From a virus, in IMG/VR virus record IMGVR_UViG_3300027843_000002, positions 1 to 43,811 of that record: a stretch of 43,811 bases of DNA; one strand, 5' to 3'. The notes beneath the pieces are model-generated. The model was not told the DNA's origin. It saw only the letters and a list, made by a program, of their open reading frames with translations, and ran no database searches. A program made the position numbers and the translations under genes. Positions 1 to 43,811 of the stretch are shown one piece after another (the stretch's first letter is position 1; each line of letters begins with the position of its first letter).

Positions 1-99
1 GTTCAGCACGATCCAAACAAATATCGTTACATCGATGACGGTGTTCGGGTCGAGTCGCCCCCGATCACTGTCACGCCGATAAGCGTCCTGTCTGCTCCG
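1..99. repeat. Terminal direct repeat, left copy (circular-assembly overlap)
   Basis: These 99 bases are identical to 43713-43811. The repeat lies inside gene J, and the reading frame continues across the joined copies, so it is best explained as the k-mer overlap left when a circular molecule was assembled. The repeat falls in the middle of a gene and not at a packaging site, which argues against a biological terminal repeat. Confidence 0.95.
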
Positions 100-2106
100 A
101 AGAATATCGTGGTGACTGAGAGCGATCATGTGTCTCAGGGGCTGACTGTAGCAAGCCTGGACGTGTCATGGGATAAGGTAGAGGGCGCAATCCGGTATGT
201 TGCCCAGTGGCGTAAGGACAACGGGGACTGGATAAACGTTCCGGTTACCAGCGCGCAGGGTTTCTCGGTTCAGGGCATTTATTCGGGCAGCTATGACGTG
301 CGCGTCCGGGCGCTGAATGCGCAGGATACGTCGTCACCATGGGGATACGGTGAAACAACTTATCTCTCCGGTAAAACGGGAAAACCGGGTACTCCGCTCA
401 ACTTCCTGGCGACCGAAGATGTGGTCTGGCATATCGACCTGACCTGGAAATTTCCGGATGGCTCAGGTGACACGGCCTATACAGAGATTCAGCGCGCCAC
501 AACTGCCGACTACGCCAATCCTGAACTGCTGGTCCTGGTGCCGTACCCGGCTGCAGATTATCAGCATGGCCCCATGCCTGCCGGCGTTCGCCAGTGGTAC
601 CGCGCGCGCCTGATTGACCGTATCGGTAACGCCGGGGACTGGACCGACTGGGTCATGGGTACGTCCTCGATAGATGTCAGCGAAATAACCAATGACATTC
701 TGAAGGATATGAATGAGTCGGAAACGTTCAAAGACCTGATCGAGAATGCAGTGGACAGCAATGAAAAAATTGCTGGCATGGCTAACGATATCAAACAGGC
801 CAACGACGAACTGGAGCAGCAGGCGAAGGATATCGCCAAAAATGCCCAGGACGTCGGGAAGGTTCAGACCAGCGTTAATGAGCTTTCCAGCACGGTCGGG
901 AATGTTTCGTCTTCACTCAGTCAGCTTGAGCAGACCGTTGCGACGGCTGATACCGCCCTGGGCCAGCGAGTCGACAATATCAGCGTTTCTATGGACGGCA
1001 TGACGGGCGGGTTGAAGAACTCAGCCATTGCTATTATCCAGAACGGGCTGGCGCAGGTGGCTGCGCGTAAAACCCTGTCTGCATCGGTCGCCGGTAACAG
1101 TTCGCAGCTGGATCGTATTGATGAGGTAATCGTTAACGAGAAGGAGGCAACGGCGCGCGCTCTGCTGAGCTTGCAGACGGACGTCAACGGCAACAAGGCA
1201 TCCATCAACAGCCTGAATCAGACGTTCTCCGACTATCAGCAGGCTACGGCCACGCAGATAAACGGCATAACGGCGACGGTGAACGGGCATACCTCAGCCA
1301 TCACAACTAACGCTCAGGCGATAGCGAACGTTAATGGCGACCTCAGCGCGATGTATAACATCAAGGTTGGAGTTTCCAGCAACGGGCAGTATTACGCCGC
1401 AGGGATGGGGATCGGCGTGGAGAATACGCCATCCGGCATGCAGTCGCAGGTTATCTTCCTGGCTGATCGCTTCGCCGTGACAACTATGGCCGGAGGGACC
1501 GTAACTTTACCGTTCGTTATTCAGAACGGGCAAACCATAATCCGCGACACGGTCATTGGTGACGGGACAATCAGCAACCTCAAACTCGGCAACTACATCC
1601 AGTCGACAACTTGGGACGGCACCGGGAATGTTGGCTGGCACATCAACAAATCCGGTTATGCCGTTTTCAATAACGTAACCGTGCGAGGAACGGTTTACGC
1701 CACGAACGGCGAATTCAGGGGGACTGTATATGCTACAGACGGAGATTTTCAGGGTACCGTTTATGCAAACAAAATTGTCGGTAATATCTCAGAGTCCAAA
1801 ATGTATTCTGCCTTTAGTAAAGAAGCAGGCGCAAACCGAAGCTTTAATATTAATTATGGAGGAAACTCAAGACTGCCAGTCAGGCTATCAATATTTTTCA
1901 ATATAAATGAGTACACAGCGGGCTGTCGTTTCTTTGTTAACGGTGAGGAACAAGCAGACCGTACTGCGGGAAAATCGTTTGGTTACTCTTACGACCTTGC
2001 AGCGGGTGAGGCAAAAACGATCACTCTCAGCGCTTCGGGGAGCGGGAGAATATTGACAAGTCCTATAATTGCGATCGTTACGCCACAGGGTACGTCATTA
2101 AGTTAA
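1..2106 (+). CDS. J: Tail-tip host-specificity protein J, C-terminal part
   Basis: This is the C-terminal 701 residues of the lambda gpJ-like central tail fibre; the N-terminal part is at 41916-43811. Joined, the protein is about 1300 residues, longer than lambda J (1132). It sits at the tail tip and determines receptor binding. The segment begins in fibronectin-III-like domains, passes through a long heptad-rich stretch (about codons 220-430 here) that looks like a trimeric coiled coil, then a conserved globular segment. It ends in three consecutive GTVYA-containing repeats followed by a short unique tip. The extreme C-terminus, from about base 1780, is more AT-rich than the rest, as expected for a swapped receptor-binding tip. 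A terminator-like hairpin and the tail-fibre gene follow. Confidence 0.93.
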   Translation, partial: VQHDPNKYRYIDDGVRVESPPITVTPISVLSAPKNIVVTESDHVSQGLTVASLDVSWDKVEGAIRYVAQWRKDNGDWINVPVTSAQGFSVQGIYSGSYDVRVRALNAQDTSSPWGYGETTYLSGKTGKPGTPLNFLATEDVVWHIDLTWKFPDGSGDTAYTEIQRATTADYANPELLVLVPYPAADYQHGPMPAGVRQWYRARLIDRIGNAGDWTDWVMGTSSIDVSEITNDILKDMNESETFKDLIENAVDSNEKIAGMANDIKQANDELEQQAKDIAKNAQDVGKVQTSVNELSSTVGNVSSSLSQLEQTVATADTALGQRVDNISVSMDGMTGGLKNSAIAIIQNGLAQVAARKTLSASVAGNSSQLDRIDEVIVNEKEATARALLSLQTDVNGNKASINSLNQTFSDYQQATATQINGITATVNGHTSAITTNAQAIANVNGDLSAMYNIKVGVSSNGQYYAAGMGIGVENTPSGMQSQVIFLADRFAVTTMAGGTVTLPFVIQNGQTIIRDTVIGDGTISNLKLGNYIQSTTWDGTGNVGWHINKSGYAVFNNVTVRGTVYATNGEFRGTVYATDGDFQGTVYANKIVGNISESKMYSAFSKEAGANRSFNINYGGNSRLPVRLSIFFNINEYTAGCRFFVNGEEQADRTAGKSFGYSYDLAAGEAKTITLSASGSGRILTSPIIAIVTPQGTSLS

Positions 2107-2184
2107 GCCTGAATCCTTCCTCCCATCTGTTCCGCGATAAATACACTCGTCAAAATCAGTCGACTATTTTGAATATCAACCCTG

Positions 2185-2201
2185 CCCCGGCGGGGTTTTT
2201 T
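2185..2201 (+). terminator. Short intrinsic terminator-like hairpin between J and tail fibre
   Basis: CCCC (2185-2188) pairs with GGGG (2192-2195) around a 3-base loop and is followed by six T. It lies 17 bases before the fibre start codon. It is one of four such hairpins inside the late operon, presumably read through by Q-modified polymerase. Confidence 0.6.
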
Positions 2202-2217
2202 ATTGCCTGGAGAAAAT

Positions 2218-3450
2218 ATGCTTTATAACACTGGCACCATCGCCGTTAACGGAAACACCGCAACTGGCACCGGCACGAACTGGACGGCGCCTGCCAGCCA
2301 GGTTCGCGCTGGACAGACGATTATCGTCATGTCGAACCCGGTTCAAATTTTCCAGATTTCAAGCGTGGACAGCTCCACATCGATGACGGTTACACCTGCT
2401 GCCTCTCCGGCACTGAGTGGTCAGAAGTATGGAATCCTGGTGTCCGACAATATCTCTGTCGACGGGCTGGCACAGGCGATGTCGCAGCTCATCAAAGAGT
2501 ATGACGAAAACATTGGCGCGTGGGAGACGTTCGCCACCACCTCAGCCAATCAGAGCATCACTGTAACCATCAACGGCACCTCCGTAACCATCCCTGGCAT
2601 CGGTAAGCTGGCACAGAAAGGGAGCAACGGAGCAATTCCGATTGCCCAGGGTGGCACAGGACAAACGAGCGCTGAGGCTGCCTTGAGTGCGCTTGGGGGG
2701 CTGTCTAAATCCGGTGGTACCATGTTGGGCGGCATAACTCTAAAAAACGCACCGATTGCTGCTGACGCTAACTCTGTTATTTCCGCCAATGGTGGGCTTG
2801 ATGTTGATCTCTCCAAGGGATTCGTATTAAAGGGAAAGGTGCAACAGGGGGCAGGCAGAGATAACAATATACTTACAATCTCGGGTGATGGAGATACACC
2901 GTCAACAGGATATGTAGGCGCATTTCAGTACAAATGGTACAGCGATAGCTGGGTTGCAGGAATTACTCGCGGGTCAGGAACGGACACTCTGGCTTATACA
3001 ATTTACTACTATGGACCAGCCACACAAAAATACTGGGCATTCAATTTCGATGGATCAGCTACTTCGCAAGGACCCTGGGTTAATGGTTCTGACGAGCGCC
3101 ACAAGTCGAATATTGAGGCTGTAGCCAAGCCTCTTCCCGCAGTACTCGCTATGCGTGGCGTGACTTACGATATTAAGGATGGCGGACGAGGCGTTGGCCT
3201 TATAGCCCAGGATGTTGAAAAGTGGTGTCCGGATGCTGTCAAATCATATGGAGACCGCAAGTTTAGCGACGGTGCGGTGATTGAGAATTTTAAATTTCTT
3301 GATACATCAGGCGTGGCTGCCGCCTACCATACTGAAGCAATCAAAGAACTCTTCAATCTGGTGGAACTGGCGCTTAACGATCCGGACAAGGCTCGTGATG
3401 TTATTAAAGCGGTGAAAGCTGCCTCTGAGCTTAGCAAGTCAGGTTCGTAA
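2218..3450 (+). CDS. Tail fibre with C-terminal S74 intramolecular chaperone
   Basis: A 410-residue side tail fibre or J-accessory fibre. The N-terminal part (residues 1-90) resembles the attachment domain of lambdoid side fibres, and a tail-collar-like AQGGTGQTSA stretch lies near residue 150. Residues from about 288 form a peptidase_S74 (CIMCD) domain: the SDERHK motif carries the self-cleaving Ser291 and Asp292, followed by a GLIAQDVE motif. Such domains trimerise the fibre and then cut themselves off. The ATG at 2218 is chosen over the upstream TTG at 2203 because TGGAG sits at proper spacing before it. It is the last gene of the rightward late operon. Receptor specificity cannot be read from the sequence. 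Confidence 0.88.
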   Translation: MLYNTGTIAVNGNTATGTGTNWTAPASQVRAGQTIIVMSNPVQIFQISSVDSSTSMTVTPAASPALSGQKYGILVSDNISVDGLAQAMSQLIKEYDENIGAWETFATTSANQSITVTINGTSVTIPGIGKLAQKGSNGAIPIAQGGTGQTSAEAALSALGGLSKSGGTMLGGITLKNAPIAADANSVISANGGLDVDLSKGFVLKGKVQQGAGRDNNILTISGDGDTPSTGYVGAFQYKWYSDSWVAGITRGSGTDTLAYTIYYYGPATQKYWAFNFDGSATSQGPWVNGSDERHKSNIEAVAKPLPAVLAMRGVTYDIKDGGRGVGLIAQDVEKWCPDAVKSYGDRKFSDGAVIENFKFLDTSGVAAAYHTEAIKELFNLVELALNDPDKARDVIKAVKAASELSKSGS

Positions 3451-3477
3451 ATAATTTACGCAGGCACCAGGTGAGGA

Positions 3478-3514
3478 AGCCGCCTCCCATTGTATGCAAG
3501 AATGGGCGGCGGCT
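3478..3514. other. GC-rich hairpin between tail fibre and DinI
   Basis: AGCCGCC-T-CCCATT pairs with AATGGG-C-GGCGGCT around a 9-base loop, one mismatch in a 14-position stem. There is no T-run on either strand, so it is not a classical intrinsic terminator. It sits between two convergent genes and could block RNase or readthrough. Confidence 0.5.
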
Positions 3515-3568
3515 GATTGCTCAGTGTTCATGCCCGAGCAAACGTCGGGAATATTACCCGAACAATAT

Positions 3569-3835
3569 CTACCGGCCAACCTGGCGAACGGTCGGGAACT
3601 CAGAAACCAGCCACATATCAGATTCTTCAAACATTTCCTCCAGCATGCGGTTCAGTTTTTCCCGATCGCTTTTGCTGGCGTCGCTATTCAGGCCGTTTGC
3701 CTGCATCGGCTTCACCTTCACTTCGGCATCAGGGAAAATCTGGTGCACCCGCTTCGTCAGCTCGGCCAGTATGATCTCTCTGGCCCCTTGGAGCCCTTCA
3801 ACATTTCGCTTGTCATAAACCAGTTCAACAAACAT
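3569..3835 (-). CDS. dinI: DinI-like SOS modulator
   Basis: An 88-residue DinI-family protein (PF06183). Host DinI binds RecA filaments and moderates LexA, UmuD and phage repressor cleavage. Visible family marks are the N-terminal strand MFVELVYD, the central ANGLNSDASKSDREKL region, and the acidic C-terminal helix ending in a WLVSEF motif. The ATG at 3835 has GAGG upstream. The gene is transcribed alone, against the late operon, from a promoter with TTGACT (-35) and TATTTT (-10) 17 bases apart, and the LexA box lies exactly in that spacer. In a prophage it should be expressed during SOS and may tune CI autocleavage. Carriage of DinI paralogues at the tail end of lambdoid prophages is common. 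Confidence 0.88.
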   Translation of the reverse strand: MFVELVYDKRNVEGLQGAREIILAELTKRVHQIFPDAEVKVKPMQANGLNSDASKSDREKLNRMLEEMFEESDMWLVSEFPTVRQVGR

Positions 3836-3885
3836 ACCGATCCTCTTATAAGTGAAAAATTGCCTGTGCTTGATCTGTTTTTATA

Positions 3886-3914
3886 AAAATACTACTGTAT
3901 ATGCATACAGTCAA
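3886..3914 (-). promoter_or_regulatory. SOS promoter of dinI with LexA box (3895-3910)
   Basis: CTGTATATGCATACAG at 3895-3910 differs from the LexA consensus only in its two central bases. On the minus strand TTGACT (3914-3909) and TATTTT (3891-3886) flank it with a 17-base spacer, so LexA would occlude the promoter. The box also lies 25 bases before the divergent plus-strand gene at 3936, which may share the control. Confidence 0.85.
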
Positions 3915-3935
3915 TAAGTGAGTGAGGGTGTGTTC

Positions 3936-4175
3936 ATGCCTCGTCAACCGGATATTCGTGCTGCTTTTATTGCGGCCATACAGCAAAACCCCAAGGGCTA
4001 TCTCTGCCTGCATACAGACAAATTCATCGATGAACTGCAGGAGAGGCACTGGCATTTCAGCCAGGCGGATGCAAATTCATGGATCGAGCGATACCAGCCG
4101 GACTTCGCCGATAAGACCACGAACGGAAGTGAGAACCGATACTGGATCCTGCGTAACATGGGGAGGGTTTTCTAA
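3936..4175 (+). CDS. Small conserved phage protein, possibly SOS-linked
   Basis: A 79-residue soluble protein without a family I can name with certainty. It has a KGYLCLHTDKFIDEL stretch followed by a W-rich helix and a C-terminal NRYWILRNMGRVF tail, and looks like a compact alpha/beta DNA- or RNA-binding fold. The ATG at 3936 is preceded by GAGGGTG; an upstream in-frame GTG at 3918 lacks this spacing. It is divergent from dinI, shares the intergenic LexA box, and overlaps the next gene by one base (TAATG), so the two are a transcriptional unit. Similar pairs occur at the right end of lambdoid prophages next to attR; this is from memory of the arrangement. Confidence 0.7.
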   Translation: MPRQPDIRAAFIAAIQQNPKGYLCLHTDKFIDELQERHWHFSQADANSWIERYQPDFADKTTNGSENRYWILRNMGRVF

Positions 4176-4495
4176 TGGGATTTCCATCGCCAGCCATGGA
4201 TTACCAGGAGCAGCGCATGACGATAGATGTTATCTGCGGTGTAGATAACAACTGCCGGGTTATTGAAACTTCATGCGGCTGGGCCGTTATTAACGTCAGT
4301 CTGAAGCCAGAAGGAGGGGATACGTTGCTGGTTAGCATGGACGGGAGAAACCAGTTCGTGAAGCTAATGGGCCGCGCGCTGGTCACTCAAGATGGTGAAG
4401 CGATAGAAGGGGAAGCTCTGAATGACGTAACAGTACACGGCGTTCTTACACATACACTTAACCAAGTAAAAGACGATAAATCGCCTGTAATGTAG
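4175..4495 (+). CDS. Conserved phage protein of unknown function next to attP
   Basis: A 106-residue protein, unrecognised. It is rich in beta-strand-like segments (VICGVDNNCRVIETSCGWAV) and has no transmembrane segment. It starts in an ATG overlapping the previous stop, with GGGAGGG upstream, so it is translationally coupled to the 3936 gene. An in-frame ATG at 4196 or 4217 could be the true start. A T-rich hairpin (4508-4528) ends the unit before attP. Position suggests a gene expressed from the prophage right end, possibly under LexA. Confidence 0.7.
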   Translation: MGFPSPAMDYQEQRMTIDVICGVDNNCRVIETSCGWAVINVSLKPEGGDTLLVSMDGRNQFVKLMGRALVTQDGEAIEGEALNDVTVHGVLTHTLNQVKDDKSPVM

Positions 4496-4507
4496 CGTGT
4501 AAATGTC

Positions 4508-4528
4508 GGGGGTTTTTCCCCCATTTTT
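4508..4528 (+). terminator. Rightward intrinsic terminator
   Basis: GGGGG, loop TTTTT, CCCCC, then A and five T. It lies 13 bases after the stop of the 4175-4495 gene and would end the right-end transcript of the prophage. Confidence 0.7.
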
Positions 4529-4562
4529 CCCCAATGATTCCCCGTACAAATTTTAAACATGA

Positions 4563-4589
4563 AAAAACCAGCCGTAAGAAGCTGGTTTT
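4563..4589 (-). terminator. Phage-borne terminator placed behind the reconstituted tRNA
   Basis: AAAACCAGC (4564-4572) and GCTGGTTTT (4581-4589) form a perfect 9-bp stem with an 8-base loop. On the minus strand it is followed by T residues, and it starts 11 bases after the CCA end of the tRNA fragment. After integration it would terminate the tRNA-Pro transcript, and on the plus strand it also insulates the tRNA from phage transcripts. Confidence 0.75.
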
Positions 4590-4600
4590 CAATGTGTTTT

Positions 4601-4646
4601 TGGTCGGCACGAGAGGATTTGAACCTCCGACCCCCGACACCCCATG
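4601..4646 (-). other. attP: attP core: 3' 46 bases of tRNA-Pro(GGG)
   Basis: Read on the minus strand this is the anticodon loop (containing GGG), the variable region, the T arm (GGTTCAAATCC) and the acceptor end with CCGACCA of enterobacterial proL. The match ends at 4646 in the anticodon stem, so no functional tRNA is encoded here. It is the crossover region for integration into proL, and recombination restores an intact tRNA at the fibre/dinI end of the prophage. The tRNA identity is by recall of the E. coli proL sequence. Confidence 0.9.
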
Positions 4647-4698
4647 TCACTGCGATAAATCCGCTGTAACCCTTGTAAATACTGGTGCTGAGACACAT

Positions 4699-4730
4699 TC
4701 GACTGTATATGCAAACAGTGCATTTTTTGC
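4699..4730 (+). promoter_or_regulatory. Second LexA box (4703-4718) with candidate SOS promoter
   Basis: CTGTATATGCAAACAG differs from the LexA consensus at three inner positions and keeps both CTG/CAG ends. TTCGAC at 4699-4704 and CATTTT at 4721 onward lie about 17 bases apart, copying the layout of the dinI promoter. Transcription would run toward the regulator/ImmA pair. It is only about 57 bases from the attP core. Confidence 0.65.
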
Positions 4731-4752
4731 AAAATCCGCACTATACACATCA

Positions 4753-4899
4753 ATGGGTTACAGCTGGTTTTTCCCCATACTTCTTCACACAACCTACGTC
4801 TCAATCAACACGAGACTGAAGATTCGTAAACGAATCGACATGAAAGAAATCAACAAAATTCTGTTGATTTTCTGTCTGGAGCCTGTTAACTTAATATGA
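4753..4899 (+). CDS. Possible SOS-controlled hydrophobic small protein
   Basis: A 48-codon frame starting just after the LexA box. It has two hydrophobic patches (WFFPILLHTTYV and KILLIFCLEPVNLI) separated by a basic stretch (RLKIRKR). A shorter version would start at 4840. Neither start has a good ribosome binding site, so expression is doubtful. The arrangement (LexA box, short hydrophobic frame) recalls SOS toxin peptides such as TisB, but there is no visible sequence similarity. It could equally be an untranslated leader of the XRE gene. Confidence 0.25.
   Translation: MGYSWFFPILLHTTYVSINTRLKIRKRIDMKEINKILLIFCLEPVNLI
4847..4870. promoter_or_regulatory. Palindrome upstream of XRE regulator, candidate operator
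   Basis: AAATCAACA and TGTTGATTT are perfect 9-bp arms around six bases. The right arm contains TTGATT, a possible -35 element, with a weak TAACTT 17 bases on. Binding of the XRE protein here would autorepress its gene. A hairpin reading could not be excluded; the role is inferred. Confidence 0.45.
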
Positions 4900-4943
4900 G
4901 ACCCAAGAGTAATGGGGGTCTTGGACACACTGGAGATACAACT

Positions 4944-5303
4944 ATGTTAACGCCGTTTGGTAAGACAGTAAGAAAAATGCGCATAGACCTGGGGCTTACG
5001 CTTAAAAGCATGGCTGAGGCTATGGGTATGACCTCGTCTTATCTTTCAGCAATCGAAACTGGTAAAAGGGCGGTCACTAAACCCGTGCTTGATAGCATCA
5101 TTGGCTATCTGAATGCGGATGAAAAACAAAAAGAAAAGCTTATCAGTGCAGCTCGTGACTCTCAGCAATCAGTAGAGATCAGCTTGTCAGGTAAGAACGA
5201 CCATGCTCGTGAAGTCGCAATTGCGTTCGCTCGTAGTTTTGATGAGTTAAATGAAGAAGACTTCCGGAATTTACGACAGATTTTGAATCGAAAACAGCAG
5301 TAG
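4944..5303 (+). CDS. XRE-family regulator paired with ImmA-type protease
   Basis: A 119-residue protein with a Cro/CI-type helix-turn-helix at residues 5-65: LTLKSMAEAMGMTSSYLSAI forms the two helices and the ETGKRAVTKP loop follows. The C-terminal 55 residues are charged and probably dimerise or are recognised by the protease. The ATG at 4944 has TGGAG upstream; the open frame extends further upstream without a better start. It is followed 8 bases later by an IrrE/ImmA metalloprotease. In ICEBs1 ImmR is a repressor destroyed by ImmA, and this pair most likely works alike. It is separate from the main CI/Cro switch, so its target is unknown. It may instead be the antitoxin half of a HigA/ImmA-like module. 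Confidence 0.8.
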   Translation: MLTPFGKTVRKMRIDLGLTLKSMAEAMGMTSSYLSAIETGKRAVTKPVLDSIIGYLNADEKQKEKLISAARDSQQSVEISLSGKNDHAREVAIAFARSFDELNEEDFRNLRQILNRKQQ

Positions 5304-5311
5304 GAGGCATT

Positions 5312-5833
5312 TTGAGCGGACAAGATTATCGTGTACCCCCGCAGAACCGCGAATCAATACGTTCTATCGTCAGATCTCTGCGGAGCACCTTCGGTATTAC
5401 AGGCCTGATGTTTCCTGTTATGGAGGTGATTGAGTTCGCATTGCCTCAGTTGATCCCAGATTTTGAACTCCATATCGGTGGGATGAAGGAAATGGGGGAG
5501 ACGCACGGTCTCACCTACCCACAGGAACATTTATTGATTCTTCGTGAAGACATTTACGAGGGTGCTTTGAATGGGGTAGGGCGTGACAGGATGACTGCCG
5601 CACATGAACTGGGTCATCTTCTCATGCACAGGAACATTGCTTTCGCGCGTTCTGCTCCAGGGGTAAAAATCCGCCCTTTTGAGAGTAGTGAGTGGCAAGC
5701 CAAATGTTTCAGTGGTGAGCTATTAGTACCAGCTATTCATGCCAATGTTCTGAAAGGTATGAGTGCTGAAAATGTAGCTGAGGCATGCGGAGTATCATTA
5801 GTGGCCGCACGATATCAGTTAGACAAAATGTAA
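5312..5833 (+). CDS. ImmA/IrrE-family metallo-endopeptidase
   Basis: A 173-residue zinc protease of the IrrE N-terminal-like family (PF06114). The HELGH motif (His98, Glu99, His102, second half HELGHLLMH) supplies zinc ligands and the catalytic glutamate, and Glu127 in EWQAKCFSGELLVP is the probable third ligand. All catalytic residues are intact. It starts at a TTG (5312) directly behind an AGGAGG, 8 bases after the XRE gene. The family cleaves its partner XRE regulator after DNA damage or signalling. The pair sits between attP and int, where lambdoid phages normally have little. It could derepress integration or excision genes, or act as a lysogen-borne stress or defence module; the substrate cannot be seen from sequence. 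Confidence 0.85.
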   Translation: MSGQDYRVPPQNRESIRSIVRSLRSTFGITGLMFPVMEVIEFALPQLIPDFELHIGGMKEMGETHGLTYPQEHLLILREDIYEGALNGVGRDRMTAAHELGHLLMHRNIAFARSAPGVKIRPFESSEWQAKCFSGELLVPAIHANVLKGMSAENVAEACGVSLVAARYQLDKM

Positions 5834-5835
5834 AA

Positions 5836-5868
5836 ACCCCCTGCTTGGCGCCAACCAATGCAAGGGGT
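5836..5868. other. Hairpin after ImmA gene
   Basis: ACCCCCTGC pairs with GCAAGGGGT with one mismatch, around a loop that contains the palindrome TTGGCGCCAA. No T-run follows on either strand. It could attenuate transcription or be a protein-binding site near the integrase end. Confidence 0.4.
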
Positions 5869-5877
5869 CTTAAGGTG

Positions 5878-5976
5878 ATGAATCCGAGAGGCGTCACCAC
5901 CGTGAACAGCTTCAATAGACAGCCTGAAACTAACACCTTCAGGGAAGATGTTCAAGGGAAAAATCTCTCTTGGTAA
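5878..5976 (+). CDS. Possible 32-residue small protein
   Basis: A short frame beginning MNPRGVTTVNSF and ending GKNLSW. The upstream AAGG is only two bases from the ATG, so initiation may be weak; a GTG start a few codons in is an alternative. It is followed after 11 bases by another small frame with an excellent ribosome binding site. Its polar composition with NRQPETNTF looks protein-like and not random, but I do not recognise it. Confidence 0.35.
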   Translation: MNPRGVTTVNSFNRQPETNTFREDVQGKNLSW

Positions 5977-5987
5977 GGAGGTGTTAC

Positions 5988-6092
5988 ATGAATGAGTTTG
6001 AAATCTATCGCTTCGAAAGCGGCACCAAAAGGGTTCCGTTGGGTTTTCTGCCGTTACCGCAAGGTACGTGGGAAATCCGCAAAAGTCCTTGA
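5988..6092 (+). CDS. 34-residue small protein upstream of integrase terminator
   Basis: A frame beginning MNEFEIYRFESG and ending WEIRKSP, preceded by a full AAGGAGGTG Shine-Dalgarno seven bases from the ATG. This is the strongest ribosome binding site in the region, so translation is likely despite the size. It is a soluble, mixed-charge peptide of unknown role. It reads toward the int gene, which is convergent, and both end around the hairpins at 6153-6213. It could be regulated together with the XRE/ImmA unit. Confidence 0.5.
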   Translation: MNEFEIYRFESGTKRVPLGFLPLPQGTWEIRKSP

Positions 6093-6152
6093 TGCTCATG
6101 ATTATGGGTATGAGGCGTGGGCGTTCTTAGTTCGTTGCTAAGAGAACCACTT

Positions 6153-6172
6153 AAGGCACCTTCGGGTGTCTT
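6153..6172 (+). other. First of two tandem hairpins before int
   Basis: AAGGCACC, TTCG tetraloop, GGTGTCTT, with one G-T pair. It has the same stem sequence as the terminator 17 bases downstream, so the pair looks like a duplication. Confidence 0.5.
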
Positions 6173-6188
6173 ATTCAAGACTTTATTC

Positions 6189-6213
6189 AAGGCACCATCA
6201 GGTGCCTTTTTTT
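6189..6213 (+). terminator. Rightward intrinsic terminator overlapping the int stop codon
   Basis: AAGGCACC (6189-6196) pairs with GGTGCCTT (6201-6208) around ATCA, followed by a run of seven T (6207-6213). It ends plus-strand transcripts from the attP side and overlaps the last codons of the convergent integrase. Confidence 0.8.
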
Positions 6214-7393
6214 ATGCCATTTTTATTTCTGCATGCGGTACTTCAACCCATTCAACATGATTCTGGGTATAAATTTTTGTCGATTTAGCATCACTATGGG
6301 CCATCCTTGCCTGCGGATCGATACCTTGTCTTTCGAAAATATGAGCCGCCAGCGCTCTAATCTCGTGGAAAGTTGGCCTTTCTTTGATAGGTAATTCTGC
6401 CGCTACACCTATCCGGTCCCGCAGCTCTGAAAATGCCCTGCTCAAATAATCAGGGGCCACCTGTGTTGGGTGGTTAACTTCCTTGCTTATCGGATTGCTT
6501 CTCTTTTCCAGAAGCCGGTGAACAACATAAGGACTGGCCACATTGTCTCTGCTGTTGTCGATGATCTCTTTCAGGGCCCTGCCGATCGGAATTGCAACGT
6601 GTGAGGCCTCTTTGTGCTGCACTTTTTGCCGATGAATGTAAAGCGTTCCGAATATGCCAGCCTCCTCCTGATCGAACCATACACAGCCGCAAACCCCTTC
6701 TTGAGGTTCCTTGATCGAGTACCGGATCCGGGAAACTTCCAGGCGCGCTTGCGTAGTTTGTATGGCAAGGTCCATTGCAGTCTTCAGCCAAGGTTCAGCA
6801 GCTGCATGTATGGCCAAGAACTGTTCCAAAGTGAGTCGCCGGCGGACCTTTTTATCGACACGCCGCATTTTTTTCCGTGTTGCAGGGTTATCCATCATTA
6901 GCGATTCATCAACAGCATAAGAGAATAGCTTTTTCAGGAAGCTAACTTTTCGGTTCTGAACATTGGCCGACGATTCAGAATGGTAATTTCGTATGTAGGC
7001 ATTTACGTGCTCAAGCTCAATATCGCATGCGGGTATGTTATTAAAAAATTCTTTAACCCTGATGGCATCATTATTCCAATCGTCAAGTGTGCTTTTAGAC
7101 GGCTGCTCATCTTTGATCGCTCTCTCCATAATGCGATCAACATGTTCAGAAAACGGGTGGGCTTCACCATTGAACCCTCCCGATTCCCGAATTAATGAAT
7201 CTATCGATGGTGTATTTTCAGGGCGCATCCTCAGGTTATATTCTCGGGCGATGGCGATAGCCATTACTCGATCCGAACCGAGAGTTTTCTTTTTCCCAGT
7301 TATAAGCGTGAACTTATACACGCCACGATCTTTATCAAAAAAAAGATAATCAGGAAGGTGGCGGTATTCTTTTTTTCGTGGCCTTGCTGCCAT
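6212..7393 (-). CDS. int: Tyrosine recombinase integrase
   Basis: A 393-residue phage integrase that joins attP to the chromosomal proL site and, with Xis, excises the prophage. The N-terminal part (residues 1-90) is an arm-type and core-binding region. The catalytic domain shows Arg217 (QARLEV), Lys257 (RQKVQ), the HEIR box (His343, Arg346), His366 (MAHSD) and the nucleophile Tyr375 (TKIY); all are present. The ATG at 7393 is chosen because GAGGG lies six bases upstream and the xis stop codon sits in between; an in-frame TTG at 7399 is possible. It is transcribed leftward with xis. Unusually, it is about 1.6 kb from the attP core. Confidence 0.95.
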   Translation of the reverse strand: MAARPRKKEYRHLPDYLFFDKDRGVYKFTLITGKKKTLGSDRVMAIAIAREYNLRMRPENTPSIDSLIRESGGFNGEAHPFSEHVDRIMERAIKDEQPSKSTLDDWNNDAIRVKEFFNNIPACDIELEHVNAYIRNYHSESSANVQNRKVSFLKKLFSYAVDESLMMDNPATRKKMRRVDKKVRRRLTLEQFLAIHAAAEPWLKTAMDLAIQTTQARLEVSRIRYSIKEPQEGVCGCVWFDQEEAGIFGTLYIHRQKVQHKEASHVAIPIGRALKEIIDNSRDNVASPYVVHRLLEKRSNPISKEVNHPTQVAPDYLSRAFSELRDRIGVAAELPIKERPTFHEIRALAAHIFERQGIDPQARMAHSDAKSTKIYTQNHVEWVEVPHAEIKMA

Positions 7394-7395
7394 GG

Positions 7396-7605
7396 TCAAC
7401 CCTCAATTATTAACTGACGTACCGCCTGATTAACAATTGAGTCAACTCCCCACTTTTCGGTTTCATAGACAAAAACTGAACCATCTACAATCCTTCCCAT
7501 GAGTAATCCGTTTTCGACCCAACGTTTAATTGTACGGTTGTCAGGAATGGAGTCTTTGGTAAATTCGCGCTTACTCCAGAGACTCGCTTTCATTAGCTTT
7601 GCCAT
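7396..7605 (-). CDS. xis: Excisionase-like DNA-binding protein
   Basis: A 69-residue basic protein with a winged-helix/MerR-like arrangement: KREFTKDSIPDNRTIKRWVENG forms the recognition helix region and GRIVDGSVFVYE the wing. Size, fold pattern and position directly upstream of int (two bases apart) identify it as the recombination directionality factor. The ATG at 7605 is preceded by AAGGA at good spacing; a second in-frame ATG 15 bases upstream lacks one. It is expressed in the leftward operon and therefore coupled to PL activity after induction. Confidence 0.85.
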   Translation of the reverse strand: MAKLMKASLWSKREFTKDSIPDNRTIKRWVENGLLMGRIVDGSVFVYETEKWGVDSIVNQAVRQLIIEG

Positions 7606-7649
7606 GGTTTCCTTCTCCATAAAGCCCGGCTGCACCCGGGCTGAGTGGT

Positions 7650-8222
7650 TTACTCGTTGGTGCTGGTGGCAGGGATAATTTTCTGCCAAATTGCTGACAC
7701 ATATTTTGCCTGATGGCGCGCATCAGCCAGGGCGTTGTGAACATCGCCAATGAATGGCATGTCACGCTTCGGATCGAAACCAACACTGCGACCGAGGGTA
7801 ACAATCGTGCGTACATCATGATCGTTCCAAAATTCCCACGGGCAAATGCGTCCGGCGCGTTCGTAAGCTCCGCGCAGAATCACATTGTCAAAGGTGGCCC
7901 CGTTACCCCAGACCTTCATGTATTTGAGATTATATGCATGCCGGTGAATGAAATGGCTAAGTTCCGACAGTGCATCAGTGATAGGCATCGCATCATCAAC
8001 GCAAATAGCTGAGCGCGCTTCAGGGCTTTGTTTTAGCCACCAAAGAATTGTATCTCCATCCGGTACCGCGCCTTGAGCCATTGCGCTTTCAAGCGAGACG
8101 GCCGTGTAAAATTCTTGGCCAAGTTCACCTGTTTGGGGGTTAAAAAAGACGGCACCAATTGAGACGATCGGCGCGTTTGGCTTTTTCCCCATTGATTCGA
8201 GGTCAATCATTAAGTCGTTCAA
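7650..8222 (-). CDS. DEDD-family 3'-5' exonuclease (exodeoxyribonuclease VIII-like)
   Basis: A 190-residue nuclease with the RNase H-like DEDD fold. The acidic residues Asp7 and Glu9 (MIDLES), the central NGATFDN motif, and the C-terminal HNALADARHQA motif fit the catalytic quartet. Related phage proteins are annotated as exodeoxyribonuclease VIII or Rv2179c-like exoribonuclease. The substrate (DNA or RNA) cannot be decided from sequence. It lies in the leftward operon, overlapping the upstream small gene by 20 bases, with a 44-base gap to xis. A role in recombination or host nucleic-acid degradation is inferred. Confidence 0.82.
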   Translation of the reverse strand: MNDLMIDLESMGKKPNAPIVSIGAVFFNPQTGELGQEFYTAVSLESAMAQGAVPDGDTILWWLKQSPEARSAICVDDAMPITDALSELSHFIHRHAYNLKYMKVWGNGATFDNVILRGAYERAGRICPWEFWNDHDVRTIVTLGRSVGFDPKRDMPFIGDVHNALADARHQAKYVSAIWQKIIPATSTNE

Positions 8223-8424
8223 CTGCTTTCTCCATTGCTAATTCTGCGATTAAAGCCGAGGGGACAACCACCGGCATTGGTACTCTGACTATTTGGGCTC
8301 GTACTCTGTCGATTTCCCCTGCCAGCTCCAGCAGGCGGGAGCGGCAATCCTCTGCCTCTTCTCGCCACCAGGCCAGGTCGGCCTTAAGGCGGCGCAGGCG
8401 CCGCTGTTTGAGTTTGCTGGGCAT
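8203..8424 (-). CDS. Small arginine-rich coiled-coil phage protein
   Basis: A 73-residue protein starting MPSKLKQRRLRRLKADLAWW. The basic amino end is followed by a predicted coiled coil (WREEAEDCRSRLLELAGEI) and a hydrophobic C-terminal helix. The ATG overlaps the upstream stop (TGATG) and has GGAGG at good spacing, so this start is preferred over longer upstream options. It may bind nucleic acid; the family is not recognised. It belongs to the variable accessory part of the leftward operon. Confidence 0.7.
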   Translation of the reverse strand: MPSKLKQRRLRRLKADLAWWREEAEDCRSRLLELAGEIDRVRAQIVRVPMPVVVPSALIAELAMEKAVERLND

Positions 8425-9062
8425 CAGGCCTCCGGCTTGGGGGCTGCTGTGAGCATTGCCGACCAGCATAGTTTTGCCCGGTGCGCCGCTTGCTGGCATC
8501 CACTCATGGCTTCGTATGCTTCCCATTCCTTCTCATCGCTAAAGCTCTCATTTGGCTCTGATTCAAAACCATTGACGATCATGTCTTCTGTCGGCTCAAC
8601 CGGCACCATCACCCACCCATCCGGAACAGCAGGGGAGTTGCCATAGGTACCTTTAAGCAATGCGGCGCGGCAGGCGTTCCATATCACCTGCGCGTCTTCA
8701 TCGTCGAAGAGGGCATCAGAATACGACGCCATCAGCTCGCGAATTTCTGCCGGGCATTCATTCGGCACTGTCGGAGCTGGCGGGGTGGTGTAAAGCATCA
8801 CTTGGCGGCGCGGATCAGCAAATTTATTGGCCTCACCACCTATCGCGAACAGATAGCCGTTGCCTCCATTTTTTACATCACGCAATTCATCCGTATCAGT
8901 CCACGCCACAGGCTCCAGGTCAAGTGACGCCAGCACACGCTTAGCCAGCCAGCATTTCTCTTCGTCACCGTATGGATTGTCCGCTATTTCTTTGAGGCGG
9001 CCAGTGCTTAAATCGCTGCCGTCAGCGCGAAAAGGTTTAGGTGTTGATGGGCAGTTAGTCAT
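8424..9062 (-). CDS. Ea22-like accessory protein
   Basis: A 212-residue soluble protein of the modular Ea22-like/DUF551-related group found in leftward operons of lambdoid phages. A linker rich in P (TTPPAPTVPNECP) separates an N-terminal part from a C-terminal module beginning VPDGWVMVPVEPTEDMI and ending in CQQAAHRAKLCWSAMLTAAP, a segment recurring in many otherwise different phage proteins. Its function is unknown. The N-terminal segment (LKEIADNPYGDEEKCWLAKRVLASLDL) is another shared module. Such mosaic proteins are recombination hot spots. It overlaps its neighbours by a few bases on both sides, so translation is probably coupled. Confidence 0.75.
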   Translation of the reverse strand: MTNCPSTPKPFRADGSDLSTGRLKEIADNPYGDEEKCWLAKRVLASLDLEPVAWTDTDELRDVKNGGNGYLFAIGGEANKFADPRRQVMLYTTPPAPTVPNECPAEIRELMASYSDALFDDEDAQVIWNACRAALLKGTYGNSPAVPDGWVMVPVEPTEDMIVNGFESEPNESFSDEKEWEAYEAMSGCQQAAHRAKLCWSAMLTAAPKPEA

Positions 9063-9411
9063 TCCAGGCCTCCAGCTCGTTCTGAATCTCTTCGTCTATT
9101 TCGTCGTTGCTGGCCTCTTCATTGAGGTAGCTCAGTGCTTCTTTCCTGTACTGCTCACGACGGCTGCTGTCGTACCAAACTGTGAATTCTGGAGACCAGC
9201 CACGGTCATCGCCGTTTTCAGCAAAAAAATCATGCATTGCGTTGTTATAGGCCAGGCTCTCTACCATGCATTCAGCAGTTGTCAGGGCGCATTCACGGAT
9301 ATAGCCGCGGAGATCGCGCTTATTCCACCACGGACTCACCTTCGAATCACAAAGGCCTTTGAACTCAACTTCCCAGCGGCGGATACAGCGTGCATTTAAT
9401 GATTTGCTCAT
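9055..9411 (-). CDS. Hypothetical acidic phage protein
   Basis: A 118-residue protein with two W-containing helical segments (IRRWEVEFKGL, SPWWNKRDLRGYIRECAL) and a highly acidic C-terminal tail (SNDEIDEEIQNELEAWND). I do not recognise a named family. It overlaps the genes on both sides by 4-8 bases within the leftward operon. The acidic tail suggests a DNA-mimic or protein-binding surface, which is only a guess. Confidence 0.7.
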   Translation of the reverse strand: MSKSLNARCIRRWEVEFKGLCDSKVSPWWNKRDLRGYIRECALTTAECMVESLAYNNAMHDFFAENGDDRGWSPEFTVWYDSSRREQYRKEALSYLNEEASNDEIDEEIQNELEAWND

Positions 9412-9620
9412 GCTGCACCACCTTCGATCGGCTTTATGCTGCTCAGGATCAGACGGCGTGATGTCAGCGGTGCGCCGCTACGGCGGCCATCTTCTTTCCG
9501 GTAAGTTTCAGTGCGACCAACACACCAGGTCGTTGGAGTCTCGCGCAACTGCACGGTTTTCTCGCCATCTTTGGTGATGATGGTTCCGGTATGGGTTTTT
9601 ATTTTCTGGTTTATTGCCAT
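9408..9620 (-). CDS. Small basic phage protein
   Basis: A 70-residue protein, beta-rich in its first half (KTHTGTIITKDGEKTVQLRETPTTW) and basic in the middle. It overlaps the next gene with ATGA and follows the zinc-finger gene by 6 bases. No family recognised. The small size and position match the short, poorly characterised proteins of the lambda PL operon. Confidence 0.65.
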   Translation of the reverse strand: MAINQKIKTHTGTIITKDGEKTVQLRETPTTWCVGRTETYRKEDGRRSGAPLTSRRLILSSIKPIEGGAA

Positions 9621-9626
9621 TGTCGA

Positions 9627-9848
9627 TTACCCCTTACGCTGCTTTATCATGAGCTCTAAAACTTCCTGGCAACTGGCGCATGTTTTGCAGCCAGGCATTG
9701 CAACCCGGCGCGCCTCAGGAATGTCCTCTTCGCATTCTGAACAGTGCTCTGCAGAGACTGCATTCTGATCAATACGGTGTTTTTGTATGGCCAGCTGCAG
9801 GCGGTGCTCTACCAGCTCGTTTGCCTGATCGATGATGTCTGAACTCAT
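9627..9848 (-). CDS. TraR/DksA-type C4 zinc-finger protein
   Basis: A 73-residue protein of the short TraR/DksA class. The cysteine pairs Cys36/Cys39 (CSEC) and Cys54/Cys57 (CKTC) form a C4 zinc finger, and the N-terminal helix (ELVEHRLQLAIQKHR) would enter the RNA polymerase secondary channel, as TraR does without ppGpp. The EDIPEARRVAMPG segment between the pairs is the family signature. It could alter host promoter choice after infection. It overlaps the upstream gene by four bases. Confidence 0.88.
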   Translation of the reverse strand: MSSDIIDQANELVEHRLQLAIQKHRIDQNAVSAEHCSECEEDIPEARRVAMPGCKTCASCQEVLELMIKQRKG

Positions 9849-10285
9849 ACGGCACGCTCCTGGCGAAGTAACGCATCATGCAGTGCCATAGCACCCGCTT
9901 CACGGAGTGCAGCATCTTCATAACTGATGCCATTCGAATCCATGATGCAGTCTCTATCGAGGCACTCCGAACAAGCGTTGAGGGCGGATTTGATAGCGTC
10001 GGCACGCATTTCATCTAGGAAAGCGTCGGTTGCAGGGGTATCAGGCATACCAAGCCCGGCGCATTTTTTTGCACCAGTTTTGATGTTCTCGACGTAGCAC
10101 TCATCGCAGATGTACTTTTTCAGCCCCGCATTCTCTGAAGCCAGCGCCGCTATCTGCTTTTCAGCATTTGACAGCTGATCGAGGACCTCTTCAGCTAACG
10201 TCACGCGCATCACTACCTTCTGACAGTCGTGGCGTTTGGCTCTGGCGATTGTGCCGCGCAGAGTCGCATATTTGTTGGTGGTCAT
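9845..10285 (-). CDS. Ead/Ea22-like accessory protein
   Basis: A 146-residue protein with a coiled-coil segment (LDQLSNAEKQIAALASENAGLKKYI) followed by cysteine-rich stretches (CDECYVENIKTGAKKC and CSECLDRDC) that may bind metal. The C-terminal helix (REAGAMALHDALLRQERA) is a frequent module in Ead/Ea22-like proteins. Function unknown. It is transcribed in the leftward operon with four-base overlaps on both sides. Confidence 0.7.
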   Translation of the reverse strand: MTTNKYATLRGTIARAKRHDCQKVVMRVTLAEEVLDQLSNAEKQIAALASENAGLKKYICDECYVENIKTGAKKCAGLGMPDTPATDAFLDEMRADAIKSALNACSECLDRDCIMDSNGISYEDAALREAGAMALHDALLRQERAV

Positions 10286-10470
10286 TGGACGGACTCCTGA
10301 CGAAGATGGTTAATTTCGGCGTCAAGGCTCATTCGCTGGTCCATCGATTCCGTCAAGGCGGCAAATGTAACGTCCAGGCGAGTGGCTACCTCACGCATCA
10401 GAGAGGCTTCTGCTGGTGGCAGTTTCCCCGCCGCAGCATGGGCTGCGGCTACCAGTTCTTTTATCTTCAT
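10282..10470 (-). CDS. Small helical phage protein
   Basis: A 62-residue, mostly helical protein (MKIKELVAAAHAAAGKLPPA start). The ATG at 10470 overlaps the yfdR stop codon as ATGA, which favours it over an ATG nine bases earlier. It has no recognised domain. In E. coli prophage CPS-53 a small gene (yfdS) follows yfdR in the same way, but I cannot confirm homology. Confidence 0.6.
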   Translation of the reverse strand: MKIKELVAAAHAAAGKLPPAEASLMREVATRLDVTFAALTESMDQRMSLDAEINHLRQESVQ

Positions 10471-11006
10471 GCGAGGCATGCGCGTGATTCCGTAAGCTCA
10501 TTGAAACGGTTAATGAACAAGCCATATGCCTGGCCTGGGCGAAGAGGAACGATCTGGATAATGTCGCTGGCCGGAATACCTTCGAGGCAAGGCCAGAGTG
10601 AGCCGTCGTCGATATCCAGATCGCGGCGTTCCGTGGCAAGCATCACCAGATCGGCGTATTTCACTACCGCTGACATATCAGGGGTGATGCTGAATTTGGC
10701 CCGGATCAGCTGTTCTACCCGCTCTTCAATGCGACGGTAATCTGGAAGCAATGCTTTCAGGGGGGCAGGGATGTCCTGGCAATAGGCTTCAGCTGCGTCA
10801 TGCATCAGAGCTTCAAAGGCAAACTCTGGCGGCACAATTTGGCTGCACAGTACCGAGTGCTGGGCCACGCTGTAAAATTCCGGCAGATGACCACTGAAGC
10901 GGCAGATGTGGGAAAGTGCGGTCGCAATATCCTCGATCTCAACGTCGTCAGTGGTTGAATTGAGGTAATCGAATTTCTTACCTGAAAGTGTCTGGATATA
11001 ACTCAT
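10467..11006 (-). CDS. yfdR: YfdR-like HD-domain 5'-deoxynucleotidase
   Basis: A 179-residue HD-domain phosphohydrolase closely resembling E. coli CPS-53 YfdR. Metal ligands are visible in SVAQHS (His50) and MHDAAEAY (His69, Asp70), with a distal KYADLVMLATERRDL motif. YfbR-type enzymes remove the 5' phosphate from dNMPs. In a phage the likely purpose is to adjust nucleotide pools or interfere with host replication initiation; YfdR has been linked to DnaA binding, as I recall. It follows the yfdQ homologue in the same order as in CPS-53. The ATG at 11006 has GGAGAA upstream. Confidence 0.88.
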   Translation of the reverse strand: MSYIQTLSGKKFDYLNSTTDDVEIEDIATALSHICRFSGHLPEFYSVAQHSVLCSQIVPPEFAFEALMHDAAEAYCQDIPAPLKALLPDYRRIEERVEQLIRAKFSITPDMSAVVKYADLVMLATERRDLDIDDGSLWPCLEGIPASDIIQIVPLRPGQAYGLFINRFNELTESRACLA

Positions 11007-11105
11007 CGTATTTTCTTCTCCATATTTGGCAGCTGCACCTGCGCCAGTTTTTGGTTGTACGAATCCCTCGCCATTGGCGATTAATAAAGGGAATTACGCT
11101 TCAAT

Positions 11106-11129
11106 AAATCCCCGCGGCGCCGGGGATTT
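11106..11129 (-). terminator. Hairpin between yfdQ and yfdR homologues
   Basis: AAATCCCCG and CGGGGATTT are perfect 9-bp arms around CGGCGC. Only three T follow the stem on either strand, so it may be a weak terminator or an RNA processing or stability element inside the leftward operon. Confidence 0.5.
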
Positions 11130-11141
11130 AATGCAGAGAAA

Positions 11142-11972
11142 TTACGCTTTAAAGTTACCGATAAAGGTTTCAACCGGCTTGTCGGTGAACTTCTCGATCA
11201 GCAGGTCACGGAACTCGTTGGCGATAGCTTCTTCCTGGGCTTCCAGTTGAACGATGCGGAGTACAAACACAGGCTCCCCGCTTTTAAGCAGGCTGTTGCG
11301 CAGGCTAAAGCGGCGTTCGCCTAGGCCTTCATATGGGACGCATTTGAACTCAAAGGCCACCGGCATGACGTCTTTACTGCTGGCTTCAACGCTCTGCATC
11401 AGGGACTTTCTGCCGCCAAAATCTTCGTCTTCATGAGCTGCTTCCGAGACTTGTTTGATATTGACGCGACGAACGGCACTAGCTGCCTGCGCGATGGACA
11501 ACACATTCCCGTCGGCATCAAATGCGGTCAGGAAGTCGGCCCAGTCCTCCAGCCATTCAGCAATTTCTTTCTGGCCCAGACGATTGCCGTTTACCTGAAG
11601 CAAGGCTCGGAATGGTGCTGTCTTTTTGAGGGTGATAGAGGCGACGTTATCAGCATGGCCAGGGTTAGCCAACGTACCGATGTTGAAGACAGAGCGTGCG
11701 GTCATGTTGTCAGCATCGATAAAGCAGCGCGCTGGTTCGGCTTCGTTGGCGTAGCCTGCTGCGTAACGCACAAAATCAGGAATACTGGTTGTGGTCATGG
11801 CGCCACGGAAGCGAAAACGCTCCAGTTCGAAACGCTCGAGGCTTTCAACGTTAACACCTTCAGGAAGCAGGGCAGTCGGGCATGCCGTAACTTTTGCTGC
11901 ATCCAGGTGGTAACCGGAAAGAACCAGGTCTTTCACTTGCTGCAGGGCATTGCCGTCTAAAATCTGGGACAT
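11142..11972 (-). CDS. yfdQ: YfdQ-family protein (DUF2303)
   Basis: A 276-residue protein of the DUF2303/YfdQ family; length equals that of E. coli YfdQ (about 274). A typical signature is FELERFRFRGAMTTTSIPDFVRYAAGY followed by CFIDADNMTARSVFNIG. The biochemical role is unknown. The position between yfdP- and yfdR-like genes is conserved with CPS-53 and many enterobacterial prophages, so the three probably act together in the leftward early programme. AAGGAAA precedes the ATG. Confidence 0.9.
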   Translation of the reverse strand: MSQILDGNALQQVKDLVLSGYHLDAAKVTACPTALLPEGVNVESLERFELERFRFRGAMTTTSIPDFVRYAAGYANEAEPARCFIDADNMTARSVFNIGTLANPGHADNVASITLKKTAPFRALLQVNGNRLGQKEIAEWLEDWADFLTAFDADGNVLSIAQAASAVRRVNIKQVSEAAHEDEDFGGRKSLMQSVEASSKDVMPVAFEFKCVPYEGLGERRFSLRNSLLKSGEPVFVLRIVQLEAQEEAIANEFRDLLIEKFTDKPVETFIGNFKA

Positions 11973-12025
11973 AAAATTTCCTTAATATGTGGTCAATCGG
12001 ATGTCAGTGATTTGTCTGCTGCGGA

Positions 12026-12397
12026 TCACTGTGCCGCTTTAAGCTTTCCGTCAACGCCGCCGTTGATCCCGAACAGCTGCCCCTGATCTTCCTGCAGGAT
12101 GGTCAGCTTGCCGCCTTTGTTAACCCACATTGGTGTTTCGGTGGTGTCTTCTTCGGAGGCTTTACCGCGCGGGGTTGGGGTGACGTAGTTCAGCTTGTGC
12201 TTGATCTTGACGCGCTTTTCTTCGACGGAGTTACCCATACGCTCAATATCAAAGGTGAGGACTACTTTGCCTTTGGTACCGTTGTTCAGAACGCCAAGCG
12301 CGGTAGTGTTTAAAGCTGCCGCGATCTTATTCATGAACACGCCGGCATCCAGTTCGCCCAGGAAATCGGGCACTACGGTCATGCGGTCATTACTCAT
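12026..12397 (-). CDS. yfdP: YfdP-like protein
   Basis: A 123-residue protein with a conserved core VPDFLGELDAGVFMNKIAAAL and a C-terminal NKGGKLTILQEDQGQLFG, as in YfdP-type prophage proteins. Function unknown. It lies 53 bases upstream of yfdQ in the same direction. Its ATG overlaps the end of an upstream frame as ATGA, suggesting coupling to an Ash-like leader gene. The assignment rests on order and remembered similarity, so the symbol is less certain than for yfdQ and yfdR. Confidence 0.75.
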   Translation of the reverse strand: MSNDRMTVVPDFLGELDAGVFMNKIAAALNTTALGVLNNGTKGKVVLTFDIERMGNSVEEKRVKIKHKLNYVTPTPRGKASEEDTTETPMWVNKGGKLTILQEDQGQLFGINGGVDGKLKAAQ

Positions 12398-12670
12398 GGT
12401 TTAACCCTCAGTGAGGCGGCTGCCACCGCCAGTGGAACTTCTCCATACACAACAGAAAAGGGCACCTGCGTAGCACTGACGGCTGCAACCACCATTTCTG
12501 CGCCCGGGTGGATTGGGGAATGAGCCCGTCGCCCGGTGATGCCCTTGTCTCTTGTGTAAAAAAGGTGCCCACCGATGTGATGGGCAAAGACTACACACAG
12601 CAATGATTTTGTTGTGGCGGTGGTGCCTCCACCTGCCGGACCGGCCAGAACCGGCGACGCTACACCTCAA
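12394..12670 (-). CDS. Ash/Icd-like leader frame (two overlapping candidates)
   Basis: Two overlapping minus-strand frames lie here. One (12401-12670, TTG start behind GAG) gives an 89-residue product with VAGSGRSGRW and PGRRNGGCSRQCYAG motifs that resemble the Ash family of P4-like and lambdoid elements. The other (ending at 12394, TTG at 12603 or earlier) ends in ATGA overlap with the yfdP-like start. Neither has an ATG. Ash-like frames are commonly annotated at this position in leftward operons, but whether the peptide or the RNA matters is unclear. Only one of the two frames can be the real product. Confidence 0.4.
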
Positions 12671-12739
12671 GAAACGTATTCATTTCAAAAGTTGAAATAA
12701 AAACTTGTTGGCCTCGTCACGTGCGCAGAGCCGCATTAC

Positions 12740-12819
12740 CACAACTGGAAGCGCACTCCGCCTGTTTGCTTACCTGTCATCCACAACCGATAGTTGATGG
12801 AGTGCGCTTTCATGTTGTG
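12740..12819. other. Long extended hairpin upstream of the plus-strand gene at 12890
   Basis: AAGCGCACTCC (12749-12759) is the exact reverse complement of 12799-12809, and CACAAC (12740-12745) of 12814-12819, giving a two-part stem of 17 bp around a 39-base loop. It lies in a 220-base stretch without a convincing gene, between the Ash-like frames and the 12890 gene. It may be a regulatory RNA structure or a processing site. Confidence 0.55.
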
Positions 12820-12889
12820 TGCCTGTCTTTTCACCACTTCAGGCTCGGTGGTATCCTTCTCAGCTCGCATAACCAGGAAGGAAATCAAT

Positions 12890-13090
12890 ATGACTAAAGA
12901 AGAATTTGTCACTTATGTTTTTGATAAAGCGGTTGAAATGTATGCCGCTACACACCAGTCCTGTAATCCCCTTGATAAACCAGAAGGTAAAGATGATTTC
13001 GACAAAATTTACCGCTTCCTGGAGGACCGCTATATCAAAAGGCTAGAGGACGCAGGGATCAAATCCCCAGTGAAGTCACCATTGTCCTGA
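12890..13090 (+). CDS. Small plus-strand protein inside the leftward operon
   Basis: A 66-residue acidic protein (MTKEEFVTYVFDKAVEMYAA start) with an AGGAAGGA ribosome binding site eight bases before the ATG. It opposes the leftward operon and overlaps the tail of the convergent 13059-13472 gene by 32 bases. No family recognised; mostly helical. Being antisense to PL transcription, it would be best expressed in the lysogen, so it could be a lysogenic-conversion gene. The shared terminal overlap implies transcriptional interference. Confidence 0.6.
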   Translation: MTKEEFVTYVFDKAVEMYAATHQSCNPLDKPEGKDDFDKIYRFLEDRYIKRLEDAGIKSPVKSPLS

Positions 13091-13472
13091 GAACTTGCAG
13101 GACGTCATGATCGTAACTTCCATCCAAACCGCGACGGCGAATTGTTTCTCGTATTACCGGGAGAAGTTCGCTGGCAATCTCGATGCTTACCTCGCCTGAT
13201 AGTGCTTCTGGTTTCAGCGTGAATGCTGGCGAATATACGGTCTTGGTCTCGATAGTTTCAGAGCCAGTACCCACCTGATAAAGCTCAATGAAAGCTGTCT
13301 TGATGTTCCGGGCCAGATCTTTTGCTGGCTCGGTTTCTATATCTTTCCCGATGTCTCTCAGCACAGAATGCAGTGTGTGAGCTGCTGTTTTCTGAACGTC
13401 TGTCGGTAACTCTTTAAATTCCATAACTTCCCCGTCATCTAACGTGATTGCGCGAATCATCCCGGTCTTCAT
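13059..13472 (-). CDS. First gene of the leftward (PL) operon, unknown
   Basis: A 137-residue protein, soluble, with an amino-terminal strand pair (MIRAITLDDGEVMEFKELP) and helical remainder (ARNIKTAFIELYQVG, RRRGLDGSYDHDVLQVL). It holds the place of lambda N, immediately behind PL, but has no arginine-rich motif like N and no boxB-like hairpin was seen. An in-frame ATG four codons later is an alternative start. I do not recognise the family. It would be repressed by CI through the OL-like sites. Confidence 0.7.
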   Translation of the reverse strand: MKTGMIRAITLDDGEVMEFKELPTDVQKTAAHTLHSVLRDIGKDIETEPAKDLARNIKTAFIELYQVGTGSETIETKTVYSPAFTLKPEALSGEVSIEIASELLPVIRETIRRRGLDGSYDHDVLQVLRTMVTSLGI

Positions 13473-13513
13473 CTGCCCCGGGCGGCTACTTCGTGGTCGT
13501 CCTGCCAGTTCGC

Positions 13514-13557
13514 TGTTTCTTATTGGTACATTATGTACCGCAAGGGTACATTGTCAA
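13514..13557 (-). promoter_or_regulatory. PL promoter with two CI/Cro operators
   Basis: On the minus strand TTGACA (13557-13552) and CATAAT (13535-13530) are 16 bases apart, a near-consensus promoter for the leftward operon. TGTACCGCAAGGGTACA (13534-13550) fills the spacer and TGTTTCTTATTGGTACA (13514-13530) lies just downstream, three bases away. Both fit the 17-bp pattern TGTAC-N7-GTACA seen at the cI/cro divide, the second imperfectly. Confidence 0.82.
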
Positions 13558-13561
13558 GTAT

Positions 13562-13584
13562 AAAAAAACCTGCCGAAGCAGGTT
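13562..13584 (-). terminator. cI terminator
   Basis: On the minus strand AACCTGC, a TTCG tetraloop, GCAGGTT and a T-run (13568-13562) follow the cI stop by 14 bases. It ends five bases before the PL -35 box, so cI transcription is cut off right before the leftward promoter. Confidence 0.85.
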
Positions 13585-13597
13585 CATTAGGAAACCA

Positions 13598-14272
13598 TTA
13601 AGGTTTTGTTCTATATCTTCTTGGTTTTCCGGAAAATATCACGGTACCTATTATTGAGCAGTTACCATTGATTTTGACGTAAGGCTCTGGCCAGTTCGGA
13701 TTTAGAGCCTTAAGAAACTTTTGACCCCCATCCTCAATTAGACGCTTGAAGGTTGTTTCTCCCGTCTCATGCATCAAAGCGATCACGTCATCGCCATGAA
13801 CGGCTGCAATCTCTGGATCAACAAAAATCATATCCCCAGGGCGATATTCCGAGATCATGGAATCGCCGATAACTCTGAGAATATATGTCATCGGGCCACA
13901 AGGAACAGGGCAAGGGTAAGTCTCTGTACTATTCAAATCTACCTCAGCATAGCCAACTTCGGTCCATGCTCCTGCCTGCACCCAGGATATAACCGGAACC
14001 ATAGTAATATTTCTATTAGTGTCGGAAACATCAGGATTTTTTGCAACATTAGTAGTTTGATGTTCCTTATCTAGCCATCCTTGCGGGAGATCGAAACACT
14101 TTTCGATATGGCGTGCCATTGCGTCACCAATATTTTTGGTAGCACCTTCCCCCATAAACCTGCTCGTTTGGGTCGGTTCGCGATCAATCATGTTGGCAAA
14201 ATACGAATTTCCACCAACACCATCTCGCAATTTTCTGGCGTTTAAGCGCCGTATCTCTTGGATAGTTTTCAT
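13598..14272 (-). CDS. cI: CI-type repressor with LexA-like autoprotease domain
   Basis: A 224-residue lysogeny repressor. Residues 1-70 form the DNA-binding domain (helix-turn-helix around GGNSYFANMIDREPTQTSRF). Residues 90-220 are a peptidase S24 domain: the cleavage bond is Ala100-Gly101 (WVQAGAW), the nucleophile Ser138 (GDSM) and the base Lys176 (TTFKRL). All are present, so RecA-stimulated autocleavage and SOS induction are expected. The start codon coincides with the predicted transcription start of PRM, so the mRNA is probably leaderless like lambda cI from PRM. It is divergent from cro and separated from it by three operators. Confidence 0.93.
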   Translation of the reverse strand: MKTIQEIRRLNARKLRDGVGGNSYFANMIDREPTQTSRFMGEGATKNIGDAMARHIEKCFDLPQGWLDKEHQTTNVAKNPDVSDTNRNITMVPVISWVQAGAWTEVGYAEVDLNSTETYPCPVPCGPMTYILRVIGDSMISEYRPGDMIFVDPEIAAVHGDDVIALMHETGETTFKRLIEDGGQKFLKALNPNWPEPYVKINGNCSIIGTVIFSGKPRRYRTKP

Positions 14273-14278
14273 TCTGAA

Positions 14279-14307
14279 ATTACACAGCTTGTACCGGAAA
14301 GGTACAA
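14279..14307 (-). promoter_or_regulatory. PRM promoter of cI
   Basis: Minus-strand TTGTAC (14307-14302) and TGTAAT (14284-14279) with a 17-base spacer. A start six to seven bases after the -10 falls on the cI initiation codon at 14272. The 14290-14306 operator lies across the spacer and -35, so occupancy there would shut off cI. Confidence 0.7.
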
Positions 14308-14356
14308 GTACCTTGATGGTTCATTTTATTCGTGTAATATGTACACAGGAGGTACA
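14290..14356. promoter_or_regulatory. OR-like operator array (three 17-bp sites)
   Basis: TGTACCGGAAAGGTACA (14290-14306), AGTACCTTGATGGTTCA (14307-14323, degenerate) and TGTACACAGGAGGTACA (14340-14356) share the TGTAC-N7-GTACA pattern. The first two abut exactly. The middle site covers the PR -35 element; the third covers the PR start point and the cro Shine-Dalgarno, so a bound protein would also mask ribosome entry. Confidence 0.8.
14313..14340 (+). promoter_or_regulatory. PR promoter of cro and the rightward operon
   Basis: TTGATG (14313-14318) and TAATAT (14335-14340) with a 16-base spacer. Transcription would start near 14347, leaving a leader of about 14 bases that is almost entirely the AGGAGGT of cro. 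Confidence 0.75.
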
Positions 14357-14360
14357 TATT

Positions 14361-14561
14361 ATGAAAGAGTATTGGGACTCTTTAACCAAAGAGCAGCAGA
14401 GCAAGCTGGCAGGTAGTGTTGGTTCTACCCCTGGCTACCTGCGTTTGGTGTTCAACGGGTACAAAAAAGCGGGTTTCTCCTTGGCTAAGAAGTTGGAGTC
14501 AGCCACTGCTCGGGCTATCACCAAATCAGATCTTCGACCGGATATTTATCCGAAACAGTAA
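14361..14561 (+). CDS. cro: Cro-type regulator (YdaS-like HTH)
   Basis: A 66-residue DNA-binding protein with a YdaS/Cro-like helix-turn-helix (EQQSKLAGSVGSTPGYLRLVFNGYKKAG). Its position directly right of cI, behind PR and opposite in direction, identifies it functionally as Cro. The ATG is preceded by AGGAGGT within the operator at 14340-14356, giving direct autoregulation. The final KSDLRPDIYP segment is typical for this Cro subclass. Confidence 0.85.
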   Translation: MKEYWDSLTKEQQSKLAGSVGSTPGYLRLVFNGYKKAGFSLAKKLESATARAITKSDLRPDIYPKQ

Positions 14562-14604
14562 CAGGGTATTCCAGTTTTAGTACCACAGAAGTAGGGGATT
14601 AACC

Positions 14605-15153
14605 GTGGGTATAGAGCCTGAATGGAAAGTCGATAAGCAACCATCCTGGCTGGTGGCCGCTATCAAAAAGACCATCACTGAGCTTCCTGGTGGATATGGC
14701 GAAGCGGCGGAATGGCTGGGAGTCACTGAAAACGCATTGTTCAACCGCCTGCGTACTGAAGGGGATCAGATTTTCCCACTTGGGTGGGCGATGGTGCTGC
14801 AGAGTGCTGGTGGATCAAACCATATCGCTGACGCAGTAGCACGGCATTCGCACGGTGTATTCGTGCCGCTGGCAGAAGTGGAAGAGATTGATAACGGTGA
14901 TATTCACCAGCGCTTAATGGAATCCATTGAGTGGATCGGCAAGCACTCGCATTACATCCGTAAAGCGACAGCAGACGGCATCATCGATGCGACTGAACGG
15001 GCACAGATAGAGGAGAACAGCTATCAGGTTATGACTAAGTGGCAGGAACATTTGACGCTGCTTTTCCGTGTGTTTTGCGCGCCGGAAAAGAGTGACGCCC
15101 GCGAGTGTGCAGCTCCGGGCGTCGTGGCAGATAAATCTTGTATGGAGAAGTAA
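14605..15153 (+). CDS. CII-like regulator (YmfL/CP76 family)
   Basis: A 182-residue protein of the phage regulatory protein CII (CP76)/YmfL family. Residues 15-75 contain a helix-turn-helix (GGYGEAAEWLGVTENALFNRL). The C-terminal part is helical (HYIRKATADGIIDATERAQIEENSY) and resembles YmfL of e14. It starts with GTG at 14605 after GGGGATT. It stands where lambda cII stands and probably helps establish lysogeny or control replication timing; no direct DNA target is visible. Confidence 0.85.
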   Translation: MGIEPEWKVDKQPSWLVAAIKKTITELPGGYGEAAEWLGVTENALFNRLRTEGDQIFPLGWAMVLQSAGGSNHIADAVARHSHGVFVPLAEVEEIDNGDIHQRLMESIEWIGKHSHYIRKATADGIIDATERAQIEENSYQVMTKWQEHLTLLFRVFCAPEKSDARECAAPGVVADKSCMEK

Positions 15154-15158
15154 TCCGC

Positions 15159-15485
15159 ATGACCAGTTTAACGGCTTTTAACCGTTTACCGCAACTCAGG
15201 ATGATCCCGGTACCGGGCGCTCCGTTGTTTCGGTATGAACGCAGAATAGCAAACCGCTGGGTGCCATGTAACCACAGTCGGGCGGTCGCAATTGTGGGGG
15301 TTTACTACAGGAAGGCGAAACGCTTATGCGCGAAGTTAACCGAAGGTTCAAAGACCACAGAGGTATCCCCGTTCGGGTTATCCGGTGGGAGCCTGAAACG
15401 CGGCGTGTTATCTACCTGCGAGCAGGGTATGAGCACGAATGCTTCAGCCCGCTTGAGTTATTCAGGCAGAAATTCAGGGAGATAA
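15159..15485 (+). CDS. Small basic phage protein overlapping DUF4222 gene
   Basis: A 108-residue frame whose first 60 residues (MTSLTAFNRLPQLRM start, then APLFRYERRIANRWVPCNHSRA) look conserved and protein-like. From about 15326 it overlaps the DUF4222 gene in another frame for 160 bases, and that half has low-complexity S/G/T/R composition, typical of a noncoding shadow. The true functional part may therefore be only the N-terminal half. GGAG lies 11 bases upstream of the ATG. Function unknown. Confidence 0.55.
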   Translation: MTSLTAFNRLPQLRMIPVPGAPLFRYERRIANRWVPCNHSRAVAIVGVYYRKAKRLCAKLTEGSKTTEVSPFGLSGGSLKRGVLSTCEQGMSTNASARLSYSGRNSGR

Positions 15486-15586
15486 CGAACGAACATGAGC
15501 CAGATATTCGAAATCGTTCAATCGCTATCGGGACAACGGAACTGCATCACCATTCCGGTGCCTTACCTCGATTTTTTCTCAGGTGA
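15326..15586 (+). CDS. DUF4222 family protein with extended C-terminus
   Basis: An 86-residue protein. The first 55 residues (MREVNRRFKDHRGIPVRVI, then RVIYLRAGYEHECFSPLELF) match DUF4222, a small conserved protein found upstream of replication genes in lambdoid phages. DUF4222 proteins usually end near here, but this frame runs on for about 30 residues into the start of the replication gene in another frame, a 92-base overlap. The extension is probably incidental. Function unknown. Confidence 0.72.
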   Translation: MREVNRRFKDHRGIPVRVIRWEPETRRVIYLRAGYEHECFSPLELFRQKFREITNEHEPDIRNRSIAIGTTELHHHSGALPRFFLR

Positions 15587-16427
15587 CCAGCAGGCGCATG
15601 CCTTAGGTGCTGTTCTAAACCAACTTGTGTTCTGGTCAGGTAAATCCGACTTGAATGATGGCTGGTTCTACAAAGAACACAGTGAGCTTGCCGCTGAGAT
15701 TCGAGGGGTAAGTGAAGATCAGGTACAGCGCCTGGTAAACAAGATTTGCACTCGTTGGCTTCCTGACGTAGTTCAAAAGACCCAGCGCCAGGTAAATGGT
15801 ACAAAAAAAACGCATTACCGCATTAACGGCGAAGCGCTAATTAACGTTTTATTCCCTGTAACACTGGATTCCGCAGAATCGCGGAACGGGAAACGCGAAG
15901 TCGCGGAACCTATTCCGCAAAATCACGGAACCGAAAACGCAGAACCGCAGAACCCTAACCGCGAAGTCGCGGAACCTATTCTCTATACAGATCATTACTC
16001 AGATCATCACAAACAGATCATTAACCCCTCTTGTCCGGTTGCGCCGCAACCAGACCCTGAAGTGTTGATCACTGATAACGCCATCCTGGTTTTAACTCAT
16101 TTGAACCAGGTTAGCGGCTCCCGGTACAAGAAATCTAAAACCTCTCTGGAGAACATACGTGCCCGTCTGCGTGAAGGTTATACCGTCAGCGACTTAACGC
16201 TGGTGATTGACCTTAAGCATGAACACTGGAACGGCAACGACGCGCAGTATCAGTACATGCGGCCTGAAACTCTGTTTGGGCCGAAAAAATTTGAGGGTTA
16301 TCTGCAAAGCGGGATCCGCTGGGATAAGAAAGGCCGTCCCCCGCGTGAAAGCTGGGGCGAGAAGAAACATGACCCGATGAAGTTCGGCCCGGTAGATACC
16401 AAAATTCCAGAGGGGTTCAGAGGATGA
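15495..16427 (+). CDS. Phage replication initiator (O-like)
   Basis: A 310-residue replication protein. The N-terminal 110 residues form a winged-helix domain as in O-like initiators (HALGAVLNQLVFWSG, then the EIRGVSEDQVQRLVNKI helix). A polar linker (residues 130-190) carries repeated REVAEPI units that are translations of DNA iterons. The C-terminal part (about 205-285) is the Phg_2220_C-type domain (NARL region with YTVSDLTLVIDLKHEHW). It binds the iterons within its own gene and recruits host DnaB/DnaC, since no phage helicase or loader gene is present. It overlaps the DUF4222 frame upstream and the methyltransferase downstream by four bases. Confidence 0.85.
   Translation: MSQIFEIVQSLSGQRNCITIPVPYLDFFSGDQQAHALGAVLNQLVFWSGKSDLNDGWFYKEHSELAAEIRGVSEDQVQRLVNKICTRWLPDVVQKTQRQVNGTKKTHYRINGEALINVLFPVTLDSAESRNGKREVAEPIPQNHGTENAEPQNPNREVAEPILYTDHYSDHHKQIINPSCPVAPQPDPEVLITDNAILVLTHLNQVSGSRYKKSKTSLENIRARLREGYTVSDLTLVIDLKHEHWNGNDAQYQYMRPETLFGPKKFEGYLQSGIRWDKKGRPPRESWGEKKHDPMKFGPVDTKIPEGFRG
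15870..16021. other. ori: Candidate replication origin with iterons inside the initiator gene
   Basis: A 22-bp unit containing GAAGTCGCGGAACC occurs at 15894-15915 and again at 15960-15981, exactly 66 bp apart. Partial copies of the GCGGAAC core lie between them and just before the first. Three CAGATCAT repeats follow (15988, 16000, 16014) in an AT-richer stretch. Lambda likewise has its origin within O, with four iterons followed by an AT-rich segment. Confidence 0.7.
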
Positions 16428-17758
16428 TTGAAAGCAAATACTGCCGCGCGCTGGCTGAACTGCGTTCAAAACCAGCCCATGAGTTGAAAGAGGTCGGCGA
16501 TCAATGGCGCACTCCGGATCTGTTGTTTTGGGGTATCAATGCGATGTTCGGCCCTCTGGTGTTGGACCTTTTTGCCGACGACAGCAACGCGAAGTGCCCA
16601 ACCTGGTACACGGCTGAAGATAATGCCCTGACGCAGGATTGGTCAGAGCGTCTGGCAGAACTCGGTGGTGCCGGGTTTGGCAACCCGCCTTACAGCCGCT
16701 CTCAGTACCACGACAAGCAGGCCGTTACCGGAATGACCCACATCATTAACCACGCTATGGCAATGCGAGAAAAGGGTGGACGGTACGTTTTTCTCATTAA
16801 GTCTGCGACGAGTGAGACGTGGTGGCCGGAAGAGGCAGATCACGTCACATTCATCCGTGGCCGAATTGGTTTCGATCTTCCTACATGGTTCGTGCCGAAA
16901 GACGGAAAGCAGCAGCCCACCAGCGCATTTTTTGCTGGCGCTATCGTGGTATTCGACAAAACATGGCGGGGAGAGCGTTTCAGTTACATCAACCGCACCG
17001 ATCTGGAGGCCAAAGGCCGCGCTTCGATGTCGCTGGCCCAGTTTGCAGTGGGAAGAACGCAAACTGATGCGGCGCCGGAGCTGGACGCTGAGGTAGTGCC
17101 GGAGAAATCAGAGGCAGAACTGCCATTAACCCAAAAAGCCATTCTTGAAACCAGTGGTGTAGAGGCTTGGGCCTGTGTTGTCGCGGCGTTCGGCGAGAAA
17201 GGTGAGTACACCTTCAGCGAGTCAAAGTTTGGTCATACTTGGGCTGCCGACTCTTTGGAAACCCCTGAATTTACCAATGTTTCACCGCTGACGATCGACA
17301 GAGCGAAAAAGCTGATCAGCGAGAGCATCCTGGTGGGTGTTAATGCATGGCTGGAAACATTGCGCTTTGATAGCGATGACGTGAAACAAGACATGTCAGA
17401 GCGGTTACGCACGGTTGCCGTTGAGTCTGCGAAAGAATACGGCATTAACCACAGTGAATTCATCGCGACCATGGAAAGCCTGGATAAAGCCAAATGGTCA
17501 AATATTCGGGGGATCCGCGCCCATGTCCGTGAGACGCAGGAATCAAAGGACAAGGCGTTAAACGAATCGCGCGTTTGGCCTCTTGAGGTTGGACTGGTGT
17601 TTAACCAGATTGAAGGGGCTGACGCTCTACCTGTTTCACAGCAGAACAAGCTGAAAGCCAATATCAACCAGCTGTGGCTCGAACGTATGCCGACGAGTGA
17701 AATTATCACGACCGCTGGTGGTCTCTTCAACAGCATGCAGGGGGCCGTCAATGCGTGA
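16424..17758 (+). CDS. Phage N6-adenine DNA methyltransferase (Dam-like)
   Basis: A 444-residue protein. Residues 20-200 form the phage-type Dam domain (PF05869): DQWRTPDLLFWGIN, LVLDLFADDSN, and the catalytic NPPY motif (Asn87-Tyr90, FGNPPYSR). The remaining 240 residues are an extra, helical region of unknown role absent from short family members; it may give target specificity or tie the enzyme to replication. It lies directly after the initiator gene with a four-base overlap, and overlaps the cytosine methyltransferase by eight bases. It probably methylates phage DNA against host restriction. Confidence 0.88.
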   Translation: MIESKYCRALAELRSKPAHELKEVGDQWRTPDLLFWGINAMFGPLVLDLFADDSNAKCPTWYTAEDNALTQDWSERLAELGGAGFGNPPYSRSQYHDKQAVTGMTHIINHAMAMREKGGRYVFLIKSATSETWWPEEADHVTFIRGRIGFDLPTWFVPKDGKQQPTSAFFAGAIVVFDKTWRGERFSYINRTDLEAKGRASMSLAQFAVGRTQTDAAPELDAEVVPEKSEAELPLTQKAILETSGVEAWACVVAAFGEKGEYTFSESKFGHTWAADSLETPEFTNVSPLTIDRAKKLISESILVGVNAWLETLRFDSDDVKQDMSERLRTVAVESAKEYGINHSEFIATMESLDKAKWSNIRGIRAHVRETQESKDKALNESRVWPLEVGLVFNQIEGADALPVSQQNKLKANINQLWLERMPTSEIITTAGGLFNSMQGAVNA

Positions 17759-19688
17759 AATTATCGTTGATAACTTTGCTGGTGGCGGCGGCGCGAGTAC
17801 CGGCATTGAACTGGCGATCGGGCGTAGCGTGGATATCGCTATCAACCACGACGAAAACGCTATTGCTATGCATAAGACGAATCACCCTGACACGCTGCAT
17901 TATTGCGAGTCGGTGTTTGACGTTGACCCAAGCGCAGCCACCAGCGGTAAACATGTCGGCCTGGCCTGGTTTAGCCCTGACTGCCGCCACTTTTCCAAAG
18001 CGAAGGGCGCTAAGCCAGTTAAGAAAGAGATTCGCGGGCTGGCGTGGATTGTCCTGCGCTGGGCGCTGGCAGTACGTCCCCGAGTCATGATGCTGGAGAA
18101 CGTCGAAGAATTTAAGACATGGGGCCCGCTGCTGGATGAAGAATTACGCCCGGATCCTGAGCGTGCTGGTGAAACATTCGAGGCATTTGTCGGCATGCTG
18201 TCGACTGGTGTCGCGGCGAATCACCCAGCACTGGCTGAGGTTTGCGAATTTCTTGCCATTGAGCCGCACGGCCAGCAGGCGCAACAGTTGATCGCCGGGC
18301 TTGGCTATGAGGTCGATTATCGTGAGCTGCGCGCTTGTGACTACGGCGCGCCGACGATAAGAAAGCGTTTCTTCATGGTCATGCGCTGTGACGGCCGCAA
18401 GATTCATTGGCCTGAAGCGACTCACGGGGATCCAAAATCACTGGAAGTACAAAGCGGCAAGCTGGCGCCATGGCGTACCGCGGCGGAGTGCATTGACTGG
18501 AATATCCCGGCCCGGTCCATCTTCGACCGCAAAAAGCCGCTGGCGGAAAATACGCTCAAACGTATAGCCCGCGGCATCCAGCGTTTCGTTATCGAGAATG
18601 CTTCGCCGTTTATCGTTAAGTGCAACCACACCACCTCACACGGCAAATATGATTGTTTCCGTGGGCAGGAGATTGAGGCTCCTTTACAGACCATCACGAA
18701 AACCCACGGCTATGCGCTGGCGGTACCGCACCTGACTAAATTCCGCACCGGGGCCACCGGGCAGCCAGTGACCGAGCCGGTTTCAACTGTCACCGCTGGT
18801 ACGTCGGCGCGCCCGGGCGGGAATGGGCATGCGCTTGGCGTAGTTGAGTCCGCCCTGACACCGTTCCTGGCTGGCAATGGCGGCAGTGAGTACCAGGCAA
18901 AGCCGCGCCCGCTGGATAAACCCGCTCATACAATCCTCAAGCAGTCCCGCGCGTGTCTGGTTGCGCCGGTCATCGCCCGCCAGTTTGGCGCCAGTGTTGG
19001 GCACAGGGCTGACGAACCGAGCGCGACGATTACTGCAGGTGGTGGAGGTAAATCGCAGCTGATAACCCCAACACTGATCCAGATGGGGTACGGCGAACGG
19101 CCAGGGCAAGAACCGCGAGTTCTTCAACTGAATAACCCGCTTGGCACGGTCACTGCTGGTGGTAATAAGTTTGCAACGGTGAGCGCGTTCCTGGCTAAGC
19201 ACTATGGTGGAAATTACACGGGGCCGGGTGTTGGTATGGATGAGCCTGCCCACTCAGTCACTACTGTTGATCATCACGCGGTAGTTGCGTCTCACCTGGT
19301 GAAGCTGCGCGGAACCTGCCGCGACGGTCAGACCATGGATACACCTATGCCGACGATTACCGCTGGTGGTCAGCACGTTGGCGAGGTCCGTACATTCCTC
19401 GAAACCTACTGCGGTGATAGCGAGGATGAATGGCTGGTGACGATCGAGGGGGTTAAGTACCAGATCGTCGATATCGGAATGCGAATGCTGCAACCGCATG
19501 AGCTTTATAAGGCGCAGGGCTTCCCTGACGGCTACGTTATCGATCAGGACTATCGCGGCAATCGTTACGCCAAAGACAAGCAGGTAGCGCGCTGCGGTAA
19601 CGCAGTACCGCCGCCGTTCGCTCGTGCGCTTGTAGAAGCAAATCTTCCTGAATTATGTGCAAATCAAAAGGCGGGTGCAGCCGCCTGA
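17751..19688 (+). CDS. C5-cytosine DNA methyltransferase with repeated target-recognition region
   Basis: A 645-residue enzyme. Motif I is NFAGGGGASTGIE (8-20). Motif IV is SPDCRHFS with Cys78 as nucleophile, Asp replacing the usual Pro-Cys-Gln context residue. Motif VI is ENV (116-118), motif VIII TIRKRF (202-207), motif IX LQPHELYKAQGFP (580-592) and motif X GNAVPPPFARAL (616-627). Between VIII and IX lies a 245-residue region (308-552) with seven repeats of 32-48 residues, each beginning P-x-x-T/S-I/V-T/L. Ordinary monospecific enzymes have one target domain here. The ATG at 17751 lies within the previous gene, so translation is coupled. It protects phage DNA or marks several sites. Confidence 0.9.
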   Translation: MREIIVDNFAGGGGASTGIELAIGRSVDIAINHDENAIAMHKTNHPDTLHYCESVFDVDPSAATSGKHVGLAWFSPDCRHFSKAKGAKPVKKEIRGLAWIVLRWALAVRPRVMMLENVEEFKTWGPLLDEELRPDPERAGETFEAFVGMLSTGVAANHPALAEVCEFLAIEPHGQQAQQLIAGLGYEVDYRELRACDYGAPTIRKRFFMVMRCDGRKIHWPEATHGDPKSLEVQSGKLAPWRTAAECIDWNIPARSIFDRKKPLAENTLKRIARGIQRFVIENASPFIVKCNHTTSHGKYDCFRGQEIEAPLQTITKTHGYALAVPHLTKFRTGATGQPVTEPVSTVTAGTSARPGGNGHALGVVESALTPFLAGNGGSEYQAKPRPLDKPAHTILKQSRACLVAPVIARQFGASVGHRADEPSATITAGGGGKSQLITPTLIQMGYGERPGQEPRVLQLNNPLGTVTAGGNKFATVSAFLAKHYGGNYTGPGVGMDEPAHSVTTVDHHAVVASHLVKLRGTCRDGQTMDTPMPTITAGGQHVGEVRTFLETYCGDSEDEWLVTIEGVKYQIVDIGMRMLQPHELYKAQGFPDGYVIDQDYRGNRYAKDKQVARCGNAVPPPFARALVEANLPELCANQKAGAAA

Positions 19689-19702
19689 TATGGAGAAATA
19701 GC

Positions 19703-20395
19703 ATGAATCAGTTAACCGCAAAGGGTGTTGTGACGATGTCCAGCCGTGAAATTGCCAGGCTGGTGCAGAGCAAACATGGTGATGTGAAGCGCTCAGCTGA
19801 GCGCCTTGCATCTGCTGGTATTTTAACCGCGCCGTTGGCGCACACCCCCTACACACACCCGCAAAACGGGCAAACATACGAGGAGTATTGGTTCAACAAA
19901 CGTGATTCTCTGGTGATCGTCGCCCGGCTGTCGCCAGAATTTACCGCCGCTGTTGTCGATCGCTGGCAAGAGCTGGAGAACAGTCAGGCCGTAAGTGTCC
20001 CGCAAACATTGCCGGAGGCATTACGCCTCGCCGCGGATCTGGCCGAGCAGAGAGAACAACTGGCCCAGCAGTTAGCCGCTGCCGCGCCGAAAGTTGAGTT
20101 TGTCGATCGGTATTGTACTGCTAAAGGCTCAATGTCTTTCCGCCAGGTGGCAAAGCTGTTGCAGGCCAAAGAGACCGATTTTCGCTTGTTCCTCATTGAG
20201 AGCGACATTATGTACCGGCTTGGCGGAGTGCTGACACCGCGGCACCAGCACATTGCCGCCGGGCGGTTTGAAGTTAAAACTGGCACTTCGAGCGAAACTA
20301 ACTACGCCTTTAGCCAGGCACGTTTTACACCCAAAGGCATCGAGTGGATCGGTGGCCTGTGGACGGCACACATCGCTAAGGGGCATGCCGCGTGA
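19703..20395 (+). CDS. Phage antirepressor with KilA-C domain
   Basis: A 230-residue protein. Residues 1-95 are a Rha-like DNA-binding part (TMSSREIARLVQSKHGDVKRSAERL). A leucine-rich connector (LRLAADLAEQREQLAQQLAAAAPKVEF) leads to a C-terminal KilA-C domain (PF03374: SFRQVAKLLQAKETDFRLFLIES, FEVKTG, RFTPKGIEWIGG). KilA-C antirepressors bind repressors or DNA to push the phage to lysis. The ATG at 19703 follows GGAG. It overlaps the DUF968 gene by four bases (GTGA). Its target in this phage is unknown. Confidence 0.85.
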   Translation: MNQLTAKGVVTMSSREIARLVQSKHGDVKRSAERLASAGILTAPLAHTPYTHPQNGQTYEEYWFNKRDSLVIVARLSPEFTAAVVDRWQELENSQAVSVPQTLPEALRLAADLAEQREQLAQQLAAAAPKVEFVDRYCTAKGSMSFRQVAKLLQAKETDFRLFLIESDIMYRLGGVLTPRHQHIAAGRFEVKTGTSSETNYAFSQARFTPKGIEWIGGLWTAHIAKGHAA

Positions 20396-21453
20396 GAGGA
20401 CTGTTTACAGCCGAGACTGTTCCGCGCCTGGGGCTTGTGGTGTTAAAGCCGGGTAGCGAACTGATGTCTCTGTTTCAACAGGGGCGTGTGCTGGTGGAGC
20501 CTCAGCCAAAAAGCATGGCTGGACTTCCGTCGGGGCTCGTCCCTGATGCCAGGCAGCCGCTGGCAGAAGATGAGTCCCTCGAGGGATTCTTCACCGACGA
20601 GAGAGTTATCCGTGCAGCAGGCGGTTTGAACGCGTTGGAATCCTGGTTAGAGCGTAACGTGAAGGAATGCCAGTACCCGCACACTGATTATCACCATCAT
20701 GAGCTGGTAACGATGCGACATCCCCCTGGATCAATGTTGCTCTGTTGGCATTGCGATAACCAGCTGCGCGATCAAACCACCTCGGCGCTGGCAGAGCTGG
20801 CCCGGCGTAATCTCATTAACTGGCTGATCAGTTCCATCCTGTCATCGCTTGGCTATAACAACGAGCGTGAATTATCCCTCGGTGAATTGTGCTGGTGGGC
20901 CGTTTATTCAGGCATTGCTGATGCAATCACGGAAAGGATGGCCCTGCGTGCGCTTCGCTTACCGGACGAGCCGTTTTTATCCGTATATCGAGAAAGTGAC
21001 ATTGTGCCGATGCCCCCCGCAAAAAGCATTTTGCAGAAGAAGGTCACCCCTGCAGTCACGGCTGCGAAATTAAAGCATGGAGCAAATCAGGAAGTGGCCT
21101 ATGACCAGCCAAAGGTTCTGGCTCTGCATGCGGATCCTGAATCTCCTGAATCATTCATGTTGCGCCCAAAACACCGCAGGTGGGTGAATGAGGACTATAC
21201 CCGGTGGGTTAAAACCCAGCCCTGTGAAGCTTGCCGGCGGCCAGCGGATGATCCACACCATGTCATTGGTCACGGCATGGGCGGTACCTCCACTAAAGCC
21301 CACGATTTGTTTGTGATCCCTCTGTGCAGAGAGTGTCACGACAAATTACATGCTGATGTTGCAGCGTTCGAGAAAAAGCACGGTACCCAGCTGGAGCTGC
21401 TATTCCGGTTTATGAATCGAGCGTTGGCGATCGGCGTAATAACAAAAGCGTAA
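20392..21453 (+). CDS. DUF968 (YdfU-like) putative nuclease
   Basis: A 353-residue protein of the DUF968 family (as YdfU of Qin prophage). The C-terminal 100 residues have a metal-binding HNH-like pattern: CEAC, then HHVIGHGMGG, then a CRECH pair with a final HAD. The N-terminal part contains CWHCDNQL (a second cysteine pair) and helices. It occupies the ninR-like position before Q, where other phages carry Holliday-junction or recombination nucleases, so a nuclease role is likely but unproven. It starts with GTG in a GTGA overlap. Confidence 0.82.
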   Translation: MRGLFTAETVPRLGLVVLKPGSELMSLFQQGRVLVEPQPKSMAGLPSGLVPDARQPLAEDESLEGFFTDERVIRAAGGLNALESWLERNVKECQYPHTDYHHHELVTMRHPPGSMLLCWHCDNQLRDQTTSALAELARRNLINWLISSILSSLGYNNERELSLGELCWWAVYSGIADAITERMALRALRLPDEPFLSVYRESDIVPMPPAKSILQKKVTPAVTAAKLKHGANQEVAYDQPKVLALHADPESPESFMLRPKHRRWVNEDYTRWVKTQPCEACRRPADDPHHVIGHGMGGTSTKAHDLFVIPLCRECHDKLHADVAAFEKKHGTQLELLFRFMNRALAIGVITKA

Positions 21454-21474
21454 TTGTATGGAGCGCTGAGCATA

Positions 21475-22167
21475 ATGAATTTACAAGAACTGGAATATAC
21501 GCGGATTGAACTGCGCCGCGCGCTGGCGGATTTATCAGGATCGACAAAAGGACAGCTGCAGGCGTTCAGTGAGCATCCACCAGCAGATAAGAATAAATAC
21601 CCCCGGCACCATCCTGAAATCGTCATGGAGGGTGGGGAAGGTAGTGGATCGAAGGTTGTAAAAACTCTGGCCACTCCGCTTTATGTTATTGAGACAAGGA
21701 GCCGTCGCCGACCTTTACCGCCTATTAAGGATGCGGAGTTCGCTTGTTCAGCATGGCGTCGTTCGGTCAATGGTCTGGGGGAGCATTTGCAGGCATGGGT
21801 GCGGTACTGCTATGGGCATGACCTCGCTTTCCGGTACCAGAGGTTAATGTGCCAGCACGTATGGGAAGAGTTCCAGCGTCAGCATAGCGGCAAAAAAATC
21901 CAGGACCGTGTCACTAAAAAACTGGTTGGGCTTGTTTGGCTGGCGGCGCAAGAAGTTGCTGCCTCGCGTAATAACGATACCTATCAAGAGTATGCTGGTG
22001 CAGCTCTGGCGCGCATGGTCAGCGTTGAGCGTTCCACCTGGCTTAGAGTGTATTCAGGCCACTGGGCGGCTTTCAAAGCGTCGTTTGCTGAAATGGACAG
22101 CCAGGCACTAAGCGAAATTTTGTCACGGTACGAAGAGTACCAAGAACTGAAAGTGGCGGAAATGTGA
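21475..22167 (+). CDS. Q: Late antiterminator Q
   Basis: A 230-residue protein of the phage antitermination protein Q family (PF06530). Recognisable are the start MNLQELEYTRIELRRALADL with STKGQLQAF, and the C-terminal WLRVYSGHWAAFKASF helix. Q binds DNA near the late promoter and modifies paused RNA polymerase so that it ignores terminators through the late operon. It is the last rightward early gene, and the candidate late promoter lies 31 bases after its stop codon. The ATG at 21475 is the family start; the ribosome binding site is weak. Confidence 0.9.
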   Translation: MNLQELEYTRIELRRALADLSGSTKGQLQAFSEHPPADKNKYPRHHPEIVMEGGEGSGSKVVKTLATPLYVIETRSRRRPLPPIKDAEFACSAWRRSVNGLGEHLQAWVRYCYGHDLAFRYQRLMCQHVWEEFQRQHSGKKIQDRVTKKLVGLVWLAAQEVAASRNNDTYQEYAGAALARMVSVERSTWLRVYSGHWAAFKASFAEMDSQALSEILSRYEEYQELKVAEM

Positions 22168-22197
22168 GGTAACTTTCACTAACTCCCTCAATTGGGC

Positions 22198-22226
22198 TTG
22201 CAAAATGCAACAAAATAAGCGATATT
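22198..22226 (+). promoter_or_regulatory. Candidate late promoter PR'
   Basis: TTGCAA (22198-22203) and GATATT (22221-22226) are 17 bases apart and lie immediately behind Q, where lambdoid late promoters are found. The transcript would meet a terminator after about 40-50 bases, as in lambda 6S RNA. A Q-binding motif could not be named. Confidence 0.5.
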
Positions 22227-22260
22227 TGAAGCTAATTTGATATCTTGCCAAAAGTATATA

Positions 22261-22282
22261 AACCCGCCACTGAGCGGGTTTT
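22261..22282 (+). terminator. tR'-like terminator, also ending the opposing moron gene
   Basis: AACCCGC (22261-22267) pairs with GCGGGTT (22274-22280), loop CACTGA, then TTTTG-TATTTT. It lies just behind the late promoter and directly downstream of the minus-strand 22288 gene; on that strand A/T-rich sequence follows as well, so it could act both ways. Confidence 0.75.
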
Positions 22283-22287
22283 GTATT

Positions 22288-22767
22288 TTAAAAAAGACCG
22301 ATAGCGCCACCGGCTATGGCCGTAATAAGTGGATGCTCGGCCAGCTTGCGCAGCAGCCCCTTTGCTTCTTCCTTTTGCTCGGTAGTAGCCTGAGAACTAT
22401 TAATGAGATTGTTCAAGGTTTCGATGCTAGTGGTAATCTCTTGGCGGTTATGATCTCCGATCTGAACATTGCCACCATGAATATTGATTTGCTGTGATGA
22501 AAAGGCAGGGACCGTTTTTTTAGGACCGACCTTAAGCTGAAAATGAGGGCCAAATCCAGCAATACCACGGTCGTGGAAGTTAGCTTTGTAAATTTCTTTA
22601 TGCTCTTCTTTTCCATTCGGCAAGATACGCATGACAGTATCACCATCATCGATGTCTGCCATTGGGTCATTCACAATGACCGTATCACCTGCAAACTTAG
22701 CTTTATAGGGACCAAGTTTTGACCCATCTGATTTTAAAATGAATGCATCATCTTTAGCTGATAACAT
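22288..22767 (-). CDS. Lysogenic moron with RHIM-like amyloid motif and hydrophobic tail
   Basis: A 159-residue protein encoded against the late operon. Residues 8-80 look like a small beta-rich domain (GDTVIVNDPMADI, GDTVMRILPNGKEE, GFGPHFQLKV). Residues 94-107 read INIHGGNVQIGDHN; the core Val101-Gln-Ile-Gly104 followed by xxN fits the RHIM-type amyloid signalling signature known from RIPK1/3 and bacterial amyloid-signalling proteins. A helical stretch (111-144) leads to a hydrophobic C-terminus (146-159, HPLITAIAGGAIGLF) that could enter membranes. GGAGG lies five bases before the ATG and it has its own sigma70 promoter. Function unknown; a prophage-encoded cell-death or exclusion factor is the leading idea. 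Confidence 0.8.
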   Translation of the reverse strand: MLSAKDDAFILKSDGSKLGPYKAKFAGDTVIVNDPMADIDDGDTVMRILPNGKEEHKEIYKANFHDRGIAGFGPHFQLKVGPKKTVPAFSSQQINIHGGNVQIGDHNRQEITTSIETLNNLINSSQATTEQKEEAKGLLRKLAEHPLITAIAGGAIGLF

Positions 22768-22825
22768 TTTTCCTCCATTGAATGTTTAAGCCAGCAATAA
22801 CTGGCAATTAACATTTATCGCTAAA

Positions 22826-22854
22826 CCTATACGGATGTAAGAGACTTCGATCAA
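22826..22854 (-). promoter_or_regulatory. Promoter of the RHIM-like moron
   Basis: Minus-strand TTGATC (22854-22849) and TATAGG (22831-22826) with a 17-base spacer, and a leader of about 50 bases to the ATG at 22767. No phage operator or LexA box overlaps it, so expression in the lysogen is expected. Confidence 0.65.
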
Positions 22855-22887
22855 TAAATTAGGATATATGCGAGGAAACGAAAAAAA

Positions 22888-23008
22888 AGCTGATGGTTAG
22901 AGTTATCAGTGATTCTGATCTGTTTTATTAAACGCCTCCGGACTGGAGGGAATCTGCTGTGGAAATGGGCGGCTGGAGGGTGTTGTAGCACCCGGCCAGC
23001 CATCAGCT
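22888..23008 (+). ncRNA. Structured RNA element A in late leader
   Basis: AGCTGATGG (22888-22896) is the exact complement of CCATCAGCT (23000-23008), closing a multi-branched structure. Inside are ATCAG/CTGAT, CCTCC/GGAGG, and GGCTGG-A-GGGTG pairing with CACCC-GG-CCAGCC. The GCACCCGGC segment before the closing strand recurs in elements B and C downstream. There is no coding frame of note. It would be transcribed at the start of the Q-dependent late RNA. Confidence 0.55.
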
Positions 23009-23093
23009 CATGCTTTCAGGTCACAAGCTAACCAAGGCCCATTGCTTTAGCGCAAAAGCAAAGAGAGCCTATCAGAGTTACGCTTATTGATCT

Positions 23094-24158
23094 ATGAAAA
23101 GTACTGTAAATATAAACAGTGTTGAGTTAGCCAACGCTGATAGCCTGGAATACATCGCCACTCTCCCTGACAACTCCATTGACCTAATAGTCACGGATCC
23201 CCCGTACTTCAAAGTGAAACCCAACGGCTGGGACAATCAATGGAAAGGGGATGAGGATTATCTTCGCTGGCTTGATATGTGCCTCGCACAATTCTGGCGA
23301 GTGCTTAAACCTGCTGGCAGTCTTTATCTTTTCTCCGGTCACCGCCTGGCGGCAGACATTGAGATCATGATGCGTGAGCGGTTCAACATCCTGAACCACA
23401 TCATCTGGGCTAAACCGTCGGGCCGCTGGAATGGCTGTAATAAAGAGAGCCTGCGCTCTTACTTTCCTGCAACAGAGCGCATCCTGTTCGCTGAGCATTA
23501 CAAGGGTCCGTATAAACCAAAGAGCGACGGGTACGCTGAGAAGGGAAGCGAGCTGAAGCAGCATGTAATGACTCCCCTAATTTCTTATTTCCGGGATGCA
23601 CGTGAAGCGCTTGGCATATCCTCAAAACAAATAGCCGATGCGACTGGAAAGAAGAACATGGTGTCTCACTGGTTCAGCGGTAGCCAGTGGCAATTACCGA
23701 ATGAATCAGATTACCGGAAACTTCAGTCCCTTTTCACGCAGGTAGCCATCGAAAAGCACCAGAACGGCGAACTGGCAACACCACACCACCAGCTGGTGGC
23801 TCTGTGGCATTCGTTGAATCGCAAATATTCAGAGCTGCTCGAAGAGTACAAATCACTTCGGCGGCATTTCTCTGTGACAGCTGCCGTGCCATATACGGAC
23901 GTATGGACCCATAAACCAGTCCAGTTCTATCCAGGTAAACACCCGTGCGAAAAACCCGCTGATATGTTGCGGCAAATTATCAACGCCAGCAGCCGGCCCG
24001 GCGATGTGGTAGCTGATTTCTTTATGGGCTCGGGATCAACTGTTAAAGCAGCCATTGAACTGGGCCGCCAGGCCATCGGAGTAGAACTGGAAGAGGATAG
24101 ATTTAGCCAAACAGCTAATGAAATAAAGGGCCTTATAGATCAACCTGTACCCCGCTAG
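23094..24158 (+). CDS. Beta-class DNA methyltransferase (N6-adenine or N4-cytosine) with HTH-like insert
   Basis: A 354-residue enzyme. The catalytic DPPY (35-38) comes early and the AdoMet-binding DFFMGSGST motif late, the order of beta-class enzymes. Between them, roughly residues 163-196, is a helix-turn-helix-like insert (ALGISSKQIADATGKKNMVSHWFSG) that probably forms part of the recognition domain. It is the third methyltransferase in this genome and lies in the late leader between structured RNA elements, where morons are common. It may protect phage DNA late in infection or act from the prophage. No cognate restriction enzyme is present. Confidence 0.88.
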   Translation: MKSTVNINSVELANADSLEYIATLPDNSIDLIVTDPPYFKVKPNGWDNQWKGDEDYLRWLDMCLAQFWRVLKPAGSLYLFSGHRLAADIEIMMRERFNILNHIIWAKPSGRWNGCNKESLRSYFPATERILFAEHYKGPYKPKSDGYAEKGSELKQHVMTPLISYFRDAREALGISSKQIADATGKKNMVSHWFSGSQWQLPNESDYRKLQSLFTQVAIEKHQNGELATPHHQLVALWHSLNRKYSELLEEYKSLRRHFSVTAAVPYTDVWTHKPVQFYPGKHPCEKPADMLRQIINASSRPGDVVADFFMGSGSTVKAAIELGRQAIGVELEEDRFSQTANEIKGLIDQPVPR

Positions 24159-24266
24159 GAATTGGCATCAGAACGGATATATTTGTCTGATTGCATTGTG
24201 TATTCTCCAACTCATGCATATGCTTCTAAAGCATCCTGCGGAATGGATGTTTCTGAAAGCGATTTT

Positions 24267-24381
24267 GTGGTGGATCCCCCTAAGCGGAGGGGCGATTCAG
24301 CAGGACATTTCTCCAGAGTGTCCAACCAGCGCGCGGAAATTAATGCTGTAAACATTTCCACCGGGAGGCACCCGGCACCAC
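24267..24381 (+). ncRNA. Structured RNA element B in late leader
   Basis: GTGGTG (24267-24272) pairs with CACCAC (24376-24381) to close the element. Inside are CCCC/GGGG (24277-24292), GGACA/TGTCC (24303-24323), GGAAAT/ATTTCC (24335-24359) and CCGGG/CCCGG around AGGCA (24361-24375). Element C repeats the first and last hairpins almost exactly and has a compensating change in the closing stem. A strong terminator follows 30 bases later, so a discrete RNA of roughly 170 bases could be made. Confidence 0.65.
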
Positions 24382-24410
24382 ACCCTGAGTTTTTGCCAAC
24401 TTAGCTTCTT

Positions 24411-24440
24411 ATGCCTGCTTGTCCGAGCAGGCATTTTTTT
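24411..24440 (+). terminator. Strong terminator behind RNA element B
   Basis: ATGCCTGCT (24411-24419) pairs perfectly with AGCAGGCAT (24426-24434), followed by seven T. It lies inside the late operon before the lysis genes, so late transcription must pass it through Q-dependent antitermination. Confidence 0.88.
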
Positions 24441-24493
24441 GCAACGAAAATCACTCATTGACCGAATGAATGCATCTTGATTAAGTTATGCAT

Positions 24494-24599
24494 GTGATGA
24501 ATCCCCCTAAGCGGTGGGGCGCCTGGTTAACTGCTATCTGCAGGTATGCGCGCGACTTTGATAACCAGAGATAAGTCACCGGGAGGCACCCGGCATCAC
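24494..24599 (+). ncRNA. Structured RNA element C in late leader
   Basis: GTGATG (24494-24499) pairs with CATCAC (24594-24599); element B has G-C at the position that is A-T here. CCCCC/GGGG with loop TAAGCGG, a long arm CTGGTTA (24523-24529)/TAACCAG (24562-24568) capped by CTGC/GCAG, and CCGGG/CCCGG with the identical loop AGGCA complete a three-way structure. Similar sequences precede lysis genes in other lambdoid phages as I recall; the role is unknown. No terminator follows directly. Confidence 0.65.
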
Positions 24600-24681
24600 A
24601 TCCTCAAAAAAACGTTTTGTCGACCGCCAGGTTCTGCATCGTCATATACACTTCTAAATGAAACAATTTGAGAGGTGAATT

Positions 24682-24870
24682 ATGAAAGAGGGATATTATT
24701 GGATTAGACACAATGACTGTGTCCAGATTGCTTACTTTTCGCATGGTCAAACCGAAGACATGCTGACTGGTAAGATCGTCAGTGGAGTTTGGCACCTAAC
24801 ACAAGGCTTCGATCTTTGCCATAACGGTGAAGCCGTCGTTCTAAAAGGTCCAATACCACCACCTCTCTGA
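24682..24870 (+). CDS. Small conserved protein before the lysis genes
   Basis: A 62-residue protein with MKEGYYWIRHNDCVQIAYF and ICHNGEA-like WHLTQGFDLCHNGEAVV segments; it resembles small phage proteins of the DUF551-adjacent group. Soluble and beta-rich. GAGGTGA precedes the ATG. It is followed by a terminator and the holin. Function unknown. Confidence 0.72.
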   Translation: MKEGYYWIRHNDCVQIAYFSHGQTEDMLTGKIVSGVWHLTQGFDLCHNGEAVVLKGPIPPPL

Positions 24871-24889
24871 ATCCTATTCAAACATAACA

Positions 24890-24913
24890 GGCTGCCTTAA
24901 GGCGGCCTTTTTT
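24890..24913 (+). terminator. Terminator before holin
   Basis: GGCTGCC (24890-24896), loop TTAA, GGCGGCC (24901-24907) with one T-G pair, then six T. It lies 42 bases before the holin start. Confidence 0.78.
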
Positions 24914-24954
24914 ATTCCCTAAATTCAACACCCGCAAGCTCGCGAGGTGAGAGC

Positions 24955-25170
24955 ATGTATCGAATGGAAAAAATTACAACGGGTATTGCATACGGCGCAT
25001 CTGGAGGGGGCACCGGGTACTGGTTACTTCAGCTCCTCGATAAAGTCTCCCCATCACAATGGGCGGCCATTGGTGTGCTCGGTAGCCTTATGTTTGGCTT
25101 GCTGACGTGGTTAACGAGTTTGTACTTCCAAATCAAAGCGGATCGCCGCAAAGCTGCGCGGGGTGAATGA
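24955..25170 (+). CDS. S: Pinholin, phage 21 S type, with dual start
   Basis: A 71-residue class II holin very close to S of phage 21. Two transmembrane segments: TM1 (about residues 8-28, rich in G/A/T, the segment that leaves the membrane in the pinholin) and TM2 (about 36-58, [23 protein letters not shown]), with a basic tail [11 protein letters not shown]. Met1 and Met4 (MYRMEK) reproduce the 71/68-residue antiholin/holin pair of S21, with Arg3 giving the extra positive charge of the antiholin. Pinholins depolarise the membrane and so release and activate SAR endolysins, as encoded next. The last codons overlap the endolysin start. Confidence 0.93.
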
Positions 25171-25706
25171 TGTCGAACAAAGCAAAGCTCAGTGCAGCAG
25201 TGCTGGCGCTAATCGCGTCAGGGGCATCTGCTCCACTCATTTTCGACCAATTCATCAGCGAGAAAGAAGGCAATGCGCTGGTGGCCGTTGTTGATCCGGG
25301 TGGGGTCTGGTCTTTATGTCACGGCGTGACCGTTATCGATGGCAGGCGTGTTGTTAAAGGCATGACGGCCACAGAGGAACAATGCCGGAAGGTTAACGCT
25401 ATTGAACGCGATAAGGCATTAGCCTGGGTTGATCGCAATATCAAAGTGCCTCTGACAGAACCGCAGAAGGCCGGGATCGCATCTTTCTGCCCGTACAACA
25501 TCGGGCCGGGTAAGTGCTTCCCTTCCACGTTCTACAAGCGCATCAATGCCGGTGACCGCCACGGGGCATGCGAGGCGATTCGCTGGTGGATTAAGGACGG
25601 TGGACGTGATTGCCGCCTGACAAAAGGCCAGAAGAATGGCTGTTATGGGCAGGTCGAGCGGCGCGATCAGGAAAGTGCGCTGGCGTGCTGGGGGATAGAC
25701 CAATGA
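25170..25706 (+). CDS. R: SAR endolysin (lysozyme, GH24-like)
   Basis: A 178-residue lysozyme with an N-terminal signal-anchor-release helix (residues 5-27, LSAAVLALIASGASAPLIF, weakly hydrophobic with many Ala/Gly/Ser) instead of a cleaved signal. The catalytic layout E-x8-D-x5-T is present as Glu33, Asp42 and Ser48; Ser replaces the usual Thr. Several cysteines (C50, and CPYN, GKCF, DCR, GCY, ACW in the body) suggest disulfides in the periplasm. It exports by Sec, waits tethered, and is freed when the pinholin collapses the membrane potential. An ATG three bases earlier overlaps the holin stop; spacing to GGGG favours 25170. Confidence 0.88.
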   Translation: MSNKAKLSAAVLALIASGASAPLIFDQFISEKEGNALVAVVDPGGVWSLCHGVTVIDGRRVVKGMTATEEQCRKVNAIERDKALAWVDRNIKVPLTEPQKAGIASFCPYNIGPGKCFPSTFYKRINAGDRHGACEAIRWWIKDGGRDCRLTKGQKNGCYGQVERRDQESALACWGIDQ

Positions 25707-25804
25707 GCCCAAGCAGCATTTGTTTCATTGTGGCGGGAATACTGACGTGTCTCGGTATGTCTGGTTGGGGATGGTTTGTCTTTGTTGGAGTAATCCTCCT
25801 ATGA
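25703..25804 (+). CDS. 33-residue membrane protein between endolysin and spanin
   Basis: A very small protein that is almost all one transmembrane segment (MSPSSICFIVAGILTCL start, then GWGWFVFVGVILL). Its ATG overlaps the endolysin stop and its stop overlaps the Rz start, both as ATGA, so translation of the three is coupled. This tight coupling supports that it is real. It might be a second holin/antiholin or a lysis regulator; this is inferred from place and topology. Confidence 0.7.
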   Translation: MSPSSICFIVAGILTCLGMSGWGWFVFVGVILL

Positions 25805-26268
25805 GTCGAATTGTTGGAGTTACCTGTGCGGTAACTATCGTGGTAATCAGCGCTATGGGTTGGGCCATCAACCACTATCGCGACAACGCCATCACCTACA
25901 AAGACCAGCGCGATAATGCCACCAAGAATCTCAACCTGGCTAACGCCACCATTAAAGATATGCAGGTGCGCCAGCGCGATGTTGCCTCACTCGATGCCAA
26001 ATACACAAAGGAACTCGCAGATGCAAAAGCTCAAAATGATGCTCTGCAGCGCAAGCTTGATAATGGTGGCCGGGTGCTCGTCAAAGGCCGCTGTCCAGTG
26101 TCAGCCTCAACCCAAGCCGCCGGCGCCGCCAGCATGGGCGATGATGCCACCGTCGAACTCTCTGCAGTTGCTGGACGAAACGTTCTTGGTATCCGATCCG
26201 GAATCATCAGCGACCAAAAATCCCTGAGTGTCCTACAGGACTACATCCGCACGCAGTGCCTGAAATAG
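25801..26268 (+). CDS. Rz: Rz-like inner-membrane spanin subunit
   Basis: A 155-residue i-spanin. It has an N-terminal transmembrane anchor (residues 4-24, IVGVTCAVTIVVISAMGWAI) and a long periplasmic coiled coil (NATKNLNLANATIKDMQVRQR onward to about residue 95), the classic Rz plan. It pairs with the lipoprotein Rz1 encoded inside it to fuse inner and outer membranes at the end of lysis. It starts in ATGA overlap with the small membrane gene. Confidence 0.9.
   Translation: MSRIVGVTCAVTIVVISAMGWAINHYRDNAITYKDQRDNATKNLNLANATIKDMQVRQRDVASLDAKYTKELADAKAQNDALQRKLDNGGRVLVKGRCPVSASTQAAGAASMGDDATVELSAVAGRNVLGIRSGIISDQKSLSVLQDYIRTQCLK
26021..26227 (+). CDS. Rz1: Rz1-like outer-membrane spanin lipoprotein, nested in Rz
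   Basis: A 68-residue lipoprotein in the +1 frame within Rz. The signal peptide MQKLKMMLCSASLIMVAGC ends in a lipobox with Cys19 as the lipidated residue, followed by a proline-rich segment (QPQPKPPAPPAW), the hallmark of Rz1. It is fully embedded in Rz, as in lambda. Confidence 0.88.
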   Translation: MQKLKMMLCSASLIMVAGCSSKAAVQCQPQPKPPAPPAWAMMPPSNSLQLLDETFLVSDPESSATKNP

Positions 26269-26295
26269 TGAATAAACCAATGCCTTAAGCACGAG

Positions 26296-26478
26296 CTAAA
26301 GAAACCCGCTTTTCTTCAGTTTTTTAGCCAATAAGTAATTAGTGATTGCTGCAAGAGAAATTCCAACAATCCACGGCACAGCTGAATCAAGCATTAGCGA
26401 GTTGTTCACATTAATGCTGGCGGTAATGCAGGCAAAGGTATTTGTTAAAACAAACCACGCAAAAAGAATCTGCTTCAT
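26296..26478 (-). CDS. Small two-helix membrane protein opposite to the late operon
   Basis: A 60-residue protein with two transmembrane segments (about residues 3-22, ILFAWFVLTNTFACITASI, and 33-50, AVPWIVGISLAAITNYLL) and a basic end (KKLKKSGFL). GGAGA lies upstream of the ATG at 26478; a longer frame to 26544 has no good site. It is transcribed against the late genes between spanin and cos, as lysogen-expressed superinfection-exclusion proteins often are. No homologue recognised. Confidence 0.6.
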   Translation of the reverse strand: MKQILFAWFVLTNTFACITASINVNNSLMLDSAVPWIVGISLAAITNYLLAKKLKKSGFL

Positions 26479-26544
26479 TTGGTCATCTCCATGTGTTCCA
26501 TACCAGCAATATCCATTTACAAGCCAGCAAAAGCAAGTTGGCAC

Positions 26545-26839
26545 ATTACCGAAAAGGGTATTCGAGCAGCTACTGGAAGCCAGCCTGGCTCAACAGGCGG
26601 AGGCACTTGCTGCCGCAGTTAGAGATGAGATCGTGCGCTAGTGCCAGCCTGGTGAGGTGCGTCAGTACCAGCATTTCTGATGGGTCCTCCCGGCGGGGTG
26701 GCCTGCCACGGGGCGGCGCGCTCGCGGGAAACGGCTAGTTTTTCGGATCCAGGGTCATCATCATCATGTGCGCAGGTCTCTGATTTAATTAGAGGCCTTT
26801 GTCGCAAGATGTCGAATCGTTCAAAAAGTGTTCACCATC
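26545..26839. other. Noncoding cos region
   Basis: No convincing gene. It begins with a short plus-strand stretch ending at 26641 that has codon-like composition (LLEASLAQQAEALAAAVRDEIV in part) and may be a gene remnant. The cosN-like site at 26711-26722 lies in a GC-rich block, and a TCATCATCATCATG run follows at about 26755. Terminase small subunit begins at 26840, 118 bases from the nick site; cosB-type terminase and IHF sites are expected in between but not individually identified. Confidence 0.6.
26711..26722 (+). other. cos: Putative cosN packaging site
   Basis: GGGCGGCGCGCT followed by CGCGGG closely parallels lambda cosN (GGGCGGCGACCT, CGCGGG), differing in only the AC/CG positions, and retains a staggered rotational symmetry. 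It lies just upstream of the terminase genes, as required. A 12-base 5' overhang at this position would make it the left end of the virion DNA. Confidence 0.78.
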
Positions 26840-27328
26840 ATGGACCAGGAAATTGCCACTTTAAAACTCAATATCAACCAGCTGGCAGGGATAACCGGCG
26901 TACACCGTCAGACGGTTGCCGCTCGACTGAAAAATGTTGAACCTGCTCCGGGCAGCAACAGCAAGTTAAAGCTCTATCTGGTGACCGACATTCTGACCGA
27001 ACTGATGATCCCTACCGTTTCGGCCAACATCGATGATATGCCCCCCTCTGACAGGCTGTCCCACTGGAAAGCAGAGAATGAGAGGCTGAAGTTCGAACAG
27101 GATACGGGGCAGTTAATTCCCGCAGATGAAGTGGCGCGAGAATTCTCATTGATGGCGAAAGCCGTCGTCATGGTACTTGAAACCCTCCCGGATGTGCTCG
27201 AGCGCGACTGTGCTTTAACGCCTGCTGCGGTAGTTCGTGTGCAAAGCGTTATCGATGATCTGCGCGACCAGATGGCGGAGAGGGTGCAGGACGCTGAAAA
27301 AGAGGAGGAAGAGCCTGAGGAGGACTGA
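26840..27328 (+). CDS. Terminase small subunit (Nu1/DUF1441-like)
   Basis: A 162-residue DNA-recognition subunit. The N-terminal winged-helix HTH (LNINQLAGITGVHRQTVAARL) binds the cos region; the C-terminal part has helices and a strongly acidic end (DAEKEEEEPEED) for contact with the large subunit. The DUF1441 family is the small-subunit class that goes with GpA-type large subunits in Gifsy-like phages. ATG at 26840 is taken; an in-frame GTG lies 12 bases earlier. It overlaps terL by one base. Confidence 0.85.
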   Translation: MDQEIATLKLNINQLAGITGVHRQTVAARLKNVEPAPGSNSKLKLYLVTDILTELMIPTVSANIDDMPPSDRLSHWKAENERLKFEQDTGQLIPADEVAREFSLMAKAVVMVLETLPDVLERDCALTPAAVVRVQSVIDDLRDQMAERVQDAEKEEEEPEED

Positions 27329-29430
27329 TGGCAAAGCGGGCATCCGCCAGGGACATCCGCCGCGATGTTTCCGGTATTTTACGAGCCCCGCGTCGTATGC
27401 CGGTGGCCGATGCGGTCAGTACTTATATGCGCGTGCCAATGGGGGCGGGAAACTCAGTTCCATGGGATCCGGATCTGGCACCCTATGTGATTGAGCCGAT
27501 GAACTGCCTGGCATCGCGTGAATACGATGCGGTGGTGTTTGTGGGCCCGGCGCGAACGGGTAAAACCATCGGGCTGATTGACGGCTGGATTGTTTATAAC
27601 ATTGTCTGCGATCCGGCAGATATGCTTGTGATTCAGGTATCTGAGGAAAAAGCGCGCGAGCATTCCAAAAAACGCCTGGACCGTACTTTTCGCTGTAGCC
27701 CTGAAGTTAAAACCCGGCTAAGTCCAAGACGTAACGATAACAACGTCTACGACCGTACATTCCGCGCCGGTAACTATCTGAAGCTGGGCTGGCCATCCGT
27801 CAATATCATGTCGTCCTCGGACTATAAGAGTGTGGCGCTGACGGATTATGACCGCTTTCCGGAAGACATCGACGGGGAGGGGGATGCCTTTTCACTGGCA
27901 TCGAAGCGTACCACGACATTCATGTCCTCCGGGATGACGCTGGTTGAGAGCTCGCCCGGGAGGGATATCAGAGACACAAAATGGCGGCGCTCCACGCCCC
28001 ATGAAGCCCCTCCGACCACCGGAATTTTATCGCTCTATAACCGTGGTGACCGCCGTCGTCTTTACTGGCCATGCCCACATTGCGGCGAATTTTTCCAGCC
28101 GGAAATGGACAATATGACCGGATACCGCGACAGCAGCGATCCTGTGCTTGCCAGCGAAGCGGCGTTTCTTCAGTGCCCTGCCTGTAAAGGCAGGATAACG
28201 CCGGACATGAAGCGTGCGCTGAACATGAAATGTGTCTGGCTCCGGGACGGGCAAACCATCGACAGTAAAGGCCAGGTTAGCGGTGATGGCCGTCGTTCCC
28301 GTATTGCCTCCTTCTGGATGGAAGGTCCGGCAGCTGCTTACCAGACCTGGGCGCAGCTTATTTATAAGTTCCTGACCGCCGAGCAGGAATATGAATCCAC
28401 GCGCAGCGAAGAGACCCTCAAGACGGTGATCAACACCGATTTCGGCAGGCCCTATTTGCCGCGGGCCAGCATGGAGCAGCGTAAAAGTGAATTGCTTGAG
28501 CAGCGTGCCGAAGAAGTCCCAAAACGTTCGGTACCGGACGGCGTGCAGTTTCTCACTGCGACCGTGGACGTGCAGGCCGGGCGCAACCGGCGCTTTGTTG
28601 TGCAGATTACGGGTTATGGAAGTATGGGTGAGCGCTGGATAGTTGACCGTTACAACATCCGGCATTCGCTGCGCTGCGACGGCAACGGGGAAAGCTTACA
28701 GGTGGATCCGGCGAGCTACCCGGAGGATTGGGATCTTTTACTCACCGATGTCTTTGATAAAACGTGGCCACTCGCAGCTGACCCGTCAAAGGGCATGCGG
28801 CTGATGTCGATGGCCGTGGACTCAGGGGGTGAAGATGGCGTGACGGATAATGCCTACAAATTCTGGCGCAGATGTCGTCGTGAAGGGCTGGGTAAACGTA
28901 TCTACCTCTTCAAGGGGGACAGCGTCAGGCGCAGCAAACTTATCCAGCGAACGTTTCCCGACAACACGGGCAGATCAACGCGCCGCGCACAGGCGGCGGG
29001 TGATGTGCCTCTTTATCTTCTCCAGACCGATGCCCTTAAAGACCGGGTGAATAATGCGCTGTGGCGTGATTCACCCGGCCCTGGCTATGTGCATTTCCCC
29101 GCCTGGCTGGGCAGCTGGTTCTATGACGAACTGACGTATGAGGAACGCTCGAATGAAGGTAAATGGAGTAAGCCCGGCCGGGGCGCAAACGAAGCATTTG
29201 ACCTGCTCGTTTATGCCGACGCGCTCGCCATCCTTAGTGGTTACGAAAAAATCAAATGGCCGTCAGCTCCTGAGTGGGCACGGCGGGAAACGTGGATCGA
29301 GGACACGCAGACGGAAGCTGGCGAAATGCCATCCCCGCCGCCTGCGCCGAAATCTAAATCAAAACCAAAACGTGAGAAGCCTGTAACCGAGCAGGCTAAT
29401 CCGTGGTCTTCGTCAGGAGGTTGGGTGTGA
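27328..29430 (+). CDS. Terminase large subunit (GpA family)
   Basis: A 700-residue packaging motor and nuclease of the GpA family (PF05876). The ATPase Walker A is GPARTGKT (73-80); a zinc-binding segment has CPHCGEFF and CPACKG near residues 250-285; the nuclease domain follows with a VDVQAGRNRRFVV segment. It cuts cos and pumps DNA into the prohead with the portal. The C-terminus is a proline- and lysine-rich tail (SPPPAPKSKSKPKREKP) that may contact the portal. It overlaps gpW by four bases. Confidence 0.95.
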   Translation: MAKRASARDIRRDVSGILRAPRRMPVADAVSTYMRVPMGAGNSVPWDPDLAPYVIEPMNCLASREYDAVVFVGPARTGKTIGLIDGWIVYNIVCDPADMLVIQVSEEKAREHSKKRLDRTFRCSPEVKTRLSPRRNDNNVYDRTFRAGNYLKLGWPSVNIMSSSDYKSVALTDYDRFPEDIDGEGDAFSLASKRTTTFMSSGMTLVESSPGRDIRDTKWRRSTPHEAPPTTGILSLYNRGDRRRLYWPCPHCGEFFQPEMDNMTGYRDSSDPVLASEAAFLQCPACKGRITPDMKRALNMKCVWLRDGQTIDSKGQVSGDGRRSRIASFWMEGPAAAYQTWAQLIYKFLTAEQEYESTRSEETLKTVINTDFGRPYLPRASMEQRKSELLEQRAEEVPKRSVPDGVQFLTATVDVQAGRNRRFVVQITGYGSMGERWIVDRYNIRHSLRCDGNGESLQVDPASYPEDWDLLLTDVFDKTWPLAADPSKGMRLMSMAVDSGGEDGVTDNAYKFWRRCRREGLGKRIYLFKGDSVRRSKLIQRTFPDNTGRSTRRAQAAGDVPLYLLQTDALKDRVNNALWRDSPGPGYVHFPAWLGSWFYDELTYEERSNEGKWSKPGRGANEAFDLLVYADALAILSGYEKIKWPSAPEWARRETWIEDTQTEAGEMPSPPPAPKSKSKPKREKPVTEQANPWSSSGGWV

Positions 29431-29642
29431 ATCCAGCAGATATTCAAAACATGATCGACCGCTACGCTGCAGCCGAGCTGTCTGTTCTGGAGGGGAAATC
29501 AATCACTTTCAACGGGCAGCAGATGACGCTCGAAAACCTGTCGGAAATCAGAAAAGGCCGTCAGGAATGGGAGCGACGACTGGCAACGCTCAATAACAAA
29601 CGCCGCGGGCGACCCGGCTACAGGCTGGCGAGGTTTGGATGA
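29427..29642 (+). CDS. W: Head-tail joining protein gpW
   Basis: A 71-residue protein of the gpW family. It has two helices and a short hairpin (FNGQQMTLENLSEIRKGRQEWERRL) ending in a basic RRGRPGYRLARFG tail. GTG at 29427 overlaps the terL stop and has AGGAGG six bases upstream. It plugs the filled head before tail joining, as in lambda. Confidence 0.85.
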   Translation: MNPADIQNMIDRYAAAELSVLEGKSITFNGQQMTLENLSEIRKGRQEWERRLATLNNKRRGRPGYRLARFG

Positions 29643-31138
29643 GTTTTTTAGATGATGCGATTGGCCTGTTTTCACCAGGCTGGAAAGCCTCACGCCTGCG
29701 TGCCCGCGCGGTTATTAAGGCGTATGAGGCGGTAAAGCAAACGCGTACCCACAAAGCCCAGAAGGAAAATCGTTCAGCCGATCAGCTCAGCCAGATGGGG
29801 GCGGTTTCACTGAGGCAGCAGGCGCGCTGGCTGGACAACAACCACGATCTGGTGATTGGCGTTTTCGACAAGCTGGAAGAAAGGGTGGTGGGTGCGAAGG
29901 GCATCATAGTTGAACCGCATCCGATGCTGACTAACGGGAAGATAGCTAAAAAGCTGGCCACTGATATCCGCAGAAAGTGGGGCGAATGGTCCGTAAGACC
30001 CGATGTGACAACCCAGTTTACCCGCCCCATGCTGGAGCGGCTGATGCTGCGAACGTGGCTCCGGGACGGTGAGGTATTTGCTCAGCTGGTTCGCGGTACC
30101 GGAAATGGTCTTCAGCCGGTTGCTGGCGTGCCGTTCTGGCTGGAAGCGCTGGAGCCGGACTTCGTGCCGATGAACAGCGATGCCGCCACCCAGCTCAATC
30201 AGGGCGTTTTTGTCGATAACTGGGGGCGCCCGAAAAAATATCAGGTCTATAAAAGCCTGCCAGTATCCGGGCGTCAGTTCGATACCAAAGAGATAGATGC
30301 AGAAAACATGCTTCATCTCAAATTCACGCGACGCCTGCACCAGACCCGTGGAACGTCTCTTTTGTCAGGTGTTTTGATGCGTCTGAGCGCGCTGAAAGAG
30401 TACGAGGACTCGGAGCTTACCGCTGCCAGAATTGCTGCCGCACTCGGCATGTATATCAAAAAAGGTGACGGACAGAGCTTCGATTCTGATTCCGGCAGCG
30501 ATGACCGCGAGCTGATGATTCAGCCCGGTATGCTCTATGACGAGCTGCAGGCCGGGGAGGAAATCGGGATGATTAAATCCGATCGCCCGAATCCTAACCT
30601 CGAGTCGTTTCGTAACGGACAGCTGCGTGCAGTGTCCGCCGGCAGTCGCCTCAGCTTTTCCAGCACATCCAGAAACTACAACGGAACGTACAGTGCCCAG
30701 CGGCAGGAGCTTGTCGAGTCAACCGACGGATATCTGATTCTTCAGGACTGGTTCATCGGTTCAGTGACCCGGCCCATGTACCGGGCCTGGCTGAAGATGG
30801 CTATTGCTGCCGGAGAAATCAAGTTGCCGAGAGGCATCGATATGGACTCGCTTTATAACGCGGTTTATTCGGGGCCCGTTATGCCGTGGATTGATCCCGT
30901 TAAAGAAGCGAATGCCTGGAAAACACAGATCCGCGGCGGTGCTGCTACTGAATCCGACTGGATACGTGCCAGCGGTCGCAACCCGGATGATGTTAAGTCA
31001 CGCCGTAAAGCGGAGGTTGACGAGAACCGTGAACAGGGCCTGGTGTTTGACACCGACCCCGCCAATGATAAAGGAGGCACCAGTGCCGAAGCCAAAGAAC
31101 CGGGCGCGCCACCGTCCGAAAGCCAGCGCAAAAAGTAA
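29639..31138 (+). CDS. B: Portal protein (lambda gpB family)
   Basis: A 499-residue portal of the PF05136 family, near the length of lambda gpB (533). Dodecameric ring at the unique vertex through which DNA is packaged. The conserved FDKLEERVVGAKGI segment, the LRDGEVFAQLV region and SFSSTSRNYNGTYSAQRQELVE are family marks. It overlaps the start of the protease-capsid gene by 56 bases and gpW by four. Confidence 0.94.
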   Translation: MSFLDDAIGLFSPGWKASRLRARAVIKAYEAVKQTRTHKAQKENRSADQLSQMGAVSLRQQARWLDNNHDLVIGVFDKLEERVVGAKGIIVEPHPMLTNGKIAKKLATDIRRKWGEWSVRPDVTTQFTRPMLERLMLRTWLRDGEVFAQLVRGTGNGLQPVAGVPFWLEALEPDFVPMNSDAATQLNQGVFVDNWGRPKKYQVYKSLPVSGRQFDTKEIDAENMLHLKFTRRLHQTRGTSLLSGVLMRLSALKEYEDSELTAARIAAALGMYIKKGDGQSFDSDSGSDDRELMIQPGMLYDELQAGEEIGMIKSDRPNPNLESFRNGQLRAVSAGSRLSFSSTSRNYNGTYSAQRQELVESTDGYLILQDWFIGSVTRPMYRAWLKMAIAAGEIKLPRGIDMDSLYNAVYSGPVMPWIDPVKEANAWKTQIRGGAATESDWIRASGRNPDDVKSRRKAEVDENREQGLVFDTDPANDKGGTSAEAKEPGAPPSESQRKK

Positions 31139-33098
31139 TTCGTGGTTCCGCATGCAGGCCAGCAATAACAGCGAGGCCGACATTTTTATTTATGACGAAA
31201 TCGGGTACTGGGGCGTAACGGCGAAACAGTTCGTCAATGATCTCCGGGCACTTGGGGACGTCACCCACATCAACCTTTATATCAACTCGCCCGGTGGTGA
31301 TGTCTTCGACGGTATTGCTATTTATAACGCGCTGAAGCATCACGGCGCGGCGATTACCGTGCATATCGACGGTCTGGCGGCCTCCATGGCCTCGGTGATT
31401 GCGATGGTAGGCAATCCGGTCATCATGCCTGAAAACACGATGATGATGATCCATAAGCCCTGGGGGTTTGCTGGTGGTGACGCGAGCGATATGCGCGACT
31501 ATGCGGATCTTCTCGACAAGGTTGAATCCGTTCTTATCCCGGCTTATGCGCAGAAAACCGGAAAATCCACCGAAGAAATTGCGGCAATGCTGGAGGACGA
31601 AACCTGGATGAATGGCCGCGAGTGCCTTGAACTGGGTTTTGCCGACCAGGTGACACCATCCCTTCAGGCTATGGCCTGTATTCATTCAAAACGTATTGAG
31701 GAATTTGAAAAAATGCCAAAAAGCATTCGCAACATGATCACCCCGCCGCGCAACACTACCCAGCGTGACCCGGTTATTACCCAGCCTCAGGCACCGCAGG
31801 CAAAAACAGACCCGGCACCGGATGAAAATGCGATCCGCGCGCAGGTGTTGGCTGAGCAGAAAGCTCGTGTTAACGCTATCGGCGATCTCTTTGCCATGTT
31901 CGGCAATAAGCACATGGAACTGCAGAACCAGTGTGTAGCCGACCCTGATTGTTCCGTCGATAAGGCGAAAGATTTGCTGCTGGCAGAACTCGGTAAAACG
32001 GCCACGCCGTCCAATAAAACCACCCAGCCGCATATTCATGCGGGCAACGGTAACTTCGTTGCGGATGGTATTCGCCAGGCACTGATGGCGCGTGCGGGGT
32101 TCGAAGGTCAGGAGCGGGATAACGTTTATAACGGTATGACGCTGCGCGAGTATGCGCGTATGGCCCTGACAGAAAAAGGTATCGGCGTGGCCAGCTACAA
32201 CCCGATGCAGATGGTTGGCCTGGCGCTGACCCACAGCACCTCTGACTTTGGCAACATTCTGCTTGATGTTGCGAACAAAGCGCTGATTCAGGGCTGGGAC
32301 GAGGCGCAGGAAACCTTCGAGCAGTGGACCAAAAAAGGCCAGCTGTCGGACTTCAAAACGGCGCATCGTGTCGGTATGGGTGGTTTCCCTTCTCTGCGAC
32401 AGGTTCGCGAAGGGGCTGAGTACAAGTACATCACTACCAGTGATAAAGGCGAAACCATCGCGCTTGCCACGTATGGTGAAATCTTCTCAGTAACCCGCCA
32501 GGCGATCATCAACGACGATCTGAACCAGCTTACCGACGTACCGATGAAGATGGGGCGCGCGGCGAAAGCAACGATTGGCGATCTGGTTTACGCCATTCTG
32601 ACCAAAAACCCGAAACTCTCAGACGGAAAGGCGCTGTTCCATGCCGATCACAAAAACCTGAGCTCGGGCGCAATTTCTGTGGCCAGCCTGGACGAATCCC
32701 GCAAGCTGATGCGTCTGCAGAAGGAGGGGGAGCGAACCCTGAATATCCGTCCGGCCTACATGCTGGTGCCCGTCGCCCTGGAAACTCTGGCAAATCAGAC
32801 CATCAAATCGGCCAGTGTTAAAGGTGCAGACATCAATGCCGGGATCGTTAACCCTATCCAGAACTTTGCAGAAGTCATTGCCGAACCCCGCCTGGATGAA
32901 GCTGATGCGAAAGCCTGGTATCTGGCTGCCGCGAAGGGCACCGACACCATTGAGGTCGCTTATCTCAATGGCGTCGACACGCCGTACATCGATCAGCAGG
33001 AAGGCTTCACCACTGATGGTATCGCCACGAAAGTGCGTATTGATGCCGGTGTTGCACCGCTGGACTATCGCGGCATGACCAAATCCTCTGGTCAGTAA
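31083..33098 (+). CDS. ClpP-like prohead protease fused to major capsid protein
   Basis: A 671-residue fusion. Residues 33-230 form a ClpP/S14-type protease with the nucleophile Ser101 (GLAASMAS) and His124 (MMIHKPW). After a linker rich in P, Q and A, residues about 370-671 form a major capsid protein of the Mu gpT-like HK97-fold type (GDLVYAILTKNPKLSDGKALFHADH, then RPAYMLVPVALETLANQTIKSA). The protease must cut itself from the capsid domain during prohead maturation; the middle segment probably acts as scaffold. The GTG at 31083 is supported by AAGGAGG five bases upstream; longer upstream starts lie inside the portal gene. Confidence 0.88.
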   Translation: MPKPKNRARHRPKASAKSNSWFRMQASNNSEADIFIYDEIGYWGVTAKQFVNDLRALGDVTHINLYINSPGGDVFDGIAIYNALKHHGAAITVHIDGLAASMASVIAMVGNPVIMPENTMMMIHKPWGFAGGDASDMRDYADLLDKVESVLIPAYAQKTGKSTEEIAAMLEDETWMNGRECLELGFADQVTPSLQAMACIHSKRIEEFEKMPKSIRNMITPPRNTTQRDPVITQPQAPQAKTDPAPDENAIRAQVLAEQKARVNAIGDLFAMFGNKHMELQNQCVADPDCSVDKAKDLLLAELGKTATPSNKTTQPHIHAGNGNFVADGIRQALMARAGFEGQERDNVYNGMTLREYARMALTEKGIGVASYNPMQMVGLALTHSTSDFGNILLDVANKALIQGWDEAQETFEQWTKKGQLSDFKTAHRVGMGGFPSLRQVREGAEYKYITTSDKGETIALATYGEIFSVTRQAIINDDLNQLTDVPMKMGRAAKATIGDLVYAILTKNPKLSDGKALFHADHKNLSSGAISVASLDESRKLMRLQKEGERTLNIRPAYMLVPVALETLANQTIKSASVKGADINAGIVNPIQNFAEVIAEPRLDEADAKAWYLAAAKGTDTIEVAYLNGVDTPYIDQQEGFTTDGIATKVRIDAGVAPLDYRGMTKSSGQ

Positions 33099-33121
33099 AA
33101 AAACAGTCCTGACAAACAGAT

Positions 33122-33140
33122 GCCCGTAAGGGCTTTTTTT
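33122..33140 (+). terminator. Terminator-like hairpin after capsid gene
   Basis: GCCC, loop GTAA, GGGC, then seven T. It lies inside the late operon 24 bases after the capsid stop, and could lower expression of downstream genes unless Q is present. Confidence 0.7.
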
Positions 33141-33181
33141 ATACCTGAAACCGGCCCCGCGAGGGGCTGAATGGAGAAGTT

Positions 33182-33508
33182 ATGGCTAAGAACTATGCGC
33201 AGGACGGGAAAACGATCCCTCTGGTAAACAGTGGTGCAACCGATGTTCACAGCGGCGACCCGGTTGTTATTGGAAAACTTATCGCGGTTGCAATTACCGA
33301 TATCCCGGCTGGCGATACCGGGGACGGTTTTACTGAGGGGGTTTTCCTCCTGCCAAAATTATCCGCAGATGCGGTTACTGCCGGGGCGCAGGTGTATTTG
33401 AAGGACGGCAAAATCACGATCGAAGAAACGGACGCCGTTGCCGCGGGCATCGCCTGGGAAGATGCAGCGGCAAACACCACCGTTGTTGAAGTTAAGATCA
33501 ATGCCTAA
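33182..33508 (+). CDS. Capsid cement/decoration protein (DUF2190)
   Basis: A 108-residue beta-rich protein of the DUF2190 family, which stabilises the expanded capsid surface like lambda gpD. It is rich in V, A, T and G (SGDPVVIGKLIAVAI, QVYLKDGKITIEE). GGAGAAG lies before the ATG at 33182. Position after the capsid protein matches the role. Confidence 0.85.
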   Translation: MAKNYAQDGKTIPLVNSGATDVHSGDPVVIGKLIAVAITDIPAGDTGDGFTEGVFLLPKLSADAVTAGAQVYLKDGKITIEETDAVAAGIAWEDAAANTTVVEVKINA

Positions 33509-33776
33509 CCCCTTTGACCGGATGGCGGCGCGCATGGACGCGGCCACCATAAAAAAGATGGGAAAGACAGCGATCATCAATGGCAGCAGCTATGACGTTG
33601 TTCCAGCCGAGCAACTCGAGGAAATGGGGCCATTGTCGGGAACGGGTACTTCGCTGGTGGTTTTCTCTGAGCTTTACCAGCCACGCCGAAACGACAGCGT
33701 CGACTACGACGGTAAGAACCTGACCGTTACCCGCTATGACATGTTCAATGGAAAACCCCGCATCCATCTCGAATGA
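33501..33776 (+). CDS. Head-tail connector (FII-like, Gifsy type)
   Basis: A 91-residue protein overlapping the cement gene by eight bases. The sequence NPFDRMAARMDAATIKKMG and the RRNDSVDYDGKNLTVTRYD strands resemble the Gifsy-2 type protein misnamed ATP-binding sugar transporter-like, structurally a head-tail connector of the gpFII group. It forms the interface with the tail. ATG 33501 is used. Confidence 0.78.
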   Translation: MPNPFDRMAARMDAATIKKMGKTAIINGSSYDVVPAEQLEEMGPLSGTGTSLVVFSELYQPRRNDSVDYDGKNLTVTRYDMFNGKPRIHLE

Positions 33777-33785
33777 GGAGGCGCT

Positions 33786-34364
33786 ATGTCTGTGAAAGGA
33801 CTGGAAAGGGCTATTCAGAACCTGAACAGCCTCAGCAGGTTAATCGTTCCTGAGGCAACCGCAAAAGCACTTAATCGGGTGGCCAGCAGAACGATAAGCA
33901 AGGGGAGCAAAGCTGTAGCGAAAGAAGCAACAGTTGATGATAACCGGAAAAAGGGGCTTCCGGTTCGTCTGGTCCGCCAGCGTTCCCGACTGCGCAAGGC
34001 CCGTCACGATCGCCCGGTCGCGTCGATAAAAATCAACCGCGGTAATCTTCCTGCGATAAAGCTCGGCACGGCGCGCGTCCGGCTCTCGCGTAAAAAAGGG
34101 GCCAGATACGGAGCGGGCAGTGTCCTTAAAATCGGGCCCTATACCTTTCGTAACGCTTTTATCCAACAGCTTGCGAACGGGCGCTGGCAGGTCATGCGGC
34201 GCGTAGGTCAGGCCCGTTATCCGATTGATGTGGTCAAAGTTCCTCTTGAGACACCGCTCACCGTGGCATTCACCGCTATTTCAAAGCGCCTTATTGAAAG
34301 CGATATGCCCAAAGAACTTTCCGCAGCCCTGAAAAACCAACTGAGGATCCACCTGAAGCGATGA
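33786..34364 (+). CDS. Z: Tail completion protein gpZ
   Basis: A 192-residue minor tail protein of the lambda gpZ family, highly basic in the first two thirds (RKKGLPVRLVRQRSRLRKARHD). It terminates or connects the tail tube at the head-proximal end. It overlaps U by four bases and follows the connector after nine bases with AGGAGG upstream. Confidence 0.88.
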   Translation: MSVKGLERAIQNLNSLSRLIVPEATAKALNRVASRTISKGSKAVAKEATVDDNRKKGLPVRLVRQRSRLRKARHDRPVASIKINRGNLPAIKLGTARVRLSRKKGARYGAGSVLKIGPYTFRNAFIQQLANGRWQVMRRVGQARYPIDVVKVPLETPLTVAFTAISKRLIESDMPKELSAALKNQLRIHLKR

Positions 34365-34762
34365 ACAGACACAGCGCAATTCGTGCAGCCATTCTGGCAA
34401 AACTGAAAGCCGAGATCACCGACACGGTAACCTGGTTTGACGGGCGCCCTGTTTTTCTTGAAGAGCAGGATCTCCCTGCCGTGGCTGTATACCTTTCTGA
34501 CGCGGAGTACACCGGCGATTCGCTTGACGAAGATTCGTGGCAGGCGGTTGTTCACATCGAGGTATTTCTTAAAGCCTCCAGCCCCGACAGCGCGCTTGAT
34601 TCCTGGATGGAAGAGAAAGTGTATCCGGCAATGGCCTTCATCCCGGGTCTTACCGAACTGGTCGAGACGTTCATCCCGCAGGGTTATGACTATCAGCGGG
34701 ATGATGAAATGGCCACCTGGGGTTCAGTCGATTTCACGTACTTAATCACCTATTCAATTTAA
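34361..34762 (+). CDS. U: Tail terminator gpU
   Basis: A 133-residue protein of the gpU family, the hexameric cap that stops tail-tube polymerisation. Conserved features are the start RHSAIRAAILAKLKAEI, the central DLPAVAVYLSDAEYTG and VHIEVFLKA strands. Length equals lambda U (131). Confidence 0.9.
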   Translation: MNRHSAIRAAILAKLKAEITDTVTWFDGRPVFLEEQDLPAVAVYLSDAEYTGDSLDEDSWQAVVHIEVFLKASSPDSALDSWMEEKVYPAMAFIPGLTELVETFIPQGYDYQRDDEMATWGSVDFTYLITYSI

Positions 34763-34771
34763 GAGGTACTT

Positions 34772-35515
34772 ATGCCTACTCCAAACCCACTGGCCCCCGT
34801 AAAAGGTGCCGGTACCACCCTCTGGCTTTACACCGGAACGGGCAACGCTTTCGCTAACCCACTCTCGGATATCGACTGGAACCGTCTGGCGAAAATTAAA
34901 GACCTGACGCCGGGCGAAATGACCGCCGAATCGTATGACGACACTTACCTCGACGACGAGGATGCCGACTGGAACGCGACGGCCCAGGGGGCAAAATCTG
35001 CTGGCGATACCTCGTTCACCCTCGCCTGGAAGCCGGGCGAAGAAGGGCAAAAAGACCTTGTCGCATGGTTTATTGATGGCTCAGTACGCTATTACAAAAT
35101 CAAATACCCGAACGGTACCGTCGACGTTTTCCGCGGCTGGTGCAGCAGCCTGGGTAAAGCCATTCCGGCAAAAGAGGTCATTACCCGTACAGCGAAAATC
35201 ACCAATACCGGCAAGCCGGAGCTGGCAGAAGAAAGCGGGACCCCGAATATCCCCGTGACCGGCGTTATGCTCGATAAAGCCACGGCAAGCGTGGCCGTCG
35301 GCGCAACCACAACGCTCAATGTGACGGTTAACCCTGCCAGTGCCTCAGATACCTCGTTCCGCGTGGCAACCTCCGACGGGGCAAAAGCAACGGTCACCGT
35401 TAGCGGCAACGCGATCACCGTCACCGGCGTGGCGGCAGGCACCGCTGACGTTATTGTTATGACCAGCGACGGTAATTTCGTTGCGGTCTGCAAAGTCACC
35501 GTAACTGCAGCGTAA
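34772..35515 (+). CDS. V: Major tail tube protein gpV with Ig-like domain
   Basis: A 247-residue tail tube subunit. Residues 1-155 are the gpV core with [13 protein letters not shown] and [12 protein letters not shown] marks. Residues 165-247 form a Big_2 (bacterial Ig-like) domain ([19 protein letters not shown] onward), which decorates the tube surface and may bind cell-surface sugars. Such C-terminal Ig domains are common on lambdoid tube proteins and are dispensable in lambda. Confidence 0.92.
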
Positions 35516-35525
35516 GGAAGGACGC

Positions 35526-35957
35526 ATGTTTCTGAAAAAAGATAAGTTCACCTGGCAAACAGAATCCCTGACCATCTTCGAGCTGTCGGCGCTGCAGCGT
35601 ATTGAGTACATCACGTTTATGGCCGCAGAGGAAAAGGCCGTCAGCGCTGACAGCGACGGCATCAGCGATCAGGAAATGACGGCCAGGCTGATAGGCTCAA
35701 ATATTCGCTGCGGTGCGCGTTTGATCGCGATGTCTTTGTGGCATAACGATCCGGCTGGCACGGATGTGGAAACGCTTTTTCAGCAGGTGCTTAGCGGCTG
35801 GCCGCCGGAGGCGATCGGTAAAGCAGAAATGGAAATAAAGCTGCTCTCCGGCATGCTCGTTCCTGTTGAGGATGACAACGTTGCCGATCCGGATGTCTCA
35901 GTGGAGGCCGAAAGCGCTGAACCCGTTACGGCGGAAAAGCCCTTGCCAGCGAGCTGA
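35526..35957 (+). CDS. G: Tail assembly chaperone gpG
   Basis: A 143-residue chaperone of the phage minor tail protein G family that coats the tape measure during tail building. [22 protein letters not shown] is typical. A minority of ribosomes shift to -1 at the GGAAAAG heptamer (35933-35939) near the end to make the longer GT protein. Downstream zero-frame stop at 35955. Confidence 0.88.
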   Translation: MFLKKDKFTWQTESLTIFELSALQRIEYITFMAAEEKAVSADSDGISDQEMTARLIGSNIRCGARLIAMSLWHNDPAGTDVETLFQQVLSGWPPEAIGKAEMEIKLLSGMLVPVEDDNVADPDVSVEAESAEPVTAEKPLPAS

Positions 35958-36280
35958 AGTTTGTCCTGAATCTGGCGCGCGAGTTCGGGCGACCCGACTG
36001 GCGCGCCATGCTGGCTGGAATGACTTCCAGTGAGCTGGGCGACTGGCACCAGTTCTACCGGGAGCATTATTTTCAGGACGCGCAGCTCGATGCGCATTTC
36101 TCAGAGCTGCTTTATTCCATCTCCACTCTTTTCTTCCGCGACCCGGAACTTACCCCCGCACATTTCAGCCTGCTTTCTCCTTCCGGTATCGTCATCAGCG
36201 ATGACGAGCCGGATGATGATGCGCTTATGGCCGCAGCTGAGGGGATAACAGGAGGTATCCGATATGGCCCAGCAGATTAG
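35526..36280 (+). CDS. GT: GT fusion chaperone made by -1 frameshift
   Basis: Zero-frame codons up to 35939 followed by the -1 frame to 36280 give about 251 residues. After the slip the product continues [17 protein letters not shown] and then the T region ([26 protein letters not shown]-type), which fits the phage_tail_T family. The T part has no good start codon of its own; the open frame before 36008 is continuous back to the slip site. In lambda G to GT ratio sets proper tail assembly. Confidence 0.82.
35933..35939 (+). promoter_or_regulatory. Programmed -1 frameshift site
   Basis: GGAAAAG read as G-GAA-AAG in the zero frame, 16 bases before the G stop codon. It differs from lambda GGGAAAG: the P-site tRNA would re-pair GAA to GGA, so slippage may rely mainly on the A-AAG in the A site. 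Confidence 0.65.
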
Positions 36281-39200
36281 CGATCTGGTCATCAACCTTG
36301 ACGTCGACAGCGCCACGTTTAGTGAGCAGGTTGCCCGCATAAAGGGCCAGCTAACCGGGATGGCTGAGGACTCTGAAAAAGTCCAGACGCGAATGCAGCG
36401 CGTTTCCGAGCGGCAGGCGGCTGCGTTTAAAACCGTGGGCGACGCTGGCGCGGCGGCTGCCGCAGATATGAAATCCCGCCAGTCGGCCGCAACGGAAGGG
36501 CTGACCAAAGATTGGCAGAACGTTTCCAGGTCCGTTGATGAAACTCACCGCCGCGTGACCGAGCTTAATCAGCGCATGCGTGAGAATGACGGGCAGGCCG
36601 CAGCGCTTGCCCGTCGACAGGATGAACTGGCGGCATCATTTTTCCGCCAGATTGACGGCGTTCGCCAGCTCAATGGTGAAACACAGTCGCTTGCGAACGT
36701 GCAGGCGCGCTTTCGCGCAGCCAGGGCACAGGGCAATATCACCCAGCAGGATTATCTCGCCCTTATTTCCCGCACCACGGCCCGGCAAAAAGAACTGCAG
36801 ATCGTGGAGGAAAAATCGGCTGCAGCGCGCACGCGATTCCTCGCCCAGCTGAAGCAACAGGTTGCAGAGCAAAAGCTCTCCGGTACCGAGCTGCTGCGCA
36901 TGAAGGCGGCGCAGGTCGGTGCCAGCGATGCGGCTGAGGTCTATATCCGCAAGCTTGAAGCTGCCAAAGTGGCCACGCACGGTCTGGGGCTGCAAAGTGC
37001 TGCTGCCCGGCAGGAGCTGGGGGTACTTATCGGCGAGGTCATGCGCGGTAACTTCGGTGCGCTGCGCGGCTCCGGGATCACGCTGGCGAACCGGGCAGGA
37101 TGGATAGACCAGCTGCTGTCGCTGCGCGGCCTGGGGATCGCTGGCATGGTTGGTGGGATTGCCGCGGCGGTATTCGGGCTGGGTAAGGCCTGGTATGACG
37201 GCAGCAAAGAGTCTGAGGAATTTAACAGGCAGCTGATCCTGACCGGGAACTACGCGGGGAAAACGTCAGGGCAGCTTCAGGCGCTGGCGCGCTCGCTGGC
37301 CGGTAATGGCATCACGCAGCATGCCGCTGCAGGCGTGCTGGCGCAGGTCGTTGGCAGCGGCGCGTTCAGCGGCAATGACGTCAGCATGGTCAGCAATGTT
37401 GCCGCCAGGCTGCAGCAGGCTACCGGGCAGGCCGTCGACGAAACCATAAATCAGTTTAAACGCCTGAAGGATGATCCGGTTAATGCGGTCGCTACGCTTA
37501 ACGATTCCCTTCACTTTCTGACAGCCACCCAGTATGAACAGATAGCTTCTGCTCAGGCGCTGGGGGATTCTCAGAAGGCCGCCGAGCTGGCCATGCGGGC
37601 ATATTCCGACGCGGTCATTCAGCGCGCCGGGGCGGTCGAGGATAATCTGGGATCCCTCGAAAAAGCCTGGAACTGGGTGAAGAATGCCGCCTCCGGTGCG
37701 TGGGATGCGATGCTGGGCGTCGGGCGGAATCCTGACACCGCGATGAAGCGCCAGGACTCTTTTGCTGAATGGCAGGCAGCAGAGAAAGAGTACCGCGCGC
37801 TGTCCAGCAATCTTAAGGTCGACCCGGATTATGCCGGTAACAACGTTCTGCAGAAAGCTGATGCGGAAAGGTTGAGAAACGCGCGCCAGCAGGTGGAGCT
37901 GAAAAAGCAGGCTTACGATCTTGCCGATCAGCAATACGCCCAGGAAGGGCTGGCAGCCGCGCGGGAAAAAATGCGGACGGACCAGCAGGCTCAGGCAATC
38001 CGCAACCAGCAGCAGTTTAACCAACTGGTGGAGTCCGGCGCGACGGCGGCAGAAAAGCGGGCTTCTGCAGAGAAAAAGCTCAGCCAGCTTATTGAGAAAA
38101 ACCGCCAGGATGCGAAAGACGGTGTCGCCACGCTGTGGACTGAAAAGGACATTGCCGCAGCCCGCGCCGGGATTGAAAAGCAGTGGAAGGATCCCAAAAC
38201 GCCGAAAGGCAAAAGCTACTCAACGCCCGCCGGAGACAAGGCCGAGGAAAAGGCGCAGGCCGAACTTCTCACCCTTCAGGCCCAGCTTAAAACGCTCGAG
38301 CAGCATACCAGCGTGAACGACGTCATAAGCAAACAGCGTCAGGATCTCTGGCAGACTGAAAATCAGTTCACCGTTCTGCAGGAGGCCGCGGGGCGTCGTC
38401 AGCTTACGGTACAGGAAAAATCTCTGCTGGCGCACAAGGAAGAAACGCTCGAGTACAAGCGGCAGCTGGCCGACCTGGGCGATAAGGTTGTTCAACAACA
38501 AAAGCTCAACCAGCTTGCGGATCAGGCGGCTAAATTCCATCAGCAGCAGAGTGCGGCGAGGGCCGGTATTCAGGCTCAGTCAGAAGGTGTATCCAGCCGA
38601 CAGGCAGGGAGAGAATCAACCCTCAAGCGTCTCAGCGAAGCGTATTCCTACAATCCGGCAGAGCAGCGAAAGGTTCTTGAAGATCAACGAGCGACCTTTG
38701 CGGAGGAAGATGCGCTGCGCGCAAACTGGCTGGCTGGTGCGAAACAGGGCTGGGCTGAGTATCAGGATTCAGCGACAAACGTTTTCAGCTCTGTTCAGCA
38801 GATTTCGCAGGCTACGTTCAGCGGGCTGGCGGGCCAGCTTACCAGCCTGACGACAACCGGGAAGGCGAGCTTCAGGGACTTCACCAGTTCGATCCTTAAA
38901 ATGATTGTGTCCGTTATCAACCAGCTGCTGGTGGCTTACACCATCCAGAGTGCAATGGGCTGGGTTAGCGGCGGGGCGAAAACCTCCTCTGCAGGTCAGT
39001 CATTCGCGGTCCCGTCATACCGGCCACAGGGTTTTGACGTGGGCGGTTTTACCGGGCACGGCGGCAAGTACGAGCCAGCCGGTATCGTTCACCGCGGGGA
39101 ATTCGTCTTCACCAAAGAATCAACCAGCCGCATCGGCGTGGCTAATCTCTATCGCCTGATGCGCGGGTATGCCTCGGGTGGTCTGGTCGGCGGCGGTAGC

Positions 39201-39401
39201 GCAGCCGGTGCTGGCATGGGCGGGATCAGTGTTTATGCCCCAGTCAGCATCAGCCAGCAGGGGAGTGACGGGAGCATAAATCAGGCGAACGCCACGGGGA
39301 CGGCGAAACAGCTGCAGGCGATTGTTCAGCAGACAATCACCGAGCGACTGAAAAAAGAAATGTCCGCAGGCGGCGTGCTTTATTCGAGGAGGACACGGTG
39401 A
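36264..39401 (+). CDS. H: Tape measure protein gpH
   Basis: A 1045-residue tail-length ruler. It is mostly helical with long coiled coils (residues 20-230 and 480-800), a hydrophobic segment near residue 290-310 ([19 protein letters not shown]) likely inserted into the inner membrane on DNA ejection, and a glycine-rich C-terminal region ([14 protein letters not shown]) found in lambdoid tape measures. Length scales with the tail; it exceeds lambda H (853), so the tail should be somewhat longer. It overlaps T by 17 bases and M by four. Confidence 0.94.
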
Positions 39402-39736
39402 CGGACACGTTTACCTGGCGCACGCGAAAAACAGCGCAGGGTACTGAAACAGCCCGAACGCTGCAGGCCCAGTTCGGGGATGGCTACAAACAGATAGCGG
39501 GGATGGGGATCAACGACAAACAGGAAACGTGGAACCTGGACTGGACGGGCACCAGACAGGAGGCGGCTGCGCTGCGCGCTTTTCTGATGTCTCACGTTAC
39601 TACATCGTTCTGGTGGACCACGCCATGGGGTGAAAAAAAGCTGTTCAGAATGAAGGCCGATTCGTTCAGCGTTTCTTTCCCTACCGGGAAAAAAGCCACT
39701 GTGGCCTTCACTTTTGAACAGGCGTTCGCGCCCTGA
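39398..39736 (+). CDS. M: Minor tail protein gpM
   Basis: A 112-residue distal tail protein of the gpM family. The start [16 protein letters not shown] and the [14 protein letters not shown] motif, then [13 protein letters not shown], are family marks. GTG at 39398 overlaps the H stop. It is part of the tail-tip complex. Confidence 0.9.
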
Positions 39737-39754
39737 TTTTCTCGACAAACACTG

Positions 39755-39780
39755 AAAGCTGCCTCCGGGCGGCTTTTTTT
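39755..39780 (+). terminator. Terminator-like hairpin between M and L
   Basis: AGCTGCC, loop TCCG, GGCGGCT, with one T-G pair and a seven-T run, 11 bases before the L start codon. Confidence 0.75.
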
Positions 39781-39791
39781 ATGGGGGGAGT

Positions 39792-40529
39792 ATGAGTTTT
39801 ACGGCAGACATCCAACAGCTTGAGCCCGGCAGCGTTATTCAGCTGATTGAGATCGACGGCACTGAATTCGGTATGGATCAGGTGCTGCGTTTTCATGCGC
39901 ACAATATTCAGGAAGAGGGGTGGGCAGCCTTCGCCGCAGCAAATCTGCCCGCCATTATCTGGCAGGGAAACCAGTACGATCCCCATCCCTACGAACTGAA
40001 GGGGATGGAGTTATCGAGTACAGGTTCCCAGCCAACGCCCACGCTGTCCGTCGGGAACGTCGGAAACTATGTCACCGCGCTGTGTCTTGAATATGACGAT
40101 ATGGTCAGGGCTAAGGTCAAAATCCATACCACGCTTTCGAAGTATCTCGATGCCGCCAACTGGAAAAACGGTAATCCGGGTGCCAGCCCGGCCGATGAGC
40201 GCGTTCAGCTCTTTTACGTCAATGCTAAAACCGCAGAGACGCGGGTACAGGTTGATTTCGAGCTGTGTTCTCCTTTCGATATTCAGAGCCTGCAGCTGCC
40301 GACACGGCAGATTACGCCTGTCTGCACCTGGTGTATGCGGGGCTGGTACCGAAGCGGGACCGGATGCGATTACAACGGCACGAAATACTTTACCAAAGAC
40401 GGTACGCCGACCGATGACCCGTCGAAAGATGTTTGTGGCGGCCGGCGGCAGGATTGTCAGGAGCGTCACGGCCCGGACGCGCCGCTGCCGTTCGGCGGTT
40501 TTCCGGCTGCAAACCTGCAGGGGAAATAA
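39792..40529 (+). CDS. L: Minor tail protein gpL
   Basis: A 245-residue tail-tip protein of the gpL family. The C-terminal region holds cysteines (CTWCMRGWYRSGTGC, and VCGGRRQDCQ) that in lambda gpL ligate a [4Fe-4S] cluster. GGGGGGAG lies before the ATG. It is followed after two bases by K. Confidence 0.92.
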   Translation: MSFTADIQQLEPGSVIQLIEIDGTEFGMDQVLRFHAHNIQEEGWAAFAAANLPAIIWQGNQYDPHPYELKGMELSSTGSQPTPTLSVGNVGNYVTALCLEYDDMVRAKVKIHTTLSKYLDAANWKNGNPGASPADERVQLFYVNAKTAETRVQVDFELCSPFDIQSLQLPTRQITPVCTWCMRGWYRSGTGCDYNGTKYFTKDGTPTDDPSKDVCGGRRQDCQERHGPDAPLPFGGFPAANLQGK

Positions 40530-40531
40530 AA

Positions 40532-41251
40532 ATGCGTGAAAAATTGCTGGATGCTATCCGTCAGCACGTCGCTGCTGAATACCCCAAAGAAGCCTGCGGC
40601 CTGATTGTTCAGTCAGGCCAGCAGCAAATCTATATTCCCTGCCGCAACATTGCCGATAAACCCGAGGAGACATTCACGCTCTCCCCGGAAGACCAGCTCG
40701 CTGCCCGCGCGCGCGGTGAGATCATCATGCTCATTCATTCCCATCCGGATGTGGTTCGGCTGGTGCCCTCAGAACTGGACCGGATCCAGTGCGACTGGTC
40801 AGGTATTGAGTGGGGGATCATGTCCTGGCCGGACGGGGACTTTTGTACGATCTCCCCGCGTGAAGACCGGGATTATGCCGGGCGGCAGTGGGTGCTGGGT
40901 TACGCGGACTGCTGGTCGTTAATCCGTGAATATTATCTGCGCGAATACGGCATTGTTCTCGGGGACTATTCGGTACCCTACGAATGGTGGGAGAGCGGCA
41001 AGGAGCGGCTCTACGACGACAACTGGGAGCGCGAGGAATTCGTTGAGATTGCCGCCGGTGCAATGCAGCCCGGTGACATCATCATGATGAGTGTGCAGGC
41101 ATCGGTGACTAATCACGCCGCGGTATATGTAGGTGACAACATCATTCTCCATCATCTGTTCGGGCATCTTTCTTCGCGAACGCCTTATGGAAAATATTAT
41201 CGCGACAGAACGGTCCGGGTGGTCAGGCATAAGGACCGAATGCATGGTTAA
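40532..41251 (+). CDS. K: Tail assembly protein gpK (JAMM plus NlpC/P60)
   Basis: A 239-residue two-domain hydrolase. Residues 5-110 are a JAB/MPN domain with Glu20, His69, His71 and Asp83 (HSHP, then PSELD) as metal ligands. Residues 120-235 are an NlpC/P60 peptidase with the Cys of YADCWSL and a His in TNHAAVYVG. It probably cuts peptidoglycan at ejection or processes tail proteins. ATG 40532 is chosen two bases after L; a longer frame back to 40433 lies inside L. Confidence 0.9.
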   Translation: MREKLLDAIRQHVAAEYPKEACGLIVQSGQQQIYIPCRNIADKPEETFTLSPEDQLAARARGEIIMLIHSHPDVVRLVPSELDRIQCDWSGIEWGIMSWPDGDFCTISPREDRDYAGRQWVLGYADCWSLIREYYLREYGIVLGDYSVPYEWWESGKERLYDDNWEREEFVEIAAGAMQPGDIIMMSVQASVTNHAAVYVGDNIILHHLFGHLSSRTPYGKYYRDRTVRVVRHKDRMHG

Positions 41252-41861
41252 GACGCTTATTCTCGAAGGGAAAATGGCTAAAAAATTCGGTAAACGCGTT
41301 CAGTTTGATGTTGCCGATCTGCGCGAAATGCTCAGGGCCATGTGTTCTCAGGTTCCCGGATTCAAAAAATATATGTCGGAAGCTCATATGAAGGGGATCC
41401 GTTTCGCCTTTTTTAACGGTGACAACAATATCGGGCTGGAAGAGTTTGATATGACCCGCGGTGGAAGCGTGTACCGGATCGTGCCCGTTTATGAGGGGGC
41501 CAAAAATTCAGGCGTCCTGCAGATAGTTGTCGGTGCCGTTGCGCTGGTCGCTGCATTCTTTACCGCCGGTGCGAGTATGGCAGCCTGGGGGGCTGCGATG
41601 AGTGCAACAGCCATCAGCGCCACGTCAATTTTGACCGGGGTCGGGGTGTCAATGATGCTGGGTGGCGTTGTCCAGATGCTCACGCCCCAGCCATCCTTCG
41701 GCGCGGGTAAATCCTCCAGCACGGACAATACGCCTAACTACGCCTTCGGGGCGCCGGTCAATACGGTCGCTATGGGGCATCCTGTCCCCCTGGCCTACGG
41801 TCTGATCGAGGCAGGGGGAGCGATAGTCAGCGCCGGTATGTACTCGAGCGATCAGCAGTAG
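41244..41861 (+). CDS. I: Tail assembly protein gpI
   Basis: A 205-residue protein of the gpI family. After an N-terminal ubiquitin-like domain (GKRVQFDVADLREMLRAM) come two hydrophobic segments (GVLQIVVGAVALVAAFFTAG and the GVGVSMMLGGVVQML region) and a Gly/Ser-rich tail, as in lambda I. It is needed for tail-tip assembly. It overlaps K by eight bases; starts farther upstream lie inside K. Confidence 0.88.
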   Translation: MVKTLILEGKMAKKFGKRVQFDVADLREMLRAMCSQVPGFKKYMSEAHMKGIRFAFFNGDNNIGLEEFDMTRGGSVYRIVPVYEGAKNSGVLQIVVGAVALVAAFFTAGASMAAWGAAMSATAISATSILTGVGVSMMLGGVVQMLTPQPSFGAGKSSSTDNTPNYAFGAPVNTVAMGHPVPLAYGLIEAGGAIVSAGMYSSDQQ

Positions 41862-41879
41862 GCCAGCGGCCACTAACTT

Positions 41880-41903
41880 AAAGGTGCTTCGGCATCTTTT
41901 TTT
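41880..41903 (+). terminator. Terminator-like hairpin immediately before J
   Basis: AAAGGTGC, TTCG tetraloop, GCATCTTT with one G-T pair, then a run of T up to 41903. An ATG at 41904 touches the T-run, so the start at 41916, with GGTGA upstream, is more likely for J. Confidence 0.78.
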
Positions 41904-41915
41904 ATGGGTGAAAAA

Positions 41916-43811
41916 ATGCAGCTTCTTAAACAAGAAACCATCCTGCAGGGTGCCAAAGGGGGAGGTGGCAGTTCACATACTCCGGTTGAGCAACCTGACG
42001 ATCTGCTGTCGGTCGCAAAATTAAAAATGCTCATTGCCGTTTCTGAGGGAGAAATACAGGGCGACCTGACCGCTCAGAATATTTTTCTCAACGATACGCC
42101 GCTGGCAAACGACAGCGGGGAATACAACTTCAGCGGCGTGAAATGGGAGTTCCGTAAGGGCACACAGGACCAGACCTATATTGCCGGGATGCCCCAGGTC
42201 GATAACGAGCTGGCGGTGGGCACAACTGTCACCACCACCGCGCCCTGGACACGCCAGTTTACCAACCTTTCCCTGGATGCCATCCGCATCAAGCTCAGCC
42301 TTCCGGTCCAGTATCTCTATAAAGATAATGGCGATATGGTGGGCACGGTTACCGAGTATGCGATCGATTTATCAACGGACGGCGGCGCCTGGAAAACGGT
42401 TGTAAACGGCAAGTTTGACGGAAAGACCACGACGGAATATCAGCGTGACCACCGTATCGATCTGCCAAAATCCACGTCCGGCTGGTCTGTCAGGGTCAGA
42501 CGTATTACGGCTGATGCCAGCGGATCAAATTCGAAACTGGTCAACGCCTTCAAGGTGTTTTCGTATGCGGAAGTCATCGACAGCAAGCTTCGTTATCCTC
42601 TGACCGCGCTACTGTATGTCGAAGTGGACAGCAGCCAGTTCAACGGCAGCGCGCCGAAGGTGACCTGTAAGATAAAGGGCAAGCTGATAAAGGTTCCGGA
42701 TAACTATGATCCGACAACCCGAACCTATTCTGGCTCATGGTCCGGCGGGTTTAAAATGGCCTGGTCCAATAACCCCGCCTGGATATTTTACGATCTGGTT
42801 CTGGATGAAATTTACGGCATGGGCACGCGCGCGGATGCATCCATGGTGGATAAGTGGTCGCTGTACTCAATCGCCCAATATTGCGACGAAATGGTTTCCG
42901 ACGGCGCCGGTGGCACCGAACCGCGTTTCACCTGCAACGTTTTCATTCAGGCCCAGGAGGACGCCTGGCAGGTACTTAACGATCTCGCCGCGGTATTTCG
43001 TGGAATAACGTTCTGGGGCAACGATCAGATTTATGTCCAGGCAGACGTCCCGCAGGACGATGTTGACTGGGTTTATAACGCCTCAAACGTTATCGATGGG
43101 CTGTTTACTTATGCGGGCGGCTCATACAAGAATCGCTACAGCTCCTGCCTGGTGTCCTGGTCCGATCCGCAGAACCATTACAGCGATACCGTTGAGGGGG
43201 TCTACGATTCTGCGCTGGTAGAGCGTTACGACGTCCGGCAGACGTCCCTGACCGCAATCGGCTGCACCTCGCAAAGTGAAGCGCACCGGCGCGGTCGCTG
43301 GGTATTACTCTCCAATGCCAAAGACGGCACTGTATCGTTTGGCGTGGGGCTGGACGGTTATATCCCTTTGCCCGCTGAAATTATCGGTGTCGCCGATCCT
43401 TTCCGCTCCGGCAAGGAGAATGGTGGCCGCATAGTGGCGGTCAACGGCCGCCAGATTACGCTGGATCGAGAAATAGACTACGCGGCGAAAGACCGGCTGG
43501 TGGTTAACCTGCCAGATGGAAAAGCCCAGACGCGGACAATCAGCGCTGTGAGCGCCGATAAAATAACGGTGACGGTGGCTACGGCCTTCAGTCAGGCACC
43601 TGCCGCCGGTGCTGTGTGGGCGATAGACAGTGATAACCTCGCGATACAGTACTTCAGGGTCACTTCAATCGCGGCTAATGACGACAGCACAGGCGGTTTC
43701 ACTATTACGGCCGTTCAGCACGATCCAAACAAATATCGTTACATCGATGACGGTGTTCGGGTCGAGTCGCCCCCGATCACTGTCACGCCGATAAGCGTCC
43801 TGTCTGCTCCG
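41916..43811 (+). CDS. J: Tail-tip host-specificity protein J, N-terminal part
   Basis: The first 599 unique codons of J (the last 33 codons are the duplicated repeat). Recognisable lambda J features are HTP near the start, AISEGEIQG-like IAVSEGEIQG, YGMG in EIYGMGTRADA, and FTCN-type GTEPRFTCNVF. The segment forms the tail hub and first Ig/FN3 domains and runs in frame into base 1. Start at 41916 or 41904. It has no stop in the window because the gene is cut by the linearisation point. Confidence 0.93.
   Translation, partial: MQLLKQETILQGAKGGGGSSHTPVEQPDDLLSVAKLKMLIAVSEGEIQGDLTAQNIFLNDTPLANDSGEYNFSGVKWEFRKGTQDQTYIAGMPQVDNELAVGTTVTTTAPWTRQFTNLSLDAIRIKLSLPVQYLYKDNGDMVGTVTEYAIDLSTDGGAWKTVVNGKFDGKTTTEYQRDHRIDLPKSTSGWSVRVRRITADASGSNSKLVNAFKVFSYAEVIDSKLRYPLTALLYVEVDSSQFNGSAPKVTCKIKGKLIKVPDNYDPTTRTYSGSWSGGFKMAWSNNPAWIFYDLVLDEIYGMGTRADASMVDKWSLYSIAQYCDEMVSDGAGGTEPRFTCNVFIQAQEDAWQVLNDLAAVFRGITFWGNDQIYVQADVPQDDVDWVYNASNVIDGLFTYAGGSYKNRYSSCLVSWSDPQNHYSDTVEGVYDSALVERYDVRQTSLTAIGCTSQSEAHRRGRWVLLSNAKDGTVSFGVGLDGYIPLPAEIIGVADPFRSGKENGGRIVAVNGRQITLDREIDYAAKDRLVVNLPDGKAQTRTISAVSADKITVTVATAFSQAPAAGAVWAIDSDNLAIQYFRVTSIAANDDSTGGFTITAVQHDPNKYRYIDDGVRVESPPITVTPISVLSAP
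43713..43811. repeat. Terminal direct repeat, right copy
   Basis: Exact copy of bases 1-99. Merging the two copies gives a 43,712-bp circle and restores one uninterrupted J reading frame. Confidence 0.95.

Follow-up and report, generated by a model that had tools for sequence, protein, structure and literature searches.

Introduction

Morons located between Q and the lysis genes are familiar from other phages, the Shiga toxin genes and the porin of phage PA-2 among them. Herpesvirus RHIM proteins act as decoys against necroptosis. In bacteria, amyloid signalling is so far known between NLR receptors and effectors, mainly in filamentous species. The BASS motifs, in the account of Dyrka et al. 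2020 as cited in two other papers (PMC7889193, PMC8086366), were defined from neighbouring genes for an NLR and a BELL effector, mostly in filamentous bacteria, and BASS3 forms fibrils (PMC7885112). Whether signalling amyloids occur in NLR-independent bacterial proteins is an open question according to a review which also suggests that RHIM may act from a central position (PMC7889193).

Here we analyse a phage gene whose product has a RHIM-type motif. The window, by which we mean the whole stretch of 43,811 nucleotides under analysis, is the 43.8 kb record of a temperate phage with a lambdoid layout, a virus of gut bacteria. Its gene for a 159-residue protein had been predicted, from the sequence alone, to be a moron for a RHIM-like amyloid signalling protein.

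Results

A gene under purifying selection in an optional cassette

The original prediction placed the gene at 22288-22854, opposite the late operon and directly after Q, with its own promoter and ribosome binding site. The placement is correct, since Q ends at 22167 on the plus strand, and the plus-strand lysis genes come after the DNA methyltransferase (Table 1). A good ribosome binding site is also present. Within the predicted range the open reading frame, which starts with ATG, ends short of the right-hand limit, and the ~87 bases up to 22854 are upstream DNA.

Table 1. Coordinates of the features of the locus, as positions in the window
Feature	Position	Strand	Basis
Antitermination protein Q, left neighbour	21454-22167	+	PF06323, E 3.4e-40
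Bidirectional intrinsic terminator in the gap between Q and the gene	22260-22281		Terminator scan, both strands
Variable cassette (moron)	22287-22929		Missing as a block in the E. coli CX21 prophage
RHIM-motif protein, 159 aa (phrog_16834)	22288-22767	-	Open reading frame, PHROG, relatives, selection
Gly/Ala-rich hydrophobic C-terminal tail HPLITAIAGGAIGLF, residues 145-159	22291-22335	-	Hydropathy, charge counts
Two predicted helices, residues 105-124 and 129-143, with EEAKxLL block	22339-22455	-	AlphaFold2, conservation
RHIM-type motif INIHGGNVQIGDHN, residues 94-107	22447-22488	-	Conservation, Pfam RHIM in homologues, PDB matches
Predicted N-terminal six-stranded beta domain, residues 6-82	22522-22752	-	AlphaFold2, pLDDT ~90
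Ribosome binding site GGAGG	22773-22777	-	Sequence; 5 nt before ATG
Inverted repeat GCCAGCAATAACTGGC upstream of the gene	22790-22805		Sole copy in window, 0.06 expected
DNA methyltransferase, right neighbour	23094-24158	+	PF01555, E 1.6e-43

The protein is matched over its full length by phrog_16834 (E 3.8e-55) and in its C-terminal part by phrog_5789, both annotated 'unknown function'. Relatives of the gene are found in 24 phage contigs at 76-100% identity. Compared with the diverged phage relatives, dN is 0.10-0.15 with silent sites saturated, and residues 90-112 show 0-2 replacements against 9-14 silent changes in the same comparisons. The open reading frame is therefore a real gene under strong purifying selection. 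It is rare in E. coli (10/5426 genomes).

We compared the window by blastn with the E. coli CX21 prophage (L028), and found matches at 22001-22286 (94%) and 22930-23200 (88%) with none between. Because the flanks match and the interior does not, the moron is the block listed in Table 1; this empty-site comparison supports the predicted moron status. In CX21 the slot between Q and the methyltransferase holds a different gene on the opposite strand (L028 4167-4358), encoding a winged-helix-like protein of 63 aa. The cassette was not found in most related prophages. Where Enterobacteriaceae phages have the gene, it occupies this slot, runs against the late genes and precedes holin and lysozyme, with late regulators that differ from phage to phage (Q, DUF1133 or another antiterminator family, partly by inspection).

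The region 22168-22286, which follows Q and includes the terminator, is conserved in CX21, where a terminator-like hairpin occupies the same place. Since this conservation is seen in a prophage without the gene, a Q-dependent late promoter may sit there. If it does, late transcription would cross the gene in antisense, which we consider plausible. The promoter attributed to the gene itself was not confirmed, in that a consensus scan upstream of the gene gave no recognisable sigma-70 site, though the upstream blocks are conserved in near relatives. The inverted repeat in this region has the layout GCCAG-N6-CTGGC, is roughly kept in near relatives, and is possibly an operator or a 5' hairpin.

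Two RNA features lie nearby on the plus strand. The segment 22888-23010 folds far better than its shuffles (z -4.2), the 5' arm falling within the variable cassette and the 3' part within the conserved leader that precedes the methyltransferase. Between the methyltransferase and the lysis genes, 24238-24444 and 24465-24641 are tandem matches to the STnc100 sRNA family (75 and 74 bits), in which divergence hides a plain direct repeat.

A RHIM-type motif conserved across the family

The core of the motif is VQIGDHN at residues 101-107 (V101, Q102, I103, G104, D105, H106 and N107), with the pattern [VI]-Q-[VILFY]-G-x-x-N of RHIM (PF12721). V-Q-I-G-x-x-N is nearly constant across the 24 phage relatives. 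Conservation of the motif in homologues had been named beforehand as a test of the RHIM-like assignment, and this test was upheld, with Q102, G104 and N107 invariant in 32/32 full-length homologues at identities down to 32%. No stretch of the family is more conserved than the core, whose relative entropy is 3.56 bits per column versus 2.39 in the N-terminal domain. Given this highest conservation in the core and the few replacements at residues 90-112, the motif goes beyond chance.

When a profile of the family was compared with the PDB (177,635 sequences), the best match was the RHIM of human RIPK1, marginal at E 0.046 with 20 residues aligned, and RIPK3 and a viral ribonucleotide-reductase-like RHIM protein were among the lower matches. 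A second profile, from a largely different set of modules, had RIPK1, RIPK3 and the same viral protein among its PDB matches. Pfam RHIM was found at E<=1 in 17/32 homologues, and at least six of the homologues tested exceed its curated cut-off of 20 bits (L117 26.4, L126 25.4, L125 24.3, L124 23.6, L128 23.0 and L042 22.2 bits). The window protein taken alone has no Pfam RHIM match, so membership in PF12721 is a statement about the family. At that level the prediction of a RHIM-like motif is supported, and RHIM homology is well supported.

Searches of Pfam, NCBIfam, PADLOC and the PDB with the single 159-residue sequence gave no match; weak similarities to DUF1542 and SpoIIIAH fall on the helices, lie below the cut-off and were rejected. 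We found no earlier report of RHIM with phage or prophage in the open-access journal literature covered.

A mobile C-terminal module with exchangeable N-terminal domains

In the AlphaFold2 model, built with 32 sequences, strands are predicted over the N-terminal region with high confidence, in agreement with the beta-rich domain expected there. Residues 85-99 are predicted to be disordered and helices are placed at 105-124, 129-143, 146-152 and 154-158. The motif comes out mostly disordered in the monomer, which is expected of a RHIM and proves nothing. The hydrophobic end was likewise correctly anticipated: none of the 32 homologues has more than one charge in its last 14 residues, and in nearly all of them the tail is uncharged. 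Fold searches with the whole model and with the N-terminal domain alone returned no significant match, and a resemblance to a chymotrypsin half-barrel (TM 0.59-0.62, E 0.08-0.1) was not accepted as an assignment.

Using the last 70 residues as query, we found relatives in Gamma-, Beta- and Deltaproteobacteria, Lentisphaeria and Opitutae, on one plasmid and in many more phages. Their constant part consists of the motif, the helices with EEAKxLL, EHPL and the Gly/Ala-rich tail, and is joined to at least four kinds of N-terminal domain. One is the window protein's own beta domain, of which L060, L080, L123 and L136 have a distant variant. By eye, two more resemble a winged helix (L029/L040/L043 and L035/L113/L114), and L066 and L137 represent another. 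The C-terminal unit is a mobile module. Sequence searches with the other N-terminal kinds were uninformative, and the pentatricopeptide matches of the L113 domain were discarded as low-information matches to designed repeats.

On the Phaeobacter plasmid pP63_f, a gene (L170 3908-4486) encodes the same beta domain and hydrophobic end with an Asn-rich linker, INNIQGNNARVNINSTDNS, in place of the RHIM core. This linker may be another assembly motif, and it counts against the explanation that we favour below. A gene annotated as resembling SOS-response-associated peptidase (SRAP) lies near this plasmid gene, and an SRAP-like gene, recognised by eye, lies near the RHIM gene in two related phage contigs (L124, L128).

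Relatives of the module in the company of anti-phage genes

In the gammaproteobacterial genome G584 a full-length homologue starts 38 bp past a SIR2-APAZ/short-Argonaute operon (PADLOC 6.8e-214 and 1.7e-205). Elsewhere module genes adjoin TerY-P genes (L082, L043), an AbiU-like gene (L114), PDC-S39 (L037), a DUF262-type nuclease and cytosine methyltransferase (L033), a PD-T4-7-like gene (L032) and a NucC-like nuclease (L137). At E<=1e-10, the 100 neighbour ORFs of 20 loci gave matches to 94 PADLOC models, and the 83 ORFs in 20 control stretches of those genomes to 5. Loci were counted because many PADLOC models overlap on one gene. Strong matches (E<1e-60) occur at 5-7/20 loci and 0/20 controls (p 0.01 for 6/20), in a test that is rough because the control stretches were hand-picked from few contigs of the same genomes. 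The strong loci mapped are L081, L082, L043, L033 and L037, with PD-Lambda-1 and PD-T7-1 not assigned to a locus. At the loose cut-off of E<=1e-10, the difference between at least 8/20 loci and at most 5/20 controls is not significant (p 0.25).

Defence islands gather many unrelated mobile genes. The SIR2/Argonaute operons nearest to that of G584 are without the module gene, which is therefore an optional neighbour there, and an obligate three-gene system was rejected. The gene upstream of L136 was not counted, because its likeness to SIR2 is by eye only, with no PADLOC or PDB match. PADLOC models matched neither the 159-residue protein nor the G584 homologue. The picture is one of island company with no fixed partner.

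Absence of a second RHIM protein from the window

The original prediction started from amyloid motifs that couple sensors to cell-death effectors in bacteria, and proposed a search of host genomes for proteins sharing the motif. We found no second ORF with the motif, nor any other RHIM protein, in the window, and RHIM above the Pfam cut-off in 0/246 Enterobacteriaceae genomes; the module occurs in 4/295. These searches speak against an obvious host partner and against the classical two-gene arrangement. With no second motif protein in the window and RHIM above the cut-off absent from those genomes, signalling between two components, one of them a host receptor, is unlikely, and homotypic action of a single chain is more likely.

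No NLR gene with a matching motif lies beside the gene in the window, and the relatives stand alone except in Vreelandella (G005). There, two RHIM-module proteins with differing N-terminal domains (L078 3727-4347 and 5892-6398) flank one gene within 2.7 kb; they lie 1.5 kb apart and neither is an NLR by inspection. In a co-evolution comparison their motifs are identical at 14/28 positions, versus 12 with other loci, and the two proteins are possibly a pair. In the window protein the motif is central, after the beta domain and before the helices, and does not form the C-terminus of a BELL-type helical effector.

Discussion

We propose, with our confidence about evenly divided, that this prophage moron encodes a RHIM-type assembly protein acting as a single chain, and that the protein most probably serves to defend the lysogen against other phages. 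Its N-terminal beta-barrel domain would be exchangeable and serve for input or binding. The disordered RHIM-type stretch 94-107 would nucleate an amyloid-like polymer conditionally, upon a trigger. The C-terminal helices and the uncharged Gly/Ala-rich tail would form the shared output; on clustering, they would enter or perturb the inner membrane, or bring in further chains. That the tail acts on the membrane we put forward only as a hypothesis, and its 15 residues, short for a membrane span, count against it. The lysogen would be defended by abortive infection or superinfection exclusion, a role indirectly supported by the anti-phage genes that adjoin the relatives. Since antiviral systems of bacteria are found next to relatives of the gene, the resident virus may have in it an amyloid-based defence made of one protein.

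The swapping of N-terminal domains on a constant assembly module would also suit an adaptor scaffold that is not itself an effector. The RHIM-type polymer would gather an enzyme bound by the N-terminal domain, with the helices and tail aiding packing; in the islands this enzyme could be a nuclease, SIR2 or kinase encoded next door, and in the phage it would be a phage or host protein. Enzyme neighbours do differ between loci, and animal and fungal RHIM proteins include adaptors (PMC7889193). However, no partner is constant, the phage genes are alone between the late regulator and the lysis genes, and SIR2/Argonaute operons exist without the module gene. We regard such a scaffold as a serious but unlikely alternative.

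That many phages carry the gene at a fixed place, beside Q and the region of late control, suggests instead a regulator of late transcription or lysogeny, in which a RHIM-shaped loop would cap a helix in a small oligomer and form no amyloid. A helix indeed begins inside the motif in the monomer model. This explanation is improbable in view of relatives found away from Q, on plasmids, in integron-like stretches and in chromosomal islands, of a RHIM similarity that spans 20 residues, past the core, and of the lack of the cassette in most related prophages.

Decoy RHIMs of animal viruses (PMC7375649) set a precedent for counter-defence, whereby the phage protein would join and poison RHIM-type polymers with which a host or a rival phage defends itself. 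Phage and chromosomal island proteins do have the motif in common, but the family is rare in Enterobacteriaceae hosts, as the counts above show for both the module and Pfam RHIM, and the islands themselves hold full-length orthologues of the same architecture, leaving a decoy with little probability. Finally, a coincidental likeness in a short, low-information motif would fit the lack of a Pfam match for the window protein alone and the modest profile E-value, but is very improbable given that two profiles retrieve RIPK1, RIPK3 and the viral RHIM from the whole PDB set, that at least six homologues exceed the Pfam cut-off and that the motif is kept across the kinds of N-terminal domain.

Returning to single-chain assembly in defence of the lysogen, a broader idea, which we find attractive but doubtful, is that phages and defence islands share NLR-independent single-chain RHIM signalling, in which any one of several N-terminal sensors would set off polymerisation of the shared RHIM-type module, and the hydrophobic tails thus clustered would kill or exclude. 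If true, the gene would be a one-gene phage counterpart of the necrosome. Small, phage-borne, present in E. coli prophages and provided with natural variants of the N-terminal domain, the family is a direct test case for NLR-independent amyloids. Should the protein polymerise and protect lysogens, RHIM-type assembly would belong to everyday phage warfare in laboratory-tractable hosts, and the result would bear on the age of the human necroptosis motif and the route by which it spread.

The locus shares with the known morons between Q and the lysis genes its slot and its build as an optional cassette, and differs from them in that the 159-residue gene runs opposite the late genes and that its product is of RHIM type. 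With BASS3 and other BASS it has in common a RHIM-like motif in a bacterial setting and a proposed role in cell death. Unlike BASS, the family consists of one gene without an NLR and with a central motif, and it occurs in phages and unicellular Proteobacteria, whereas the hosts of BASS are mostly filamentous. RIPK1, RIPK3 and the herpesvirus RHIM proteins have the same V/I-Q-I/V-G-x-x-N core within ~20 aligned residues; in contrast to them, the 159-residue protein is phage-borne, is without a kinase or other RHIM partner, and continues after its motif into conserved helices and a hydrophobic tail.
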